Shown in pieces: positions 1-64,000 of a DNA stretch of 64,000 nucleotides (the first letter of the stretch is position 1; each line of letters starts with the position of its first letter). Source of the stretch: Rhodohalobacter sp. 614A (GTDB taxonomy: Bacteria > Bacteroidota > Rhodothermia > Balneolales > Balneolaceae); the NCBI RefSeq assembly GCF_021462415.1, contig NZ_JAKEDS010000005.1:1-64000 (forward strand), in the 5' to 3' direction. Made by a program: the position numbers and the translations under genes. Below the pieces are notes generated by a model. The model made no database searches. It worked only from the letters and a program-made list of their open reading frames with translations, and was not told where the DNA came from.

Positions 1-71
1 CCGTGATCTACGTGACCTATCGTACCTATATTCACATGCGGCTTGGTACGTTGAAATGTCTCTTTTGCCAT
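1..71 (-). CDS. tuf: Elongation factor Tu, N-terminal fragment (runs off window)
   Basis: Reading the minus strand from the ATG at 71-69 gives [20 protein letters not shown] followed by VDHG. This is the invariant start of EF-Tu, including the first half of the P-loop (GHVDHGKT) that binds GTP. EF-Tu delivers aminoacyl-tRNA to the ribosome in the cytoplasm. Only about 23 codons lie in the window; the rest is to the left. The gene directly follows four tRNA genes on the same strand and is probably co-transcribed with them. Confidence 0.95.
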
Positions 72-123
72 GGTTAAAAAATTATTTATTAGTTTTATTT
101 ACTTTTGAACGTTCAATCTGAAG

Positions 124-195
<72 letters not shown>

Positions 196-206
196 TTGTT
201 TCAGTG

Positions 207-279
207 AGCGGGCGACCGGACTCGAACCGGCAACATTCACCTTGGAAGGGTGACGCTCTACCAATTGAGCTACGCCCGC
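207..279 (-). tRNA. tRNA-Gly (anticodon TCC)
   Basis: The minus strand folds as a 73-nt cloverleaf with acceptor stem GCGGGCG/CGCCCGC and discriminator T. The anticodon stem TCACC/GGTGA encloses loop CTTCCAA, giving TCC. The T arm carries GGTTCGAGTCC. It lies 11 nt upstream of tRNA-Thr(GGT). No CCA is encoded. Confidence 0.96.
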
Positions 280-293
280 AATTGTGATATATG

Positions 294-376
294 TGGGGGG
301 AGCAGGATTCGAACCTACGAAGTCTCACGACAACAGATTTACAGTCTGCCCCAGTTGGCCACTTTGGTATCCCCCC
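294..376 (-). tRNA. tRNA-Tyr (anticodon GTA)
   Basis: This is an 83-nt class II tRNA on the minus strand with acceptor stem GGGGGGA/TCCCCCC and discriminator A. The anticodon stem CAGA/TCTG encloses loop CTGTAAA, giving GTA. A long variable arm follows, as expected for bacterial tRNA-Tyr, then T loop GGTTCGAATCC. It is 14 nt upstream of tRNA-Gly. Confidence 0.96.
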
Positions 377-399
377 TTCTTTCTACTCTTTACAGAGAG

Positions 400-471
400 A
401 GCCAGTGGCCGGATTTGAACCGACGACCGGCGGTTTACAAAACCGCTGCTCTACCACTGAGCTACACTGGC
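400..471 (-). tRNA. tRNA-Thr (anticodon TGT)
   Basis: The minus strand folds as a 72-nt cloverleaf with acceptor stem GCCAGTG/CACTGGC. The anticodon stem GCGGT/ACCGC encloses loop TTTGTAA, giving TGT. It is the first gene of the tRNA-tuf transcription unit. The 140 bp upstream (472-611), up to the stop codon of the dedA-like gene, must hold the promoter; I see no certain -35/-10 pair there. Confidence 0.96.
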
Positions 472-611
472 ATATCCAAAATTTCAAAAAACAACGGGTA
501 CAGATAAGAAAACTTACTCACCCAACTTTCAGTATCTTGAGGGCATAATTTCCCCACAAGCGAAAGACCTGAAACATAAGAACATCTCCGATATTAGTCA
601 ACAAAACTGAG

Positions 612-1253
612 CTATTTTTTTAATGATTCTTCCTTTTTCTTTTGAAGACTTTTATATATCACCCTTGTTATGACCAAAACGGATATCAAAATTAAAATTA
701 TCCAGCCATATACATTTAAATAGTGACCAATAATTTGCCAGTTCTCGTGCACAATCCATCCAAATGAAAGCAAAATGGTATTCCACAGAATAGAACTGAT
801 AAACGAACTAATAACAGTTGAATAAATTCTTGTCTTTGTAATTCCGGAAGCAAGGGAGATTGCGGAGCGTGTACCGGCTAAAAAACGATTGGCAAGAATA
901 ACACCCTGCCCCCAGCGCCCCATCCACCGGTTGATCTTGTCGAAATATTTTACATCAATAAACCTCATAAGCCAAAAACGGCTTCGTTCTTGCTCAATTC
1001 GATCTCCAAAATACCAACCAACCGCATACATACTCATAAATCCGAAAACGGACGCTATGGTTGTGAAAATTAAAACAGGTATAAAGTTAATCGTCTGTTC
1101 AGCAGCAAGATATCCTCCAAAAGCCACAAGTACATCCCCCGGAATTGGCGGCAGAATATTCTCCATATATGCAACAAGCGTAAAGATCAGGTAGATACTT
1201 ACAGGAGATAGCGTTTGTATCCAGTCAACAAGTTGTTGTACGTATGCCTCCAT
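612..1253 (-). CDS. DedA/SNARE-associated family inner-membrane protein
   Basis: A 213-residue multi-pass membrane protein of the DedA family. DedA proteins are proton-motive-force-dependent; several flip lipid carriers (undecaprenyl phosphate or phosphatidylethanolamine) across the inner membrane. Diagnostic marks seen are the acidic/proline motif ENILPPIPGD at residues 31-40 and the arginine motif NRFLAGTRS at 122-130, between hydrophobic stretches near 15-30, 55-82, 140-165 and 180-200. The tail is lysine-rich and cytoplasmic. It starts one base after the ispF stop codon, so it is the last gene of the queA-ispD-ispF-dedA operon. Its exact substrate cannot be told from sequence. Confidence 0.88.
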   Translation of the reverse strand: MEAYVQQLVDWIQTLSPVSIYLIFTLVAYMENILPPIPGDVLVAFGGYLAAEQTINFIPVLIFTTIASVFGFMSMYAVGWYFGDRIEQERSRFWLMRFIDVKYFDKINRWMGRWGQGVILANRFLAGTRSAISLASGITKTRIYSTVISSFISSILWNTILLSFGWIVHENWQIIGHYLNVYGWIILILISVLVITRVIYKSLQKKKEESLKK

Positions 1254-1254
1254 G

Positions 1255-1734
1255 TTACACTTTTTCTAAAAGTACAACGGCATGAACTGCAATTCCTTCT
1301 TCCCTGCCGATGAACCCCATCTTCTCGTTTGTAGTTGCCTTCACAGAAATTTGGTTTTGATTACACCCCAACGCTTCAGCGATATGATTCCGTATACCCG
1401 GAATGTATGCACTCAATTTGGGCCTTTCTGCAACAATAGTTGAATCGACATTTATTATGGAATAGCCTTCTTCTTGAACCCGTGCATAAGATTCTTTCAG
1501 AAGCTTTGTACTATCCGCATTTTTAAAAGCGGGATCGGTGTCGGGAAAATGCTGTCCAATATCTCCCAGCGCAGCTGCGCCCAACATTGCATCAATAATA
1601 GCATGAAGCAATGCATCAGCATCCGAGTGACCTTTAAGCCCCTTGGAAAAAGGAATTTCAATCCCGCCCAAGAATAATTTACGCCCTTCTTCAAACGGGT
1701 GCACATCAAAACCCTGGCCCACCCGAAAACTCAC
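1255..1734 (-). CDS. ispF: 2-C-methyl-D-erythritol 2,4-cyclodiphosphate synthase
   Basis: The enzyme converts CDP-methylerythritol 2-phosphate to the cyclic diphosphate and CMP in the non-mevalonate (MEP) isoprenoid pathway. At 159 residues it matches the family length. The metal site FDVH (Asp10, His12) and the [12 protein letters not shown] motif supplying the third zinc ligand are intact, and the C-terminal [15 protein letters not shown] motif is present. The start is GTG at 1734-1732, overlapping the ispD TGA as GTGA. That overlap implies translational coupling of the two consecutive MEP enzymes. Confidence 0.97.
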
Positions 1735-2429
1735 ACCACCCCCTGCGTGATGAGATAACGGGCTACATTTAAATCATGTGGATGTGTAATTTTGAAATTT
1801 TCTGAAGATCCCTCTACAAGAACAACTTTTCCACCGGTTCTTTCCACCAGAGAAGAGTCATCTGATCCCAGAATTTTATGTTCCTTTGCATATTGATATG
1901 CTTCCCGTAGCAGAGCCGCCCAAAAAATCTGAGGCGTCTGTGCCTGCCAAAGTTTTTTTCTGTCCGGTGTTTCTTCAACTTCCAGGCTTGGCCGGGCAAT
2001 TTTTATCGTATCTCGTGCGGGAATAGCAAGTACAGCCCCGCCAGATCTTGACGCTTCCTCAATACAATTCTCAATTTCTTCTTTCTTTACAAAGGGGCGG
2101 ACTGCATCGTGCACAGCAATTAGCCCTGTCTTATCGGATATCTGTTCAAGAGCATTTCGAATGGAGTCCTGACGCTCAGCCCCGCCTTCAACAACCGAGC
2201 ATTTTAAACCCGGAAAAACATTGTTGAGGATGTCCTCCGTTAAGCCTACATATTCCTGCGACGTTGAAACAATCACCTCTCCCAAACCGGAAACCTCCCT
2301 GAATCTTGAAAGTGTATGCTCCAAGACTGTTTTTCCGGCTATTTTAATATACGGCTTGGGAACTTCTCCCCCCAGCCTTTCCCCTTTTCCAGCTGCGGGG
2401 ATTATAAGCGCCAGTTGTTGCTTTTCCAC
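1731..2429 (-). CDS. ispD: 2-C-methyl-D-erythritol 4-phosphate cytidylyltransferase
   Basis: The enzyme transfers CMP from CTP to methylerythritol 4-phosphate, a step of the MEP pathway. The nucleotide-binding signature [10 protein letters not shown]...PK lies at residues 11-25. HDAVRPFV and the C-terminal KITHPHDL motif (substrate-binding region) are present. Its 232 residues are typical. It begins 3 bp after the queA stop and overlaps ispF, so the three genes are one operon. The next step, IspE, is not in this window. Confidence 0.97.
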
Positions 2430-2432
2430 GTG

Positions 2433-3485
2433 TTATTGTATCAACATTGCATCCCCGAACGAGAAGAAACGATAGTCTTTATCAACGGCCTCTTTGTATG
2501 CTTTTTTGATGAACTCAAAGCCACCAAAAGCAGCCGCCAACATTAACAGAGTTGATTCGGGTCTGTGAAAATTTGTAATCAATCCTTCTGTAATCTTAAA
2601 CTCATAATCAGGATAAATGAACTTATCTGTCCAGCCTGTTCCCGGTTTAGACATGCCGCTTGCCATTACACTGGTTTCAATAACCCGAACGGCAGAAGTT
2701 CCGCACGCATAAACTTTATTTTTTTTGCTTGACAGAGCTTCATTAATCCTGTCAGAGGTTTCCTGGGATATGTAATAATTCTCGGAATCCATCCGGTGCT
2801 TGGTCAAATCTTCCACTTCTACCGGGCGAAATGTGCCCCAGCCGATATGAAGGGTTACCGGCACAAAATCCACGCCTTTCTTTTCCAGCTTTTCAACAAG
2901 ATCGGGGGTAAAGTGCATGCCGGCAGTGGGTGCGGCAACAGCTCCTCTTTCTTTCGCAAAAATGGTTTGATAACGTTCTTTATCCGTTTCCTTTGGATCG
3001 CGTTCGATATACGGAGGCAACGGCATGTCGCCAATCTCATCAAGACGAGCGTAAAGATCTTCATTTGGACCTTCATATAAGAAACGAATCGTTCGGCCCC
3101 GCGATGTAGTGTTGTCTACAACTTCGGCCATCAAATCTTCACCGAAATAAAGTTTGTTACCGATCCGGATTTTACGGGCCGGCTCAACCAAAACATCCCA
3201 CAACATATTCTCGGGCATCAGCTCTCTGAGAAGGAATACTTCAATATCGGCTTCAGTTTTTTCTTTTTTTCCTTTTAATTTAGCCGGAAATACCTTTGTA
3301 TTATTATATACAACAACATCTCCCTTGTTCAGGTATTTATGAATGTCAGAAAATTTTTCGTGTTTGATGGTTTCTTCTTCTCGATCAAGAACCATCAGGT
3401 TTGAGCCATCTCTTGGGTCTTTTGGTTCATCAGGTACATTAAAATCATCGATTTCAAACTTGAAATCTGTCAATTTCATTTTCAA
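2433..3485 (-). CDS. queA: S-adenosylmethionine:tRNA ribosyltransferase-isomerase
   Basis: QueA moves the ribosyl part of SAM onto 7-aminomethyl-7-deazaguanine at the wobble base of tRNA, giving epoxyqueuosine. The 350-residue length fits the family. Characteristic motifs seen are RDGSNLMVLDR near the N terminus, TAGMHFT, HIGWGTFRPV and the C-terminal TNFHRPESTLLMLAAAF. An ATG two codons downstream (3479) is an equally good start. It is first in the operon with ispD, ispF and the dedA-like gene; the promoter should lie in 3486-3760, shared with the divergent gene at 3761. Confidence 0.97.
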   Translation of the reverse strand: MKMKLTDFKFEIDDFNVPDEPKDPRDGSNLMVLDREEETIKHEKFSDIHKYLNKGDVVVYNNTKVFPAKLKGKKEKTEADIEVFLLRELMPENMLWDVLVEPARKIRIGNKLYFGEDLMAEVVDNTTSRGRTIRFLYEGPNEDLYARLDEIGDMPLPPYIERDPKETDKERYQTIFAKERGAVAAPTAGMHFTPDLVEKLEKKGVDFVPVTLHIGWGTFRPVEVEDLTKHRMDSENYYISQETSDRINEALSSKKNKVYACGTSAVRVIETSVMASGMSKPGTGWTDKFIYPDYEFKITEGLITNFHRPESTLLMLAAAFGGFEFIKKAYKEAVDKDYRFFSFGDAMLIQ

Positions 3486-3760
3486 AACAGTAGGGATTAT
3501 GAATTTGAATTTTCAACTTTAAGGAAGCTAGAAAATATAGCTGTTTTTTCTTGCTCTGACAAGGTGAATATGTTTAAAGTGAACAACAACTTTTTCAATC
3601 ACATTCCTTCTTTTTAAAACAGACTTCTCCTTGTTATTACAGGGAAATTCGCCAACACAAATCTGCACCTTCTTTTTGTATAATAATTATTTACTAACTC
3701 CTTACATTTATGTATAATTATTGGTGTTGAGAAACCGTTTGATTAGAAAACATAATCATT
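3486..3760. promoter_or_regulatory. Divergent promoter region between queA and the 3761 gene
   Basis: No reading frame was recognised in this AT-rich 275 bp. Two similar AT-rich segments, TGTATAATAATTATT near 3679 and TGTATAATTATTGG near 3711, sit 80 and 50 bp upstream of the plus-strand gene and contain TATAAT-like hexamers. They are plausible promoter elements, but Bacteroidota sigma factors use different consensus sequences, so this is only a suggestion. Confidence 0.3.
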
Positions 3761-4249
3761 ATGAAATTCATTACTTCTCTCATATTAATTCTTCTAATAA
3801 CTGTTGTTGTAGCCAATGCCCAGTTACGTGAAGATCTATCTTATCAACCGGAACAGTATACAACCAGTGTTTCAACCTCTCCGCATTCGGGCCCGGGTAA
3901 CTGGATGAATATGCTGAATATGACAATGAGCCACTCGTATTCGATGTCTTTCAGCAATTTTGGCGGCCAGATGCAAAACATCAATGCCTATACCAATCAT
4001 ATGTTTTTTGATTTGAATGAAAAATTTAATGCTCAGCTGGATGTCTCGGTCCTCCACTCTCCCTTCGGCAATAGTTTTATGAATAACGAAAATAGTTTAG
4101 GCGCACAGATTATTATCGATCAGGCGAGACTTGATTATCAATTATCTCCGAATGCCAGTATTTCGTTTCAGTTTTCGCAACGGCCGGCCTATTATGGACG
4201 CGGAGCATTCTATTCTCCTTTTTATAACCGGATGTCACCCTGGTATTAA
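3761..4249 (+). CDS. Small exported protein of unknown function
   Basis: A 162-residue protein I do not recognise. A clear signal peptide (lysine, then a long Leu/Ile/Val core ending VVVANAQ) predicts cleavage near residue 21. The mature part is rich in Ser, Asn, Met, Phe and Tyr with alternating hydrophobic/polar stretches, for example the one beginning HSYSMSFSNF, which suggests beta strands as in small outer-membrane or periplasmic proteins. The C terminus is aromatic (MSPWY). It is 8 bp upstream of the LytR_C gene and likely co-transcribed with it and rsfS. Confidence 0.7.
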   Translation: MKFITSLILILLITVVVANAQLREDLSYQPEQYTTSVSTSPHSGPGNWMNMLNMTMSHSYSMSFSNFGGQMQNINAYTNHMFFDLNEKFNAQLDVSVLHSPFGNSFMNNENSLGAQIIIDQARLDYQLSPNASISFQFSQRPAYYGRGAFYSPFYNRMSPWY

Positions 4250-4257
4250 GCTCATTG

Positions 4258-4716
4258 ATGGCTAACGACTCTAAAGAAGAAAATTCGAAGCACCTCTTTC
4301 TTAATTCTGTAATCGGGTTTCTGGGTGTTTTACTTTTTATCTTACTCATTGCCTTATTTTCCCGTATTTTATACCCGAGAATTGTTGCTGATCGTGCTCA
4401 GGAAGACCCGGCGCTGATCAGTGAGGTTATTCAGCTTGAAGTATTGAATGGTTGCGGAATAACCGGAATTGCCACACGATTTACAGATGGACTTAGAGAG
4501 TACGGTTTTGATGTTGTTGAAACCGGAAATTATGATCACTTTGATGTCTCAGACACATTTGTGATTTCCCGGAGCGGCCAAATGGAAAACGCATACAGGG
4601 TAGCCAGTGCACTGGGAATTTCCCGCGATCAGGTAATCAGAGAACAATCCCCTGATTTTTACCTGGATGTAACATTAGTGATTGGCACAGATTATGAATC
4701 CTTAAATTTAAATTAA
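4258..4716 (+). CDS. LytR C-terminal-domain membrane protein
   Basis: About 152 residues. A short charged N terminus and one transmembrane helix (roughly residues 20-42) precede a LytR_C-type domain: VIQLEVLNGCGITGIA, then repeats around YGFDVVETGNYDHFDVSDT and VIGTDYESL near the end. LytR_C domains occur outside the membrane, often attached to cell-wall or polymer-attachment proteins; here the domain is alone behind an anchor. The ATG at 4258 is preferred to an in-frame TTG at 4255. The stop is 6 bp from rsfS. The function is otherwise unknown. Confidence 0.75.
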   Translation: MANDSKEENSKHLFLNSVIGFLGVLLFILLIALFSRILYPRIVADRAQEDPALISEVIQLEVLNGCGITGIATRFTDGLREYGFDVVETGNYDHFDVSDTFVISRSGQMENAYRVASALGISRDQVIREQSPDFYLDVTLVIGTDYESLNLN

Positions 4717-4722
4717 CTGCCT

Positions 4723-5136
4723 ATGACCAAAAAGACGGATATTGCCGAATCAATTTTTCAGACAGATTCACCGGGCAAAACATCTGATTCTAAAAAATTA
4801 ATAGATGCTATTGTTGAGGGACTTCTCGAAAAAAAAGCAAAAAATATAAAATTGCTTGATGTTCGGGCACTTACAACATTGACTGATTTTTTTGTCGTTT
4901 GCCATGGAACTTCGGAAACACAAATCCGCGCATTAGCCAACAGTGCTATCGAAAAAGTAAAAGAAGAATTGGAAGAAAATGTGTGGAAAAAAGAGGGAAT
5001 GGATGCCAGAAGGTGGATTATCCTGGATTACGTAAATGTTGTTGTTCATATCTTTAGCGAAGAAAAACGACAATATTATGGAATTGAGCGCATGTGGAAT
5101 GACGCCGAAATTACAGAGATTGAAGACACACCATAG
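4723..5136 (+). CDS. rsfS: Ribosomal silencing factor RsfS
   Basis: RsfS (Iojap/DUF143 family) binds ribosomal protein uL14 and blocks 30S-50S joining, lowering translation when nutrients run short. The 137-residue protein has the family core: KKAKNIKLLDVRALTTLTD, FFVVCHGTSETQIRALA, and the end motif WIILDYVNVVVHIFSEEKRQ followed by YYGIERMW. A short charged, non-conserved N-terminal extension of about 25 residues precedes the core. It is downstream of the LytR_C gene in one transcription unit. Confidence 0.95.
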   Translation: MTKKTDIAESIFQTDSPGKTSDSKKLIDAIVEGLLEKKAKNIKLLDVRALTTLTDFFVVCHGTSETQIRALANSAIEKVKEELEENVWKKEGMDARRWIILDYVNVVVHIFSEEKRQYYGIERMWNDAEITEIEDTP

Positions 5137-5224
5137 CCCTTTAATATTGAACTGCCAAAGTTTTATTAACTTTAGCCAATTATCAGATCTGTACCATCGC
5201 AAACATTAATTAACGCTTTTCTGC

Positions 5225-8200
5225 TTGTCCAGGTTAGCTACATATTCAACCAATCTCTGCGTTTCTATCCTGGTCATTTTGTTAGTAGGCCTTGCTGTAT
5301 TTGAAGCCATTCAAATTTCAGGAACGTCCGATAACGGTATTCCTACAGATGAAGATATTCAACTCTCGCTCGAAGCAAGCGTAGATTTTTTTGATGATCT
5401 CTCCGGCGACTTTCGTGAAAAATCAAACCGGATTTACAACGATATCAGCGAAGCCATCCAAACGGACGTAGAGAGAATGGCTCTCTATAACCGGCTTGAC
5501 AATTACGATGTATGGGGAGTTACCGTTCTGAGAGGAAATTCTAAATGGATCTGGAAAGGATTTGACCTGAGTACTCCTTCCGACTCGGCAACTATAGATA
5601 CCGATGCAGATAAAATATCTATTGCCAATTACAACAATGTGGTTGTCTATTTAAGTCGGCGGACGCTTGATTTTAACGGAGAGCATTATATAATCCTGGC
5701 TGCAGAAAAACTCTATACGGTGACAGACCTTCCTTTTGCTGAAAACGGAAGGTCTCCTTTTTCCAGCGAACCTGCTTTAAGAGATCATTACCCGGTCTAT
5801 TTCAACTTCTTTGGCAACATGCCGGAGAATGCCATTTACCGAACATTAAGTACCGCTTTCAGTGACTCAGTCGGCACCGTTTATGCTCTTCCAAACCAGT
5901 CTTTCAACATCCAGCAATCCAATGATGACAGCCTAAATACAACTTCTATAAGGTTCGCCTTTCACGTAGCTATTTTCATTGTCTTTTTTATTATGCTGAT
6001 TATCTGGTCATCAAATAAAAGAGATGTAACTATTCGTGCATTGGTTTTCCTGATTATTGCTCTCGCGTGGCCATTGATCTTATCCATCAATTTTATCGGG
6101 CTGTGGTCGTCCATGATTCATACCATGACGCCCGGAATTGAATTGCGGTCTATCCGGGAATTGACCCTCTACACGGTAAATGGACTCTTTATTCTCTTTC
6201 TGTTCATAGCGTTTAACAACCTTGTTCAACTTACCAAACGCAAAGAGTGGAACAGCAAACTTTCCCGGGCATTTCTGCTCTCCTTTTTTTTTGGAGCTAT
6301 CCAGGTTCTCCTAATATCATTTTTTATCCAGTCGACCCAAACCCTGCTCACGAACAGCGAAATTCCGTTGCTGGATTTAGAACTCGCTCCCAATGCTCAC
6401 TCCTTTTTCTTCTACATATCCTCCGGATTATTTTTTACAGGGGTTTCTGGTTTCGCTATTTCGGCAGGCTATCATCTAAATCTTATTGAGGATGGAAAAT
6501 CCGTACTCATCGCAATTATTACTGCCTTCAGTTTCTTCTGCACCTATTTTTTGATGGACTTGATCGTTAATGATTTCATCATTGTGGACTGGATGTTTCT
6601 GCTATCGATAGTGTTGTTGTTAATCTATCTCATCATCATTCACTTTTTACATTTATATCCGGATCTCATTAAAGAGATGTCTGGTTTCCGAAAGTTGATG
6701 ATCGGCGTGCTCATCGCTTCCTCAACTATTTACGTCATCATCTGGACAGCAATGAACATGCGGTTAGATGAAAGGCTTCTTGAAAATGTAGCCAGTTTCA
6801 CAGAGGAAGGATCTATTGATACACGAACTATTTTATACGATCTTCTCGCAGATATTGAGTACGAATTTTCGGACGTTACCGCTCAAGACATTGACGATAA
6901 TATTTCAGCCGTTCAGATTCAGTTTCAGCAAATCGTTCAGCAGAACATCCGGCAGCAGTGGTCAGATTACTCGTTCTATATTAAATTAATCTCAGAAGAT
7001 AACCGCGAAATTGCGAGCTATTCGACAACCGTTGAAACCCCGGCCTGGTCTACATCTTTCTATAACAGGGATATTATGCTTCGAACTTACCGGGGTGAAC
7101 AGATTCGATGGCACACCAACCGCCCTGTTATCTGGGACAACCTTCCGCTGAATCTGTCAGACCGGTTTATCTCCCTGTCACGCGGCTGGATTCCAATCTA
7201 TGATCAAGAAAATCCGCGGGATATCATCGCGTGGGTTGCAGCAGATGTATATCTGGAACGAGCCGATTATAACAAACCCATGCGTGCAGTACTTTCAGAA
7301 ATGCCTTCTGATGCGTGGAAACAGAGCTTTTATCTTGCTGAATTTACCGGCAGCCAGTTAACAAGAAACAGCATGATTGGTCTGTACAATCACCAGCCGC
7401 AATACCATATGCTGCCGGCCCGTGAGCTGGAAATAGCGCAAATTGATTCCATTAATTTCCTGACCAATAAAACAGCCCATGGTATTTTCAGGGAGGTTCT
7501 TGTCAACACCGATACTCGCAAAATTATTAAAGCGAGCACACCTTTCCCTGGTTTGGATCAACACCTGTTTTCCTACTTCAGGTTGCAAATTGTGTTGATA
7601 TTCTTTGGGTTGTTTTGCTTCTCCATTTTTTCTTTGATCGGTTTACGGCACTTCAGTCCCTTTGGCCAAAGCAGAAAATTCAAAGCCCGTTTGATTGATG
7701 GCCTGGCACTTGCCACCATTCTCTTCCTGATTGTCCTCACATTTGCCACTCAATATGCTGTTGGCATTCAGAATGAAAAAACGCTGGAACGGGAATTGAT
7801 TCAAAATCTGAATAATTTATCCGTTTCTCTAAAAGATGCCGCCCTGGCCGGAGAAACAGAAGCTACGACGATTCAGCTTTCAGATCTTACTTCACAATTT
7901 AATGTAGATGTGATTCTGTATCGCAATGCAAACGTGGTCGAATCCACAACTCCTCAGGTTTTTCAACAAAATTTAATTCCTTCCATTCTTCCATTTCCTG
8001 TTTATGATTTTATTTACAACCGGCAGAGAAGTCATTACATCACCACTTCAAGAATTGGAAACGAAGAACTGCTGGTTGGTTATCAATCTCTGCAAAACTC
8101 AGCCGGCGAAACCATTGGCGTAATAGCCATTCCAACATTTCTTCAATCACCGGTTTATAATGAACAGTTATTGGAAACTACCAGTTATTTGTTTGTGGTT

Positions 8201-9097
8201 TATCTTTTTATATTCGCCCTGTTTATTGGCGGATCCGTACTACTCTCCGGACAGCTGACGAAGCCACTTTCACTCATTCAAACGGGTTTGAAGAAAATTT
8301 CGCGGGGAGATATGAAAACCAAAGTCCCCGTTACCAGCCGCGATGAAATCGGTTCTCTTGCAAACGCTTATAACAATATGGTCATCCAACTTGAAGAGGC
8401 TCAAAAAGAGTTGGTAAAAGCGGAAAGAGAATCGGCCTGGAAAGAAATGGCTCAACAGGTTGCTCACGAAATCAAAAATCCTCTGACCCCCATGAAGTTG
8501 AATCTTCAACATCTGCAGAGACAATTGGAAAGTAACCCTGACAAAGCCCTTGAACTAAAACCGCTGATTGAAAAAACCGCCAACAATATCATCGGGCAAA
8601 TTGAATCTCTGAATAAAATTGCCTCTGATTTTTCAAAATTTGCCCAGCCAATGCAAGAGCCCAAAGAACCGGTAGAACTGGCTGGTTTGCTTGAATCTGT
8701 TTCCGATCTTTATAATCACGAAATCACCTTACATCTGGATATTCAGATCCCCGGAAAATCAGTAATGGTGCATGCGGTAAAAGATGAACTGCGCCGGGTT
8801 TTTGTGAATCTCATCAAAAATGCCATTGAAGCGTGTGATAATGAGCACGCATACATAAAAATATTGCTTGAAAAGAACTCCGAATCCGTGCTTGTAAAAA
8901 TTACGGATAACGGTTCAGGGATTGATGAGGAAGATCACGATAAAATCTTTGTTCCGAAGTTTTCAACAAAATCCAGCGGAACCGGATTAGGTTTGGCTAT
9001 TTCCAAGAAAATTGTTGAAGCTCATGACGGTAAAATCTGGTTCAAATCCAGAAAAGGAGAAGGCACTGATTTCTTTGTAGAACTTCCCCTAAACTGA
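5225..9097 (+). CDS. Giant multi-pass NtrY-like sensor histidine kinase
   Basis: A 1290-residue membrane kinase. Order: transmembrane helix at about 8-28; extracytoplasmic region to about 235; a block of about eight hydrophobic segments to about 515; a second outside region (about 530-790); two helices; a third outside domain; one more helix; HAMP (about 1005-1062); HisKA with phospho-acceptor His1081 in VAHEIKNPLTP; and a HATPase domain with N box VNLIKNAIEA, DNGSGID and GTGLGLAISKKIVE. The kinase core resembles NtrY. The start is TTG at 5225, since no ATG precedes the first helix. No response regulator is adjacent, so its partner is unknown. It is much longer than usual for such kinases because of the multi-helix middle part. 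Confidence 0.88.
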   Translation: MSRLATYSTNLCVSILVILLVGLAVFEAIQISGTSDNGIPTDEDIQLSLEASVDFFDDLSGDFREKSNRIYNDISEAIQTDVERMALYNRLDNYDVWGVTVLRGNSKWIWKGFDLSTPSDSATIDTDADKISIANYNNVVVYLSRRTLDFNGEHYIILAAEKLYTVTDLPFAENGRSPFSSEPALRDHYPVYFNFFGNMPENAIYRTLSTAFSDSVGTVYALPNQSFNIQQSNDDSLNTTSIRFAFHVAIFIVFFIMLIIWSSNKRDVTIRALVFLIIALAWPLILSINFIGLWSSMIHTMTPGIELRSIRELTLYTVNGLFILFLFIAFNNLVQLTKRKEWNSKLSRAFLLSFFFGAIQVLLISFFIQSTQTLLTNSEIPLLDLELAPNAHSFFFYISSGLFFTGVSGFAISAGYHLNLIEDGKSVLIAIITAFSFFCTYFLMDLIVNDFIIVDWMFLLSIVLLLIYLIIIHFLHLYPDLIKEMSGFRKLMIGVLIASSTIYVIIWTAMNMRLDERLLENVASFTEEGSIDTRTILYDLLADIEYEFSDVTAQDIDDNISAVQIQFQQIVQQNIRQQWSDYSFYIKLISEDNREIASYSTTVETPAWSTSFYNRDIMLRTYRGEQIRWHTNRPVIWDNLPLNLSDRFISLSRGWIPIYDQENPRDIIAWVAADVYLERADYNKPMRAVLSEMPSDAWKQSFYLAEFTGSQLTRNSMIGLYNHQPQYHMLPARELEIAQIDSINFLTNKTAHGIFREVLVNTDTRKIIKASTPFPGLDQHLFSYFRLQIVLIFFGLFCFSIFSLIGLRHFSPFGQSRKFKARLIDGLALATILFLIVLTFATQYAVGIQNEKTLERELIQNLNNLSVSLKDAALAGETEATTIQLSDLTSQFNVDVILYRNANVVESTTPQVFQQNLIPSILPFPVYDFIYNRQRSHYITTSRIGNEELLVGYQSLQNSAGETIGVIAIPTFLQSPVYNEQLLETTSYLFVVYLFIFALFIGGSVLLSGQLTKPLSLIQTGLKKISRGDMKTKVPVTSRDEIGSLANAYNNMVIQLEEAQKELVKAERESAWKEMAQQVAHEIKNPLTPMKLNLQHLQRQLESNPDKALELKPLIEKTANNIIGQIESLNKIASDFSKFAQPMQEPKEPVELAGLLESVSDLYNHEITLHLDIQIPGKSVMVHAVKDELRRVFVNLIKNAIEACDNEHAYIKILLEKNSESVLVKITDNGSGIDEEDHDKIFVPKFSTKSSGTGLGLAISKKIVEAHDGKIWFKSRKGEGTDFFVELPLN

Positions 9098-9182
9098 TTT
9101 CTGCCATAACCTTTATATTCAATAATTTGACAAATTAGTTCTCATCTTTCTGCTCAAATTTTCGTACCATCCTCCCCTTCTG

Positions 9183-10541
9183 ATGAATTTCCGAGATGAA
9201 TCATATCGCCAGCAAATACGGAAAGAAGTCTCCAACTTATGGAGAATTGGATTTCCGGTCATAATCGCCCAGCTTCTTCAAATGAGTATGAGCTTTGTGG
9301 ACACCGTTATGGCCGGACGGCTTTCTCCGGCTGACCTTGCTGCAGTGGCCGTAGGTACAAGTATGCTCATTCCGTTTGTTGTTCTCTGTATGGGAAGCAT
9401 GATGGGCGTTACACCGATTGTAGCACAAAATGTGGGCGGACGGAAACTCTCTGTAATTGGAAAAAATGCACGGCAGGTTTTGTGGCTCAGTCAAATACTT
9501 GCAATCCCCAGTTTTTTCGTGCTCCGCAATCTCGACATTGTGTTTGTCTGGATTGGAGTCACAGAAAATATCATCCCGATTGCAGGAGGTTATTTAAAAG
9601 CCATTTCCTGGGGAATTTTCCCTCTCTATGCATATGGTGCGCTTCGAAATTTTAATGAGGGATTGAGCGTAACCCGCCCGGCCATGTTTGTGGCTTTTCT
9701 GGGAACACTGGTCAACATTCCCGCGAATTATGTGTTGATGTATGGTAAATTGGGAATTCCTGCCATGGGAGCCGTCGGAACAGGCTATGCTTCTGCGATC
9801 GTCTACACGGTTATGTTCCTGGCCATGTTTAGTTTTACATACACTTATAAATCTTACGAACGGTTCGATATCTTCTCCCGGTTCCGATTACCCGAAAAAA
9901 AATATCTCTCCGAATTATTGCGGATTGGCGTGCCGATTGGAATCAGTTCCACAATGGAAGTTTCGATGTTTGCTTGTGTAAGTTTGCTGATCAGTACACT
10001 GAGTACCGTAGCCGTTGCGGGACACCAGGTAGCCATCAACTTTGCCGCTTTGATGTTTATGATTCCCTTTGGCTTATCCGTTGCAATTACAGCTCGGGTT
10101 GGAAATTCAATCGGGAGAAAAAGGCCAGATGAAGCCCAATTTCGCGGATATATCGGGGTGGTAGTTTGCTGCTGTGTAATGATTGTTACTGCGATAATTA
10201 TTTTTCTTTTCCCGAATCAAATTGCATCCATCTATACAGATGATGCCGCAGTGAAAGCCATCGCGGTTGAGCTGCTTTTTATGGCTGCAATTTTTCAACT
10301 CTCCGACGGATTACAAGTAGCTGGTTTCGGTGCATTGCGAGGATTGAAAGACACGAAAGTTCCTATGTTTGTGAACCTGTTTGCCTATTGGATTGTAGGA
10401 CTTTCAGTTGCCTACTACCTCGGATTTATCTCTGATTATGGCGCACCCGGTTTGTGGGTGGGGTTGATTACAGGACTCACTGTGGCCGGAATTTTACACA
10501 ATGTTCGATTTTACATCCGAACCAAAGCAATGGGCGCTTAA
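9183..10541 (+). CDS. MATE family multidrug/metabolite efflux transporter
   Basis: A 452-residue, about 12-helix antiporter made of two MatE repeats. These inner-membrane proteins exchange Na+ or H+ for organic cations or secondary metabolites. Family traits seen: FPVIIAQLLQMSMSFVDTVM with the following AGRLSPADLAAVAVG near the N terminus and the second-repeat segment AGHQVAINFAALMFMIPFGL followed by SVAITARVG. The gene lies about 100 bp upstream of the type III polyketide synthase cassette on the same strand, so a role in exporting that product is possible but unproven. Confidence 0.92.
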   Translation: MNFRDESYRQQIRKEVSNLWRIGFPVIIAQLLQMSMSFVDTVMAGRLSPADLAAVAVGTSMLIPFVVLCMGSMMGVTPIVAQNVGGRKLSVIGKNARQVLWLSQILAIPSFFVLRNLDIVFVWIGVTENIIPIAGGYLKAISWGIFPLYAYGALRNFNEGLSVTRPAMFVAFLGTLVNIPANYVLMYGKLGIPAMGAVGTGYASAIVYTVMFLAMFSFTYTYKSYERFDIFSRFRLPEKKYLSELLRIGVPIGISSTMEVSMFACVSLLISTLSTVAVAGHQVAINFAALMFMIPFGLSVAITARVGNSIGRKRPDEAQFRGYIGVVVCCCVMIVTAIIIFLFPNQIASIYTDDAAVKAIAVELLFMAAIFQLSDGLQVAGFGALRGLKDTKVPMFVNLFAYWIVGLSVAYYLGFISDYGAPGLWVGLITGLTVAGILHNVRFYIRTKAMGA

Positions 10542-10638
10542 CACCTTCACTGAGTTTAGTCTGCCGAACGAAAGTTTTCCATTTCAGATTGATTAGAATA
10601 GTTAGTACATACAACTACTTCATCTAATCTTTACTGAA

Positions 10639-11736
10639 ATGAACTCCGCCTACATCCATTCTATTGAAACTGCCGTTCCGGAGTTTAAATATCAGCAGAC
10701 CGAACTTCGCGATATCATGAAAGATGTAGTGGGTTCCACAAAACGGGAAAAACGAATCATCCATCATCTGTATTCCAATTCAGGAATTGACACGCGCTAT
10801 TCCGTCGTGGATGATTTTAAAGACAGAAAATCGCCCAAATTATTTTTCAACGGACAAGGAGCGACTCCCGGCACAAAAAGCCGAAATGACCTTTATATCC
10901 AACAGGGACGTAAACTGTTTGTGGAAGTAGCTAAGAAACTTCTAAAAAATTCCGATTTTAAAGCAGCCGATATCACACATCTGGTAACCGTTTCCTGCAC
11001 AGGATTTTACGCTCCCGGCCCCGATTTCGATATCATTGAATCGCTTGGTTTGAATCCTTCGGTTGAGCGTTATCATCTTGGATTTATGGGATGTTACGCA
11101 TCCATCCCCGCCCTGAAAATGGCCCGGCAATTTTGCCAGGCAGATGAAAAATCTACCGTTCTTGTTGTTTCTGTAGAACTCTGTTCCATCCATTTTCAGG
11201 CAAATACCCAAATGGATAACCTTTTGTCTTCTACTGTTTTTGCAGATGGGGGTGCCGGAGTTATTATCAGTAGTAAAATGCCTGAGAAACAATCATTCAG
11301 GCTCGATGGATTTGCTTCCTCCATCAACAAAAAGGGTGCGGATGACATGGCATGGTCCATTGGCGATACAGGTTTTAATATGATTTTATCCAACTATATT
11401 CCTGATCTCCTCAAAGAAGGTATGGATGACTTTCTCTTGGATGTAATCAATCAGTTTAAAATCAGCCAAGATGAAATTGAACAATGGGCAATTCATCCCG
11501 GCGGAAAAGCAATTCTTGACAAGCTTGAATCGTCTACGTCCATCCCAAAAGGAACAGCCGGTTCATCACGAAAAGTACTTTCGAAATATGGTAACATGAG
11601 TAGTGCCACCATCCTTTTTGTGTTGAAAGAACTACTCGATCAAACATCAGATAAACCGGAGAAGAAAACATTGGCCATGTCGTTTGGTCCCGGGCTCACG
11701 CTGGAGTCTGCGCTGCTTTCCAAAATCACTCGCTGA
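10639..11736 (+). CDS. Type III polyketide synthase (chalcone/stilbene synthase family)
   Basis: A 365-residue homodimeric-type ketosynthase that would load an acyl-CoA and extend it with malonyl-CoA, then cyclise to a resorcinol, pyrone or similar ring. The catalytic triad is intact: Cys152 in GFMGCYAS, His286 in WAIHPGGKAI and Asn319 in KYGNMSSAT. The C-terminal loop MSFGPGLTLES is the family GFGPG-type motif. Bacterial relatives make alkylresorcinols, alkylpyrones or tetrahydroxynaphthalene; I cannot assign the starter from sequence. It is separated by 3 bp from a methyltransferase and followed by an FAD monooxygenase, so it forms a three-gene biosynthetic operon. Confidence 0.93.
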   Translation: MNSAYIHSIETAVPEFKYQQTELRDIMKDVVGSTKREKRIIHHLYSNSGIDTRYSVVDDFKDRKSPKLFFNGQGATPGTKSRNDLYIQQGRKLFVEVAKKLLKNSDFKAADITHLVTVSCTGFYAPGPDFDIIESLGLNPSVERYHLGFMGCYASIPALKMARQFCQADEKSTVLVVSVELCSIHFQANTQMDNLLSSTVFADGGAGVIISSKMPEKQSFRLDGFASSINKKGADDMAWSIGDTGFNMILSNYIPDLLKEGMDDFLLDVINQFKISQDEIEQWAIHPGGKAILDKLESSTSIPKGTAGSSRKVLSKYGNMSSATILFVLKELLDQTSDKPEKKTLAMSFGPGLTLESALLSKITR

Positions 11737-11739
11737 GCC

Positions 11740-12444
11740 ATGCCTCTCTTTCTGAAAAAACGAGATGAGAAGCTCACGGAAAAGATGGATCAACCGGATT
11801 GCGACACGCATCTGCTTTTTAATACATACCAGCAATTCACGACCATAAACAAACTTCTTTCGGGCTGGCAACGTGTTTATAAAAAATATATCCGTCCGGT
11901 TTTTTCTGATCCATCTAAAGAATATTCTATCCTTGATATTGGCTGCGGTGGCGGAGACATTATTCAACTGCTGGATCAGCTTTCAAAAAGAGATGGATTT
12001 CAGGTTAGATTTACCGGAATTGATCCGGATGCCCGTGCCATCCGGTTTGTATCAAAAAAAGAATCGCCCGAAAATATTTCTTTTTTACAAGCCAGTGCTT
12101 CCGATTTGATCAAGAAAAACCACTCTTTTGACATTGTAATTTCTAATCACCTGATCCATCATCTCACAAATTCCGAACTTTTAACGATTTGCGGGGAAGC
12201 TGAAAAACTTGCCTCGAAACGGATTGTATTTAATGATATTGAACGAAGTGATGTCGGTTATGCCTCTTTTAAGATTTCAGCATCTCTGATTTTTCACAAC
12301 AGCTTTATCGTACCGGACGGACTAACTTCCATCAAAAAAAGTTTTCGAAAAGAAGAACTTCAAAATGCATTGCCAGATGGCTGGAATGTACACAAACAGT
12401 TTCCCTTTCGGCTTTTGGCCACTCATGAATCGCAAACAAATTGA
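11740..12444 (+). CDS. Class I SAM-dependent methyltransferase of the polyketide cassette
   Basis: A 234-residue Rossmann-fold methyltransferase. SAM-binding motif I is ILDIGCGGGD at residues 64-73, the acidic motif II is FTGIDPDARAI, and FDIVISNHLIHHL is the post-motif strand typical of UbiE/small-molecule methyltransferases. It starts 3 bp after the polyketide synthase and its TGA overlaps the start of the next gene. It probably methylates the polyketide ring (O- or C-methylation), by analogy with methyltransferases beside other bacterial type III synthases; the target is inferred from context only. Confidence 0.88.
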   Translation: MPLFLKKRDEKLTEKMDQPDCDTHLLFNTYQQFTTINKLLSGWQRVYKKYIRPVFSDPSKEYSILDIGCGGGDIIQLLDQLSKRDGFQVRFTGIDPDARAIRFVSKKESPENISFLQASASDLIKKNHSFDIVISNHLIHHLTNSELLTICGEAEKLASKRIVFNDIERSDVGYASFKISASLIFHNSFIVPDGLTSIKKSFRKEELQNALPDGWNVHKQFPFRLLATHESQTN

Positions 12445-13601
12445 GCAATTTGGAAACAGATATTGTTATTGTTGGCGGTGGTCCCGTGGGTTTATTTCTC
12501 GCGGGACGATTGATTCAGCATGGAATTTCATGCAAGGTTCTGGAAAAAAGAAATAAAATCGATCGACATTCCAAATCACTTGGCATTCATCCTGTATCGA
12601 TGGAGCTTTTTCATACAGCCGGTATTGTAAAACCTTTTTTAAAAGAAGGATTAAAAATTAAAAAAGGAATTGCTTTTTGGGATGCGAAAGAACTTGGTAC
12701 GATTTCATTTGAAGACTGTCCTCCTCCCTTCAGGTTTATTCTGGCACTTCCACAATGGAAAACAGAGAGAATCCTTGAAAACTGGGTACGAAAATCAGAT
12801 CCTGATGCCTTCATTCGTGGCTCTGAAGTAACTGGGATTTCTCAAACTCATGATTCAACAGAAATCAAATTCACACACAATAGAGACACAAAATCCATCC
12901 GCAGCAGATTTCTTGTTGGCTGCGATGGCAAAAACAGTATTGTCCGAAAACTGGCAGGGATAGAATTCATCGGAAAAGCCTACCCCGACTGTTACATCAT
13001 GGGCGATTTTGAAGATACAACTCCATTCGGCTCCGATGCCGCTGTTTATCTTCATTCTGAAGGATTGATTGAGTCGTTTCCCCTTCCAAATGATCAGAGA
13101 CGTTGGGTGCTAAAAACCGATCGATATATTGAAAATCCCACTCCGCAAATGATTGCCGAGATTGTACGTACAAGGATTCATCATATTCTCTATGGCGCCA
13201 AAAATTTCATGGTCAGCAGTTTTGGAGTACAGCAGTATTCGGCTGAAAAATACGTTCACCAAAATGTGCTGTTGGCCGGAGATGCAGCTCATGTTGTAAG
13301 TCCCATCGGTGGACAGGGAATGAATCTCGGCTGGCTGGATGCGGAGCATGTCACTTCCGTTCTGAAGAATACCCTGGAGGATTCATCAAACCAAAAGAGA
13401 CTATTTTCAGAATACTCGAAAAACAGGAAAAAAATTGCCAGGCAAGTTGCTAAACGGGCAGAAATGAATATGCATCTCGGACGAAAAGAGACGTCCACAT
13501 TCTTCTATAAAATGATGATGACCATTTCTCTGAAAAGCAGGCTTAACAAATTACTTGCTCAAATTTTTACAATGAGAGGACTTGGAAAATGGTGGATTTA
13601 G
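12441..13601 (+). CDS. FAD-dependent aromatic-ring monooxygenase of the polyketide cassette
   Basis: A 386-residue class A flavoprotein hydroxylase (PHBH/UbiH family). The FAD-binding GGGPVG is at residues 12-17, the second FAD/NADPH motif is FLVGCDGKNSIVRK, and GDAAHVVSPIGGQGMNLG begins at Gly280. Such enzymes insert oxygen into phenolic rings with NAD(P)H and O2. The start is TTG at 12441, overlapping the methyltransferase stop as TTGA, so the pair is translationally coupled. It likely hydroxylates the phenolic product of the synthase, paralleling the SrsC step in Streptomyces griseus phenolic-lipid synthesis. Confidence 0.9.
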   Translation: MSNLETDIVIVGGGPVGLFLAGRLIQHGISCKVLEKRNKIDRHSKSLGIHPVSMELFHTAGIVKPFLKEGLKIKKGIAFWDAKELGTISFEDCPPPFRFILALPQWKTERILENWVRKSDPDAFIRGSEVTGISQTHDSTEIKFTHNRDTKSIRSRFLVGCDGKNSIVRKLAGIEFIGKAYPDCYIMGDFEDTTPFGSDAAVYLHSEGLIESFPLPNDQRRWVLKTDRYIENPTPQMIAEIVRTRIHHILYGAKNFMVSSFGVQQYSAEKYVHQNVLLAGDAAHVVSPIGGQGMNLGWLDAEHVTSVLKNTLEDSSNQKRLFSEYSKNRKKIARQVAKRAEMNMHLGRKETSTFFYKMMMTISLKSRLNKLLAQIFTMRGLGKWWI

Positions 13602-13645
13602 CTTTTTTGCTATCCTGAGCTTTTTGAGTATTTAGTTACCAATGC

Positions 13646-14482
13646 TCAATCAAAAACAATCGTCTTATCCTTATAAATAAACACCCGGTTTTCGAGCACC
13701 AACTTTAGGGATTTTGCAAGGACATTTTTCTCAATATCCCGACCCGCCCGGGCCATTCCAGCCGCTGTAAAAGTATGATTGACGGGAATCACATCTTGGA
13801 CAATTATCGGACCTTCGTCCAGGTTTTCGGTAACAAAATGAGACGTGCTTCCAATAATTTTTACTCCCCGCTCAAACGCCTGCTGGTAGGGTGAAGCTCC
13901 AATAAATGCCGGCAAAAAAGAGTGATGAATATTGATAATGCGATACGGATAATGTTTGATGAATCCGGGTGTGAAAATTCGCATATATTTTGCAAGCACA
14001 AGATATTCCGGTTCATAATCATTGAGACATGCCAAAATTTTCTGCTCATGCTCTTCTCTGGAATAAGCCTCCGCAGAAATATAGTGGTATGGAATATTGA
14101 ACGATTCCGTCAATTTTCTGAGTGAATCATGATTGCTGATGACCGCTTTTATATCACAGGCCAGTTCATTATCCGCATTTCGGAGTAGCAAATCGCCCAG
14201 GCAATGAGTTTCTTTGGTCGCCAGAATCACAACCGGTTTTTTACGAAGTGCAGAAAGACGAATGTTGGCTTCCTCAGGTAATACGTCAGTCAATTTCTTT
14301 CTGAATGGCTCTTCCGGATGACTTCCCTCTAACACGGTTCTCATAAGAAAATAACCGGAATTTGAATCCACAAACTCATGGTTACTGATGATGTTCAACC
14401 CCAAATCATAAATCACTTTTGTGATATTATAAACGAGTCCCTTTGCATCCGGACAATCAATAAGAACAATTTGTTTCGACAT
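13646..14482 (-). CDS. purU: Formyltetrahydrofolate deformylase
   Basis: PurU hydrolyses 10-formyl-THF to THF and formate, balancing one-carbon pools and supplying formate for purine synthesis. The 278 residues match the family. An N-terminal ACT domain (about 1-85, starting VLIDCPDAKGLVYNITKVIY) is followed by a formyl-transferase-like catalytic domain with NIHHSFLPAF, GASPYQQAFERGVKIIG and TSHFVTENLDEGPII, which carry the Asn/His/Asp catalytic residues. It lies 6 bp after the NhaC-like gene and is probably in its operon. Confidence 0.96.
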   Translation of the reverse strand: MSKQIVLIDCPDAKGLVYNITKVIYDLGLNIISNHEFVDSNSGYFLMRTVLEGSHPEEPFRKKLTDVLPEEANIRLSALRKKPVVILATKETHCLGDLLLRNADNELACDIKAVISNHDSLRKLTESFNIPYHYISAEAYSREEHEQKILACLNDYEPEYLVLAKYMRIFTPGFIKHYPYRIINIHHSFLPAFIGASPYQQAFERGVKIIGSTSHFVTENLDEGPIIVQDVIPVNHTFTAAGMARAGRDIEKNVLAKSLKLVLENRVFIYKDKTIVFD

Positions 14483-14488
14483 TTTTTA

Positions 14489-15814
14489 TCAGGATAAATG
14501 TGAAGAATGCTGCCGTTTTCGATAACCGATAAATATGAATGCACATACGAACAGAATCAACCCATAATAATTGTGAGTGACGGCCTCCCACGGAGAAATG
14601 GCAAATGTGGCACTTAGCAGAAGAGCCTGATTTCCATAGGGTATAAAACTCTGCGCCGAACATGCAAAAATATCCAGAAGGCTGGCCGTTCTTTTGGGAG
14701 AGATATTGTGTTTTTTTGCAATGGAGCGACTGATTTCACCCGTTACGACAATGGCTACCACATTATTTGCCACACAAATATCCGTGATAAACGCCAAAGC
14801 ACCGATTGCCAGTTGCTGTGCTCTATTGCCAGTTCGGGATGCTTTCTCTGCCATTCGGTTGATTTTCCCGGCAATCCATTGGAGTCCGCCCTGCTGTTTG
14901 ATAAATTCGGCGAGCGATCCGACAAACATCGCCAGTATAAAAATTCCAAACATACTGGCGAATCCGGCAGAAATATCTCCTCCCAAAGAAGAAAGCTCAT
15001 ATCCGGTCAAAAGAACTCCCTGTAAAGCAGCAAGAATAATTCCGAGAATCAAAACCAAAAATACATTCATACCACCTACTGCCAGAACTAAAATAGCTAT
15101 ATACGGAATGGTAGCCAGCCACTGCATCTGCTGACTTTCTACGGGCGCCGAGTCGGTCGCGATCAATAGAAAAACAATGACTGAGATAATCGCAGCAGGC
15201 AATGCCACCTTAATGTTTTCCCGAAATTTATCCCGCATTTCTACACCTTGGGTTCGGGTAGCGGCAATCGTCGTATCAGAAATAATGGAGAGGTTATCCC
15301 CAAACATTGCACCGCCAAAAAGGGCTCCGGCAAGAAACGTTGGATCGGTACCGGTTTGATCGGCAAAACCAACAGCCACCGGAGCTAACGCTCCAATTGT
15401 ACCTACGGAAGTTCCCATCGCCAGAGAAATCAATGCGGCAATCACAAACAAGCCCGGTAAAATATAACCGGCCGGTATAATTTGAAGTCCGGCATTGACA
15501 ACGGCTTCCACTCCACCAGTCGCTTCGGCCACACTTGAAAAAGCACCTGCCAACAAGAATATCATACACATGGTGATGATATTATCATTCCCGGCCCCTT
15601 TTACTAAAATGGCGATAGATTCTTTTAAGGGCTTCCGATGAAGAAGAATCGCTAGAATGAGTGCAGGAATAATGGCCACCTGGCCCGGCAATTGTTGGAA
15701 TGGATGATCGACTCCCTGAACTTGGAGAACGATTCCCGAACCAAGAAAAAGAGCTATGAATAGTAAAAACGGAAGAAGAGAGAGTGTTGCTTTCCGGCTG
15801 TTGAGTTGATCCAT
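14489..15814 (-). CDS. NhaC family Na+/H+ antiporter
   Basis: A 441-residue inner-membrane protein with about 11-12 hydrophobic helices, belonging to the NhaC/YheL-type antiporters. Recognisable stretches are SLAMGTSVGTIGALAPVAVG, LAGALFGGAMFGDNLSIISD followed by TTIAATRTQG, and the late FITDICVANNVVAIVVTG. Such proteins expel Na+ (or exchange organic substrates such as malate/lactate in some members). A sodium antiporter would suit a marine or saline organism. purU follows directly. Confidence 0.9.
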   Translation of the reverse strand: MDQLNSRKATLSLLPFLLFIALFLGSGIVLQVQGVDHPFQQLPGQVAIIPALILAILLHRKPLKESIAILVKGAGNDNIITMCMIFLLAGAFSSVAEATGGVEAVVNAGLQIIPAGYILPGLFVIAALISLAMGTSVGTIGALAPVAVGFADQTGTDPTFLAGALFGGAMFGDNLSIISDTTIAATRTQGVEMRDKFRENIKVALPAAIISVIVFLLIATDSAPVESQQMQWLATIPYIAILVLAVGGMNVFLVLILGIILAALQGVLLTGYELSSLGGDISAGFASMFGIFILAMFVGSLAEFIKQQGGLQWIAGKINRMAEKASRTGNRAQQLAIGALAFITDICVANNVVAIVVTGEISRSIAKKHNISPKRTASLLDIFACSAQSFIPYGNQALLLSATFAISPWEAVTHNYYGLILFVCAFIFIGYRKRQHSSHLS

Positions 15815-15825
15815 AGGGGGAATTA

Positions 15826-15856
15826 AAAAGCCCGACCTGTATTAGATCGGGCTTTT
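15826..15856 (-). terminator. Rho-independent terminator after aconitase
   Basis: The plus strand shows AAAAGCCCGA, an 11-nt loop, then TCGGGCTTTT: a perfect 10-bp stem. On the minus strand the hairpin is followed by a T-rich run (CTTTTTAATT). It lies 28 bp beyond the aconitase stop and just before the NhaC-like start, so it should separate the two minus-strand units. Confidence 0.88.
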
Positions 15857-15883
15857 ATTAATTAGATATTATCGAATCAATAA

Positions 15884-18601
15884 TTAGCTCTTCTGCTTAT
15901 CCTCTTCCACATAATCGCGGAGAACTTTGTGCAGAATTCCGCCATTTCGGTAGTAATCCACTTCAACGGGTGTATCGATTCGGCAATCAGTTACAAACTC
16001 AATCTGGGTTCCGTCTTCTTTGGTGGCGGTAACTTTGATTTCGTCGCGAGCTTTCACATTGTCATCCACGTGAATGTTAAATGCTTCCGTACCATCAAGT
16101 CCAAGGCTGTCAGCGCTATCTCCTTCTTTAAATTGAAGCGGCAGAACTCCCATTTGGATCAGATTGGATCGGTGAATACGCTCGTAAGAAACGGCAATCA
16201 CACATTTCACACCAAGAAGATTGGTTCCTTTTGCAGCCCAGTCACGAGATGAGCCGGTTCCGTACTGCGTACCGGCCAATGCAACCAGCGGAGTATTTGA
16301 TTCTTTATACTTCAACGAAGCATCAAAGATTGTTGTGATTTCACCGGTTGGGTGATATTTCGTAAAACCGCCTTCCGTTCCGGGAGCCAGTTGATTTTTA
16401 AACCGTACGTTTGCGAAAGTACCGCGTGTCATCACACGGTCGTTGCCCCGACGTGATCCGTAGGAGTTGAAATCTTTTTTCTCAACGCCATGTGCTTTCA
16501 GATATTCACCTGCAGGCGCATCTTCCTTAATATTTCCGGCGGGTGAAATGTGATCGGTTGTGATTGAATCGCCTACTTTGACGAGCACTTTTGCCCCTTT
16601 AATGGGTTGAATCGGAGCAGGATCACCTTCCATTCCCATAAAGAATGGCGGTTCCTGAATGTATGTGGATGAATCATCCCATTCGAAAAGATCTCCACCT
16701 TTCACAGGAATTTTTTCCCACGTTTCTGATTCAAAAATGTCGCTGTACATTTTTTCAAACAGTTCAGGACGAATGGCGCTGTCCAGATGCTCGGCGATTT
16801 CTGCGGTCGTCGGCCAAATCTCTTTCAGGTAAACGTCTTTTCCATCTTTATCTTTGCCGATTGGCTCGTTAGCAAGATCAATATGAACGGTTCCTGCCAA
16901 TGCGTATGCCACTACAAGCGGAGGTGACGCGAGGAAATTCGCTTTCACCCACGGATGGATTCGGCCTTCGAAGTTTCTGTTGCCTGAGAGAACTCCGGCA
17001 GCAATCAAATCGCCTTCTTTAATGGCTCTTTCAACCGGTTCGGGAAGCGGGCCTGAGTTACCGATACAAGTTGTACATCCGTAACCCACAAGATTAAAAC
17101 CGAGTTTGTCCATGTATTCTGTGAGACCGGCTTCTTGCAAATATTCGGTTACAACCCTGGAACCCGGTGCCAGTGACGTTTTCACATACGCGGGAACTTT
17201 GAGTCCGCGTTCGTATGCTTTTTTGGCTACAATACCTGCGCCAAGCATCACACTTGGGTTGGATGTGTTGGTACAACTTGTGATAGCGGCAATTACCACA
17301 TCGCCGTGTTTCATTTCAATTTGCTGGCCATTTTTGTACACACCTTTGTTTGCCAGTTTTTCCTGTGTGAGGCTAAAGCCCATTGTCGGGTCGTCACTGG
17401 TCAGAGATTGCTCAAAAGTCGTTTTCATATTTTTCAGCACAATCCGGTCGTGCGGAAGTTTCGGTCCGGCGAGTGATGTTTCAACCGTACTGAGATCCAG
17501 CTCAAGTGTGGATGAAAATTCCGGATCAATAGTATCATCTGTTCTGAAGAGTCCTTGTGCTTTGGTATAACTTCCAACCAGATCAACCAGTTCTTTTGCG
17601 CGCCCTGTTCGGCTCATATAACGAAGGGATTCTTCATCAATCGGGAAGAAACCCATGGTTGCGCCATATTCAGGAGCCATGTTTGCAATGGTTGCACGAT
17701 CTGGCAGACTCATATTGCTGATTCCATCACCATAAAATTCCACAAACTTGCCAACCACACCGTGCTTGCGAAGCATCTGGGTTACGGTCAGAGTCAAGTC
17801 TGTTGCCGTGACGCCTTCTCGAAGAGCGCCAGTCAGTTTCATACCCACAACTTCAGGCACCAACATGGAAATGGGCTGACCCAACATAGCCGCTTCCGCT
17901 TCAATTCCGCCAACACCCCAACCAAGAATTCCGAGTCCGTTAATCATCGTGGTGTGAGAGTCGGTTCCCACCAATGTATCAGGGTAAGCAACGGTTGAAC
18001 CGTCAGCTTCTTTACGAGTAAAAACTCCTTTTGCCAGGTACTCAAGGTTTACCTGGTGAACAATTCCACGCCCCGGAGGAACTACCCGGAAATTATCAAA
18101 AGCTTCTTTGCCCCACTTCAGGAATTGATAGCGTTCGTTATTCCTCTCCATCTCTTTTTCCACGTTAAACATCAGCGCGGCGTCACGGCCAAACATATCT
18201 ACCTGAACAGAGTGGTCAATTACAAGATCCACCGGAACTTGTGGGTTGATGGACTTTGGATCCCCTCCCATTCGTTTCATGGCAGACCGGAGAGCGGCTA
18301 AATCCACAACCGCCGGAACGCCCGTAAAATCCTGCAACACAACCCGTGATGGTTTGAAAGGGATCTCTCCTTCCGGATTTTTTGCATTATAATTTGCGAG
18401 AAGTTTGATGTCATTTTCCGTGATGGCGTAGCCGTCGAATTCTCTTAAAACGGCCTCCAATAAAATTTTAATCGTAAATGGCAGTTTGCTGATATTCCCG
18501 TAGCCAAGTTCTTCCAGTTTTTTAAGGCTATAGAGATGAGCCTCACCCGAACCAGTGTTAAATGCTACTTTGGTTTGCTTAAGTGGGTTGTTGGATGTCA
18601 T
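15884..18601 (-). CDS. acnA: Aconitate hydratase (AcnA type)
   Basis: Aconitase isomerises citrate to isocitrate in the TCA cycle using a [4Fe-4S] cluster. The 905-residue length is that of the AcnA/IRP family. The three cluster cysteines are in [12 protein letters not shown] (about residue 442) and [12 protein letters not shown] (about 508-511). Other signatures are [40 protein letters not shown] and the swivel-domain motif [14 protein letters not shown]. It stands alone between its own upstream region and a strong terminator. Confidence 0.97.
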
Positions 18602-18746
18602 AAAGTCCTCAGTTGATTTTTCAACATGTTAAGATTTTCCTTTTGAGTCTTTAAAAATAAGGTTTTTTGGATTTAGTTTCTTTATAAATAAGAATCCCTA
18701 TTCAAAGACCGAATACATTACAGCAGCCATTTCAAATCCTGAAAAT

Positions 18747-19646
18747 TTATTCTTCGAATTCACAAGCAATCAGGTTCCCAGCTCCATCAAAACAGCTTTT
18801 TAAAGGTACACCTCTCCAGCTTGCTATTCCCGCCACCAATCCGGTTCCATTTACTACATTGGTTGCAACTTCCGGTAAAGCAAGTTGTTGTTCATCAATA
18901 TCCGCCAAATCCGGCCAATCTTCACTTGCGGAAGCCACAACGACAGATCGTTCTCGAATGATTAGTTTCTCACGGGATGTTATTGTTTCTGCTTCCAGCA
19001 TGGGCCAGGCATCAATGTCAATGTAATAACTTCCCGGAGTGCTTACATATGCTGTTTCCAGATGAGAAAGTGAAACGGGAAACTCAGCTGACAATCTATT
19101 ATGCTCTACTACCTGAAGAATAAATGTAGTTTCTACAACTGCCAAATCTTCGATACCCGAAACCTCAATACTTCCCTTCTCCTCTCCAGTTTGATATGTA
19201 ATTTTGGGTTTTGGAATATTTTTTGGTGTAGTAGCCACTGCATAACAGCTTTCCCCCTCTTGCGACTCTACCCGCAATGTATATGTTTCTTCCGGAAGAA
19301 TCGGTTCTGTTGTCCAAAAATTCCATGCGTACGCTAACGAGCTATAAGAAAAAAGAGAATCATGTAAAGAAATCATCTTACCATCACTTTCACGGGTTAA
19401 TGTTACTTCTATCTTTTCATTTAATTCCGGAGCTTCAACCAATACCTTATCCTGAATAGGTATAACCCGAACCCATTGTGTGTCTGCATTTACATCCAGT
19501 AAACCATACACAGAAAACCGATAAGTATCGTTTTCCTGCAAGGCAGAAAAATCTGTCTCACAGGATAGTACAGCAAGCAGAGTGCACAGTAAAAGACAAG
19601 CATTCGTTAAAAATGTTTTGGAATAATAAAAAGTTGCTGATTTCAT
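18747..19646 (-). CDS. DUF4249-like outer-membrane lipoprotein
   Basis: A 299-residue lipoprotein: a hydrophobic leader ends in LLAVLSC, a lipobox with Cys about residue 29. The following beta-rich region (YRFSVYGLLDVNADTQWVRV, then LPEETYTLRVES) resembles DUF4249 proteins, which in Bacteroidota commonly sit beside TonB-dependent receptors. Its ATG overlaps the receptor's TAA as TAATG, so translation is coupled. It may be a surface accessory lipoprotein of that receptor. The family call is by resemblance and gene order; the ligand is unknown. Confidence 0.65.
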   Translation of the reverse strand: MKSATFYYSKTFLTNACLLLCTLLAVLSCETDFSALQENDTYRFSVYGLLDVNADTQWVRVIPIQDKVLVEAPELNEKIEVTLTRESDGKMISLHDSLFSYSSLAYAWNFWTTEPILPEETYTLRVESQEGESCYAVATTPKNIPKPKITYQTGEEKGSIEVSGIEDLAVVETTFILQVVEHNRLSAEFPVSLSHLETAYVSTPGSYYIDIDAWPMLEAETITSREKLIIRERSVVVASASEDWPDLADIDEQQLALPEVATNVVNGTGLVAGIASWRGVPLKSCFDGAGNLIACEFEE

Positions 19647-21898
19647 TATTTGGATCCTATTTTAATGGACATGTAAGGCAGTATGGGCAATTGATAAATA
19701 GTGGTTTGATAGTATACATCGTAATAAAAAAGATTATTTCGATCGTACATATTAATGGCTCCTAACTGAACTCTCATTTTTGTATTTGAAATATCGAACG
19801 CCTGTTCAATGGAAACATCCAGCCGGTGAAAATCAGGTAGCCGCCCCTGAAATGGTTTTTCAAGCAATATTCTTGGTGATCCATAATCCTCAACTACATC
19901 CGGTAAATGTTCGAGGAAAACAAAGTAGCTGTCGAATCCCAATGGTTGCGTATATGGCATTCCTGAACCATACACCCAACTCACGTTGGCACTGAAGTCT
20001 CTAAATTTAAACCCGGTTTGCACGCTAATTTGATGACGCTGATCATGTGCGGGATGATACTTCTGAACCGGCTCACCAAACCACACGTTAAAATGATCCT
20101 GTGCGGTGGTATACGTAGTTTCTGAATACCCATAGCTCATTGACCAATAATACGCCCTGCGATTATAGCTTAACTTAACATCCGCTCCCTGCACGTCTCC
20201 GTTTGCATAGGCAAGATCAGTGGTAAATTCTGCCGTCATACTCCACACAGATACGGGAATATCTTTCATCTGCTTGAGATACCCTTCAACAGAAAAATCT
20301 AAATAATCTCCAAGGGGTTGGCGCCACCCCACAAGAAAGTGGTTCGATTGCATCCTTCGGCTTTTTTCTGGTACAGCCATCCAAGCGGTAAATGCTGCTC
20401 CTGCATCTCTGAAGTCTGTGATTCCTACCACCGGTTGTCGGTATATTCCGGCGGCGGCATGGATCTCTTCATTTGATTTTCCACGAGGCTGCCAAGAAAC
20501 CTGTAAACGTGGCTCAAGACTTGTTTTAAACCGCTGAATGAATGAAGTGATTACGACACCAGGAACCACAGAAACTTTATCTCCCAGCGAAATATTTGTT
20601 TTTACGTATCCTCCCAGACTCAAAAATGGCTGGGCCTTATTTTTAACTGATAGAAACCGGTCAGAAATATCATAGTCTACATTCCGATAGGTAGAAAAAA
20701 TGCCATAGTCTAACCGGTAATCGCCAACATATTGCGTAATATTTACATCAAAATTTGATTTAAACACACTCGCTAATCTATTATTGGTACTGAGTCCGCC
20801 AACACGATTGGTATAATGCGAAATACCAAAATTTGCATCTACAAAGGACACATTTAAATTTTCAGACGTACCCGCGCAACGACCTCCTAATACTACATTC
20901 CTCCACTTAAAAACTTCGTCGTTGTCAAAATCAAGTTTACCCCGGTCATACGTTCGCAGCATATGGGCTGAACAGTTAAACCCTCTGTCTCCAGCATAAT
21001 TATATTTAACCAGCTGACTGTTAAATTTCAATGGCTGCTCTTCATCCAAATAAAGTGCGCTCGCTTCTTCAATCAACGATCCTCTGAAAGATGCTATTAA
21101 AGAGCTTTTTCCTTTTCTGATGGGTGTTTCAAAAAACACATCAGATATAAAAGGACTCAGCGAAGCAGACCAATTCCTGTTATATAAATTCCCATTTTTG
21201 AGGGTTACATCAATTACTGAAGATGTTCTGCTGCTATATTCTGGTCCAAATCCGCCAGCATATAAATCAGCACTGGAAAGAACATCCTCAGAAAACACAG
21301 AAAAGAAACCGATAATGTGAAATGGTTGGTAGATAAGTGTGCCATCCATAAGCACAAGGTTTTGATCTGGCGTCCCTCCGCGAATAAATAACTGACCGCC
21401 CCGGTCACCTGCGGCCACCACACCTGATTGTGTTTGCAGATAGCTAACCAAGTCTCCGCCACCGGCGGGAGTAGGAATTCGGCTTAAATCTTCAGCGTTA
21501 ATTCTTGTCTGTCCCGGCACCAGATCATCAGAAGACACACCGGAAACAACAACCTCACCAAGTGATTCTTCCGAGCGAATCATGGCTACATTTTTAACTA
21601 TATTCTCTTGCAATTGCAATGTATCAGAATAGGATTGATATCCCACGAAACGAATAGTTAATATATAAACTCCCTCTTCTAAACCGTTAAATTGATAGAG
21701 TCCGTTTTTATCGGTTGCGGTTCCTTCTACAAATTTCCCACTATTTAAAGAGAGCGATATATTCGCCCCTTCAAGAAATTCTCCGGTTTGATGACCTGTA
21801 ATAATTCCCCGAATAGTAGACTGATTCTGACTTTGCACAATAGCCGGGAAACTAATTATCAGGATAAAACCTATCCCTATTAGTCTTTTTACGCTCAT
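19646..21898 (-). CDS. TonB-dependent receptor with carboxypeptidase-like N-terminal domain
   Basis: About 750 residues from the ATG at 21898, chosen because it opens a signal peptide (SVKRLIGIGFILIISF...VQSQ) and has AGAAGAG just upstream; an open frame extends 25 codons further. Next come a carboxypeptidase-regulatory-like domain (GIITGHQTGEFLEGANISL, about 30-110), a plug domain (TRINAEDLSRIPTPAGGGDL, then GGQLFIRGGTPDQNLVLMDG), and a long beta-barrel rich in Tyr/Asn/Ser. No long variant SusC features are seen. Paired with the downstream lipoprotein, it would import an unidentified ligand across the outer membrane. Confidence 0.85.
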   Translation of the reverse strand: MSVKRLIGIGFILIISFPAIVQSQNQSTIRGIITGHQTGEFLEGANISLSLNSGKFVEGTATDKNGLYQFNGLEEGVYILTIRFVGYQSYSDTLQLQENIVKNVAMIRSEESLGEVVVSGVSSDDLVPGQTRINAEDLSRIPTPAGGGDLVSYLQTQSGVVAAGDRGGQLFIRGGTPDQNLVLMDGTLIYQPFHIIGFFSVFSEDVLSSADLYAGGFGPEYSSRTSSVIDVTLKNGNLYNRNWSASLSPFISDVFFETPIRKGKSSLIASFRGSLIEEASALYLDEEQPLKFNSQLVKYNYAGDRGFNCSAHMLRTYDRGKLDFDNDEVFKWRNVVLGGRCAGTSENLNVSFVDANFGISHYTNRVGGLSTNNRLASVFKSNFDVNITQYVGDYRLDYGIFSTYRNVDYDISDRFLSVKNKAQPFLSLGGYVKTNISLGDKVSVVPGVVITSFIQRFKTSLEPRLQVSWQPRGKSNEEIHAAAGIYRQPVVGITDFRDAGAAFTAWMAVPEKSRRMQSNHFLVGWRQPLGDYLDFSVEGYLKQMKDIPVSVWSMTAEFTTDLAYANGDVQGADVKLSYNRRAYYWSMSYGYSETTYTTAQDHFNVWFGEPVQKYHPAHDQRHQISVQTGFKFRDFSANVSWVYGSGMPYTQPLGFDSYFVFLEHLPDVVEDYGSPRILLEKPFQGRLPDFHRLDVSIEQAFDISNTKMRVQLGAINMYDRNNLFYYDVYYQTTIYQLPILPYMSIKIGSK

Positions 21899-22112
21899 AC
21901 TCTTCTGTCCCCCATAAATTAATCCTGAATCGAAATTGCCATCAATGTATCTTATTTTATTTAGTGATGACAATCACATATCCATGTGATTGTTGAATAT
22001 TGTAACCTTAATTGAAAAAACTAAATTAAATTGGTTTTTCAACATTGCAATCCAAAAGATTTCCTTTTATCTTTATCGACTTTCCAATTTTGCAAAAATT
22101 AAAGAGAATATC

Positions 22113-22556
22113 GTGAATACGATCAGTAACAAAACATACAATGCAACACCATCCACCATCGAAAAGGAGTGGGTATTGGTGGATGCTGAAGACAAACCCC
22201 TTGGAAGGGTGAGCAGCGAAGTGGCTTCCATTTTACGTGGAAAGAACAAACCGGAATTTACTCCACATATGGATGCAGGCGACAATGTGATCGTCATCAA
22301 TGCAGAGAAAGCTGTATTGTCCGGAGACAAAATGTCTCAAAAGGTATATTTCCGTCATACGGAATATCCCGGTGGAGAAAAATTTACCACGGCTCAGGAG
22401 ATGCTTGAGAAAGATCCTACCAGCCTGGTGATGACCGCAGTTAAAGGTATGCTTCCAAAAAACAAACTGGGACGTAAGCTTTTAACCAATCTTCGCGTTT
22501 ATGCCGGACCCGTTCATCCGCACACTGCTCAACAACCAGAAATCAAAGAAATTTAA
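22113..22556 (+). CDS. rplM: 50S ribosomal protein L13
   Basis: The 147-residue protein from the GTG at 22113 matches the family length; the open frame extends 41 codons upstream but that part lacks L13 similarity. AAAGAGA lies 7 bp before the GTG. Signatures are WVLVDAEDKPLGRVSSEVAS, GDNVIVINAEKAVLSGDK and the C-terminal VYAGPVHPHTAQQP. L13 is an early-assembly protein of the large subunit. rpsI follows after 9 bp, the usual L13-S9 operon. Confidence 0.95.
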   Translation: MNTISNKTYNATPSTIEKEWVLVDAEDKPLGRVSSEVASILRGKNKPEFTPHMDAGDNVIVINAEKAVLSGDKMSQKVYFRHTEYPGGEKFTTAQEMLEKDPTSLVMTAVKGMLPKNKLGRKLLTNLRVYAGPVHPHTAQQPEIKEI

Positions 22557-22565
22557 CAGCCCGAC

Positions 22566-22952
22566 ATGGCACAAGAAAATTACATTGGCCGAAGAAAGAC
22601 GTCAACCGCACGCTTGTACATCAGCGATGGAAACGGAGTTTTCCTTGTAAATGGCAAGCCGATTGAAGATTACTTCAGCACAAAGGCCCGACTGAATGTT
22701 GCCAAGCTGCCTCTTGATTTAACCGAATTAGATGGCAGTTATGACATTAAAGTGACCGTTGCAGGTGGTGGAGTAACCGGACAAGCCGGAGCCGTATCCC
22801 TTGCTCTTGCCCGCGCTATTGACGATCTGAATGAGGACAAACACGGAATTCTGAAAGAAAACGGACTTCTTACCCGGGACGACAGAATGGTTGAACGTAA
22901 AAAATATGGTCAGCCAAAAGCCCGTAAGAAATTCCAGTTCTCTAAACGGTAA
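22566..22952 (+). CDS. rpsI: 30S ribosomal protein S9
   Basis: S9 contacts P-site tRNA through its basic C-terminal tail. The 128-residue protein has YIGRRKTSTARLYI near the start, VTVAGGGVTGQAGAVSLALA in the middle and the ending RDDRMVERKKYGQPKARKKF followed by QFSKR. It is the second gene of the rplM-rpsI operon. A 190-bp gap to rpsB follows; its first part (22960-23035) holds imperfect copies of a GGGTTTCG/CGAAACCC-like motif ending in a short T run, perhaps a weak terminator. Confidence 0.97.
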   Translation: MAQENYIGRRKTSTARLYISDGNGVFLVNGKPIEDYFSTKARLNVAKLPLDLTELDGSYDIKVTVAGGGVTGQAGAVSLALARAIDDLNEDKHGILKENGLLTRDDRMVERKKYGQPKARKKFQFSKR

Positions 22953-23041
22953 AACGAGTTACGGGTTTCGCGTTCCAGGTTATTGGATTATTCAACCCGA
23001 AACACGCATCTCGCAACACGAAACGTTTTTTAATCACACAT

Positions 23042-23113
23042 ACACAGCGACCTGACGTCGGGTGTTTATTCTGAAAATTTCAGAATAGATTGGCGAGCAG
23101 GGTTGACCTGTGT
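23042..23113 (+). promoter_or_regulatory. Candidate structured 5' leader of rpsB
   Basis: Just upstream of rpsB, ACACAG (23042-23047) can pair with CTGTGT (23108-23113). This closes a domain containing an 8-bp hairpin ATTCTGAA-AAT-TTCAGAAT (23067-23085 region) and an inner helix around GACCTGACGTCGGGT. The layout of a closed multi-hairpin domain 33 bp before the start codon suggests an autoregulatory ribosomal-protein leader, as is known for S2 in other bacteria. I do not recognise it as a named motif; covariation evidence is absent. Confidence 0.45.
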
Positions 23114-23145
23114 AGAGGACAAACTCAAACATACATACCTATACC

Positions 23146-24075
23146 ATGCCTAAAGCTTCATCTGTACAAGAACTATTGAAATCTGGTGCCCATTTTGGTC
23201 ACCTTACCCGCCGTTGGAATCCGAAAATGAAAGAGTTCATCTTTATGGCTCGAAACGGAATCCACATCATTGACCTCAAGAAAACAGAAAAATACCTCCA
23301 GGAAGCACTCGAAGAGGTTACCAAACTGGCTCGTGCCGGCAAAACCATTCTGTTTGTAGGTACCAAAAAACAGGCGCAGGATATTATTAAAACCGAAGCC
23401 ATTCGTTGCGGAATGCCTTTTGTAACCCATCGATGGCTGGGCGGAATGCTCACGAACTTCAGTACTGTTCGCAAGAGCATCTCCCGAATGGAAGAGATTG
23501 AAAAAATGAAAACCGACGGCACGTTCGACGAACTCACCAAAAAAGAGGGATTGATGCTTGAACGTGAGCGTGAAAAACTGGAACAAACACTGGGCGGTAT
23601 CGCGAATATGACACGCCTGCCGGGTGCAATTTTTGTTGTTGATACTATTAAGGAACACATCGCGATGAACGAAGCTGTGAAGCTGAACATCCCGATTGTT
23701 GCCATGGTTGATACCAACAGCGATCCCGACATCCCCGATTATATTGTTCCTGCTAACGACGATTCAGCCCGAACAATCCAGTTGGTTACTTCTTTGGTAG
23801 CCGATGCTATTATTGAAGGTAATGCCGAACGCGAAGCCATGAAAGAAGAAGAACTCATGGAACAGGCTGCTGAAGAAGCGAAAAAATCTTCCGACTCCGA
23901 CGATGATGATTCGGATGAAGGACCCGTTAAAGTTCGCCGTAGAAAACGACGACGCAAGAAAACATCAGACAAAGGCTCTTCAAAAGCTGAATCCGATTCA
24001 GATGAAGACGAGGAAGAAGAATCAGATGAATCCTCATCCGAAGAGTCTAACGATGATTCTGAAGACAAAGATTAA
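23146..24075 (+). CDS. rpsB: 30S ribosomal protein S2 with long charged tail
   Basis: S2 helps recruit S1 and mRNA at the platform-side of the 30S subunit. The conserved body (about residues 1-230) includes [28 protein letters not shown]-like region [19 protein letters not shown] and [18 protein letters not shown]. The protein is 309 residues, about 60 longer than usual. The extra tail (about 245-309) alternates an acidic Ser/Asp block, a very basic block ([15 protein letters not shown]) and another Ser/Asp/Glu block. tsf follows, the classic rpsB-tsf order. Confidence 0.96.
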
Positions 24076-24124
24076 AACTCTGACATATTAATCCTGAAAC
24101 CAAAATTGTAGAACCCATTTAGTC

Positions 24125-24955
24125 ATGAGTATTAGTGCAAAAGATGTAATGAAATTACGAGAGGCAACCGGGGCCGGAATGATGGACTGTAAAAAAGCCC
24201 TCACGGAAGCCGACGGAGATTTTGACAGAGCTGTTGAAATCCTTCGTAAAAAAGGACAAAAAGTATCCGAAAAACGAGCCGACAGAGAAGCCAATCAAGG
24301 TCTCATTCTTATTAATGTAAGTGAAGACCATTCAAAGGCAGCGGCTATCGAAATTAACTGTGAAACAGATTTTGTTGCCCGAAATGACGATTTCCAAAAA
24401 AGCGCTCAATCTTTTTTGGATAAAGCTTTTGAAAACGAGATCGGTTCCATTGCAGAGCTGAAACAAGAAGAAGTGGATGGATTGACCATCCAAAAACATC
24501 TTGATGAAATGGTTGGAAAAATTGGTGAGAAAATCGAACTCAGTCGGGTTCTGTACATCCAGTCTTCCGGAGCTTTGGTTGAATATATTCACCCCGGCAA
24601 CCAGCTTGGTGTAATTGTAGAATTTGAAAGCTCTATCGACAATGATGATGTTGCCAAAGATGTAGCAATGCAAATTGCCGCTATGAATCCCCTTGCCGTT
24701 ACCAGAGACGGTGTGGACGCAACCGTTGTTGAAAAAGAACTGGAAATCGCTAAGGAACAACTGATTAACGAAGGCAAACCCGCTGAAATCGCTGAGAAAG
24801 CAGCCCAGGGCAAACTTCGCCGTTTCTATGAAGAACGGGTTCTCCTCGAACAAAAATTCGTTAAAGACAACGGCATTTCCGTGAAAGAATACCTTGAGCA
24901 AAATAATGCTCCGCTTGTCAGGTCTTTTCACAGATTACAGCTTGGCGAAGCTTAA
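24125..24955 (+). CDS. tsf: Elongation factor Ts
   Basis: EF-Ts is the nucleotide exchange factor that regenerates EF-Tu-GTP. The 276-residue protein carries the UBA-like N-terminal domain (SAKDVMKLREATGAGMMDCK) with the TGAGMMDCK signature, then CETDFVARND and the dimerisation region ending VREYLEQ-like KEYLEQNN. It is co-directional with rpsB 50 bp upstream and closed by a strong terminator. Confidence 0.97.
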   Translation: MSISAKDVMKLREATGAGMMDCKKALTEADGDFDRAVEILRKKGQKVSEKRADREANQGLILINVSEDHSKAAAIEINCETDFVARNDDFQKSAQSFLDKAFENEIGSIAELKQEEVDGLTIQKHLDEMVGKIGEKIELSRVLYIQSSGALVEYIHPGNQLGVIVEFESSIDNDDVAKDVAMQIAAMNPLAVTRDGVDATVVEKELEIAKEQLINEGKPAEIAEKAAQGKLRRFYEERVLLEQKFVKDNGISVKEYLEQNNAPLVRSFHRLQLGEA

Positions 24956-24966
24956 TTTTTTGATTC

Positions 24967-24998
24967 AAAAAAGCTACCTTCCCGGTAGCTTTTTTTTT
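24967..24998 (+). terminator. Rho-independent terminator after tsf
   Basis: AAAAAAGCTACC, loop TTCCC, GGTAGCTTTTTT and a further T run: a 12-bp stem with nine consecutive T residues at its 3' side. It begins 12 bp after the tsf stop codon and ends the rpsB-tsf transcript. Confidence 0.95.
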
Positions 24999-25115
24999 GC
25001 CTTATATTTCCGGTGAATTATCCCATTGGAAACATTGCATGATATTTTACATACTCTCTCGCAATTGAGGGTTTTATAGACAGCTTATATCAACAACCAC
25101 TAAAATCAAAAAATC

Positions 25116-25841
25116 TTGGCAGAACCATATAAACGTATTCTACTGAAATTGAGTGGCGAAGCGCTGCTGGGCGAACAAGGACACGGTATTGATGCAGACA
25201 TTCTATCCAACTATGCTGATGAAATCAAAGCCGTTCAAGAGAAAGAATTTGAAGTTTCCGTTGTCATTGGCGGAGGAAATATTTTCAGGGGAGTAAAAGG
25301 CGCCACTGAAGGAATGGATCGCGTTCAGGGCGATTATATGGGTATGCTTGCAACCATGATCAACAGCATGGCTTTGCAGGATGCGCTTGAACGAAAAGGC
25401 GTCCATACCCGCCTGATGAGTGCCATCAGAATGGAAGAAATTGCCGAACCTTATATCCGCCGCCGGGCGATTCGTCACCTGGAAAAAGGCCGCGTTATTA
25501 TTTTCGGAGCCGGTACCGGTAATCCCTACTTCACTACCGATACGGCCGCCTCTCTCCGGGCCATCGAAATTGAAGCCGATGTAATTCTCAAGGGAACCCG
25601 GGTAGACGGTATTTACGATTCAGATCCTGAAAAGAACAAGGATGCTCAAAAGTTTGAAACCATTCACGGCGATGAAGTACTGAGCAGACGACTGGACGTT
25701 ATGGATCTGACTGCTTTTACGCTCTGCAGAGACAATAAAACTCCGATCATTGTTTTTAATATGAACACGCCGAACAACCTGCTAAAAGTTGTGACCCAAA
25801 GTGAAAAGGTGGGTTCAACTGTTGTTTGGGATAAATCGTAG
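25116..25841 (+). CDS. pyrH: Uridylate kinase
   Basis: UMP kinase of the bacterial amino-acid-kinase fold; it phosphorylates UMP with ATP and is allosterically controlled by UTP/GTP. The 241-residue length is standard. Motifs are [47 protein letters not shown], and [17 protein letters not shown]. The start is TTG at 25116, giving MAEPYKRIL, which aligns with the family N terminus. It has its own promoter region after the tsf terminator, with frr following after a 170-bp gap. Confidence 0.97.
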
Positions 25842-26013
25842 TTTTTTTAAATTGCTTTGATTGTCAAACGCCTTATTCTGCGTTGACATTTTTCGATTTC
25901 GGTTTTTTCATCAAGAAAGGAAAAACCAGCTTTTGGAGCTTATACAAGTAGGATTATTCGCTACTTGTCAGAATTGTAAACCATTTCAGAACCAACTTTC
26001 AAACCTCTGAATT

Positions 26014-26583
26014 ATGATACCTGAAGAACTGCAACTGATTATTGATACTGCTGATGAAAGCATGGATGAGGCGGTCTCATTCTGCAAAAAAGAATTTTCC
26101 CACATTCGTGCCGGTAAAGCATCCCCTTCTATTCTTGATGGGATCAAAGTAGATTATTACGGTTCGCAAACCCCTTTGAACCAGCTCGCCAATGTTTCTG
26201 CACCAGATGCGCGCTTGTTGACCGTTCAGCCGTATGACAAATCCGTAATGGAAGATATTGAAAAGGCAATTATGTCGGCCGGCCTGGGATTAAATCCTAA
26301 TAATGACGGCACAATCATTCGCATACCCTTGCCGATGCTTTCTGAAGAACGCAGAAAAGAACTGGTAAAACATGCCGGAGAAGTAGCCGAGAATGCCCGT
26401 ATTAGTATTCGAAACATCCGCAGGAATGCCAACGACGAAATTAAAAAATCCGTTAAAGACGATTCCCTTCCGGAAGACAGCAGATATGAAGCCGAAGAAG
26501 AGATCCAAAAAATCACAGATACTCATACCTCGAACGTAGATGAGCTGCTGTCGGTGAAAGAAGAAGAAATAATGACGGTTTAA
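26014..26583 (+). CDS. frr: Ribosome recycling factor
   Basis: RRF, with EF-G, splits the post-termination ribosome. The 189-residue protein has the expected landmarks: SHIRAGKASPSILDGIKVDY, the substitution-sensitive domain II around YGSQTPLNQLANVS, and RKELVKHAGEVAENARISIR followed by NIRRNAND in the three-helix bundle. It follows pyrH on the same strand, as in most bacteria. Confidence 0.97.
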   Translation: MIPEELQLIIDTADESMDEAVSFCKKEFSHIRAGKASPSILDGIKVDYYGSQTPLNQLANVSAPDARLLTVQPYDKSVMEDIEKAIMSAGLGLNPNNDGTIIRIPLPMLSEERRKELVKHAGEVAENARISIRNIRRNANDEIKKSVKDDSLPEDSRYEAEEEIQKITDTHTSNVDELLSVKEEEIMTV

Positions 26584-26594
26584 AGCGTAGTCCT

Positions 26595-26631
26595 GAGTAG
26601 TGAGTCATGAGACTATTTTCTCTCACTACTC
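26595..26631. repeat. Intergenic inverted repeat before smc
   Basis: GAGTAGTGAG (26595-26604) and CTCACTACTC (26622-26631) form a perfect 10-bp stem with a 17-nt loop, and the flanking AGTCATGAGAC can also pair with GACTCAAGACTCA. The element fills most of the frr-smc gap. A related GAGTAGTGAGG occurs at about 58595-58606 after the UPF0182 gene, so it may be a member of a dispersed repeat family. There is no T run, so it is not a typical terminator. Confidence 0.6.
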
Positions 26632-26661
26632 CCGACTCAAGACTCACTTCTGATCAAATAA

Positions 26662-29600
26662 ATGTATATATCCGATTTAGAATTACACGGCTTCAAAAGT
26701 TTTGCCCATAAAACGCATGTAAAGTTTGATAACGGTATTACCGCTATCGTTGGGCCAAATGGCTGTGGAAAATCTAATATTGTGGACGCCCTCCGTTGGG
26801 TTCTTGGAGAGCAGCGCCCTACCCTGTTGCGTTCCAGTTCCATGAGCAATGTTATTTTTAACGGTACAGCTCAAAAGAAAGCCCTGGGAATGGCAGACGT
26901 ATCCCTCACTTTCGTGAATAACAAAGGCGTTTTGCCGGTTGAGTATAGTGAACTGACAATTACTAGAAGACTTTATCGATCCGGAGACAGCGAGTACCTG
27001 ATCAACAACACTCCCTGCCGGCTCAAAGATATCATGGAGCTGTTTATGGATACGGGCATGAGTTCTGATGCCTATTCCGTGATTGAATTGAAAATGGTTG
27101 AAGAGATTCTGAATGATCGTAACAATGATCGCCGACGACTTTTTGAAGAAGCGGCTGGAGTAACCCGCTACAAGGAGAAGCGGAAACAGACGCTTCGTAA
27201 GCTGGATGAAACCATGAAAGATCTGACCAGGCTTGAGGATATCCTGGTTGAAATTCGAAAAAAAGCTCGTTCTCTTGAAATTCAGGCACAAAAAGCGGAG
27301 AAGGCAAAAAAACTAAAGAAAGAGCTTGAACATCTCGACAAGGCCTACACACTTCACGAATATAAAGCGATTAAAGAAGAGCTCGATCCGCTTGATACAA
27401 AAATTAAAAATGCTGAAAAAGAGAAAGTCGAAATTGCTGACCGCCTGAAAGAACTTGAAGCTGATGAGGAAAAAGCACGGACAAAACTTCTGGAAAAAGA
27501 ACGAAATGAATCCGAAGCAAAACGCCGTGTCAGCCAGTTAAGTTCTGCAATTCGTGAACTGGAAACCAGCCTTCAGATTACAAACGAGAAGATCAGCAAT
27601 GAAGAAGGCGTTATCAATCAGTACGAATCGGACATTGAACAGAGCCGGGTTGATATCAAAGAGCTTGCAGAACTGAAGAAAAGCAATGAAACCAAACTCG
27701 AAAAGCTCACTGAGGAGAAAGACAGATCGGAAAGAGCATTAAGTGATTCGAAGGAAAAATTTTCTGGTATCCAGCAGAAGTATACGAAGGTTCGGCATGA
27801 ACTGTATGAATTGGAAATTGAGATTAGTGACGTCAACCAGAAGCTGACCAACCTGCAGTCGAACCGAATAAAGCTGGAATCGCGGCTGGAAAACAGCGAG
27901 GACGACCAGGACCGTATCGATCAGGATATCGCAAATATTGAAAAAGAAATTCGTACAGCAAAGGAAAAACTTGAAGAAGCGCGAAAGCAGTCCGAAAAAA
28001 TGAACTTCCGGATTGATGAACTGGAAGAACAGCTTCAGACATCCACCTCATCAAAGAGCGAGTTAGAAGAAAAACGGGAATCTCTGCGGGAAGAACTTCG
28101 GTCTGTAAAAAGTAAAAAAGATGCCGTTTCATCTGAAATTTCCCTTCTTCAGGGAATTGCGGAATCCAACGAAGCGATGCCGGCTTCCGTGAGTTATCTG
28201 ATTGAAAATCACAAAAACGAATTCAAGCTTTTAAAACCTGTTGGTGAGCTGCTTCAAACCGCAGAAGAATATGCGCCAGCACTGGATACAGCACTCGGTG
28301 ATGCCGTCAATTTTATCGTTACTGAATCGCTGGAGGAAGCCATTCGGGCATCAGAAATTCTAAAAGAGAATGATAAAGGCCGGGCAACTTTCATTCCGCT
28401 GGCTGAACTGAATGATTCGTATCCTGCGGAATCTGGTTCCATCGTGGAACATGTTTGGTTTGATGATGAGTACAAACCTGTGGCACAACTTCTTCTTGGA
28501 AGTGTGTTGATTTCTGACAGTATTGAAGAAGGAGTAAAACTGCTGAAAAAATCAGGTACTTCGGCCGTTACTTCCACCGGTGACCTGATCACGTCTGACC
28601 GTATTTTGAAAAGTGGAAGCAAGAATAAACAAGCCGGAATTCGTCTCGGTCTTCAGGATAAACTCAACAAGCTTAAAAAGAAAGAGTATAATCTTGAAGC
28701 AAGCCTGGTTTCAAAAGAAGATTCGCTGGATGAAATCAACCGTGATCTAGAGCGCATTGATTTGGATTCTATTCGCCAATCTATCCGCGATCTTCAAAAA
28801 ACAAACCGCGAGCTTGATCAGCAGGTAAGCCGGTATCAGTCCAGTATTCAGGTGTATGGGAAGAATATTGGGGATCTTCAGAACCGAAAGGATAAACTTG
28901 CGGGCAATCGCGATATGGCGATTGAAGAACTGGAAAATCTTCAGCCCAAACAGAAAGAGTTTCAAAGGAAGATAACGGAGCTGGATCAACAGCAAAAAGA
29001 GAAGAAAGAAACTCTCCAGAATCTTGAAGAAGAACGGGCCATTGCCCAAAACCGGTATAATGATGCCCAACTGAAACACCAGGATCTGTCGAACAAAACC
29101 GATAACCTGATCAAGGATATTGAGCGTGCAGAATCCGGCATCGAAAACATGAAAAGCCGCCAGGAAAGCCGAAGCGAGCTGCTTGGTCAAAGTAAAGAGA
29201 AGATTGCCGGATACCGTTCTTCCATCAAAGAAACGGAAGCCAATCTCGGAAAAGCTAAAACACAAAAAAAAGAAGCTGACGAAAAACTGTCCATTGCTGA
29301 AGAAGAGAGCAGCAGGCAGCGTGGCAAGATCAATGAAGTTGAAAAGGAGTTAAAAGAACTTCGAAAACGGAAGGAGGTCAATCTCGAATTGGTTCACCAT
29401 TTGACGATGGCCAAAGAAAAGTTTGAATTAAAAGCGGAGGGTTTATCCGATCACATCTGGGAAACCTACGAGATTTTGATGGATCAGTTGGGTGAAGAGC
29501 TTCCGGCCGATATGGAGCCTGAGGAGGCCAAATCCCGTGTGACAACGCTTCGCCAGAAATTGCACCGAATCGGGGATGTCAACCCGCTTGCGATTGAGGA

Positions 29601-30183
29601 ATTCCGTGAAGAGAAAGAGCGACTTGAGTTTCACGAAGAGCAGATTACCGATCTTCATGAAGCCGAAAAAGAGATGCGCGAAACGATTGCTGAAATCAAC
29701 GAAACGGCTACGGAACGTTTTAATAAAACATTTGAGCAGATTCGGGAAAACTTTAAAAATGTTTTCAGCACGCTTTTCCACGAAGACGATTTCTGTGATT
29801 TGGTGATCCAGGAAGATCCGGAAGATCCGTTGGAAGCAAAAATTGAGATTCGTGCCAATCCGAAAGGGAAACGTCCGTCAAGCATTAACCAGCTCTCCGG
29901 TGGCGAGAAAACCCTGACGGCCATTGCATTGCTATTTGCGATCTATCTCGTAAAACCCTCCCCGTTCTGTGTACTTGATGAGGTGGACGCTCCGCTGGAC
30001 GATGCTAATATTGAACGGTTTTCATCGATGATTAAAACATTTAGCAAGGAAACCCAGTTTATAATCATTACTCACAACAAGAAAACGATGTCTAAAGCAG
30101 AGATGATGTATGGCGTTACCATGCCGGAAACAGGTGTGAGCCGGTTGGTGGGTGTGAAGCTGGATGAGGTAGAGACGGTTTAG
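26662..30183 (+). CDS. smc: Chromosome segregation protein SMC
   Basis: The 1173-residue condensin ATPase organises and segregates the chromosome with ScpA/ScpB. The N-terminal Walker A is GPNGCGKS at residues 31-38. Two long coiled-coil arms (about 165-505 and 670-1015) enclose the hinge domain (about 515-640). The C-terminal head has the ABC signature INQLSGGEKTLTAIALLFAI and the Walker B FCVLDEVDAPLDDANIERF. The gene ends only 3 bp from the stop of the convergent sheath gene. Confidence 0.97.
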   Translation: MYISDLELHGFKSFAHKTHVKFDNGITAIVGPNGCGKSNIVDALRWVLGEQRPTLLRSSSMSNVIFNGTAQKKALGMADVSLTFVNNKGVLPVEYSELTITRRLYRSGDSEYLINNTPCRLKDIMELFMDTGMSSDAYSVIELKMVEEILNDRNNDRRRLFEEAAGVTRYKEKRKQTLRKLDETMKDLTRLEDILVEIRKKARSLEIQAQKAEKAKKLKKELEHLDKAYTLHEYKAIKEELDPLDTKIKNAEKEKVEIADRLKELEADEEKARTKLLEKERNESEAKRRVSQLSSAIRELETSLQITNEKISNEEGVINQYESDIEQSRVDIKELAELKKSNETKLEKLTEEKDRSERALSDSKEKFSGIQQKYTKVRHELYELEIEISDVNQKLTNLQSNRIKLESRLENSEDDQDRIDQDIANIEKEIRTAKEKLEEARKQSEKMNFRIDELEEQLQTSTSSKSELEEKRESLREELRSVKSKKDAVSSEISLLQGIAESNEAMPASVSYLIENHKNEFKLLKPVGELLQTAEEYAPALDTALGDAVNFIVTESLEEAIRASEILKENDKGRATFIPLAELNDSYPAESGSIVEHVWFDDEYKPVAQLLLGSVLISDSIEEGVKLLKKSGTSAVTSTGDLITSDRILKSGSKNKQAGIRLGLQDKLNKLKKKEYNLEASLVSKEDSLDEINRDLERIDLDSIRQSIRDLQKTNRELDQQVSRYQSSIQVYGKNIGDLQNRKDKLAGNRDMAIEELENLQPKQKEFQRKITELDQQQKEKKETLQNLEEERAIAQNRYNDAQLKHQDLSNKTDNLIKDIERAESGIENMKSRQESRSELLGQSKEKIAGYRSSIKETEANLGKAKTQKKEADEKLSIAEEESSRQRGKINEVEKELKELRKRKEVNLELVHHLTMAKEKFELKAEGLSDHIWETYEILMDQLGEELPADMEPEEAKSRVTTLRQKLHRIGDVNPLAIEEFREEKERLEFHEEQITDLHEAEKEMRETIAEINETATERFNKTFEQIRENFKNVFSTLFHEDDFCDLVIQEDPEDPLEAKIEIRANPKGKRPSSINQLSGGEKTLTAIALLFAIYLVKPSPFCVLDEVDAPLDDANIERFSSMIKTFSKETQFIIITHNKKTMSKAEMMYGVTMPETGVSRLVGVKLDEVETV

Positions 30184-30186
30184 AGC

Positions 30187-31584
30187 TCAAGGATCACTCA
30201 TTTCCAAAGAAATTCGAATAACGATAAATTCCGCCGGTCGCACTGCCGCCACACCGAGCTCAATAATTATTCTCCCCTCTTGAATATCAACCTGAGTCAT
30301 GGTTTCTCCCAAACCCACTTTAACAAAGAATGCCTGTTCCTGTTTCGCTCCCTGAATAGCTCCATTTCTCCACAGGCCAAGTAAAAAGTTTTCGATCATT
30401 CCTTTGGCGGAGTTCCACGTATTGGCGTCATTCGGTTCAAAGACAAAACGTTGGGCGGATGCTTCAACCGATCCTTTTATCATCCCAATTAACCTTTGAA
30501 CTGAGATGTAGCGCCATTCGTTATCATTCCCGGCAAGGGTTCTGGCTCCCCAGATTTGTGTGCCGCGACCGGTTAATTTTCTGATAACGTTGACCGATTT
30601 ACCATCCGGGCTCACATTCATCAACTCCTGCTCGGCACTTGAAATGTTGATGATCGGCCGCTCGATGTCATTCAGTTCAACACCCGCCGGTGCCTTCCAA
30701 ACACCCCGATTTATATCTATATATGCATAAACCCCCGCTACTGCTCCGGAAGGTGGAAGGACCAAATGAACACTATTGAGTTGATTCACTATCGCATGAT
30801 AATTCAACTTTCGATCATCATCATTGTGATAAAACGACTCTGTTTTCTTCTCCGGATCATCTTCAATTGTTTGATCAGAATGTCTCAGTACCATTTTCTC
30901 CTCACCGAAAATAACAGTCACTTGGTCTTCGGAATAATGATGCTCTAAATACGAAACAAGTTGTGGATAGTATGCAGCTCCATATCGTAAATGGGGTCCG
31001 CCGAGATGAGATCGCAATTCCTGGATATTGGCTTGATGATCATTCGGATTCGATTCAGAAAATTTCGTATCAATAATCGTGAAACAGTTCCCGATTTTCT
31101 GGCAAACATCCAGCGCTTCTTCATAGACAGAATAGTATTCGTGAGGATCTTCAAAACCACCTAAATCGGTTAGTACAATAAGCGATGGGCCCTTTTGATC
31201 TTGCAGTTTCCGAATAGCCTTTTTGAATTTTCGGGAGTTATAAGTCTTTCCAAAACGGCCGGCCGATAGAACGTAACAAGGCCCTCCTCCATTCGCAAAG
31301 TAGAGCTTTAGAGAATAATAGAGATGAAAAACCGGGGACTCGGGAATTGGTGCGCTGTTCAATGTTGAAACCGAATTTCCATCAACGACAAAAGCGGGCA
31401 GATCAATGTATGGACCGCCAAATAGCTCCTCAAAATCGGTCAGAGAAAAGATTCCGGTCAGCTGTTTGGGTCCCTTTTCCGTGTACCCGATAAAAACCGG
31501 CTTTGATGTCGAAAGCGGATGTACCGAAAAAGGAAATATTGAAACTTCTTCAACGTAAACACCGGGTACGGTATAATCGGGCAT
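30187..31584 (-). CDS. Orphan contractile tail-sheath protein
   Basis: A 465-residue protein of the phage tail sheath family, as used by myophages and extracellular contractile injection systems (eCIS: Afp, PVC, MAC). The N terminus has the handshake-arm motif TVPGVYVEEVS; PPSGAVAGVYAYIDINRGVW followed by KAPAGV, IWGARTLAGNDNEWRYISVQ and RFVFEPNDANTWNSAKGMIE are classic sheath signatures; the C-terminal strand is IIIELGVAAVRPAEFIVIRI. The sheath would surround an inner tube and contract. No tube, baseplate, spike or AAA+ gene lies nearby: the only same-strand neighbour is a TPR lipoprotein 12 bp upstream. The domain call is strong; the assembly it belongs to is unknown. Confidence 0.92.
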   Translation of the reverse strand: MPDYTVPGVYVEEVSIFPFSVHPLSTSKPVFIGYTEKGPKQLTGIFSLTDFEELFGGPYIDLPAFVVDGNSVSTLNSAPIPESPVFHLYYSLKLYFANGGGPCYVLSAGRFGKTYNSRKFKKAIRKLQDQKGPSLIVLTDLGGFEDPHEYYSVYEEALDVCQKIGNCFTIIDTKFSESNPNDHQANIQELRSHLGGPHLRYGAAYYPQLVSYLEHHYSEDQVTVIFGEEKMVLRHSDQTIEDDPEKKTESFYHNDDDRKLNYHAIVNQLNSVHLVLPPSGAVAGVYAYIDINRGVWKAPAGVELNDIERPIINISSAEQELMNVSPDGKSVNVIRKLTGRGTQIWGARTLAGNDNEWRYISVQRLIGMIKGSVEASAQRFVFEPNDANTWNSAKGMIENFLLGLWRNGAIQGAKQEQAFFVKVGLGETMTQVDIQEGRIIIELGVAAVRPAEFIVIRISLEMSDP

Positions 31585-31596
31585 GTTCGCTCTCCG

Positions 31597-32547
31597 CTAT
31601 TCAGAGGAACCGATTCTTGCCAACTCAGCTTCGGAAGCAATATATCCAAATGCCGCCCACTGATCCGTATCATACACATTTTCCCAGATGGAAATGGCAC
31701 GTTCTTCTCGCCCGTTGATGTAATGCCAATTCCCGATTCCATATCCCAAAGTGGCATTTTCGAGAGCATCTTCTGAGGTTTCCATCAGCCGATTAGAGTC
31801 AAAAACTCCTTTAAAAACCAAAATCAGATTCAAGTATGCTTCGTTTTCGATCAGATTAATGTCGGCATTCACCGGTTCAATAATCTCGCCTGCTTTCAGA
31901 TCGTTTCCGGACCTTTTCAGGGCCATATAGTACCAGTAAATCAGTGCAATTCTCATGTCATCCGTTAAATCCAATTTCAGGGATTCTTCATATTCCTGAA
32001 TTGCCAGATCATATTCTCCTTTCAGATAGTGTGCCAATCCTTTGTGATAATAAATATTTGATTTCAGCGTACTTGTGGGCTGATTCAATTCATTTGGAAG
32101 ACCGTCCGGCTCAACCTGATCGGGCATGGAACTCATCAATTCTTTGGCCTTTTCAAAATCTTCAATGGCAAGATCCAATCTTCGAAGAGTAATATATCGG
32201 TGACCGCGATGGCGGGACATTCTCGGATCATCCGGAAACTTGGAAATACCTTCCGTGAAGATCCGAATCGCTTCCCGGTATTCTCCTAAATAGGCCGTTC
32301 TTCTGCCTAACCAGATAATTGCATCCGCATCATCGGGATTTGCCCGGTAGTCTGTCAAAGCCTGGATCAATTTTTCGTTCTGTTCATCAAACATTTCCTG
32401 AGAAATTTCTGGCGTTTCAAGCGTATCTCCCAATAATGAATATCCCTGGATACCTTCAGGAACCGGCTCAAGTTCGCTCTGTTCACTGCATGAAATAAGA
32501 AGTGAGAGCGGAATGAATAGAAGAATAACTGATCGTAAATATTTCAT
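31597..32547 (-). CDS. TPR-repeat lipoprotein
   Basis: A 316-residue lipoprotein: the leader ends PLSLLISC, with the lipid-acceptor Cys about residue 20. Degenerate tetratricopeptide repeats follow (about 60-250), for example NPDDADAIIWLGRRTAYLGE and NIYYHKGLAHYLKGEYDLAI, making a helical protein-binding scaffold. No enzyme motif is visible. It is directly upstream of the sheath gene with a 12-bp gap, so the two are very likely co-transcribed and could interact, although one is predicted lipid-anchored in the envelope and the sheath has no signal peptide. Confidence 0.85.
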   Translation of the reverse strand: MKYLRSVILLFIPLSLLISCSEQSELEPVPEGIQGYSLLGDTLETPEISQEMFDEQNEKLIQALTDYRANPDDADAIIWLGRRTAYLGEYREAIRIFTEGISKFPDDPRMSRHRGHRYITLRRLDLAIEDFEKAKELMSSMPDQVEPDGLPNELNQPTSTLKSNIYYHKGLAHYLKGEYDLAIQEYEESLKLDLTDDMRIALIYWYYMALKRSGNDLKAGEIIEPVNADINLIENEAYLNLILVFKGVFDSNRLMETSEDALENATLGYGIGNWHYINGREERAISIWENVYDTDQWAAFGYIASEAELARIGSSE

Positions 32548-32617
32548 TTTAATTTGTGAATTATTTATAGGATTTAAATCGATGCAAAGAATGTCCCCTT
32601 CAAAGGGGGATTTCTTT

Positions 32618-33862
32618 CTAAAAAGTCGCTTCCAAATCTATCTCTTCATCATCCCGGAGAATGGTAATTGAAATCGTATCACCGCTCTCCAGCGTATTCA
32701 AAACTTCCATATAACCATATATATCCGCCACCTCTTTTCCGTCCATTTCGATGATGATATCTCCATCCTGTAAACCGGCTGCATCTGCCGTACCATCCGG
32801 ACGAACCTGCTCAATTCGAAAGCCTTCACCTGAGAACGTATAATCCGGCATCACACCCAACGTGGGTCCGCTTCTCATCCGGACATTTCCTCGCGGATCC
32901 GTAGATTCCTGGAAATCGATCTCACCCGGAGTCATTGAATCCAATGTTCTCACGACGCTTTCAACATGCTCCAAAACCTTTTCCATTCCGGCATAGTTAA
33001 TCAGGTCCGCTGTATCCGTTTCCCTATGATATTGTTGATGAGTGCCCGTATAGTAATGCAAAACAGGAATTTCAGCCCGGTAAAACGAAGCGTGATCACT
33101 GCTTCCCATTCCTCCGGGAGTGGTGGTTATTTCAAGGGAATCTGTTTCAACTGAAGCAATAATTTTCTCCCATTGGGATGACGTTCCCGTACCGAAAATA
33201 TCCAGTTCATTATTTTCAAGCCGCCCAATCATATCCAAATTGATCATCGCCAGCACAGAATCGGGGGATATTTCCATTTCATCCACAAAATATTTGGAAC
33301 CGATCAGGCCAAGCTCTTCTCCTGAAAAGGCAACTATCAGAACACTGCTTTGAGGAGGATGTTCCGCAAACTCGCGAGCCAGGTAAAAAAGCCCGGCTGT
33401 ACCCGAAGCATTATCATCCGCGGAGTAATGAAGTGCCGGTTCAGAATTCATATTCATAGAAATTGTTCCGCCCATTCCCTGTCCGTCGTAATGCGCCCCG
33501 ACTATAATATATCGGTTTGGAAACGTCTCGCCTTCAAGCAACCCGACAACATTCCGGGAAATCTGGCTCTCAATTTCCATCGCCTGAACCATTGGGCCTT
33601 CCAGTTTAAACTGCTGGACGTAAGTTCCTTCATCACCCGCAGGTATTAAACCGTATTGCAGAAAATGATCGGATATATAATTCGCAGCATCGGCTTCGTT
33701 GATGGTTCCAACCAACCGCCCGCCACGCTCTTCATCGGCCAGCCAGGTGACATGTTCTTTTAAAAAGTCATCACCAGCTTGTTCCACTTCATTCGTTCCG
33801 CACGACATCAGGAAAAAAAGCCCGATCACAAAGACGGGAAGAGCTATTTTAATTTTTTTCAT
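32618..33862 (-). CDS. Exported M28 family metallopeptidase with PDZ domain
   Basis: A 414-residue lipoprotein (lipobox FFLMSC, Cys about residue 21). The M28 zinc aminopeptidase domain (about 85-310) has the ligands in VGAHYDGQG, HYSADDNASGTAG, FSGEELGLIGSKYF, MINLDMIGRL and SDHASFYRAEIPVLHYY. A protease-associated region is absent. A PDZ domain (about 330-414: FRIEQVRPDGTADAAGLQDG) follows and probably binds peptide ends. It would trim peptides in the periplasm or on the outer membrane. It stands alone, divergent from the thiamine receptor gene. Confidence 0.93.
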   Translation of the reverse strand: MKKIKIALPVFVIGLFFLMSCGTNEVEQAGDDFLKEHVTWLADEERGGRLVGTINEADAANYISDHFLQYGLIPAGDEGTYVQQFKLEGPMVQAMEIESQISRNVVGLLEGETFPNRYIIVGAHYDGQGMGGTISMNMNSEPALHYSADDNASGTAGLFYLAREFAEHPPQSSVLIVAFSGEELGLIGSKYFVDEMEISPDSVLAMINLDMIGRLENNELDIFGTGTSSQWEKIIASVETDSLEITTTPGGMGSSDHASFYRAEIPVLHYYTGTHQQYHRETDTADLINYAGMEKVLEHVESVVRTLDSMTPGEIDFQESTDPRGNVRMRSGPTLGVMPDYTFSGEGFRIEQVRPDGTADAAGLQDGDIIIEMDGKEVADIYGYMEVLNTLESGDTISITILRDDEEIDLEATF

Positions 33863-33929
33863 TCTAAAAACTTTTTTGTTTGAAGCATACGGGTTTCGTG
33901 CCTATTTTTAAAGCTTAACCAATTAAAAA

Positions 33930-34012
33930 GGTTGGGGGTGTCCCCTCAGAAATGACGGGACTGAGATCATACCCTGAGAACCTGAACCGGATCATACCGG
34001 CGTAGGGAAACC
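33930..34012 (+). promoter_or_regulatory. TPP riboswitch (THI element)
   Basis: The aptamer is plainly recognisable: GGGGGTGTCCC, then ACTGAGATCATACCCTGAGA and ACCTGAACCGGATCATACCG followed by GCGTAGGGAAACC. The CTGAGA and the ACCTGA...GGATCATACCGGCGTAGGGAA blocks are the two conserved halves that bind the pyrimidine and pyrophosphate ends of thiamine pyrophosphate. The closing helix P1 pairs GGTT (33930-33933) with AACC (34009-34012). It precedes a TonB receptor gene by 75 bp, implying repression of that gene when thiamine pyrophosphate is plentiful. Confidence 0.97.
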
Positions 34013-34052
34013 GATCTTCCACACATGTAGTTTCAGAAGTTGCATGTCGCCC

Positions 34053-34080
34053 CCTCCCTCAATAAACCTATTGACGGAGG
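34053..34080 (+). promoter_or_regulatory. Shine-Dalgarno sequestering hairpin of the TPP riboswitch
   Basis: CCTCC-C-TCAATA, loop AACC, TATTGA-C-GGAGG: an 11-bp stem broken by one C-C mismatch. Its 3' strand is the Shine-Dalgarno sequence GGAGG at 34076-34080, six bases before the ATG at 34087. Folding hides the ribosome-binding site, so control is most likely translational. An upstream small hairpin (ACATG 34023-34027 with CATGT 34043-34047) separates it from the aptamer and might take part in an alternative fold. Confidence 0.85.
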
Positions 34081-34086
34081 CTATCA

Positions 34087-36555
34087 ATGCTTAAACAATT
34101 CATATCTCTTTTTGCAGTTTTTCTATGGACTGTACTTCCCTTTCAACTCGTTGCACAAACCATCGAAGGCCGGGTAACGGACGCTTCGACCGGTGAAGCT
34201 CTCGAAGGAGCAACCATTCTTGAAACCAGAACCATCAACGGCACTTCTGCCGATTCAGAAGGTTCATTTGAGTTAAAACTCACAACAAAGGTTAATGAAA
34301 TCACTATTAGCTTTGTTGGATATGCTACCAAAACAATTTCAATTACAAATCCTGAGGAGTTTATCGAAATAACTCTTGAGGAACAGGTCGTTATGACCGG
34401 TGAAGTTTTTGTAAGTGCTTTGCGGGTAGATGAATCCACTCCCATTGCATACAGCAATATTAACCGTGGAGAAATTGAGGCTAAAAATCTTGGCCAGGAT
34501 ATCCCGATGTTGGTTCAGTCTGCACCATCGGTTGTTTCAACTTCAGATGCCGGTGCGGGAATCGGCTACACGGGAATTCGGATTCGTGGGGTCGATCCCG
34601 GGCGAATCAACGTTACTATCAACGGAATTCCATTGAACGACGCCGAATCTCACGGTGTGTTTTGGGTGAATATGCCAGACATGGCGTCCTCAACCCAGAA
34701 CATTCAAATTCAGCGTGGTGTTGGAACTTCGACCCAGGGAGCCGGGGCTTTTGGTGCAACCATGAATCTCCAGACCGCCCTCATGCAGCCGGAAGCCTAT
34801 GGAACCATCACAACCGGAATTGGCTCATACGGAACCCGAAAAGCGAATGTGCAGCTTGGCTCCGGAATCCTGGACAACGGCTGGCAGTTTGAAGGCCGGC
34901 TCTCTAAGATTGAATCTGACGGATATATTGATCGGGCGCGGTCTGATCTGAAATCGTTTTATCTATCCGGATCGCGCCACGGCAACCGAAGCTTGTTAAA
35001 AGCGGATGTCTTTTCCGGCCAGGAAGAAACCTACCAGGCGTGGAATGGTGTTCCTGAACCGATTTTGGAAGATGATCCGCAGCAACTTGAATCCTACATC
35101 AATAATCTCTTTCTTGGAGAAGAAGATGCCGAACATTTGAGAGCGAATCTCGGCAATCGTCAATTCAATGAGTTTACCTATCAGGATCAGACAGACAATT
35201 ATCAGCAGGATCATTATCAGCTCCACTACACCTATCGCCTGATGGATACCTGGTCGGCAAATGCATCCCTCCATTATACATACGGGCGCGGATATTACGA
35301 GGAATTCCGACGGAATGACGATTTGGATACCTACAACATCTCTCCCATTCAGATTGGCGGAGAAACAGTATCGAACTCTGATTTGGTTCGGAGGCGATGG
35401 CTCGACAATCATTTTTATGGAGGTGTTTTTTCAACTGAATGGAAACACCCCGAAGAGTGGACACTAACTCTTGGAGGTGGCTATAATGAATACGATGGCG
35501 ACCATTTTGGCGAAGTGATCTGGTCGCGTTTTGCGGGAAGCAGTGATCTTGGCGACCGGTATTATAACAATAATGCCTTCAAAACCGACTTCAATGTATA
35601 CGGTAAATTCAATTACTACCTTACTTCCGAATTTAATGCATTCGCTGATTTGCAATATCGAACGGTCGGGTATGAATTTCTTGGGTTGCGAATTGATGAT
35701 CAAACCGAAGATGTAATTGACGTAACCCAAAGTGACAGAATTAACTTCCTGAATCCTAAGTTCGGCGTTGTGTATCGTCCCGATGAAGGACACCGAATGT
35801 TTGCTTCTGTTAGTGTGGGCGGAAAAGAACCGACTCGAGATGAATATGTGGAATCGAGCCGGGAGAGCCGACCCGACCCGGAACGATTATTTGATTACGA
35901 ATTGGGGTATGATGGAAACTTCAACCGTTTTCATGCCGGAGTGAACCTTTATTACATGAAGTACAAAGATCAGTTGATTCTGACCGGAGCTGTAAATGAC
36001 GTTGGCGGTTACATCCGCGAAAATGTACCTGACAGTTACCGGGCCGGGATTGAGCTGGAAGTAAGTGCCAGAATTACCGATGATTTTGAATGGAGCGGAA
36101 ATGCCACATTCAGCCAAAATAAAATTGATGAATATCAGCGCTTTGTGGATGATTATGATCAGGGCGGTCAGCAAGCTGAAACATACTCCGATGTAGATAT
36201 TGCATTTTCTCCATCTACCATTGTGAATTCTATTCTGAGTTATAATCCGGGAGCATTTACTGCAGAGTGGATTTCAAAATATGTATCCCGGCAATACCTC
36301 GATAATACTCAGAACAAAGCGCGGTCTATCGATTCTTATTGGGTAAACGATCTTCGGTTTTCGTATGAACTGCGCGATTTGGGATTCGTCCAGGGAATCA
36401 CGGCATCACTCCAGATCAACAATGTTCTGGATGAAAAGTATGTTTCAAATGGATACACATTTGGTTGGATATCCGGTGGAGAAGAGCAGTTTTTCAACTA
36501 CTATTATCCACAAGCTGGTCGAAATATCCTGGCAAATGTGAAGATCCAATTTTAG
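34087..36555 (+). CDS. TPP-riboswitch-controlled TonB-dependent receptor (thiamine uptake)
   Basis: An 822-residue outer-membrane receptor. A signal peptide (MLKQFISLFAVFLWTVLPFQ...VAQ) is followed by a carboxypeptidase-regulatory-like domain (IEGRVTDASTGEALEGATIL, about 25-110), a plug (about 120-230: GIRIRGVDPGRINVTINGIP, GAGAFGATMNL) and a beta-barrel ending in the aromatic NVKIQF. The riboswitch directly upstream implies the ligand is thiamine or a precursor; thiamine-regulated outer-membrane receptors are known in Bacteroidetes. No inner-membrane thiamine permease is adjacent. The start is fixed by GGAGG six bases upstream. Confidence 0.92.
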   Translation: MLKQFISLFAVFLWTVLPFQLVAQTIEGRVTDASTGEALEGATILETRTINGTSADSEGSFELKLTTKVNEITISFVGYATKTISITNPEEFIEITLEEQVVMTGEVFVSALRVDESTPIAYSNINRGEIEAKNLGQDIPMLVQSAPSVVSTSDAGAGIGYTGIRIRGVDPGRINVTINGIPLNDAESHGVFWVNMPDMASSTQNIQIQRGVGTSTQGAGAFGATMNLQTALMQPEAYGTITTGIGSYGTRKANVQLGSGILDNGWQFEGRLSKIESDGYIDRARSDLKSFYLSGSRHGNRSLLKADVFSGQEETYQAWNGVPEPILEDDPQQLESYINNLFLGEEDAEHLRANLGNRQFNEFTYQDQTDNYQQDHYQLHYTYRLMDTWSANASLHYTYGRGYYEEFRRNDDLDTYNISPIQIGGETVSNSDLVRRRWLDNHFYGGVFSTEWKHPEEWTLTLGGGYNEYDGDHFGEVIWSRFAGSSDLGDRYYNNNAFKTDFNVYGKFNYYLTSEFNAFADLQYRTVGYEFLGLRIDDQTEDVIDVTQSDRINFLNPKFGVVYRPDEGHRMFASVSVGGKEPTRDEYVESSRESRPDPERLFDYELGYDGNFNRFHAGVNLYYMKYKDQLILTGAVNDVGGYIRENVPDSYRAGIELEVSARITDDFEWSGNATFSQNKIDEYQRFVDDYDQGGQQAETYSDVDIAFSPSTIVNSILSYNPGAFTAEWISKYVSRQYLDNTQNKARSIDSYWVNDLRFSYELRDLGFVQGITASLQINNVLDEKYVSNGYTFGWISGGEEQFFNYYYPQAGRNILANVKIQF

Positions 36556-36565
36556 TTGTTGAAAT

Positions 36566-36631
36566 TACGACTGAGCCCCCGGCCCAAGAGAATCCGGGGG
36601 CTTGTTCGGTATCGCGGCTGATGGACAGGGT
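36566..36631. repeat. Intergenic repeat A, copy 1
   Basis: Begins with TACGACTGAGCCCCCGGCCC and, after a variable part, continues CGGTATCGCGGCTGATGGACA then GGGT. A second copy with the same 20-bp opening and nearly the same second block is at 45406-45473, and a diverged partial copy is at about 52040-52069. All three flank genes of the T9SS/HTCS region. It contains the GC-rich hairpin noted separately. Confidence 0.8.
36574..36602. terminator. GC-rich hairpin after the thiamine receptor
   Basis: AGCCCCCGG (36574-36582) pairs perfectly with CCGGGGGCT (36594-36602) across an 11-nt loop, 18 bp beyond the receptor stop codon. No T run follows (TGTTCGG), so it may be a transcript-stabilising hairpin or a weak terminator rather than a classic one. 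It is part of intergenic repeat A. Confidence 0.5.
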
Positions 36632-36647
36632 GGTGGTGATGGATGGT

Positions 36648-36738
36648 GATTGCCACGCTGCTTTCACTTCATTCATTTCGCTCGCAATGACCCATGAAAG
36701 ACGTGAATCTGTCATTGCGGCAGAGCGAAGCAATCTCC
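36648..36738. repeat. Dispersed inverted repeat B (GTCATTGC type), copy 1
   Basis: GATTGCCACG...CTCGCAATGAC (36648-36691) is followed by its inverse GTCATTGCGG...GCGAAGCAATCTCC (36711-36738). The two halves pair to form a long imperfect hairpin between two convergent genes. Related elements are at 58679-58799, 60352-60430 and 61792-61856. Confidence 0.8.
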
Positions 36739-36755
36739 TATTCCCATATTTGTGG

Positions 36756-39700
36756 TTACTTCATCACAGTTAGTTTCCGGGTCATGATCTGACTTCCCGT
36801 CTGCAAACGATACAAATACACACCACTGGATAAATGACTCGCATCAAAATCAACCGTATGCCGGCCCGCTGCCACCTGTTCGTTCACAAGGGTAGCTACA
36901 TTTCGCCCCAGCATATCATAAACTTCAAGACGAACCTGACTGCCCACTGGCAATTGATAACTGATCACTGTGCTCGGGTTGAACGGATTCGGATAGTTTT
37001 GACCAAGAACAATTTCTTCCGGAAGTTCACTACTGTGTCCCTTCGGAGATGTTAACAAGACAAAACGGGTGGAGTTAACTGTGGTGACTTTTTTCGGGCC
37101 ACTTGTTCCCCGGGCAAGAATCTCCTCCACCGTTGGTACTTTCTTCTGAGGTTCATTCGTGTCCATTGTAAACGAATAAGCGAAAGAACTGTCGGCTATC
37201 TCTGTGGACTGTTCTTTTTTCTGATCGTATAAGTACAGGCTCATGCCTGCGGGAAGGTCCAGATCGGTAGCAGTGATTGTGTACTTCCCAGACCGGGTGG
37301 CATCTACGGCCAAAGGAATCTCCAGGTCTGGCATTCCGGACGGATAATGAGCGATATCCATCAGCGTGCCATCGGACTTGTGGGTGCCAAGAACAGCATA
37401 ATCAGCCGAGAACGATTGGAGTTCCAGGGCTTCTCCATCCGTGGGAGTTGTGGACCCCTGATCAGAAAAACGAATCCAGGCAGAATTATATAGGGACTCT
37501 CCACGAAGTTCCAGGCGAACAAAATCTTTTCGTTCTGTCTCTTTGCCGTAAAACTCTCCCGTTGTGGTTTGATTGGATTCTGAAAACATTAACGTTGCCG
37601 GTAAATTTTCTGTCTGAACAAAAAAGCCCTGGCCCGGGGCGATATTTCCACTGGGAATATCCCCGTAGTCTCCGGCAATGCTTCGCCAGGCTCCGCCGTT
37701 GTCCATAATCGGGCCCGTCGGGTCGATTGCTGTTGCATTCAGATCGTACACATAAGCGGCTCCTGTCAGGCCGGATGTCCCTGGGTTGGCAAGTACCTCA
37801 TCAAAAGCAATCGGCAGTCTGTACGGGTTGCCTACCAGAGTCCACCCATCTTCACTTTGGTTAACAGTTGGCTCCACATTTCCACTGTGAAAAGCACCAC
37901 TTAGTATAACATCTTTTGGAAACGGGGATGGGTTGGATTCTCCATGCTCATCATCTTCAAAAACATACATTAAAAAGCCGCTGCCGGCAGGAATTGCTTC
38001 CCCAAAGTCTGCCGAGGAAGGAACCTGCCAGCCAGAACAATTCTGATTACTTTCATATTCAAAAACACAGTTCTGATCATTATCTTCATAATTGGTGTTC
38101 CAGACATACACATTGGGTTCTCCGCCGGAGTAATCAGCTCCATCGATTCCCTGGGTCCATAATGGCTCCAACATATTGGCGTAACTTTGTCCGGCAACCG
38201 GACTGGCCAGCATTCGCCAGCCTTCTGTCAGTGTGAGTCTCAATAGAGCTTCGGAGTCACCCTGAAATTCGTACGCGCCTATATCCACAACGTCAGGATC
38301 GGGTGTGCCATCAAAAATTCGTACGTTTCCGGCCAGGTCAGTGGTAATGCCTTCGGCAGGTTCTCCCGTTCCAAATGGGGTATTTGATCCGGCATTTAGA
38401 GCCAAACTTATACTCTGCAGTGAATAATCTCCATTCTCTTCATCAACAAAGACCGGATTGGTATTTAACAGGTTTCCACTCCCGCTGTTAATAGCTGGTG
38501 GAAGATCGCCGTTATTTCCTGATGTTTCATTAAAAAACAGGCTGTTTGCCGCTATTCCTATTCCGGCTCCGCCATCATCATTCATATTGCCGTTTGTTCC
38601 GGAATTATTATAAAATATGGAGTTGATGGCTACTACATTTCCAGCCCAAAAATTAATGGCTCCTCCTTTAGCGCTTTCATTATTCGCTAAGATAGAATTG
38701 ATAAGCTGCACCGTTCCATTCTCAGCAGAAATTGCCCCACCACCGCCAGTAGAACTATTGTTGTAAAAAAGAGTATTGATAAAGGTCAGCTCGCCACCCC
38801 AATTGATCACTGCTCCGCCCACTCCATTGGAACCGTCACCCATGGCATGATTGTCTCTGAAAATGGTATTTGAAATGGTATTATTGCCATTTGTGTCGAT
38901 CGCGGCACCGGTTCGGTTGCCTGTTCCTCCACCATCTGCATAGCCGGATTCAATAATAAATCCGTCAATGGTTACACCGTTTGTTACGGCGGGAATCACA
39001 AGAATGGTGTGGGCATCCCCGGGGTTGGCTGTTTCCGATCCATTTACATCTCCACTCAAGATGGTTGGATGATCGGAAATGTTTCGGTCGGAAAGATCAT
39101 CTTCTGTACCGTCAAATCCACCCAGAAGGCTCAGATTTTCTCTCAATCGAAACGGGTTTGTTTCACCGGCAGGGATGTAGGTTCCTTCAGCCACCCAAAC
39201 CTCTGTGATGCATCCGCTAAGATTATTCAGAGCTGTATGAAGATCGGTATATGCGTTTTCCCAGGACGATCCGTTGTTATCACCGGAAGTAGCGTCCTGA
39301 TCTACATACACAATTTCCGGGGGGTGTACGGTGAAGTTATAGTCATCAGAAAAAGAACCACCTTCAAAATTGTGATCAACAGCCTGTACACTGAATGCGT
39401 AGGTCGTAGATTCACCGCATGCTAATTCAGGAGTTTGAAACGTATAGCTGTTGTGTTGTCCCTGATTGCCGGGTGCAGGAAGTTTTCTCCAGCCATCTGC
39501 TTCCTGAGCCATCGGGCTGATCAAATATGGAGGATCGCCTTCCGGGTCTTCTTTTAAAAAAATGTTATAGCTGAGGCCGTCAGACGGAGTTTCACTATCG
39601 GAGGCCGTTCCCCACGAAAGAGTAATCTCCGATCCATTTTGAACGGCAGAAAGTGAGCCCGGAGCCGAGGGAGCGGTATTACTGTTCTCTGAAAGATTGG

Positions 39701-40973
39701 TATAGAGTTTGACCAATTCATCGTTATTGGTGTAATTCCCCGCTATGATCAGATCGAGAGCGCCATCCTGATCAACATCTCCCATCGCTATCGAGTTGGC
39801 AGCAAGATTTAAAAGAGAGCCTGTAACTTCAGTAAAGTTTCCGCTCCCATCATTCATAAATCTCTCAGTAATAATCTCATCATCAGAAAACCCAGTGTTA
39901 ATTACATCCAGGCTGCCATCGCTGTTCAGGTCACCAAATGCAACGGTACCGGAAACAACTCCTGTAAACGGCTGCTGATCCGCTTCGGAAAAATTGCCAT
40001 CTCCATCGTTTGTGTAGATTCTTGTCTGACGATTCTGATAAGACCCGGGGGGATTCCCTGAAGTAATCAGGTCCAGGTCACCATCGTTATCGATATCTCC
40101 AAAGGCAGCCGAGCTACGCTCCAGTTCTGTTATCGGATTACTTTTTTCGCTGAAATTTCCGGCTCCATCGTTGATATATGTACTTGAAATTCGTCCATCA
40201 AAATCATTATGCCCGGTAATAAACAAATCTAAATTGCCATCATTATCAACATCCCCCAAAATTACACTCCCCCTAAAAATAGATGGTAAATCATCCGGTA
40301 TGGAGGTAAACAACCCACTGCCATCATTGAGGTAGACCGTCAAATTGTTGAAATCATAGGGATTGGCTTGGCCCGAAATAATCAGATCCATATCGCCATC
40401 ATTGTCAATATCTCCGAGCGCAACCGAACTATATTGAACACCTGTCAGCGAATTGGATTTTTCAGTGAAATTGCCGTTTCCGTCATTCAGGTAGGTTTTC
40501 GCTAACTTCCCATCGGTACCAAAAGTAGTTCCTGTTATTACAAGATCAAGGTCTCCATCATTATCAATGTCACCAAATGCAGCGTCTCCCCAGCCTGCCC
40601 CCTCAAGATTGGAATTGGATTTTTCAGTGAAATTACCGTTTCCGTCATTCACATATGTTCTTGAAATAAATTCTATTGAAGAACCGTCGGTTATCCAGAC
40701 GCCCGACAAAAAAAGATCTAGGTCTCCATCATTATCAATGTCACCAAATACCGTGGTGCCCCCTTCTATCTCCATGCCTGAGAACGGAGTATTTTTTTCG
40801 CTAAACAGATCGACATACAGCGCCTTCGCATCGTCCGGTTTAAACTCAGTTTTCGCGTATGAAAGTTGCTGGTTAAAAAGAATGAATAATAAAAAACAGC
40901 AACCAATACGAAGAACTCCTGCAGCCAGGTTGATGAATCGTGATGAATAAGTTTTTGGAATTAATTTTCCCAT
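36756..40973 (-). CDS. Giant T9SS-secreted FG-GAP/beta-helix protein
   Basis: A 1405-residue secreted protein. After a signal peptide (about 1-41) come seven FG-GAP/VCBS-type repeats (about 65-430) of the form FGDIDNDGDLDL, each a calcium-binding DxDxDG loop of a beta-propeller. A fibronectin-like region follows (about 435-545), then a right-handed beta-helix (about 550-905: WVAEGTYIPA, FRDNHAMGDG, NSILANNESAKGGAINFW), a beta-rich stalk, and a C-terminal type IX sorting domain (about 1320-1405: LGQNYPNPFNPSTVISYQLP, VYDMLGRNVATLVNEQVAAG). It should be exported by T9SS and anchored or released at the cell surface; adhesion or polysaccharide binding is plausible. No catalytic motif was seen. 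Two DNA direct repeats lie about 90 bp upstream. Confidence 0.9.
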   Translation of the reverse strand: MGKLIPKTYSSRFINLAAGVLRIGCCFLLFILFNQQLSYAKTEFKPDDAKALYVDLFSEKNTPFSGMEIEGGTTVFGDIDNDGDLDLFLSGVWITDGSSIEFISRTYVNDGNGNFTEKSNSNLEGAGWGDAAFGDIDNDGDLDLVITGTTFGTDGKLAKTYLNDGNGNFTEKSNSLTGVQYSSVALGDIDNDGDMDLIISGQANPYDFNNLTVYLNDGSGLFTSIPDDLPSIFRGSVILGDVDNDGNLDLFITGHNDFDGRISSTYINDGAGNFSEKSNPITELERSSAAFGDIDNDGDLDLITSGNPPGSYQNRQTRIYTNDGDGNFSEADQQPFTGVVSGTVAFGDLNSDGSLDVINTGFSDDEIITERFMNDGSGNFTEVTGSLLNLAANSIAMGDVDQDGALDLIIAGNYTNNDELVKLYTNLSENSNTAPSAPGSLSAVQNGSEITLSWGTASDSETPSDGLSYNIFLKEDPEGDPPYLISPMAQEADGWRKLPAPGNQGQHNSYTFQTPELACGESTTYAFSVQAVDHNFEGGSFSDDYNFTVHPPEIVYVDQDATSGDNNGSSWENAYTDLHTALNNLSGCITEVWVAEGTYIPAGETNPFRLRENLSLLGGFDGTEDDLSDRNISDHPTILSGDVNGSETANPGDAHTILVIPAVTNGVTIDGFIIESGYADGGGTGNRTGAAIDTNGNNTISNTIFRDNHAMGDGSNGVGGAVINWGGELTFINTLFYNNSSTGGGGAISAENGTVQLINSILANNESAKGGAINFWAGNVVAINSIFYNNSGTNGNMNDDGGAGIGIAANSLFFNETSGNNGDLPPAINSGSGNLLNTNPVFVDEENGDYSLQSISLALNAGSNTPFGTGEPAEGITTDLAGNVRIFDGTPDPDVVDIGAYEFQGDSEALLRLTLTEGWRMLASPVAGQSYANMLEPLWTQGIDGADYSGGEPNVYVWNTNYEDNDQNCVFEYESNQNCSGWQVPSSADFGEAIPAGSGFLMYVFEDDEHGESNPSPFPKDVILSGAFHSGNVEPTVNQSEDGWTLVGNPYRLPIAFDEVLANPGTSGLTGAAYVYDLNATAIDPTGPIMDNGGAWRSIAGDYGDIPSGNIAPGQGFFVQTENLPATLMFSESNQTTTGEFYGKETERKDFVRLELRGESLYNSAWIRFSDQGSTTPTDGEALELQSFSADYAVLGTHKSDGTLMDIAHYPSGMPDLEIPLAVDATRSGKYTITATDLDLPAGMSLYLYDQKKEQSTEIADSSFAYSFTMDTNEPQKKVPTVEEILARGTSGPKKVTTVNSTRFVLLTSPKGHSSELPEEIVLGQNYPNPFNPSTVISYQLPVGSQVRLEVYDMLGRNVATLVNEQVAAGRHTVDFDASHLSSGVYLYRLQTGSQIMTRKLTVMK

Positions 40974-41365
40974 GAGTATCCCGGTTTTAAATCAATAGAA
41001 AGAGTTTGAACAGCGAACTGCTGTACTTCGAATAGACATGAAAAAGGATACCTGTCTTAGACTTTCAAATTGTCCGGCATTTCTTTCAAATTGTCCAGAT
41101 CATGTGATTATGACTTGTAAAAGGATATTTATCGTTTTTCTAATCAGGACGAATAAGCAAATTTGTTGAGAAATAAATCGGATAAAATCAGGGGGTAAGA
41201 AACCTTATTTAAAACCAAGTTGAGCTTGCTGATTTACAGAATAATAGATTTCAGAACAGCCATTCGAATGGCTCAAATCGCTGCAACACCCCTACAAAGT
41301 TTTAAAATTGTTCGGTACTTTAAAGGCTCTTAAAATCTATTTATTTGACTATAAATTGGGAGCTT
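40974..41365. other. Divergent promoter region of the T9SS protein and the HTCS gene
   Basis: A 390-bp non-coding stretch between divergent starts. It holds the paired 14-bp direct repeats at 41062-41096 (listed separately) and AT-rich sequence elsewhere. No RNA gene or other frame of note was seen. Both genes can be controlled from here. Confidence 0.7.
41062..41096. promoter_or_regulatory. Tandem 14-bp direct repeat, candidate AraC-type operator
   Basis: CTTTCAAATTGTCC occurs exactly twice, at 41062-41075 and 41083-41096, a start-to-start distance of 21 bp, or two helical turns. AraC-family DNA-binding domains, such as that of the HTCS encoded 270 bp to the right, classically bind same-face direct half-sites with this spacing. 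The pair lies about 90-120 bp upstream of the divergent T9SS protein gene. I saw no third copy in the window. The assignment to this regulator is inference. Confidence 0.65.
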
Positions 41366-44300
41366 ATGCTCACTGCCTTTTTTTGTTTTGTTCTTCTGTT
41401 TCAAAGCCTCGTCTCTTCTCCACCTACTTCAGAGAATGATTACCTGGTCCGTCATTTCACGGCCGAAGATAGTCTGCCGGTAAATGCCGTGAGTGATATT
41501 GCCCAGGATGAAAACGGATATCTCTATTTTGCGACGCTGAATGGACTGGCCCGTTTTGACGGGTACCAATTTGAAACGTTTAACACCAGCAACAGTCCCG
41601 GAATTCTCACCAACCGTTTTTCCGGAATGATGATGACATCGGCCGGAGATATCTGGCTGCCCACCGAGTCGGGACCTCTCACACTCTATCAAAACAATAC
41701 GTTTACAACCTTTACAGAAGAGGATGGTGTTGAAGGACAAAACCTGAGCATTGAGGAAGGAGTCAATGGAGAGCTTTTGATTTCTACCAGTGCCGGAATC
41801 AAAAAGCTGGATTCACAAGCCGGCCGGTTTGTTACTCTTCATCCGGAACTTGAGGTTGAAACCTGGGTCATAAAATCTCAGGCGAACGGTGGTTTACTGG
41901 CTGTGAATCATCATGGAATTGTTCAGTATGAGAATGGCGAAGTACAAGTGTTGCTGGAGCCAAAAGATATGCCTATTCAACCCGAGAGGGTCATGGAATT
42001 AAATCGGTTTTCTGATGGAACCATCTGGATAATGGCAACTATTGGGTTTTTTATTTTCCACCCAAATAAAGGCATCATTCATTCCTATCAAAACAACCAG
42101 CCGCCGGGCTTCATATGCTGGAATGTTTATAAAACCAATGAAGGATCCATACTAAGTACTACTCAGGGATTTTTTCGTGTAGATCCCAAAAATTTCAGTC
42201 TTTCGAGGCTCCCTGTTAAAACGGATCCGGTCATCAACCGGCCAAACACTATTATTTCACAAAACAATCAGACGGTTTTCTTTGGAGATGAAGTGGCTGT
42301 TAACGACCGCATTATTTTTGAAACAGAAGCCGTTAAAACCGGCCTTGTTGATCGGGAAGGTTCCATCTGGGTTGCATCGGAGAGAAATGGACTCTATCAG
42401 CTTCGGAAAAGTATCATTTCTAATATCACCTTGGTTGATAGCAAATCCATCGAAAATATCTATCCAATCATACAAGATTCCAACGGAGATATATGGGCTG
42501 GCAGTTTGCTTTCGGGGGTGTATCGTTTTAAAGATACAGAAACCGATTTTTGGCACGGCGGGAACAGTTCTCTTAACACGACTCAAGTCCGCTTCCTGTA
42601 TGAAGACAACGACGGAACCATTTATATGGGACTTTGGGGAGACGGTCTCTGGAGATTTGAAAACAATGACTGGGTGAGAATGCGGGAGTTCGATCATCTC
42701 TTTGATAATAGCATAACGATTGAAGCAATGTACCGAGATATAAATGACACAATGATTATCGGTACGCGTTCACAAACTGTGCTTGAAAGAAACGGGCGTT
42801 ATCAACTGATGCAAGATTCGTTGGGGACGGGTTTAGAAGGAGTTCGGGTGATCCGGGAATCGAATGATGAAACGCTTTTTTTCGGCACCAACGGTCAGGG
42901 CCTGGGGATTCTTGATTCCTCCGGTGATCTCAAAACCATCACTAAGAGTAATGGACTTCCCAGCAACTTTATCCGTGATATCCATATTCAATCACAAGAT
43001 ACATTATGGATTGCTACTGAAGATCTCGGACTGGCAAGAGTCATTCTGAATTCAGAAAAAAATGTACAATCGATTCAATCTGTTCGTACGAAAGACGGTT
43101 TGATGGATAATTCTCTGCACCGAATTATCGCGGATAGAAGGAATAATTACTGGATCAGTTCCAATAGCGGCGTGATGAAAATATCCCGCAGGGAACTGAA
43201 TGCGTATGCAGATGGAAATCGGGCAAGCCTTCCGGTTATCAGCTATAATCAACGGGACGGTATGGTCAATCCGGAAGCCAACGGCGGCGTACAAACTGCC
43301 GGAGTCCTGACGAATGACAATAAGATCTGGTTTCCTAATCAAAAAGGAATTACGGTTTTTGACCTCACAGAATCCGATTCGGTGGAAAGAAATGGAACGA
43401 TTCAGCCACAGATACAGAATATCATCTTGCCGGATTCTGTCCTCTTCGCATCCAATGATCAGACGATCTCCCTACCCGAAGGCGAAAGAAATGTGAGCAT
43501 TACATTCACGGCACCAAATTTTGCCTATCCTGAACGGGTGAAGTTCAGATATCGCCTGTCGGGAGTCAGTGATGATTGGATTCCGGCAAATGAATCGAGA
43601 GAAGCTGTATTTACAAATCTCGATCCCGGCACCCACCGGTTTGAAATTCAGGCAAATCCCGGAAACGGCGAACTTTCCACTGCATCTATTTTTGTGACGG
43701 TACCATCCTTCTTTTATGAAACCTATTGGTTTTATGTGATGATGATCTGTTTCGGGGGATTGCTCATCTATGGTGGTTTTAAATATCGCACCCGTACCCT
43801 GGTGATGCGTGAACGGGAACTGCAAAAACGTGTCGACGCTCAAACAAAAGAATTGAAAGAGGCTGCCGAACAAAAATCCCGGTTTTTCTCAGGAATCACG
43901 CATGAGTTAAAAACTCCGCTTTCTTTGATCTTAGGACCGATCGACGATCTTGCTGAATCTAAAAAACCGGCCAATTGGAAGAATGTTCAAAACCGGATAA
44001 AGATGATGCAGCGAAACGGCTACAGGCTTCAAAACCTGATCGATCAGATTTTAGATGTTACCAAACTCAATGCCGAGGCCATTCAGCTGATCATCCAACC
44101 TGTGGATTTTGAGAAGCTCAGCCGGCAGATACTAGGACAGTTTCAATCACGGCTCATTCAGAAAAAGATCAACCTCAAAATCCGGTCGGATAAAATAGAT
44201 TCACCTGTCTATTTAGACCAGGATGCCTGGGAACGAATACTCATCAATCTGATGAGTAATGCGATTAAATTTTCGCCTTTGGATTCCGAAATTCAGATAA

Positions 44301-45385
44301 CGATCAAAAATAATGAAAACAAAGTCTCTCTGAGTGTGAAAGATCAGGGTGAAGGGATCAAACCTGAAGATCAGCAACAGGTTTTTGAATATTTATACCA
44401 GGCTAAAGGGAGTCAGTCGGCCGAGGGAACCGGAATCGGACTCTTCCTGGTAAAAGGATTGGTAGAACAGATGGGTGGCGAAATCGAACTGATTTCAAAA
44501 GAAGGGGAAGGTTCTGAGTTTATTGTCAGTTTGAAAAAGGGGTCGGCCCATTTTCGTGATGAAGATCAGGTGCTTCACAATCCGGTCAGTATTTCGGATG
44601 AGCCCGTACCTGTTTTAACAGAAGAAACCGATAGAATAAAAACAGAGCCTAAGCCTTCACCGGCAGGTGATAATCATATATTAGTTGTTGAAGACAATGA
44701 TGATTTCAGATCCTACCTTCAGTCTATTTTGTCTGATGAGCATCGTGTTTCTACTGCTTCTGAGGGGACATTGGCTCTTAAAGTTCTGGAATCAGAATCG
44801 CCGGACCTGATTATTTCTGATGTGATGATGCCCGGAATGAACGGCCTTGAATTTGTAAACTCTCTGAGGGAGAAAAAGCAATTTAAACACCTTCCGGTAC
44901 TCTTTCTATCTGCAAAAAATCATGAAACGGATATTGAAGCCGGCCTTTCTACCGGGGCCGATATTTACCTGACCAAGCCGATTAAAAGCAAAATGCTGCT
45001 TGCTCAGGTGAATGCTATTCTGCGCAGAGAAAACGTTCTTAAAAATCAGGAAATCAATAAAACAGAGAATAATGAGCCTGAGTTAGTTTCAGAAATTCGC
45101 ACAATCGTCTACCGGCAAATGGCAAATTCTGCTCTGAATGTGACGATGCTTGCGGATGCCTTGTTTATGAGCCGATCAAAACTTTATGAGGAATGGAAAA
45201 AAGTTAGCGATATGACAATCAATGATTTCATAAAAAGCATCCGGTTGCAGGAAGGTAAAATCCTGATTAAAGAAAAAGGCTTTGGAATCCAGGAAACGGC
45301 ACATGCCGTCGGCTATTCGAATTCGGATTATTTTTCGACCAGTTTCAAGCAACAGTTCGGGGTAAGTCCTTCGCAGGTAAAATAA
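41366..45385 (+). CDS. Hybrid two-component system regulator (HTCS)
   Basis: A one-protein signalling chain of about 1339 residues. N-terminal signal/anchor, then a two-propeller periplasmic sensor (about 20-695) of Reg_prop repeats such as IWVASERNGLYQLRK, a Y_Y_Y domain (about 705-775), one transmembrane helix (about 787-807), HisKA with His846 in SGITHELKTPLSLILGP, HATPase (SNAIKFS, DQGEGIKPED, GTGIGLFLVKGL), a receiver with Asp1152 in LIISDVMMPGMNG, and a C-terminal AraC-type helix-turn-helix. HTCSs usually sense glycan fragments and switch on uptake loci. Here no SusC/SusD or glycoside hydrolase is adjacent; the neighbours are T9SS cargo genes. The ATG at 41366, with GGGAG just before it, is preferred; a TTG at 41345 is in frame. 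Confidence 0.92.
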   Translation: MLTAFFCFVLLFQSLVSSPPTSENDYLVRHFTAEDSLPVNAVSDIAQDENGYLYFATLNGLARFDGYQFETFNTSNSPGILTNRFSGMMMTSAGDIWLPTESGPLTLYQNNTFTTFTEEDGVEGQNLSIEEGVNGELLISTSAGIKKLDSQAGRFVTLHPELEVETWVIKSQANGGLLAVNHHGIVQYENGEVQVLLEPKDMPIQPERVMELNRFSDGTIWIMATIGFFIFHPNKGIIHSYQNNQPPGFICWNVYKTNEGSILSTTQGFFRVDPKNFSLSRLPVKTDPVINRPNTIISQNNQTVFFGDEVAVNDRIIFETEAVKTGLVDREGSIWVASERNGLYQLRKSIISNITLVDSKSIENIYPIIQDSNGDIWAGSLLSGVYRFKDTETDFWHGGNSSLNTTQVRFLYEDNDGTIYMGLWGDGLWRFENNDWVRMREFDHLFDNSITIEAMYRDINDTMIIGTRSQTVLERNGRYQLMQDSLGTGLEGVRVIRESNDETLFFGTNGQGLGILDSSGDLKTITKSNGLPSNFIRDIHIQSQDTLWIATEDLGLARVILNSEKNVQSIQSVRTKDGLMDNSLHRIIADRRNNYWISSNSGVMKISRRELNAYADGNRASLPVISYNQRDGMVNPEANGGVQTAGVLTNDNKIWFPNQKGITVFDLTESDSVERNGTIQPQIQNIILPDSVLFASNDQTISLPEGERNVSITFTAPNFAYPERVKFRYRLSGVSDDWIPANESREAVFTNLDPGTHRFEIQANPGNGELSTASIFVTVPSFFYETYWFYVMMICFGGLLIYGGFKYRTRTLVMRERELQKRVDAQTKELKEAAEQKSRFFSGITHELKTPLSLILGPIDDLAESKKPANWKNVQNRIKMMQRNGYRLQNLIDQILDVTKLNAEAIQLIIQPVDFEKLSRQILGQFQSRLIQKKINLKIRSDKIDSPVYLDQDAWERILINLMSNAIKFSPLDSEIQITIKNNENKVSLSVKDQGEGIKPEDQQQVFEYLYQAKGSQSAEGTGIGLFLVKGLVEQMGGEIELISKEGEGSEFIVSLKKGSAHFRDEDQVLHNPVSISDEPVPVLTEETDRIKTEPKPSPAGDNHILVVEDNDDFRSYLQSILSDEHRVSTASEGTLALKVLESESPDLIISDVMMPGMNGLEFVNSLREKKQFKHLPVLFLSAKNHETDIEAGLSTGADIYLTKPIKSKMLLAQVNAILRRENVLKNQEINKTENNEPELVSEIRTIVYRQMANSALNVTMLADALFMSRSKLYEEWKKVSDMTINDFIKSIRLQEGKILIKEKGFGIQETAHAVGYSNSDYFSTSFKQQFGVSPSQVK

Positions 45386-45405
45386 GGTCTGTTGACAGGA
45401 CTTGC

Positions 45406-45473
45406 TACGACTGAGCCCCCGGCCCCGGGGGGGCCAGGGGACCCTGCTCGGTATCCCGGCTGATGGACAGGGT
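45406..45473. repeat. Intergenic repeat A, copy 2
   Basis: Starts with the same TACGACTGAGCCCCCGGCCC as copy 1 at 36566, then has CGGTATCCCGGCTGATGGAC followed by AGGGT. The middle has drifted to a G-rich run. It lies 20 bp after the HTCS stop codon, between convergent genes. Confidence 0.8.
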
Positions 45474-45583
45474 AATAAGGGTTGGCGATTGCCAGGGAGT
45501 GTGGGTTTTGTTGGTTTTCATGATTAAGTTTTGTCTACGTTTAAAAATGGGTTTTTTGATCCTGCTGAGGTGTAAAGCGGTCG

Positions 45584-45617
45584 GCGCAGAGCGTTTTTCT
45601 CCTCTAACGCTCTGCGC
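45584..45617. terminator. Hairpin between HTCS and the convergent T9SS gene
   Basis: GCGCAGAGCG (45584-45593) and CGCTCTGCGC (45608-45617) form a perfect 10-bp stem with a 14-nt loop, 17 bp beyond the stop codon of the minus-strand giant gene. The expected T run after the stem is lacking on both strands, so termination efficiency is uncertain. Confidence 0.6.
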
Positions 45618-45633
45618 GGTGCTCTTCGCTTTG

Positions 45634-48600
45634 TTATTTCACCACCGTGAGTTTTTTGGTCATAACCTGGTTGCCCGCCGCAAGCCTGTACAGGTAAATC
45701 CCGCTGGATAAATGACTCGCATCAAAATGGACGCTGTGCCTGCCCGCCGCCACTTGCTCGTTGACCAATGTTGCGACGTTGCGGCCCAGCATATCGTACA
45801 CCTCCAGGCGTACCTCACTGCTCACCGGCAGCTGGTAGGAGATCACCGTCGTCGGATTGAACGGATTCGGGTAGTTCTGCGCCAGCTCAAAACGTTCGGG
45901 AACCGCCCCGAGTTCGCTCAGCCCGTCGATGCCGGATGGGGCAATGAGAAGTTCAAACCTGGGGGCCGGTGCATCCTGGTCTTCTGCAATTTCAAAAGAG
46001 TAGACGGAGCCCGGATGGAGTTCCATGACCTGCCCGGCCTGGATATCCTTCAGGTAGTAGGTGCCCCCGAACCGGTGGGCCTCAGGCAGGTTCCAGTCCA
46101 GGGTAAAGGTGCCGGATTCCGTGGTTTCGATCCCCAGCGGGATACGCAGAGCCTCTTCCAGGCGGGAAGGTACACTTTGCACCGCGTACGGGCGGCCCTC
46201 GGTGTCCAGCGAATAGAAGGACAGATACCGCCGTGCCAAACCCGCCGGGCTGCGCTTGGGCCCGTCGCTTAGGTCGCGACCGGAGGTTCCCTGTTCGCTC
46301 AGCAAAATCCGGGTCGTGTTGGTGAAGTTGGCTTTCCCGCCGCTTACCGTCAGGCTAAGCAGGAAGTGCTCTTCGCCGGATACGGGTTCTTTAAAGTAGC
46401 CGGCGGCGGTCCCTCCCATGTAGGCGGCGGCCGGAATCTCATAAGTGTTGTCATCGCCTGTCACCCGCACCCAGTATCCCTGGAACGGGGCAATCTCCAC
46501 ATCGCCCCCCGCGCAGCTCAGCGTGCGGTAGTCCCCGTCGTTCAGGTTCGGATCCCACACGTCAATGTTGTCGGCCACATGGTTTCTTGTGGTTTGACAG
46601 TAGTCGATGCCAATCGGGTGGGGATTGCCCAGCAGGAAGTAACTCTCGTCCTCATCCTCCTCCCCGTCCTGCAGGTCGTCATAGAGCAGCGCTCCGCCAA
46701 AGCTCCCGTCCAGCGGCTCCCAGTCCTCTGTGGAACTGCTCAGCGTTTTGGGGAAGCCTTCCTCCGCCCCGCTGTTGTCATCATCCGAGTATACGTAGAC
46801 AATGGCCGCTTGCCCCACCGCCAGAGGATCGGTGGCGTTACCCGCCGGCTCCCACTGGTAGTCTCCCGCATTCAGAAACTGTACGTTGACAAAGGATGCC
46901 CCGGGGCTGTCCGAACCGGGAAAGCCCTGCGTCCAGAGCGGATCCAGCAAGCCCCCGACCGTTTCCCCGCCCACCGGTGAGGCCACAAACCGCCAGCCTT
47001 CCCCTCCGGTCAGCTCCACGCTTTGGGCGGCCAGGTCGATCGTCAGCGTGTAACTTTCCTCACTTTCCACATCGCTGCCATCCACAAGGCTAAAATCAAA
47101 CGATGTAAACCCATAGCCGTATTCGCCCTCAGGCATATCCCAGGTCAGCATTCCGCTGTTGATGTCAGTGATGGAGACTTCACCCTCGGCCTCAACCGCA
47201 TTGCCATCGTATTCCAAATCTCCTTCATCCGGCAGGGTTTCGATAATGATGGAAAAGTCCGAATCATCCACTCCAAAATCATCCCCGGAAAATTCATACT
47301 CCCCGCCATTGCCAACCACAATCCGTTGATCTGAACCCGTGGGGGGTAAAATTTCTCCTGTCGTAGTAAATGTCCACACTGTACTCCATCCACTTTCATC
47401 TTCACTGGTTAGTGAACGAACGCGCCATTTATAGTCGGTTGATTCTGCCAATACCGTGACTTCGATATCTGTTTCTGTTGTTTCATCATCAAAATCGGGC
47501 GTATCAAACGAACCAGATTCGGTGACGACTTGAATTTGATAGGATTCCACTCCGCTTGCTGAATTCCATGTGAGGGTTACCGGCAGCGTTACATCCGTTG
47601 CTTCATCCGATGGACTGGAAAGGGTGGGGATAGCCAGTTCAGAACCACCCGGATCTCCCTGAAATTCATAAGCACCCATGTCAATTATGTCTGCATCTCC
47701 GTTATATACGCGTGGATTTCCTGCTAAATCTAAGGGGGCAGCAGGTCCACCGGGAAACTGAGACAAATCGATTTCCGGATCCCCACCATTAATTGCGGGA
47801 CTGGTATTTTGTAAAGTATAATTTCCGTTTCCGGGATTGGTAAACTGCGGATCACTGGTGAGTGAGTGGTCTCCGTCGTCAAAACTGCCGGGCCCTTCTA
47901 CAATATCATTGTCCCCATTCCTGTACAGGCTGTACTCCAGGGTTACAGAAGAACCAGAGTCGAAGTTCCAGATTTCATTACCTTCAGCAGAGGCTGTATT
48001 CCCCCATATAATTGAATTAATTAGTGTGGGGCTACTATTTGAATTGCTCATCCCGCCGCCATTGCCGCCAGAACTGTTACCGCTGATAGTAACATTCGTC
48101 AATGTGGGGTTGCTGTCCCAGTTACGCATACCACCAGCACTATTTGCAGCACTGTTGTCGATTATGGTTACATTCGTCAGAGTGGGATGGCTGCCTTCCT
48201 CGTTGTAGATCCCCCCGCCGTATTGTGTACTATTGCTCTCGATGTTTACATTCTTTAGAGTTGGACTACTACTTTCGTTATAAATCCCCCCGCCATAGGT
48301 AACGGCTCTGTTACCTTTTAAGTTGAGATTTATGAGCGTTGGACTACCGTTAAGGTTATAGATTCCACCTCCGGTATCATGTGGTACACCAGCATTGGCA
48401 TCCCCACTGATTATAGTAAATCCATCAAGTATAGCTGTATTATCGGTTCCACTACCTGTAACTACGTGATAACTGTTTACACCAATCAGATGGTCGGTCT
48501 GAGAAACAGTATTCGTATCACTATCCGTATCTTCATCGGGATCAAATGGATTGTCATCGTCATCAATATCTCCACTGAGAATCGTTGAATTGTTCTGCCA

Positions 48601-51600
48601 ATCGCGTGCATCCAGATTGTTTTCTGTGCCATCAAAACCACCGTAGATTTCTATGCCATTGATCAGCTGAAAAGTGCCTAAAGCACTCGTGCCTGGAACA
48701 TAGACGCCTTCCGCCACCCAAATTTGATCCACATCCTCGGTGGAACAGTCTTCACTGTCAAAAAGAGCCATTGCATCCCGCAATTCTCCCAGTGCATTAG
48801 CCCAGCTTGCACCGGTACCGGATGCTCCTTTTTTCACGTAGAGAATATTATCTATGGCCGGGCAACTGCCGGGGTCGCCTTCGAAATTCCCCTGGAATTC
48901 ATAAGCACCCATATCAATGACATCTACATCACCATCATACACACGTGGGTTTTCTGCCAGGTCTATTTCATCTACATCAAAAATATGAAAATCCGACATC
49001 TCTGTATTGGGATCCCCCGTATTGATGGCAGGAGAGGTGTTGGAAAGTGAGACATCGCCGCCGGAGGCATCCTCAAAAAGTGGATTTGTGGTAAGGGAAT
49101 TCTCCGTTGTAAAACCCCCGCCTTCTACAATATCTCCTTCTCCATTTCCATACAGGCTGTAATCGAGTTCGGTAGAACTTGGACCGGCATTCCATATTTC
49201 ATTACCCGCCAGTGCCGCTGAATTTCCCCATATAATAGAATTCAGAGCGTATAACTCAGCACCATTCCGATTGTAAATACCACCGCCATTTCCTGAATAC
49301 TCCGTAGCGGTTTCTTCTGCTTCATTCCCATAGATGGTTGTATTCTTTAAAGACAGTGTTCCTGTATATGCATGATCGATCGCTCCACCATTGAAGCGTG
49401 CCGTATTTTGGGTCATTTCCACATTTACAAGTTCCGGTGATGAACTGTCTGTACTTATCGCCCCGCCCTGAGAATTGGCATGATTACTCGTGAAGAACAC
49501 ATTTCTTATTACCGGTGCCGACTGACTCATAAATATTGCACCTCCATACCGATTAGCCTCATTATTTTCAAACGTCACAGATGTAATGCGTGACTCGGCA
49601 TCTTCCAGGGCTAAAGCACCACCATCATTACCCGATTCATTATTCCTGAATATTGTTCTGACAAATCCTGGATGAGCAGCACCGATCCGACTTACCGTTT
49701 CAATTACATAGGCAGCGCCGCCGGCTGTTTCTGCATAGTTGTTTTCAAAAAGAACATTACTTGTAGAAATCCCCCCATTGCTTGCATATAAACCGCCGCC
49801 TTTGTCATGGGGAGCAGTGCCATTGGCATTTCCGCCGGTAATTGTAAAATCAAACAGGTAACCTGACTCTTCATCCATACTGGTTACCACATGGTAGCTA
49901 TTGCCGGAAAGATTATTATCTCCATTAATTTCTCCGCTTAAAACGGTTGTATTCGATTCTACATCTCTTTGGCCCTCATTGGTTTCACCTCCTTCAAATC
50001 CTCCGTAAATATTCACTCCGGGCATCAGGAAGGTAGCTTCCCGGTCGCCGGAATCATCCGTTGGCAGGTATGTACCCGCGGTGACCCAAATCTTTTCTAC
50101 ATCACCCGTTGTACAGGTTTCGTCTTCGAAAAGAGCTAATGCATCCCTCAGCTCGCCCAATGCATTGCTCCAATTGGCGCCGGTTCCACTTTCACCTTTT
50201 TTTACGAAAAGAATCTTATCCTCATGGGTAACCGGGCATCCCACCACTGTGCCTGCCTGCTGCAACTCAAATGCACCGATATCAATAATCCCGCCGCTGC
50301 CAAAATCATACACCCGGTCGTTTCCGCTGGCATCGGTGTCACTTCCCAAATTCCCGCCTGCATTCGTATACAGTGTGTTACTACCATTATTGATAGCCGG
50401 ACTGAACGGATCAGTAGAAAGGGCATGAGTGAATACAGGCCCCCCATTATCCTGAAGTGGACCTAAAAACGGATCCAGATTTTGCAGGTCCCCGGTTTCT
50501 GTAAACCCACAGGATGTTTCTGATTCCAGATTGTACCCAAGTGAGGTGAATGCAAATGGTGCCCCTTCCTGATCAAAAATCTGGCAATCATCACCTGCGC
50601 CCTGATTGGCAATAATAGAGTTGGCGACATTAACAATACCACCAAAAACCAGAATACCTCCAACATTCCAGCCCGTATTATTGGTAATGGTTGAATTGAT
50701 GATATCAATATTCTTTGCCCCGAATTGATCTATATACATCCCTCCGGCAGTACCTGAATTCACTCCGTTCCCGGTTTCATTCCCGCTAATGGTACTGTTT
50801 ATAATTAACACCTCAGCCGCTTCCTCACTATTTTCAGGACCCGTCACAAAAAATGCACCTCCACTCCCGCCTGACCCACTTTCATCTCTTGCAATATTTC
50901 CACTGATGGTACTTCTTTCTATATTTACGAGTGCTCCCCTGCTTATATTAAAAGCTCCTCCTCTTTGGTATGCTCTGTTTCCTGAAACCGTACTCTCTAT
51001 CACGTTTAACGTGCTTCGTGTTATATTAAAAGCTCCTCCAACATCTGCTTCATTGTTTGTTACTGTACTATTCTGAATAGTCACATTACTTTCAGCCCAC
51101 TCTATATCTTCTAATTCTTCTAATGTAGTAGCGTCTTGATACAGCGGCGCCCGATCTATAGACATGGCACCAGCTAATGTTACCGGGGCCGATATTGATT
51201 CGTTTTGGGAGATTTCGCTGTCTTCAATTACTACGACGCCCCCCTGCACATCCATGCTGCCACCCGAGCGTGCTGTATTCCCGGTAATCGCACTATTCGT
51301 AATGGTCAGGTTTTCGTTATAGGCTACAATGAAGCCACCTCCAAGTGGATTATCCCCTCCGGTTATTATGAGTCCATCCAGCTCTGCCACCGTTTCGTCC
51401 AATACCATAAAAACCGGACCTGTTCCATCTGCATCAATAGTAGCCCTACCTCCTCCTGTAGATTCAATTCTGATCGTTCTATCCCTATTCAATATTTTCA
51501 ATGCACCTTCTTCATCATTTGTACTGAATTCATCCAACCCTATATCTTGGCCTTCAATGATCACGGGCCCGGAAATTACATCTCCACTTATACTTAGGGT

Positions 51601-51819
51601 ATAGGTCAACCCACCAGTCAGTTGAATGGTATGATTTTCACTGTCGTCATCATTTGCTGCGATAATTGCTTCACGAAGAGAGCAGTCGCCTACTTGGCAA
51701 CCATCGGGTGTAGGGTCATCAATTCTGGTTACCACAAACGTCTCTGCAAAAACGTTGGGTGCCAGTAAAACAAAAAACAATACAAAGAATTGAATGGAGG
51801 ATATTCGAATAGTTTTCAT
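45634..51819 (-). CDS. Giant T9SS-secreted CSLREA/beta-helix protein
   Basis: About 2061 residues; the ATG at 51819 opens a signal peptide (KTIRISSIQFFVLFFVLLAP), though a GTG at 51852 is in frame. A CSLREA motif (QVGDCSLREAIIAAND) is followed by three right-handed beta-helix modules. Modules 2 and 3 begin with nearly the same block (ILFVKKGESGTGANWSNALG versus ILYVKKGASGTGASWANALG), a clear internal duplication. Fibronectin-like and cadherin-like segments (about 1430-1620) precede a T9SS sorting domain (NYPNPFNPTTVISYQLPVSS). The last 1.4 kb of the gene is visibly richer in GC than the rest. It is probably a surface adhesin or matrix protein. No catalytic residues were identified. Confidence 0.9.
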   Translation of the reverse strand: MKTIRISSIQFFVLFFVLLAPNVFAETFVVTRIDDPTPDGCQVGDCSLREAIIAANDDDSENHTIQLTGGLTYTLSISGDVISGPVIIEGQDIGLDEFSTNDEEGALKILNRDRTIRIESTGGGRATIDADGTGPVFMVLDETVAELDGLIITGGDNPLGGGFIVAYNENLTITNSAITGNTARSGGSMDVQGGVVVIEDSEISQNESISAPVTLAGAMSIDRAPLYQDATTLEELEDIEWAESNVTIQNSTVTNNEADVGGAFNITRSTLNVIESTVSGNRAYQRGGAFNISRGALVNIERSTISGNIARDESGSGGSGGAFFVTGPENSEEAAEVLIINSTISGNETGNGVNSGTAGGMYIDQFGAKNIDIINSTITNNTGWNVGGILVFGGIVNVANSIIANQGAGDDCQIFDQEGAPFAFTSLGYNLESETSCGFTETGDLQNLDPFLGPLQDNGGPVFTHALSTDPFSPAINNGSNTLYTNAGGNLGSDTDASGNDRVYDFGSGGIIDIGAFELQQAGTVVGCPVTHEDKILFVKKGESGTGANWSNALGELRDALALFEDETCTTGDVEKIWVTAGTYLPTDDSGDREATFLMPGVNIYGGFEGGETNEGQRDVESNTTVLSGEINGDNNLSGNSYHVVTSMDEESGYLFDFTITGGNANGTAPHDKGGGLYASNGGISTSNVLFENNYAETAGGAAYVIETVSRIGAAHPGFVRTIFRNNESGNDGGALALEDAESRITSVTFENNEANRYGGAIFMSQSAPVIRNVFFTSNHANSQGGAISTDSSSPELVNVEMTQNTARFNGGAIDHAYTGTLSLKNTTIYGNEAEETATEYSGNGGGIYNRNGAELYALNSIIWGNSAALAGNEIWNAGPSSTELDYSLYGNGEGDIVEGGGFTTENSLTTNPLFEDASGGDVSLSNTSPAINTGDPNTEMSDFHIFDVDEIDLAENPRVYDGDVDVIDMGAYEFQGNFEGDPGSCPAIDNILYVKKGASGTGASWANALGELRDAMALFDSEDCSTEDVDQIWVAEGVYVPGTSALGTFQLINGIEIYGGFDGTENNLDARDWQNNSTILSGDIDDDDNPFDPDEDTDSDTNTVSQTDHLIGVNSYHVVTGSGTDNTAILDGFTIISGDANAGVPHDTGGGIYNLNGSPTLINLNLKGNRAVTYGGGIYNESSSPTLKNVNIESNSTQYGGGIYNEEGSHPTLTNVTIIDNSAANSAGGMRNWDSNPTLTNVTISGNSSGGNGGGMSNSNSSPTLINSIIWGNTASAEGNEIWNFDSGSSVTLEYSLYRNGDNDIVEGPGSFDDGDHSLTSDPQFTNPGNGNYTLQNTSPAINGGDPEIDLSQFPGGPAAPLDLAGNPRVYNGDADIIDMGAYEFQGDPGGSELAIPTLSSPSDEATDVTLPVTLTWNSASGVESYQIQVVTESGSFDTPDFDDETTETDIEVTVLAESTDYKWRVRSLTSEDESGWSTVWTFTTTGEILPPTGSDQRIVVGNGGEYEFSGDDFGVDDSDFSIIIETLPDEGDLEYDGNAVEAEGEVSITDINSGMLTWDMPEGEYGYGFTSFDFSLVDGSDVESEESYTLTIDLAAQSVELTGGEGWRFVASPVGGETVGGLLDPLWTQGFPGSDSPGASFVNVQFLNAGDYQWEPAGNATDPLAVGQAAIVYVYSDDDNSGAEEGFPKTLSSSTEDWEPLDGSFGGALLYDDLQDGEEDEDESYFLLGNPHPIGIDYCQTTRNHVADNIDVWDPNLNDGDYRTLSCAGGDVEIAPFQGYWVRVTGDDNTYEIPAAAYMGGTAAGYFKEPVSGEEHFLLSLTVSGGKANFTNTTRILLSEQGTSGRDLSDGPKRSPAGLARRYLSFYSLDTEGRPYAVQSVPSRLEEALRIPLGIETTESGTFTLDWNLPEAHRFGGTYYLKDIQAGQVMELHPGSVYSFEIAEDQDAPAPRFELLIAPSGIDGLSELGAVPERFELAQNYPNPFNPTTVISYQLPVSSEVRLEVYDMLGRNVATLVNEQVAAGRHSVHFDASHLSSGIYLYRLAAGNQVMTKKLTVVK

Positions 51820-52220
51820 TAGCATGTGGATTAATATGAGCCAGGTACTCACTGCGATTACCTGATTTTGCCAGCGTTAATTCTACATGCAACAGATCAG
51901 CTCAAAAGAGATCACTCTTTTAAAAAAAACTTGTACGCTCAAAAAAACTTCTCTTGATCTGTAATGAATCGTTTTAAAAAAAATTGAAATTGGCATTCTG
52001 AGTACGATTTTAATCCGCCATCAGGATCCAAAAGGACCTGTTCGGTATCGCAACTGATGTACAGCCTGTGAGGTTTGGCAATTACCAGGAATTGCGAGGC
52101 GGATTGTTTTGGCGAGACGTTTAATGTATCGTACAGGGTGTGTAGGCGAAACATCACGTCATTGACTCAAAACGATAGCTTGAATGTGATTGGTACGATA
52201 ATCCTTCTACAAAACAAAAA
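51820..52220. other. Upstream region of the giant CSLREA gene
   Basis: About 400 bp without a gene. An 18-bp inverted repeat AAAAGAG-ATCA-CTCTTTT (51904-51921), followed by an A run, lies 85 bp upstream of the giant gene and could be an operator. At 52040-52069 GTTCGGTATCGCAACTGATG and the next bases are a diverged partial copy of intergenic repeat A. The short TTGGCAATTACCAGGAATTG nearby resembles repeat B only weakly. The 41062-type direct repeat is not present here. Confidence 0.5.
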
Positions 52221-52247
52221 AAGGCACAAGCTCAACACTTGTGCCTT
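52221..52247 (-). terminator. Rho-independent terminator of the DUF2911 gene
   Basis: AAGGCACAAG (52221-52230) and CTTGTGCCTT (52238-52247) make a perfect 10-bp stem with a 7-nt loop. Read on the minus strand it is followed by TTTTTTGTTTTG. It lies 29 bp beyond the stop codon of the DUF2911 gene. Confidence 0.93.
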
Positions 52248-52275
52248 CATCAAATTATCTGATTAAAATCTAAAT

Positions 52276-52818
52276 TTAATTAGTACTAATCGTTACCGGA
52301 ACTTTAATGGTTCCCCAGTGGATAACCAGTTCACCGCTTGTATCACTAACATTTTCAAAATAGATCATCAACTGCTCTGCGGGAAATGATTCTTCTGCGT
52401 CGGCCATCACTCTTATAACATCCTGTGATTCATCATACTGTGTTCCCCATGATAACTTCTCGTTGATAATAATTGTCCACTCTTCTTCACCCGGAATCGT
52501 ATAGATTGAATAGGTTCCTGCCGGAACGTTCTCACCTTCAATCATAACATCATCAGACAAAACAATAACGGTAGATTCATTGGCGCCTGTTCTCCAAACT
52601 TCGCCATTTGCGTCGTCATGGATAAGGCCTGTAATATCGCGATCCCTTAAGCCGGGCCGGCCATACGTTACCAAAACTTCGGTTGTTCCGATTGTTTGAC
52701 TCACCGTTGCATTGGGGCTGACCCGGGCTTCGTCGCTTCCACGCTCCTGTGCGGTGGCGGCCGAGCTAATCAGGGTAACTAATAACAGAGAAAAAAGTAG
52801 AGATGCTAATGATTTCAT
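52276..52818 (-). CDS. DUF2911 exported protein
   Basis: About 180 residues from the ATG at 52818, which opens a signal peptide (MKSLASLLFSLLLVTLISSA...TAQ). The mature protein is a DUF2911 domain: VSQTIGTTEVLVTYGRPGLR, VWRTGANESTVIVLSDDVMI, then GENVPAGTYSIYTIPGEEEW. DUF2911 proteins are common exported proteins in Bacteroidota and have no proven activity. It is a single-gene unit with its own terminator. Confidence 0.92.
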   Translation of the reverse strand: MKSLASLLFSLLLVTLISSAATAQERGSDEARVSPNATVSQTIGTTEVLVTYGRPGLRDRDITGLIHDDANGEVWRTGANESTVIVLSDDVMIEGENVPAGTYSIYTIPGEEEWTIIINEKLSWGTQYDESQDVIRVMADAEESFPAEQLMIYFENVSDTSGELVIHWGTIKVPVTISTN

Positions 52819-53006
52819 AATCCAGAATTTAATTTTGAGGTTTAATGGCAAAGTTAAAATTTATCAAATGTTTACGGGAATTCTAATCTTAACCTGTTAC
52901 GGTGTAAGATTTTACATTCACGTGGCAGATCCCAAATATAGAAAGTCACTTGAGATCAGTAGCGTTCCAAAATATAGAATGGGTAAAAATTTGAACCACT
53001 GAAAAG

Positions 53007-53621
53007 TTACAACGCCCTCTTATCACTCAAAAGATGTGGAAAATCTTTCTTGAATTTGGCAATCTTCGGAGCAATCACAATTGAGCAGTAGCCGGCATTG
53101 GGATTGTTCTCGTAGTAATTCTGGTGATAGTTTTCGGCAACGCTGTAATTGCTCAGGGGTTCAATCTCAGTTACAATTGGATCTTCCCAAAGATCTGATA
53201 CATCCGTTTTTTTGAGTGATTTTTCGGCAATCTCTTTCTGCTCATCATTCAAATAAAAAATCACTGAGCGGTACTGAGGACCCACATCCGCACCTTGTCG
53301 ATTTTTGGTTGTCGGATTGTGAGTATGCCAGAAAACTTCAAGAAGTTCTTCGTACGAAATGATATTGGGGTCGAACTCCAGCCGGGCTACTTCGGCGTGA
53401 CCTGTGGTTCCTGTCGTCACCTGTTTATACGAAGGATCTTTCACGTGTCCACCTGCATAGCCGGATTCAACCGACAGCACACCATTTACACGTTCATAAA
53501 TAGCTTCCACACACCAAAAACAACCGGCTCCAAAAACAGCGGTTTCTGTATCATTTTGAGCATTCTTGTCAACATCTGCCATGGCAAAGAGAAGTGTAGT
53601 TAGAATTAAAAGGGTATTCAT
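53007..53621 (-). CDS. msrA: Exported peptide-methionine (S)-S-oxide reductase
   Basis: MsrA repairs methionine-S-sulfoxide. From the ATG at 53621 the protein has 204 residues; a hydrophobic leader (NTLLILTTLLFAMA) suggests it acts outside the cytoplasm. The catalytic motif GCFWC places the nucleophile at Cys34, and YAGGHVKDPSYKQVTTGTTG HAEV-type segments, RQGADVGPQYRS and ENYHQNYYENNP are the substrate-binding signatures. No msrB or dedicated reductant gene is nearby. An in-frame upstream start at 53657 would add 12 residues. Confidence 0.94.
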   Translation of the reverse strand: MNTLLILTTLLFAMADVDKNAQNDTETAVFGAGCFWCVEAIYERVNGVLSVESGYAGGHVKDPSYKQVTTGTTGHAEVARLEFDPNIISYEELLEVFWHTHNPTTKNRQGADVGPQYRSVIFYLNDEQKEIAEKSLKKTDVSDLWEDPIVTEIEPLSNYSVAENYHQNYYENNPNAGYCSIVIAPKIAKFKKDFPHLLSDKRAL

Positions 53622-53717
53622 TACAAATTGGCTTTGTTTTCTGTTGTATGACGGCAACGATTAATTTATACAAAACGTGCCGTCAAAAAACAAAACTGCC
53701 AGATTGTTACAAATTAT

Positions 53718-54947
53718 TTACACTTTTGCCTTATCTGTATTCCTGCGCGAAAAAGCCGGCATAATTTTAAGGGAAAGAATTCCGGAAATCACACTTGTGA
53801 TAATGGCTATCATCAAAATGGAATTCATGGAGACGGATTGATCGAGCAGCCAGCCAACTAAAAACGGACTCAATGCTGTGCTAAATACCATCAGGGATGA
53901 AAAAATACTCTGAACCGTTCCGATCACTTTTGTACCGTACATTTCCGCCCATAGTGCAGATTTGATGGTGCTTGAGAAGCCCATAGTAGCTCCAATCAAA
54001 CCGAGATAAACAAATGCGGCCCAGCCTCCTGAGAAGAAGTAACCGACCAGCAGTCCAGCAATCATCGGGATCAGCAAAAAAGGAAAGATTGATTTTGCAG
54101 AAAACCGGTCAATAATCGGGCCGGAGAATAAGCCTGTAGCAATTCGCATACCGGCAAATGCCACAAATGCTGAGGCAATCAACGCCGCTGACCACCCCAA
54201 TTGCTCAGCTGCCGAAACCTGATACAAAAAGAGACCGGTTACCCAAAATGGCGGCATGAGTATGGCCGGAATCACAAATAGCGTGCGCGTATCGGTGAGA
54301 AGATTCTTGTACTGATCGCTCGTTGAGATTTTTTTCTCATCACCGACAACTTCATCATCAACTGCGGTTCTTTCTTTGCGAATCAAAAACCAAAGAACCG
54401 GAATGAAAAATATTCCAATCACTAACGCAATTAACGCCCAGGTGGTTCTCCAATGCAACATCACCAGCAAACCGGCAATAACGGATGGCAAAATAGCCTC
54501 GCCAAGCGGGTATCCAATTCCGGAAATACTAAGTGCCTTTCCCCGAAGTTGGTCGTTGTAACGGGCCATAGTTGTTTGAGCGGTATGCCCGCTGAGACCC
54601 TGGCCGGAAAGACGGAGTAAAATCAGCCCAACAAACAGCATGGAGATGTGCCACGAAACGGCCATCACCAAGCTTGCTATTAAAAGGCCAATGGCTACAT
54701 ACATGCTGTATTGCCGGAGTGGAATGCGGTCGATCCACTGCCCCAGCCAGGGAAGAGCCAAAGCGCTTGTAAGTGTGGCAGCCGAGTAAAGTGAGCCGAA
54801 TGTAGCGTTACTCAATTCGAAGGCTGTTAAGAAGTATGGGACAAAAAGAGAGATTAAAAATGTTTGTCCAAAACTTGAGAAGAAAGTAAAAGAAACTGCA
54901 AAAGAGAGAAGTCGCCTCTCCTTTCTGACAAATGCCAGGTAAGTCAT
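53718..54947 (-). CDS. Major facilitator superfamily transporter
   Basis: A 409-residue inner-membrane protein with about 12 hydrophobic helices, split by a charged loop near residue 200 (EVVGDEKKISTSDQYKNLLT). The MFS signature between helices 2 and 3 appears as PWLGQWIDRIPLR. The substrate cannot be told; monocarboxylate/oxalate-formate-like and drug carriers are both possible. It is alone, 96 bp from msrA on the same strand. Confidence 0.88.
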   Translation of the reverse strand: MTYLAFVRKERRLLSFAVSFTFFSSFGQTFLISLFVPYFLTAFELSNATFGSLYSAATLTSALALPWLGQWIDRIPLRQYSMYVAIGLLIASLVMAVSWHISMLFVGLILLRLSGQGLSGHTAQTTMARYNDQLRGKALSISGIGYPLGEAILPSVIAGLLVMLHWRTTWALIALVIGIFFIPVLWFLIRKERTAVDDEVVGDEKKISTSDQYKNLLTDTRTLFVIPAILMPPFWVTGLFLYQVSAAEQLGWSAALIASAFVAFAGMRIATGLFSGPIIDRFSAKSIFPFLLIPMIAGLLVGYFFSGGWAAFVYLGLIGATMGFSSTIKSALWAEMYGTKVIGTVQSIFSSLMVFSTALSPFLVGWLLDQSVSMNSILMIAIITSVISGILSLKIMPAFSRRNTDKAKV

Positions 54948-55189
54948 TTTGGGGTTTACGTCGCTTTAAATTTTGTCGCCGAAAATTCGACTGAGATTCT
55001 ATTCTGATTTTATATACAAGCTGCCAGCCGTCTGATTTTTTTAAAACTGATACCCGATGACTGAAAGCTGATAACTAAAGAAAACAAAATACGGCTTTAG
55101 AAGCTTAAAATGAATGATTTACAAGCATTTAGCACGAAGCGCTACCATCGGTTTATAAACCAAAATAAAGGCAATCTTGTTGATTCTCT

Positions 55190-55357
55190 CTAAAAAAAAT
55201 ACCACAGCAATAGCAGTAAAATGAGAATCCAGACTCCAACTTTTACAGAAAGCGGTTGCCTGGGAAATTCATATCCACAGATTGGACAGATATCCGCATT
55301 TTTTGGAACATCCATCGCACAGCCGGGGCACTCTTTGGTTTTTTCAGAATTGATCAC
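55190..55357 (-). CDS. Small zinc-ribbon single-pass membrane protein
   Basis: A 55-residue frame, short enough to be missed by common length cut-offs. From GTG at 55357 it reads INSEKTKECPGCAMDVPKNA, then DICPICGYEFPRQPLSVKV and a C-terminal transmembrane helix GVWILILLLLLWYFF. Two CPxC knuckles (CPGC and CPIC, 14 residues apart) form a zinc ribbon of the DUF2116/zinc-ribbon type found at the front of small membrane proteins. It is divergent from the 55436 gene. No strong Shine-Dalgarno is seen; the coding call rests on the coherent domain-plus-helix design. Confidence 0.75.
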   Translation of the reverse strand: MINSEKTKECPGCAMDVPKNADICPICGYEFPRQPLSVKVGVWILILLLLLWYFF

Positions 55358-55435
55358 GGACCAGATTGTTTAAAAATTCACAACGTCTTAACGCATATAA
55401 TATACATTATAAGTAGGAGCAACAGGGAGGTTCCT

Positions 55436-55723
55436 ATGGAAACATCCAACGAATTCAGTCCACATCACGGAGTTGAAAAATCCCGCGATGTAATCGCCGC
55501 AATCTCAAGTATCATTCCCGGGCTGGGACATATTTATAAAGGCCATTACCGGGTTGGCGCAGGTTTACTGATTATTAGCCCCGTATTTATCTGGGCTGCC
55601 TTAATCATGGGATTTGCAACAGCCGGAATCGGGCTTTTAGTCCCCTTTTTCTTTTTGATGATTATCGGGTGGCATGCTTATTCAATTGAAGACCGGCGAA
55701 AACATCCCGGAGGGATTATTTAA
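55436..55723 (+). CDS. Small membrane protein with PGLGHIYKG motif
   Basis: A 95-residue protein starting at ATG 55436 with a very good Shine-Dalgarno (GGGAGG at 55425-55430); the frame is open further upstream but without similar support. AAISSIIPGLGHIYKGHYRV is followed by two hydrophobic helices (about 42-62 and 63-82) and a charged tail. The Pro-Gly-Leu-Gly-His/Gln-x-Tyr pattern recurs in small bacterial membrane proteins of the TM2/DUF5683 kind. The function is unknown. The UPF0182 gene follows after 147 bp. Confidence 0.75.
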   Translation: METSNEFSPHHGVEKSRDVIAAISSIIPGLGHIYKGHYRVGAGLLIISPVFIWAALIMGFATAGIGLLVPFFFLMIIGWHAYSIEDRRKHPGGII

Positions 55724-55870
55724 GAGTGAATCTTGATATGATCCGGCTTCGCGTTGATTCAAACAGAATCAAATAGAAGAATTCTGTGTTTCGATTTTCA
55801 TCGCAAGCTTAAGGCTTTCAGCGCTTATTTTCTTATCATATTGTAAAATAATAATCGAGCTAAACTACGT

Positions 55871-58600
55871 ATGTCTCAAAGACTGATCCGAATTTTTCTT
55901 TTCATCGCCATTCCACTTTTTCTGCTGTCTGTATCATCAAGCTGGATTTTTGAATGGATGTGGCTTGATCAACTGGGCTACTCCGAAATTTTTTGGACAC
56001 TTCGCGGTACACAGGTTATTCTCACCGTGGGCGCTTTTCTGATTGCCGCCACTTATTTCACCCTCAATTTCCGTTACCTGGCCGGTCAACTTCGTTATGT
56101 GAATCTTGGCGGCACTCCCCTTCAGAATGTTAATTTCGATTTTTCGAGTGACTTCACCAATAAACGAATTCGACAGGTTTTTACGCTTGCCGCCCTGTTT
56201 ATTGCACTGTTATTTGCGTTCAGCTTTTACATCCGATGGGATGAATCACTCCGGTTTATAAGCAGCGTGGATTATGGCGAGGTAGATCCTCTCTTTGGAA
56301 ATGATATCAGCTTTTACATGTTCGATCTGCCATTCCTCAATGTTTTGCAGAGTTCGCTAACATCTATCGCATTTCTTACGCTTGTCATCTTGTTGCTCAC
56401 ATATGTTTTCACAGGCTTGTTTACCATTCATTCATTCACGCGTTTTGATGCGCGGGACAAGGTGATGAATCACGTAACCATTAATGCGGGAATATGGCTG
56501 TTTCTGCTTGCCTGGGGATTTTTCCTGGATCGTTACGAACTGCTCTTCAAAGCAGACGGTATTGTGTTTGGCGCCGGCTATACCGATGTGGTGATTCAGC
56601 TTCCATCCATCTGGATTTTATTTATTCTCGCCCTCGTTCTCTCTTTGATTTTCTTCGTGAACCGGTGGATCAAGCTCACGAAATACATTCCTTACGTAAT
56701 CATCCTTTTTGTAGCCGTTCTGATCTTAGGTCGGGTTTTGATTCCAAATGTTGTGCAGCAATTCAGTGTAGAGCCCAACGAGCTGGAACTTGAAACTCCC
56801 TATCTCGAAAAAAATATTCAAATGACCCGGCTGGCCTACAATCTCGATAATGTGGAGGAGATTGAATACGAGGCCGATGATACTCTCGGTATTACCGATA
56901 TCCGCAATAACCAGGATGCAATTGACAACATCCGCCTCTGGGATCCAAGGCTTTTGATCGGAACCTATAAGCAGCTCCAGGAAATCCGATCCTACTACGA
57001 ATTTTATACGGTGGATAATGATCGTTACACGGTTGACGGACAGGTTACCCAGATGATGCTTTCTTCACGTGAGATTGCACAAGAACTCCCAAGTCAATCC
57101 AATACGTGGGTGAACCGGCACATGCAGTACACCCACGGTTATGGTTTGGTGATGAGCCCCGTTACCGAAACCAATCCGCAAGGCGAGCCGGTTTTAGTTA
57201 TACGAAATCTGCCGCCGGTCTATGAAAGTGATGATCTTCAGGTTGAAAATCCGGCTATTTATTATGGTGAAAACAGTTCGGATTACTACATCGTCAACAG
57301 CGGTGTTGAAGAGCTTCACTATCCCGAAGGAGATGACAACGTCTACATTCATTATGACGGAACCGGTGGAATTCCGTTCAACAATATTTTCCGTAAGCTG
57401 CTTTTTGCCTGGGAATTGAGCGACATGAACATCCTGCTTTCGGATTATATCCAGGATGAAAGCCGGCTTCAAATCTGGCGAAGTGTGCAGGAGCGCATCA
57501 ACAAAATCACACCCTTCCTGCAGTTAGACAGCGATCCCTATCTGGTGCTCAATAATGGCGAACTCTATTGGATACAGGACGCTTATACCACCTCCGAATA
57601 TTTCCCCTATTCCGAAAAATACCAGGGCCGCTACAACTACATCCGAAACTCTGTAAAAATTGTGGTTGATGCTTATAATGGAGACGTGAATTATTACATC
57701 GTTGATGAGCAAGATCCGGTTCTGAAAGTTTACCGGGAAATTTTTCCCGACCTGTTTAAACCGTTGAACGAGCTGCCTTCCGGAATGGAAAATCATTTCC
57801 GTTATCCACAGGATCTGTTTGAAATCCAGATTGAAACCTTTTCACGTTATCACATGACACAGCCGCAGGTCTTCTATAACCAAGAGGATCTCTGGACGCG
57901 CCCGAATGAAAAATACGGCGGACAGCAATTGACGATGGAACCCTATTATGTTCTTGCGAGGCTGCCTGAAGAAGAGAAACTGGAATTTATGCTCATCAGT
58001 CCGCTCACACCCGAAAATCGTGATAACATGATTTCATGGATGACGGCAAAATCGGATGCGGAAAATTATGGTGACCTGCTTGTCTACAAACTTCCGAAGG
58101 AACGCCTGATCTATGGCCCGGCACAAATCGAAGCCCGGATTGACCAGGACCCGGAAATTTCGCGGCAAATTGCGCTTTGGGATCAAAGGGGATCTCGCGT
58201 CATCCGCGGAAACCTGATGGTTATTCCCATCGAAAATTCCTTTTTATATGTTGAACCGGTTTTTCTCCTGGCTGAGGGAGTTGATATTCCACAGCTTCAG
58301 CGGGTCATTGTTGCCGTGGGGGATGACATATCCATGCAACCAACCATTGAACAGGCTATTTTTGACCTCTTCGGTGGAGATGCCGATTTCATTGTCCCGG
58401 AAACAGCTACGGAAATGGCACAACGCCAGCTTGCCGCCCAAACTCCCGGCGACAGCTTGGTTGTTGATCCTCAAATTCGTCAACAACTAAACGAAATCCG
58501 ATCTATTTGGAGTGATTTGAGATCTGCTCTCGAAGAAGGTGATTATGCCCGATACGGTGAGCTATTAAACGAGCTGGATGAATTGATTAATAATGAGTAG
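55871..58600 (+). CDS. UPF0182 family membrane protein
   Basis: A 909-residue protein of the UPF0182 (COG1615) family. The N-terminal third has about seven transmembrane helices (starting LIRIFLFIAIPLFLLSVSSS and WMWLDQLGYSEIFW, the family's typical opening). A large soluble extracytoplasmic part follows with family motifs such as ITDIRNNQDAIDNIRLWDPR, YTHGYGLVMSPV and NREYIWFENLMTR-like regions. The C-terminal tail is Glu/Asp-rich. Function is unknown throughout the family; it is widespread in Actinobacteria and scattered elsewhere. Confidence 0.93.
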   Translation: MSQRLIRIFLFIAIPLFLLSVSSSWIFEWMWLDQLGYSEIFWTLRGTQVILTVGAFLIAATYFTLNFRYLAGQLRYVNLGGTPLQNVNFDFSSDFTNKRIRQVFTLAALFIALLFAFSFYIRWDESLRFISSVDYGEVDPLFGNDISFYMFDLPFLNVLQSSLTSIAFLTLVILLLTYVFTGLFTIHSFTRFDARDKVMNHVTINAGIWLFLLAWGFFLDRYELLFKADGIVFGAGYTDVVIQLPSIWILFILALVLSLIFFVNRWIKLTKYIPYVIILFVAVLILGRVLIPNVVQQFSVEPNELELETPYLEKNIQMTRLAYNLDNVEEIEYEADDTLGITDIRNNQDAIDNIRLWDPRLLIGTYKQLQEIRSYYEFYTVDNDRYTVDGQVTQMMLSSREIAQELPSQSNTWVNRHMQYTHGYGLVMSPVTETNPQGEPVLVIRNLPPVYESDDLQVENPAIYYGENSSDYYIVNSGVEELHYPEGDDNVYIHYDGTGGIPFNNIFRKLLFAWELSDMNILLSDYIQDESRLQIWRSVQERINKITPFLQLDSDPYLVLNNGELYWIQDAYTTSEYFPYSEKYQGRYNYIRNSVKIVVDAYNGDVNYYIVDEQDPVLKVYREIFPDLFKPLNELPSGMENHFRYPQDLFEIQIETFSRYHMTQPQVFYNQEDLWTRPNEKYGGQQLTMEPYYVLARLPEEEKLEFMLISPLTPENRDNMISWMTAKSDAENYGDLLVYKLPKERLIYGPAQIEARIDQDPEISRQIALWDQRGSRVIRGNLMVIPIENSFLYVEPVFLLAEGVDIPQLQRVIVAVGDDISMQPTIEQAIFDLFGGDADFIVPETATEMAQRQLAAQTPGDSLVVDPQIRQQLNEIRSIWSDLRSALEEGDYARYGELLNELDELINNE

Positions 58601-58678
58601 TGAGGTTTGAAACTGCCTGTGCTAAAATTAAATTAATGCAGGTAGATACCAATACAGAGTAGAATAAACTGTGAATCC

Positions 58679-58799
58679 GTCACTGCGAGAAGGAGTAGAA
58701 TAACGACACACAATCTCCAATCGTAAAGAAAAGCTCAATCGAAATAATGGTTGGAGATTGCCACACTTCACTCCCGCTGTTTGTTACATTCGCAATGAC
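58679..58799. repeat. Dispersed inverted repeat B, copy 2
   Basis: GTCACTGCGAGAAGG at the left and CATTCGCAATGAC at the right are imperfect inverse complements; inside, ACAATCTCCAA pairs with TTGGAGATTG. The element can form a long hairpin and fills the gap between the convergent UPF0182 and FAD oxidoreductase genes. Confidence 0.8.
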
Positions 58800-58822
58800 C
58801 AACTCTGACTCAAATCTCAAAC

Positions 58823-59914
58823 TTAGTGACTCAACTCGGACACCACATCCTTCGCTACCTGCATCCCGATGGCAATTCCCATGCCGCTTAAACCGGCTGC
58901 GGCCCAAACATCTTTCTCGACTTCTTTGATGATCGGTTCTTTGTTCTCAGTCATTCCCATAATCCCGCTCCACTCCATATCAATTTCCCATCCGGATGGC
59001 ACTTTTAAAACGTTCTCTGCAAAATCGATGAGGTAGTTTTTGATTTTTGGATTGATCCTGAACTCATCACTGGTCTCCTCCTCAATCGCCTGATCCCGGC
59101 CGCCTCCCAATAACAACCGGTCTCCAACATTTCGGAAATAGACATATCCTTCATTGTGATGAAAAATAGCCTTCCATTTGAAGTCAGGGATCGGTTTCGT
59201 GATAAACACATATCCCCGGGCAGGCTTAACAGGAATCTCTGCAAGTTTCGAGACAAAACCATTTACTGCCAGTACAACTTTTTTAGGATTCACTTCAACC
59301 GAATCAGTCAAAATAACCTGATTTGATTTTACCCTAGAAACCGGGCAATTCCACCAAACACGTACGCCGGCTTTCATCAGCTTTTCGTGAAGATACCTCA
59401 TCAATTTACCACTGTTGATGGCACCTTCTACCCTGTTTTTGATGGCCGGATATCCCTGGAAAGTCGTTGAGGAATAAACGCCTTCAACCCCAATTCGATC
59501 TTTAAGAATTTGATTCATCCACGCAATCTTCTCTCTTGACCGATCAAACTTCTCTTCATCCGTAAAAATTTCAAATCCGCCTGTGTGGTGGTAATCCATA
59601 TTTTCATCACCAACAGTTTTTCTGAGGAGTTGCAAACCTTTCCATCGGCGCTCAATCCGGTTTAAAACCGTTTCCTCACCGGCTTTTTTGATATCAGCCA
59701 AATGCTCGGAAATGGACCCAATGCATGCAAACCCGGCGTTTCGGGTACTGGCTCCATAAGGTGCAAAACCACGATCCGTAACCACGACGTCATGATCCGG
59801 GAATCGTTCTTTATAAAACAGTGCTGTTGAGGCACCGACAATTCCGGCCCCAACAATAAACAGGTCAGGTGATTTGAGCCACTCTTCGCGTTCCCAAAAA
59901 GAGAATTCAGGCAT
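58823..59914 (-). CDS. FAD-dependent oxidoreductase (DAO family)
   Basis: A 363-residue protein from ATG 59914 (an upstream start at 59950 is in frame). The FAD-binding Rossmann motif VGAGIVGAST contains Gly22, Gly24 and Gly27. The rest fits the DAO/glycine-oxidase-type amine oxidases: GASTRNAGFACIG near the flavin, a central substrate domain, RGYVFITKPIP, and the C-terminal AAAGLSGMGIAIGMQVAKDV. It would oxidise an amino acid or secondary amine; the substrate is unknown. It lies downstream of the Gfo/Idh genes on the same strand but 560 bp away. Confidence 0.9.
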   Translation of the reverse strand: MPEFSFWEREEWLKSPDLFIVGAGIVGASTALFYKERFPDHDVVVTDRGFAPYGASTRNAGFACIGSISEHLADIKKAGEETVLNRIERRWKGLQLLRKTVGDENMDYHHTGGFEIFTDEEKFDRSREKIAWMNQILKDRIGVEGVYSSTTFQGYPAIKNRVEGAINSGKLMRYLHEKLMKAGVRVWWNCPVSRVKSNQVILTDSVEVNPKKVVLAVNGFVSKLAEIPVKPARGYVFITKPIPDFKWKAIFHHNEGYVYFRNVGDRLLLGGGRDQAIEEETSDEFRINPKIKNYLIDFAENVLKVPSGWEIDMEWSGIMGMTENKEPIIKEVEKDVWAAAGLSGMGIAIGMQVAKDVVSELSH

Positions 59915-59966
59915 AATTTGTTTTATGATTTGAATTTGAAGATTGTCCAATACTTTTCAGAAGTTC

Positions 59967-60110
59967 TTACTCAAACAACTCAATTGCAATCTTGAGATAA
60001 TCGATCACACCAAGCGTATGTGGATAACTTTGTGGAAAAGTTGTGGGAAAATAGTTGGGTTTGAGTATTGACAACAATTCCGGAATTGTGCTAATTACAA
60101 TTGAACACAC
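59967..60110 (-). CDS. Possible 47-residue small protein or gene remnant
   Basis: A minus-strand frame from GTG 60110 to TAA 59967 reads coherently and ends HTLGVIDYLKIAIELFE. It could be a small gene, or the decayed 3' end of a longer one, since the reading resembles an amphipathic C-terminal helix. An in-frame TAG lies 12 bases upstream of the GTG. The same DNA contains the DnaA-box-like cluster at 60019-60050, so the coding reading may be accidental. No homologue is recognised. Confidence 0.25.
   Translation of the reverse strand: MCSIVISTIPELLSILKPNYFPTTFPQSYPHTLGVIDYLKIAIELFE
60019..60050. promoter_or_regulatory. Cluster of three DnaA-box-like 9-mers
   Basis: TGTGGATAA at 60019-60027 is the exact reverse of the consensus DnaA box TTATCCACA. 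TGTGGAAAA (60031-60039) and TGTGGGAAA (60042-60050) follow in the same orientation at 12- and 11-bp steps. Regularly phased boxes are typical of DnaA-controlled promoters and origins. No dnaA, dnaN or other origin gene is nearby, so an origin is not claimed. Confidence 0.45.
60074..60089. promoter_or_regulatory. 16-bp perfect palindrome
   Basis: ACAATTCCGGAATTGT reads identically on both strands. A perfect 8+8 palindrome without spacer is a typical dimeric repressor site. It lies 24 bp from the DnaA-box-like cluster in the gap between the Gfo/Idh gene and the FAD oxidoreductase, and 160 bp upstream of the latter's start. Confidence 0.45.
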
Positions 60111-60474
60111 ATGACGAGAACACTACGGTGGGACCGTCATTAGGTCGAAATAATAGTCCGCGGCCTTTTTGTGAAACTCTTCCAACTCGGAAGGTGATCA
60201 GATGTGTTCCGGGCGATTTTTTAATTTGCCCTCCAATCAGTTCCCTCCCCCATTCCAAATCTTTTACACGTTCCAAAAAACCGCCTTGGAAAAAAGGAAT
60301 TGAAACGGAATTTCAGAAATGCAATCCAACAGGAACCTTTGGATTTAGAAAGTCATTGCGAACAACGCGAAGCAATCTCATGGTTAACTCCACGGAAGTA
60401 AATTGCCACACTCCATTCACTTCGCTCATTCCTATTAAAGAACTAATTCATTCCACCTTCAAAGGGAATTTACT
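60111..60474. other. Gene-free stretch downstream of the Gfo/Idh gene
   Basis: No convincing gene was found. A 61-codon minus-strand frame (60091-60276) has no recognisable similarity and looks like chance or remnant. The right part holds dispersed repeat B copy 3. The pattern is of accumulated intergenic repeats rather than regulation. Confidence 0.5.
60352..60430. repeat. Dispersed inverted repeat B, copy 3
   Basis: Opens with GTCATTGCGAACAACGCGAA then GCAATCTC, and closes with AATTGCCACACTCCATTCAC then TTCGCTCATT. The halves are imperfect inverse complements, as in the other copies. It lies 45 bp after the stop codon of the Gfo/Idh gene. Confidence 0.78.
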
Positions 60475-61755
60475 TCAACTCAAAATATACTCTTCAGGAA
60501 TTTTCACCATTTCGCCGGTTTTGGTTGCCTGTTCGGCGAGAAGTGTCCAGATGCCGGCGTTATATCCTTCTTGGGTAAGTTTTTCGGGCGCACTTCCTTT
60601 TTTAATGAAGTTTACAAATCCTTCCAAATAAAGGAGTGTGTCATTCATATCATATCCCGGAGAAATGAATTCACCTCCCATTCGAACCGGAGAATTAAGA
60701 ACCCAGGTTGCCCCGCCAATCGGAATTGCTTCATTCTTATTTTGCTCAATACACTCAACCAATTTTTGCATAGCCGGTGGTTCGGGTGGATTTTCCTGGA
60801 ATTCCATGTTCGACTCCAATTCCAGTGTTCCGTCATTTCCCATTACTTGTACCTGCACACCATTGTGTTTATTGCTGGTAATACAGTCATATATAAAATG
60901 AACTTTCTCGGGATACCGGAAAATTAAACCAAAATTATCGTATACCTCGCGGCCGTCATCAAAAAAGTTAATACTTCCGCTTCCCATTACCGATTCTGGC
61001 GGCGAGCCCAGTACCCAGTTTGCCACTTGAATATGATGTGAACCCAGTTCGGAAATCATTCCCGCCGACAAATCATCATAAAAACGCCAGTTGAGTTTAC
61101 GGTCGAGTTCCGTCCCGCGTCCGCCGGTATTTTCATAAAATACCCAATCCGTATTTCGGGTCCACCAACCACGCATCATAACAATTGGCCCCAACTCCCC
61201 TTTCTTGATTTTTTCCAGCGATTGCAGATAAACCGGGTTGAACAGACGCTGGTGGCCTATCAACAAAATCTTGTCCTCTTCCAAATGTGTGTCGTACATC
61301 GCTTTCACATCCTCAAGGCGACGCGCCATCGATTTTTCGCAATATACATGCAGGCCGGCTTTTAAGACATCAATCGTAATATGAGCGTGTTCATACAAAG
61401 GTGTGGCAATCACAACTCCGTCCAGCTCCACTTCGTCAATCATCTTGCGATAGTCATAGAATGCCTTGGCTTTTCCACCGGTCAGTTCAATTGCACGCTC
61501 ATAATGAGGTTCATAATTATCACAAACGGCGGCAATTTCCATGTTCATCGTTTTTTCCAGTTCCTGGAGATTTTGAACAAGCCCGGTTCCTCTCGATCCT
61601 ACCCCAATAATTCCCAGCCTGACTCTGTCTGAAGCGCCGGTACCATTTGGCGCCGGATTATTAAAAATGGAAAACCAAGGCATGGTCGTTGTCATTACTG
61701 ATGAGCCGGCAAGGGCCGCCGTCATCTCCAAAAATTGTTTTCGATTAATAGTCAT
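60475..61755 (-). CDS. Exported Gfo/Idh/MocA family dehydrogenase
   Basis: A 426-residue NAD(P)-dependent sugar or inositol dehydrogenase-like protein. A leader (TINRKQFLEMTAALAGSSVM) with Arg-Lys before a hydrophobic run resembles a Tat-type signal lacking the strict twin arginine. The Rossmann motif LGIIGVGSRGTG follows at about 47-58, then the EK motif HVYCEKSMARR and the substrate domain (GSHHIQVANWVLGSPPESVM). Exported members of this kind are frequent in Bacteroidetes/Planctomycetes and often act on glycosides. The adjacent ApbE and second Gfo/Idh gene suggest shared carbohydrate metabolism. Confidence 0.9.
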   Translation of the reverse strand: MTINRKQFLEMTAALAGSSVMTTTMPWFSIFNNPAPNGTGASDRVRLGIIGVGSRGTGLVQNLQELEKTMNMEIAAVCDNYEPHYERAIELTGGKAKAFYDYRKMIDEVELDGVVIATPLYEHAHITIDVLKAGLHVYCEKSMARRLEDVKAMYDTHLEEDKILLIGHQRLFNPVYLQSLEKIKKGELGPIVMMRGWWTRNTDWVFYENTGGRGTELDRKLNWRFYDDLSAGMISELGSHHIQVANWVLGSPPESVMGSGSINFFDDGREVYDNFGLIFRYPEKVHFIYDCITSNKHNGVQVQVMGNDGTLELESNMEFQENPPEPPAMQKLVECIEQNKNEAIPIGGATWVLNSPVRMGGEFISPGYDMNDTLLYLEGFVNFIKKGSAPEKLTQEGYNAGIWTLLAEQATKTGEMVKIPEEYILS

Positions 61756-61791
61756 TGGATTGTGCTATAGATTATACTTGGAATTGTAATT

Positions 61792-61856
61792 GTCATTACG
61801 AGGAAGTTTGCGTCCGTCGCAATCTTCGGCGATTGTTTCGCTGTACTTGCAATGAC
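61792..61856. repeat. Dispersed inverted repeat B, copy 4 (compact)
   Basis: GTCATTACGAGGAAG at the left and CTGTACTTGCAATGAC at the right with an inner GCAATCTTCGGCGATTG hairpin. This is the shortest copy and ends at the stop codon of the apbE gene, so it may act as that gene's 3' hairpin. Confidence 0.78.
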
Positions 61857-62783
61857 TTAATTTTCATTTTTGAACAAAATCACTTCAGGTTCATCCGGTT
61901 CGTAATCAACCTTTATCACTTCAATATCTTCATATTTTTTGACCAGATTATGAATTTTTTCATCCGGCAAAATCAAACAGGCTGTAGATAGTATTTCTGC
62001 CAAAACGGGAGATTCTGCCGCTACACTAACCGCCGTAAACTCTTCATGAATATGACCTGTTTTTGGATTAATAACATGTCTGTGATTTTGCAACTCGCCG
62101 TCATCATTCAAAAAGAAGTTGCTGGATGTAGAAACCGAACCGTTCGATAATTCAAATTCGTGAACGGACTTGCCGGGATTTTTATAATTGTTGATTCCGA
62201 TTTTCCAATCACCTCCGGCCGGATGCTCACCCATTGCCAAAACGGAACTCTCGCCAAAACTGATGAACGCACTTTTTGCAGATGAACTTTCCAGTATCTG
62301 TTTTACTTTTTCGAGAGCGTATCCTTTCCCAAAACCACCCAAGTCCAGACTCATTGTTTCATTCTTAAAATGAACCGTTTGGTTCTCATCATCCAATTCC
62401 ATGTATTGTATGCCTACAGAATCACTGAGCTTTTGAAAGTCATCTTCTGAATAATTTTCCGGGTGTTTCCAATATTCCATCAGCGGACGGAGAGTAATAT
62501 CAAATGCACCGTTTGTTAATTCCCAACCGTAAGTACAGGCTTTGAGGATATCAAAAATTTCCTCGTCAGTTTTTACACCCAACTGAAATGCCTGCTGATT
62601 AATTTTCGAAATCTCACTCTCTTTAATAAACCGGCTCAGACGGGATTCAACCCGGCTAACTTCTCCTTTTATCTTCTGAAAAAGTTCATCACCTACCGCA
62701 TCTTCCAAGCCGGGAAGCAGTGCATAAAACCGGGTAGCCATTGCATAAAATCCGTTCTTGTACAGGCTGAGAGCGTTAGACAT
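61857..62783 (-). CDS. apbE: FAD:protein FMN transferase
   Basis: ApbE attaches FMN to threonine side chains of flavoproteins (for example NqrB/NqrC, RnfG), using FAD and Mg2+. The 308-residue protein has the family motifs: MATRFYALLPG near the N terminus, TNGAFDITLRPLMEYWK, MSLDLGGFGKGYALEKVKQI and the C-terminal HVINPKTGHIHEEFTAVSV. No lipoprotein signal is evident, unlike many ApbE proteins. It starts 3 bp after the second Gfo/Idh stop codon; neither neighbour is a known ApbE substrate. Confidence 0.95.
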   Translation of the reverse strand: MSNALSLYKNGFYAMATRFYALLPGLEDAVGDELFQKIKGEVSRVESRLSRFIKESEISKINQQAFQLGVKTDEEIFDILKACTYGWELTNGAFDITLRPLMEYWKHPENYSEDDFQKLSDSVGIQYMELDDENQTVHFKNETMSLDLGGFGKGYALEKVKQILESSSAKSAFISFGESSVLAMGEHPAGGDWKIGINNYKNPGKSVHEFELSNGSVSTSSNFFLNDDGELQNHRHVINPKTGHIHEEFTAVSVAAESPVLAEILSTACLILPDEKIHNLVKKYEDIEVIKVDYEPDEPEVILFKNEN

Positions 62784-62786
62784 TAT

Positions 62787-63833
62787 TCAGGTTGACGAAC
62801 TTTTGGACAATTGAAATTCTTCCGAAATATATGTGGATGGATTGATGGCAGAATGTTTTCTGCAGGAATCGTAAATAGCCTCAACGGCTGCCAGAGATTG
62901 CAATGCCTCCATCCCCGAAACCGGCGGCTGTTCATTATTCAAAATGGCATCAACAATTTCTCTGAACTGTTTGGTGTGAAAATTCACTTCATCTTTTTTG
63001 GCATTTTCTGAATACTCTTCTTCATCAAACGAGAGCATGAATTCATTTCCTTTTAATAAAGCTGTTCCCTTGCTGCCATTAATTTCAATGGTTCTGGGCT
63101 GTGCCGGGATGATGGAGGTAGACGCCTCAAACAAACCAAGTGCCCCATTCTCAAACTTCAGGGAGGCAACAAGATTGTCTTCCGCTTCAATGCCCGGATG
63201 TGTAACGGTGGCTTTCAAACCAAAAACGGTCATTAAATCACCAAGAATCCACGTGAGAAGATCAAGAGTATGAATGGATTGATTAATCAATGCTCCGCCT
63301 CCATCCAAATCCAGCGTTCCGCGCCAGCCGGAGTTCATATAATAACCCTGATCGCGATACCACTTCACGCTTCCGCGGGCCATCACCGGCTTGCCGATTT
63401 TTCCGGAATGCACCGCATCCTTTAATTTCAAAACAGCATTGGAATATCGGTTTTGATAGATCACGGCCAACTTTACGTTGTTCTTTTCACAAGCTTCCAC
63501 AAGTTTCTGTCCCCGTTCAACGGAAACGTCTATCGGCTTCTCTACGATAACATGCTTGCCCGCTTCCGCCGCTTTAATGCCGTATTCAAGATGGGTTCCG
63601 CTTGGTGTGCAAATGCTTACAGCCTGGAGGCCATCCCGCTTCAGCATTTCACCATATTCTGCATGCATCGGGATTTTAAACCGTTTTGAAAATTTCTTTC
63701 GGTTCTTCTCCGTACGGCTGCTCGCCGCGATCAGTTTGGCATTTTCCGTATCCAAAATTGACTGTGCATGCTGATAGGAAATCACACCGCATCCAACAAT
63801 TCCGATACCTAATTTTTCTGATTTTTGACTCAT
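62787..63833 (-). CDS. Gfo/Idh/MocA family dehydrogenase (cytoplasmic)
   Basis: A 348-residue dehydrogenase. The Rossmann motif GIGIVGCGVISYQHA lies at about residues 9-23, the catalytic EKP motif is HVIVEKPIDVS, and the substrate-domain signature GGGALINQSIHTLDLLTWIL is typical. There is no signal peptide, unlike the paralogue at 60475. It would oxidise a sugar, inositol or sugar-nucleotide with NAD(P)+. It is in an operon with apbE and the partial gene upstream (34 bp away). Confidence 0.92.
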   Translation of the reverse strand: MSQKSEKLGIGIVGCGVISYQHAQSILDTENAKLIAASSRTEKNRKKFSKRFKIPMHAEYGEMLKRDGLQAVSICTPSGTHLEYGIKAAEAGKHVIVEKPIDVSVERGQKLVEACEKNNVKLAVIYQNRYSNAVLKLKDAVHSGKIGKPVMARGSVKWYRDQGYYMNSGWRGTLDLDGGGALINQSIHTLDLLTWILGDLMTVFGLKATVTHPGIEAEDNLVASLKFENGALGLFEASTSIIPAQPRTIEINGSKGTALLKGNEFMLSFDEEEYSENAKKDEVNFHTKQFREIVDAILNNEQPPVSGMEALQSLAAVEAIYDSCRKHSAINPSTYISEEFQLSKSSST

Positions 63834-63866
63834 GTACGATTTCTCAATTCCCTTTATGATGAGAAA

Positions 63867-64000
63867 TTATAAGGACTCAATCCAGTTTTGTGCCTCAACA
63901 CTCCCTTCTTCGGGCGACCATTCCGCAAATGTCTTGTCTGTCTGAGCATTATAGGGTCCTTTTTTACACTCGAATAAAATGGTGTCGTCTTCCAGAACGA
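63867..64000 (-). CDS. 3' end of an unidentified gene (runs off window)
   Basis: The last 43 codons before TAA at 63869-63867 read VLEDDTILFECKKGPYNAQT, then DKTFAEWSPEEGSVEAQNWI and ESL. The frame is coherent and ends 34 bp before the Gfo/Idh start, so it is the preceding gene of that operon. I do not recognise the family from this fragment; a sugar-metabolism enzyme would fit the context. Confidence 0.7.
   Translation of the reverse strand, partial: VLEDDTILFECKKGPYNAQTDKTFAEWSPEEGSVEAQNWIESL

Follow-up and report, generated by a model that had tools for sequence, protein, structure and literature searches.

The sheath gene and its surroundings

The window, as we call the whole 64-kb stretch of DNA analysed here, carries a 465-aa open reading frame for an eCIS-type tail sheath between a gene for an SMC-type ATPase and a TPR lipoprotein-like gene (Table 1). 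The frame has no internal stop, and its translation holds the motifs VPGVYVEE, DINRGVWKAP, WGARTL, FVFEPND and VRPAEFIVIRI. Pfam profiles match it above their curated cut-offs (Phage_sheath_1C, E 1.7e-12; Phage_sheath_1, E 9.2e-8), and among solved structures it is nearest in sequence to the sheaths of AlgoCIS (7adz) and of the thylakoid CIS of Anabaena (All3325, 7b5h), both found by phmmer with E-values of about 1e-103. An AlphaFold model built on a 47-row alignment reached a mean pLDDT of 91.1, lowest at the N-terminal arm, and with this model Foldseek returned 7b5h and AlgoCIS 7ae0 as best matches. Judged by its domains and predicted fold, the window gene is a member of the contractile tail sheath family (Phage_sheath_1 / 1C); the initial annotation had read it as a full-length sheath with all landmark motifs, and the reading frame, Pfam, phmmer and the AlphaFold/Foldseek comparison bear this out. 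The PGVYVEE arm at the N-terminus is retained, and no signal peptide is visible by eye.

Table 1. Features at the sheath locus, in window coordinates
Feature	Position	Strand	Remarks
SMC-type ATPase, other flank of the island site	26662..30183	+	convergent with the sheath gene
Gap between sheath and SMC stops, 3 nt	30184..30186	.	junction from island loss, if the erosion reading holds
Tail sheath gene, stand-alone, eCIS-type, 465 aa	30187..31584	-	orthologue or close homologue of sheath 1 in the G015 island
Gap from TPR stop to sheath ATG, 12 nt, with GGAGAG ribosome-binding-like stretch	31585..31596	-	sequence read directly
TPR lipoprotein-like gene	31597..32547	-	TPR Pfam matches; conserved gene flanking the island site and no partner of the sheath
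M28 peptidase with PDZ, conserved TPR neighbour (flank)	32618..33862	-	

The short spacing with its GGAGAG stretch suggests that the TPR and sheath genes may be read on one transcript. At the N-terminus of the TPR protein, LLISC can be seen by eye as a putative lipobox.

Search for the missing machine partners

As had been stated before for the 64 kb, the window encodes no partner for this sheath. We found no gp25, Baseplate_J or spike gene within it, and when it was searched by tblastn (E < 1e-5) with all open reading frames of at least 60 aa from the eCIS island of a relative (G015, described below), matches were confined to the sheath gene, the TPR gene and the adjoining peptidase gene, with no relic of other island genes. 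The genome to which the window belongs (G000) measures 4.69 Mb in 10 contigs and is 99.34% complete. It contains no second sheath, the sheath family profile and the protein query giving one match each. Profile searches of this genome also gave zero matches to the tube Phage_T4_gp19 (PF06841), to the tail terminator Pvc16_N (which we take to be the former DUF4255) and to CIS_tube (PF19266), which have matches in 9, 8 and 7 of 58 genomes, respectively. A probe for the eCIS-linked AAA+ protein, consisting of one protein from beside the sheath of genome G052, found two weak matches in G000 (28 and 32% identity, in frames of 702 and 584 aa).

The initial annotation had allowed that the rest of the machine is encoded elsewhere; the genome-wide searches for a second sheath, tube, Pvc16_N and CIS_tube give this no support. 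The remaining parts might still lie in unassembled sequence, be too diverged for the profiles, or be partly present (spike, gp25, baseplate J), considering that the assembly is in contigs and that the search for those three parts covered the window. This we regard as very improbable, since second sheath, tube, Pvc16_N and CIS_tube are all missing from a nearly complete genome, and the sheath, tube, Pvc16_N and CIS_tube profiles do give matches in eCIS-bearing relatives. If tube and cap are absent, as these searches indicate, the window sheath cannot serve in an injection machine here. A real sheath without a partner would then act alone, act with something unrelated, or not act at all.

In this respect the gene differs from its closest solved relatives. 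The AlgoCIS sheath Alg2 (7adz, 7ae0) aligns without gaps to window residues 260-463 and matches in fold, but it is described as having the extra domains III and IV and as part of a full cluster (PMC8894135). Likewise, the Anabaena sheath Cis2/All3325 (7b5h), the best fold match, covers window residues 3-463 but belongs, by the published description, to a complete membrane-anchored system (PMC8894136).

An eCIS island at the same junction in relatives

The nearest relative by TPR match, G015, carries an eCIS island of ~28.7 kb with two sheaths between its TPR and SMC genes. Read from the TPR side, this island consists of HTH_18, Pvc16_N, a gene for a protein of 262 aa, sheaths 1 and 2 (468 and 589 aa), a pair of gp19 tubes, CIS_tube, the spike gene Phage_base_V, Baseplate_J and further genes, with a VanY gene beside SMC at its far end. 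Sheath 1 shares with the window sheath the junction, the orientation and the full length, at 49% identity; after it come sheath 2, tubes, the spike and the baseplate, which the window sheath lacks. In a second relative, G005, the same junction holds only the wall-associated genes PG_binding_1, SH3_3 and VanY, whose counterparts at the SMC end of the G015 island show 83, 76 and 84% identity to them. The window's SMC protein shares 87.6% identity with its G015 counterpart and 87.3% with the one in G005.

We read the surroundings of the TPR gene in 17 further genomes. In seven of them (G003, G005, G011, G012, G015, G016, G019) SMC faces the 3' end of TPR as in the window, and the interval between the two ranges from 6 nt in G012 and 91 nt in G003, both convergent with nothing between, through two open reading frames of at least 90 aa in each of G011, G016 and G019 and three in G005, to the island of G015. 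SMC adjoins TPR in a different orientation in G030, and in the other nine it does not adjoin TPR within the stretch read.

None of these 17 genomes has a sheath gene beside TPR. The TPR gene itself is strongly matched (E < 1e-100) in 24 of the 28 genomes of the genus, the window's own included, and the four without one are only 57-84% complete; 16 of the 24 carriers show no sheath match. The TPR gene is therefore a conserved neighbour of the sheath and not its partner, and the TPR-sheath pair proposed in the initial annotation is not supported. The same counts bear on the suggestion that sheath and TPR lipoprotein together form an envelope-tethered filament. The shared strand and the 12-nt spacing would suit such a filament, and nothing else in the analysis favours it; with the sheath so often missing beside or along with TPR, and with no signal peptide seen on it by eye, we consider it extremely improbable. 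What stands from the earlier reading is a real sheath without a partner, while neither a machine encoded elsewhere, judged by second sheath, tube, Pvc16_N and CIS_tube, nor a TPR-sheath pair is supported.

Erosion of an eCIS island is an alternative that had not been named before, and G015 and G005 point to it. A whole island in G015, part of an island in G005 at the same junction, and two congeners with nothing between the flanking genes lead us to conclude that the window sheath is very probably the last eCIS gene of an eroded island. In the simplest history there was one ancestral island, of which G015 has kept everything, G005 only the wall-associated genes and G000 only sheath 1. A two-sheath eCIS island would thus have sat between TPR and SMC in the ancestor common to these three genomes, and deletions on both sides, the order and date of which we can only infer, would have taken the HTH gene, the Pvc16_N cap, the 262-aa gene, the second sheath, tubes, spike, baseplate and accessory genes. 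Sheath 1 would have been left complete, 12 nt past the TPR stop and 3 nt short of the SMC stop.

Phylogenetic placement of the window sheath

In a tree of 137 sheath rows the window sheath groups, in a clade with SH-aLRT 99, with the genus's sheath-1 genes and a single sheath each from Flavilitoribacter and Gelidibacter. Its end branch of 1.24 is the longest of all 137 rows (median 0.21). A mixture-model tree of 25 rows places it basal in that clade, with support of 92/87 (not starred) and an end branch of 1.85; this placement apart from G015 sheath 1 could mean a different sheath lineage. The AU test gave p 0.237 for a grouping of G000 with G015 and G012, and p 0.0775, near rejection, for G000 with G015.

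It is possible that a diverged sheath 1 arrived as a single gene from another eCIS, the match to the G015 site being a coincidence or a product of recombination. Its identity to G015 sheath 1 is far below the 81-94% of the flanking proteins (21.9-36.6 kb), the best tree places G000 outside G015+G012, and in G012 and G019 the eCIS and the TPR gene lie on different contigs. Such an arrival nevertheless seems unlikely to us: junction and orientation are those of G015, G005 keeps island genes at that very junction, the AU test leaves orthology unrejected, and GC and GC3 of the sheath gene are inside the range of the neighbouring genes.

Prophage and plasmid sources were considered and set aside. 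Of 126 phage records none covers 80% of the query, and the best place in each is below 60% identity; all 122 plasmid records are below 60% identity, 49 of them covering at least 80%. A recent mobile source finds no support here.

Stand-alone sheaths in other genomes

Among 198 genomes of the class that are at least 85% complete, the sheath C-terminal domain was found in 32 and the tube in 32, and seven of the sheath-bearing genomes had no tube match (G000, G023, G044, G047, G048, G050 and G118). G118 is doubtful, its sheath matches being located at the ends of contigs, and four others (G044, G047, G048 and G050) are draft assemblies of 88-93% completeness; the well-assembled cases are G000 (10 contigs) and G023 (7 contigs). 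Twenty GTDB loci were flagged as tube-less; four on short contigs (L109, L119, L181, L187) were left out of the re-check, and 8 of the 16 re-checked proved to have eCIS genes. Among the best 80 GTDB loci, eight have a sheath but no tube, CIS_tube, spike, gp25, baseplate J or Pvc16 in the stretch; three of these eight (L152, L153, L177) show an AAA+ match, and in five of the eight genomes a tube match is absent genome-wide.

We also surveyed the family to which locus L137 belongs, where 65 of 349 genomes have the sheath domain and 69 the tube. Of 78 sheath matches, 71 fell in 67 stretches that were read, and the other seven were the L137 gene and six weak matches (E 2.6e-5 to 9.7e-5). Eight of the 67 stretches hold a near-full-length sheath alone and one a truncated sheath, a 164-aa frame (L298, G371:C16), which tells us that decay happens; L272, L322, L328 and L329 yielded no usable sheath, and L298 this fragment only. 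By position, a tube lies elsewhere in the genome for seven of the eight. Split loci are thus common in this family, so that being alone in the stretch differs from being alone in the genome, and some of our comparison loci (G052, L143) are stand-alone only locally.

On the 137-row tree the 15 stand-alone rows require at least 9 changes, and the stand-alone state must therefore have arisen repeatedly. The loci compared (G023; G044, G047, G050 and G052; L153; G048; Gelidibacter L114; Salegentibacter L137 and L143; Hymenobacter L177) resemble the window in having an open sheath with no tube, spike, baseplate or Pvc16 gene in the stretch, several of them in genomes without a tube match. They differ from it in site and neighbours, with AAA+ near the sheath in G044, G050, G052, L153 and L177, and no one set of neighbours recurs. 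Sheaths of genus g15 are preceded by an alpha/beta hydrolase gene and, except in G047, followed by an AAA+ gene. The stand-alone pairs of g15 gave omega of 0.062-0.117 in 9/10 pairs computable, including G052, which also has an eCIS on another contig; the pair L143-L327, with shared neighbours, gave omega 0.144 at dS 0.22, and the L143 genome has a tube elsewhere. These two other sets of stand-alone sheaths are under purifying selection.

One lead from this comparison was dropped. The C-terminal arm is described as a strand exchanged between neighbouring sheath subunits (PMC6088184, PMC8894135). In the discovery set (the 137 rows), ten stand-alone lineages showed 42 departures from conserved columns out of 200 in the last 20 residues, as compared with 16 out of 440 in 30 diverged eCIS sheaths (Fisher 1.5e-11; matched re-test, p 3.8e-5). 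The pre-planned out-of-sample test in the L137 family, from which 4 of 66 rows were omitted as near-copies of discovery rows, failed (matched p 0.91, unmatched p 0.06), and eCIS sheaths of that family with tubes beside them have equally different arms. Because replication failed, we do not take the arm signature as evidence that stand-alone sheaths cannot polymerise, and we draw nothing from it.

Divergence of the window sheath and tests for selection

Between the window and G015, dN is 0.46 for the sheath versus 0.057-0.259 for nine other shared regional genes, with dS saturated or nearly so throughout this comparison. For the pair G015-G012, where the sheath is inside an eCIS, sheath dN (0.152) is lower than SMC dN (0.195). 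G015 sheath 1 thus evolves slowly, unlike the window sheath, and orthology of the two would place the excess change in the window lineage. At 21 of the 127 columns that are invariant in the other 11 sheath-1-like rows the window sheath has changed, compared with at most 5 for any other row; constraint is clearly altered, and relaxed constraint would fit as well. The window sheath has Q, K and G in place of R363 and E370/E371, residues found in at least 90% of the rows of alignment A2. The attachment helix is given as alpha10 of domain I in pyocin and diffocin (PMC6088184) and is placed in domain I of AlgoCIS (PMC8894135); these residues cannot be mapped to it without coordinates, and we claim no loss of tube contact from the three changes.

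A codon model of eight sheath-1 sequences rejected omega = 1 on the G000 branch (2dlnL 16.9) and also on the stand-alone G023 branch (2dlnL 9.0). A separate omega for the G000 branch fitted no better than a single omega, the optimiser, not fully converged, ending 0.5 lnL lower. When we simulated neutral change up to 34% changed residues, which is the share changed among 250 columns invariant in six eCIS sheath-1 proteins, the frame gathered 8.0 stops on average and none of 200 runs was stop-free, as against no stop observed; at 16.5% changed residues, 5 of 200 runs were stop-free.

These data also allow a passive relic, in which the island was lost recently and the sheath is open by chance, decaying without function. 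The longest end branch of the tree, the changes at otherwise invariant columns and the truncated stand-alone sheath of another genome agree with this, as does the fact that no partner is common to most stand-alone sheaths, though AAA+ lies near some (g15, L152, L177). The branch may include time in a working eCIS, and for this gene selection after loss of the machine is accordingly something we infer. If the gene is orthologous to G015 sheath 1, however, its excess change arose outside the machine, and neutral drift would have brought about 8 or more stops; omega = 1 is rejected across the branch, none of 47 sheath C-terminal-domain matches (~100 codons each) in the 198 class genomes has an internal stop, and both junctions leave the full reading frame intact. 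We therefore hold a passive relic to be somewhat unlikely, and favour over pure decay that the window sheath has been kept as a stand-alone, probably co-opted protein. Origin as an island remnant together with retention by selection, in a role apart from any injection machine, is our main reading, with a joint probability of roughly 60%. Retained in this way, the sheath would now probably be co-transcribed with the TPR gene, be translated from its own ribosome-binding site and form a soluble cytoplasmic protein, its frame staying open despite heavy amino-acid change most likely because the folded subunit is useful alone.

Possible use and relation to known systems

One use that such a retained sheath might have is that of a decoy or poison, the lone subunit being taken up into the growing sheaths of contractile phages that enter the cell, or of foreign injection systems, and halting their assembly. 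It would form a subset of the retention reading and is our most testable guess, if an improbable one. The intact predicted fold, the kept PGVYVEE arm and the repeated separate origin of stand-alone sheaths, some in genomes without a tube match, agree with it indirectly; co-assembly across distant sheaths is an assumption, and no PADLOC model matches the sheath or the TPR protein. For the same reason neither can be called a known defence gene.

More broadly, and tentatively, stand-alone eCIS-type sheaths in Bacteroidota may be recurrent, selected single-gene co-options that follow loss or splitting of the machine and do a job without tube or baseplate, such as jamming contractile tails of foreign origin or providing a scaffold inside the cell; we think this generalization possible but doubtful. 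The sheath family is known, and the stand-alone selected state is not described among the literature matches listed. No report of solitary eCIS sheath genes appears among the top matches from open-access journal papers. A 2025 survey discarded candidate clusters that lacked any one required gene category (PMC12210884); by that description it needs several core genes, and solitary sheaths would be filtered out by design. The orphan hcp/vgrG islands of type VI secretion (PMC13098142) are likewise single machine parts away from a full cluster, but they are, in the account given there, tube and spike parts known mostly from plasmid studies, as opposed to a sheath in a genome where no machine was found.

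Should such sheaths have a function by themselves, part of a molecular syringe has found a second use apart from the syringe. The genomes G015, G005 and G000 would then, if the history proposed here is true, offer three states of erosion at one site for study.

Stand-alone sheaths and scattered machine genes

The stand-alone sheaths of Gelidibacter maritimus and of the congener G023 are sisters in the 137-row sheath tree (SH-aLRT 96). By eye, the sheath part of the Gelidibacter protein is preceded, in the same chain, by a signal-peptide-like N-terminus, and from this start the protein looks as if it were exported; a genome search for the tube (gp19 family) gave zero matches in this genome. The G023 sheath, whose start codon is uncertain, has about 45 additional N-terminal residues, including a hydrophobic stretch, ahead of PGVY. 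The truncated sheath of G371 is a case of a decayed stand-alone sheath.

The tube had zero matches in G044, G047 and G050 of genus g15, where a sheath follows a hydrolase gene; in G052, of the same genus, a second contig bears an eCIS with a different sheath. The sheath had zero matches in congener G005, which carries a solitary tube gene, and the tube and spike pair of congener G015 lies on a different contig from its eCIS. The VanY, SH3_3 and PG_binding_1 genes belong to the eCIS island in G015, whereas G005 has them at this site by themselves; their products are possibly wall enzymes for particle release.

Coordinates of the features discussed and of two genes of the window
Feature	Genome	Coordinates	Details
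Stand-alone sheath	G. maritimus	L114:9815-11383	522 aa
Stand-alone sheath	G023	L040:2228-3754	
Truncated stand-alone sheath	G371	L298:5977-6468	164-aa frame
Hydrolase, sheath, AAA+	g15	L041:13162-16969	consecutive
Hydrolase, sheath	g15	L042:7189-10230	consecutive, without AAA+ gene
Hydrolase, sheath, AAA+	g15	L043:9688-14173	consecutive
Hydrolase, sheath, AAA+	g15	L049:708-3685	consecutive
Solitary gp19 tube	G005	L092:10000-10440	adjoins TamB and Omp85-type genes
Tube, Phage_base_V spike	G015	L104:5047-7310	no sheath nearby
VanY, SH3_3, PG_binding_1	G015	L089:10087-14702	
VanY, SH3_3, PG_binding_1	G005	L091:11169-14361	
FG-GAP repeat protein	G000	window 36756-40973	1405 aa; Por secretion C-terminal sorting domain
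Hybrid two-component regulator	G000	window 41345-45385	Reg_prop, Y_Y_Y, HisKA, receiver, AraC-type HTH
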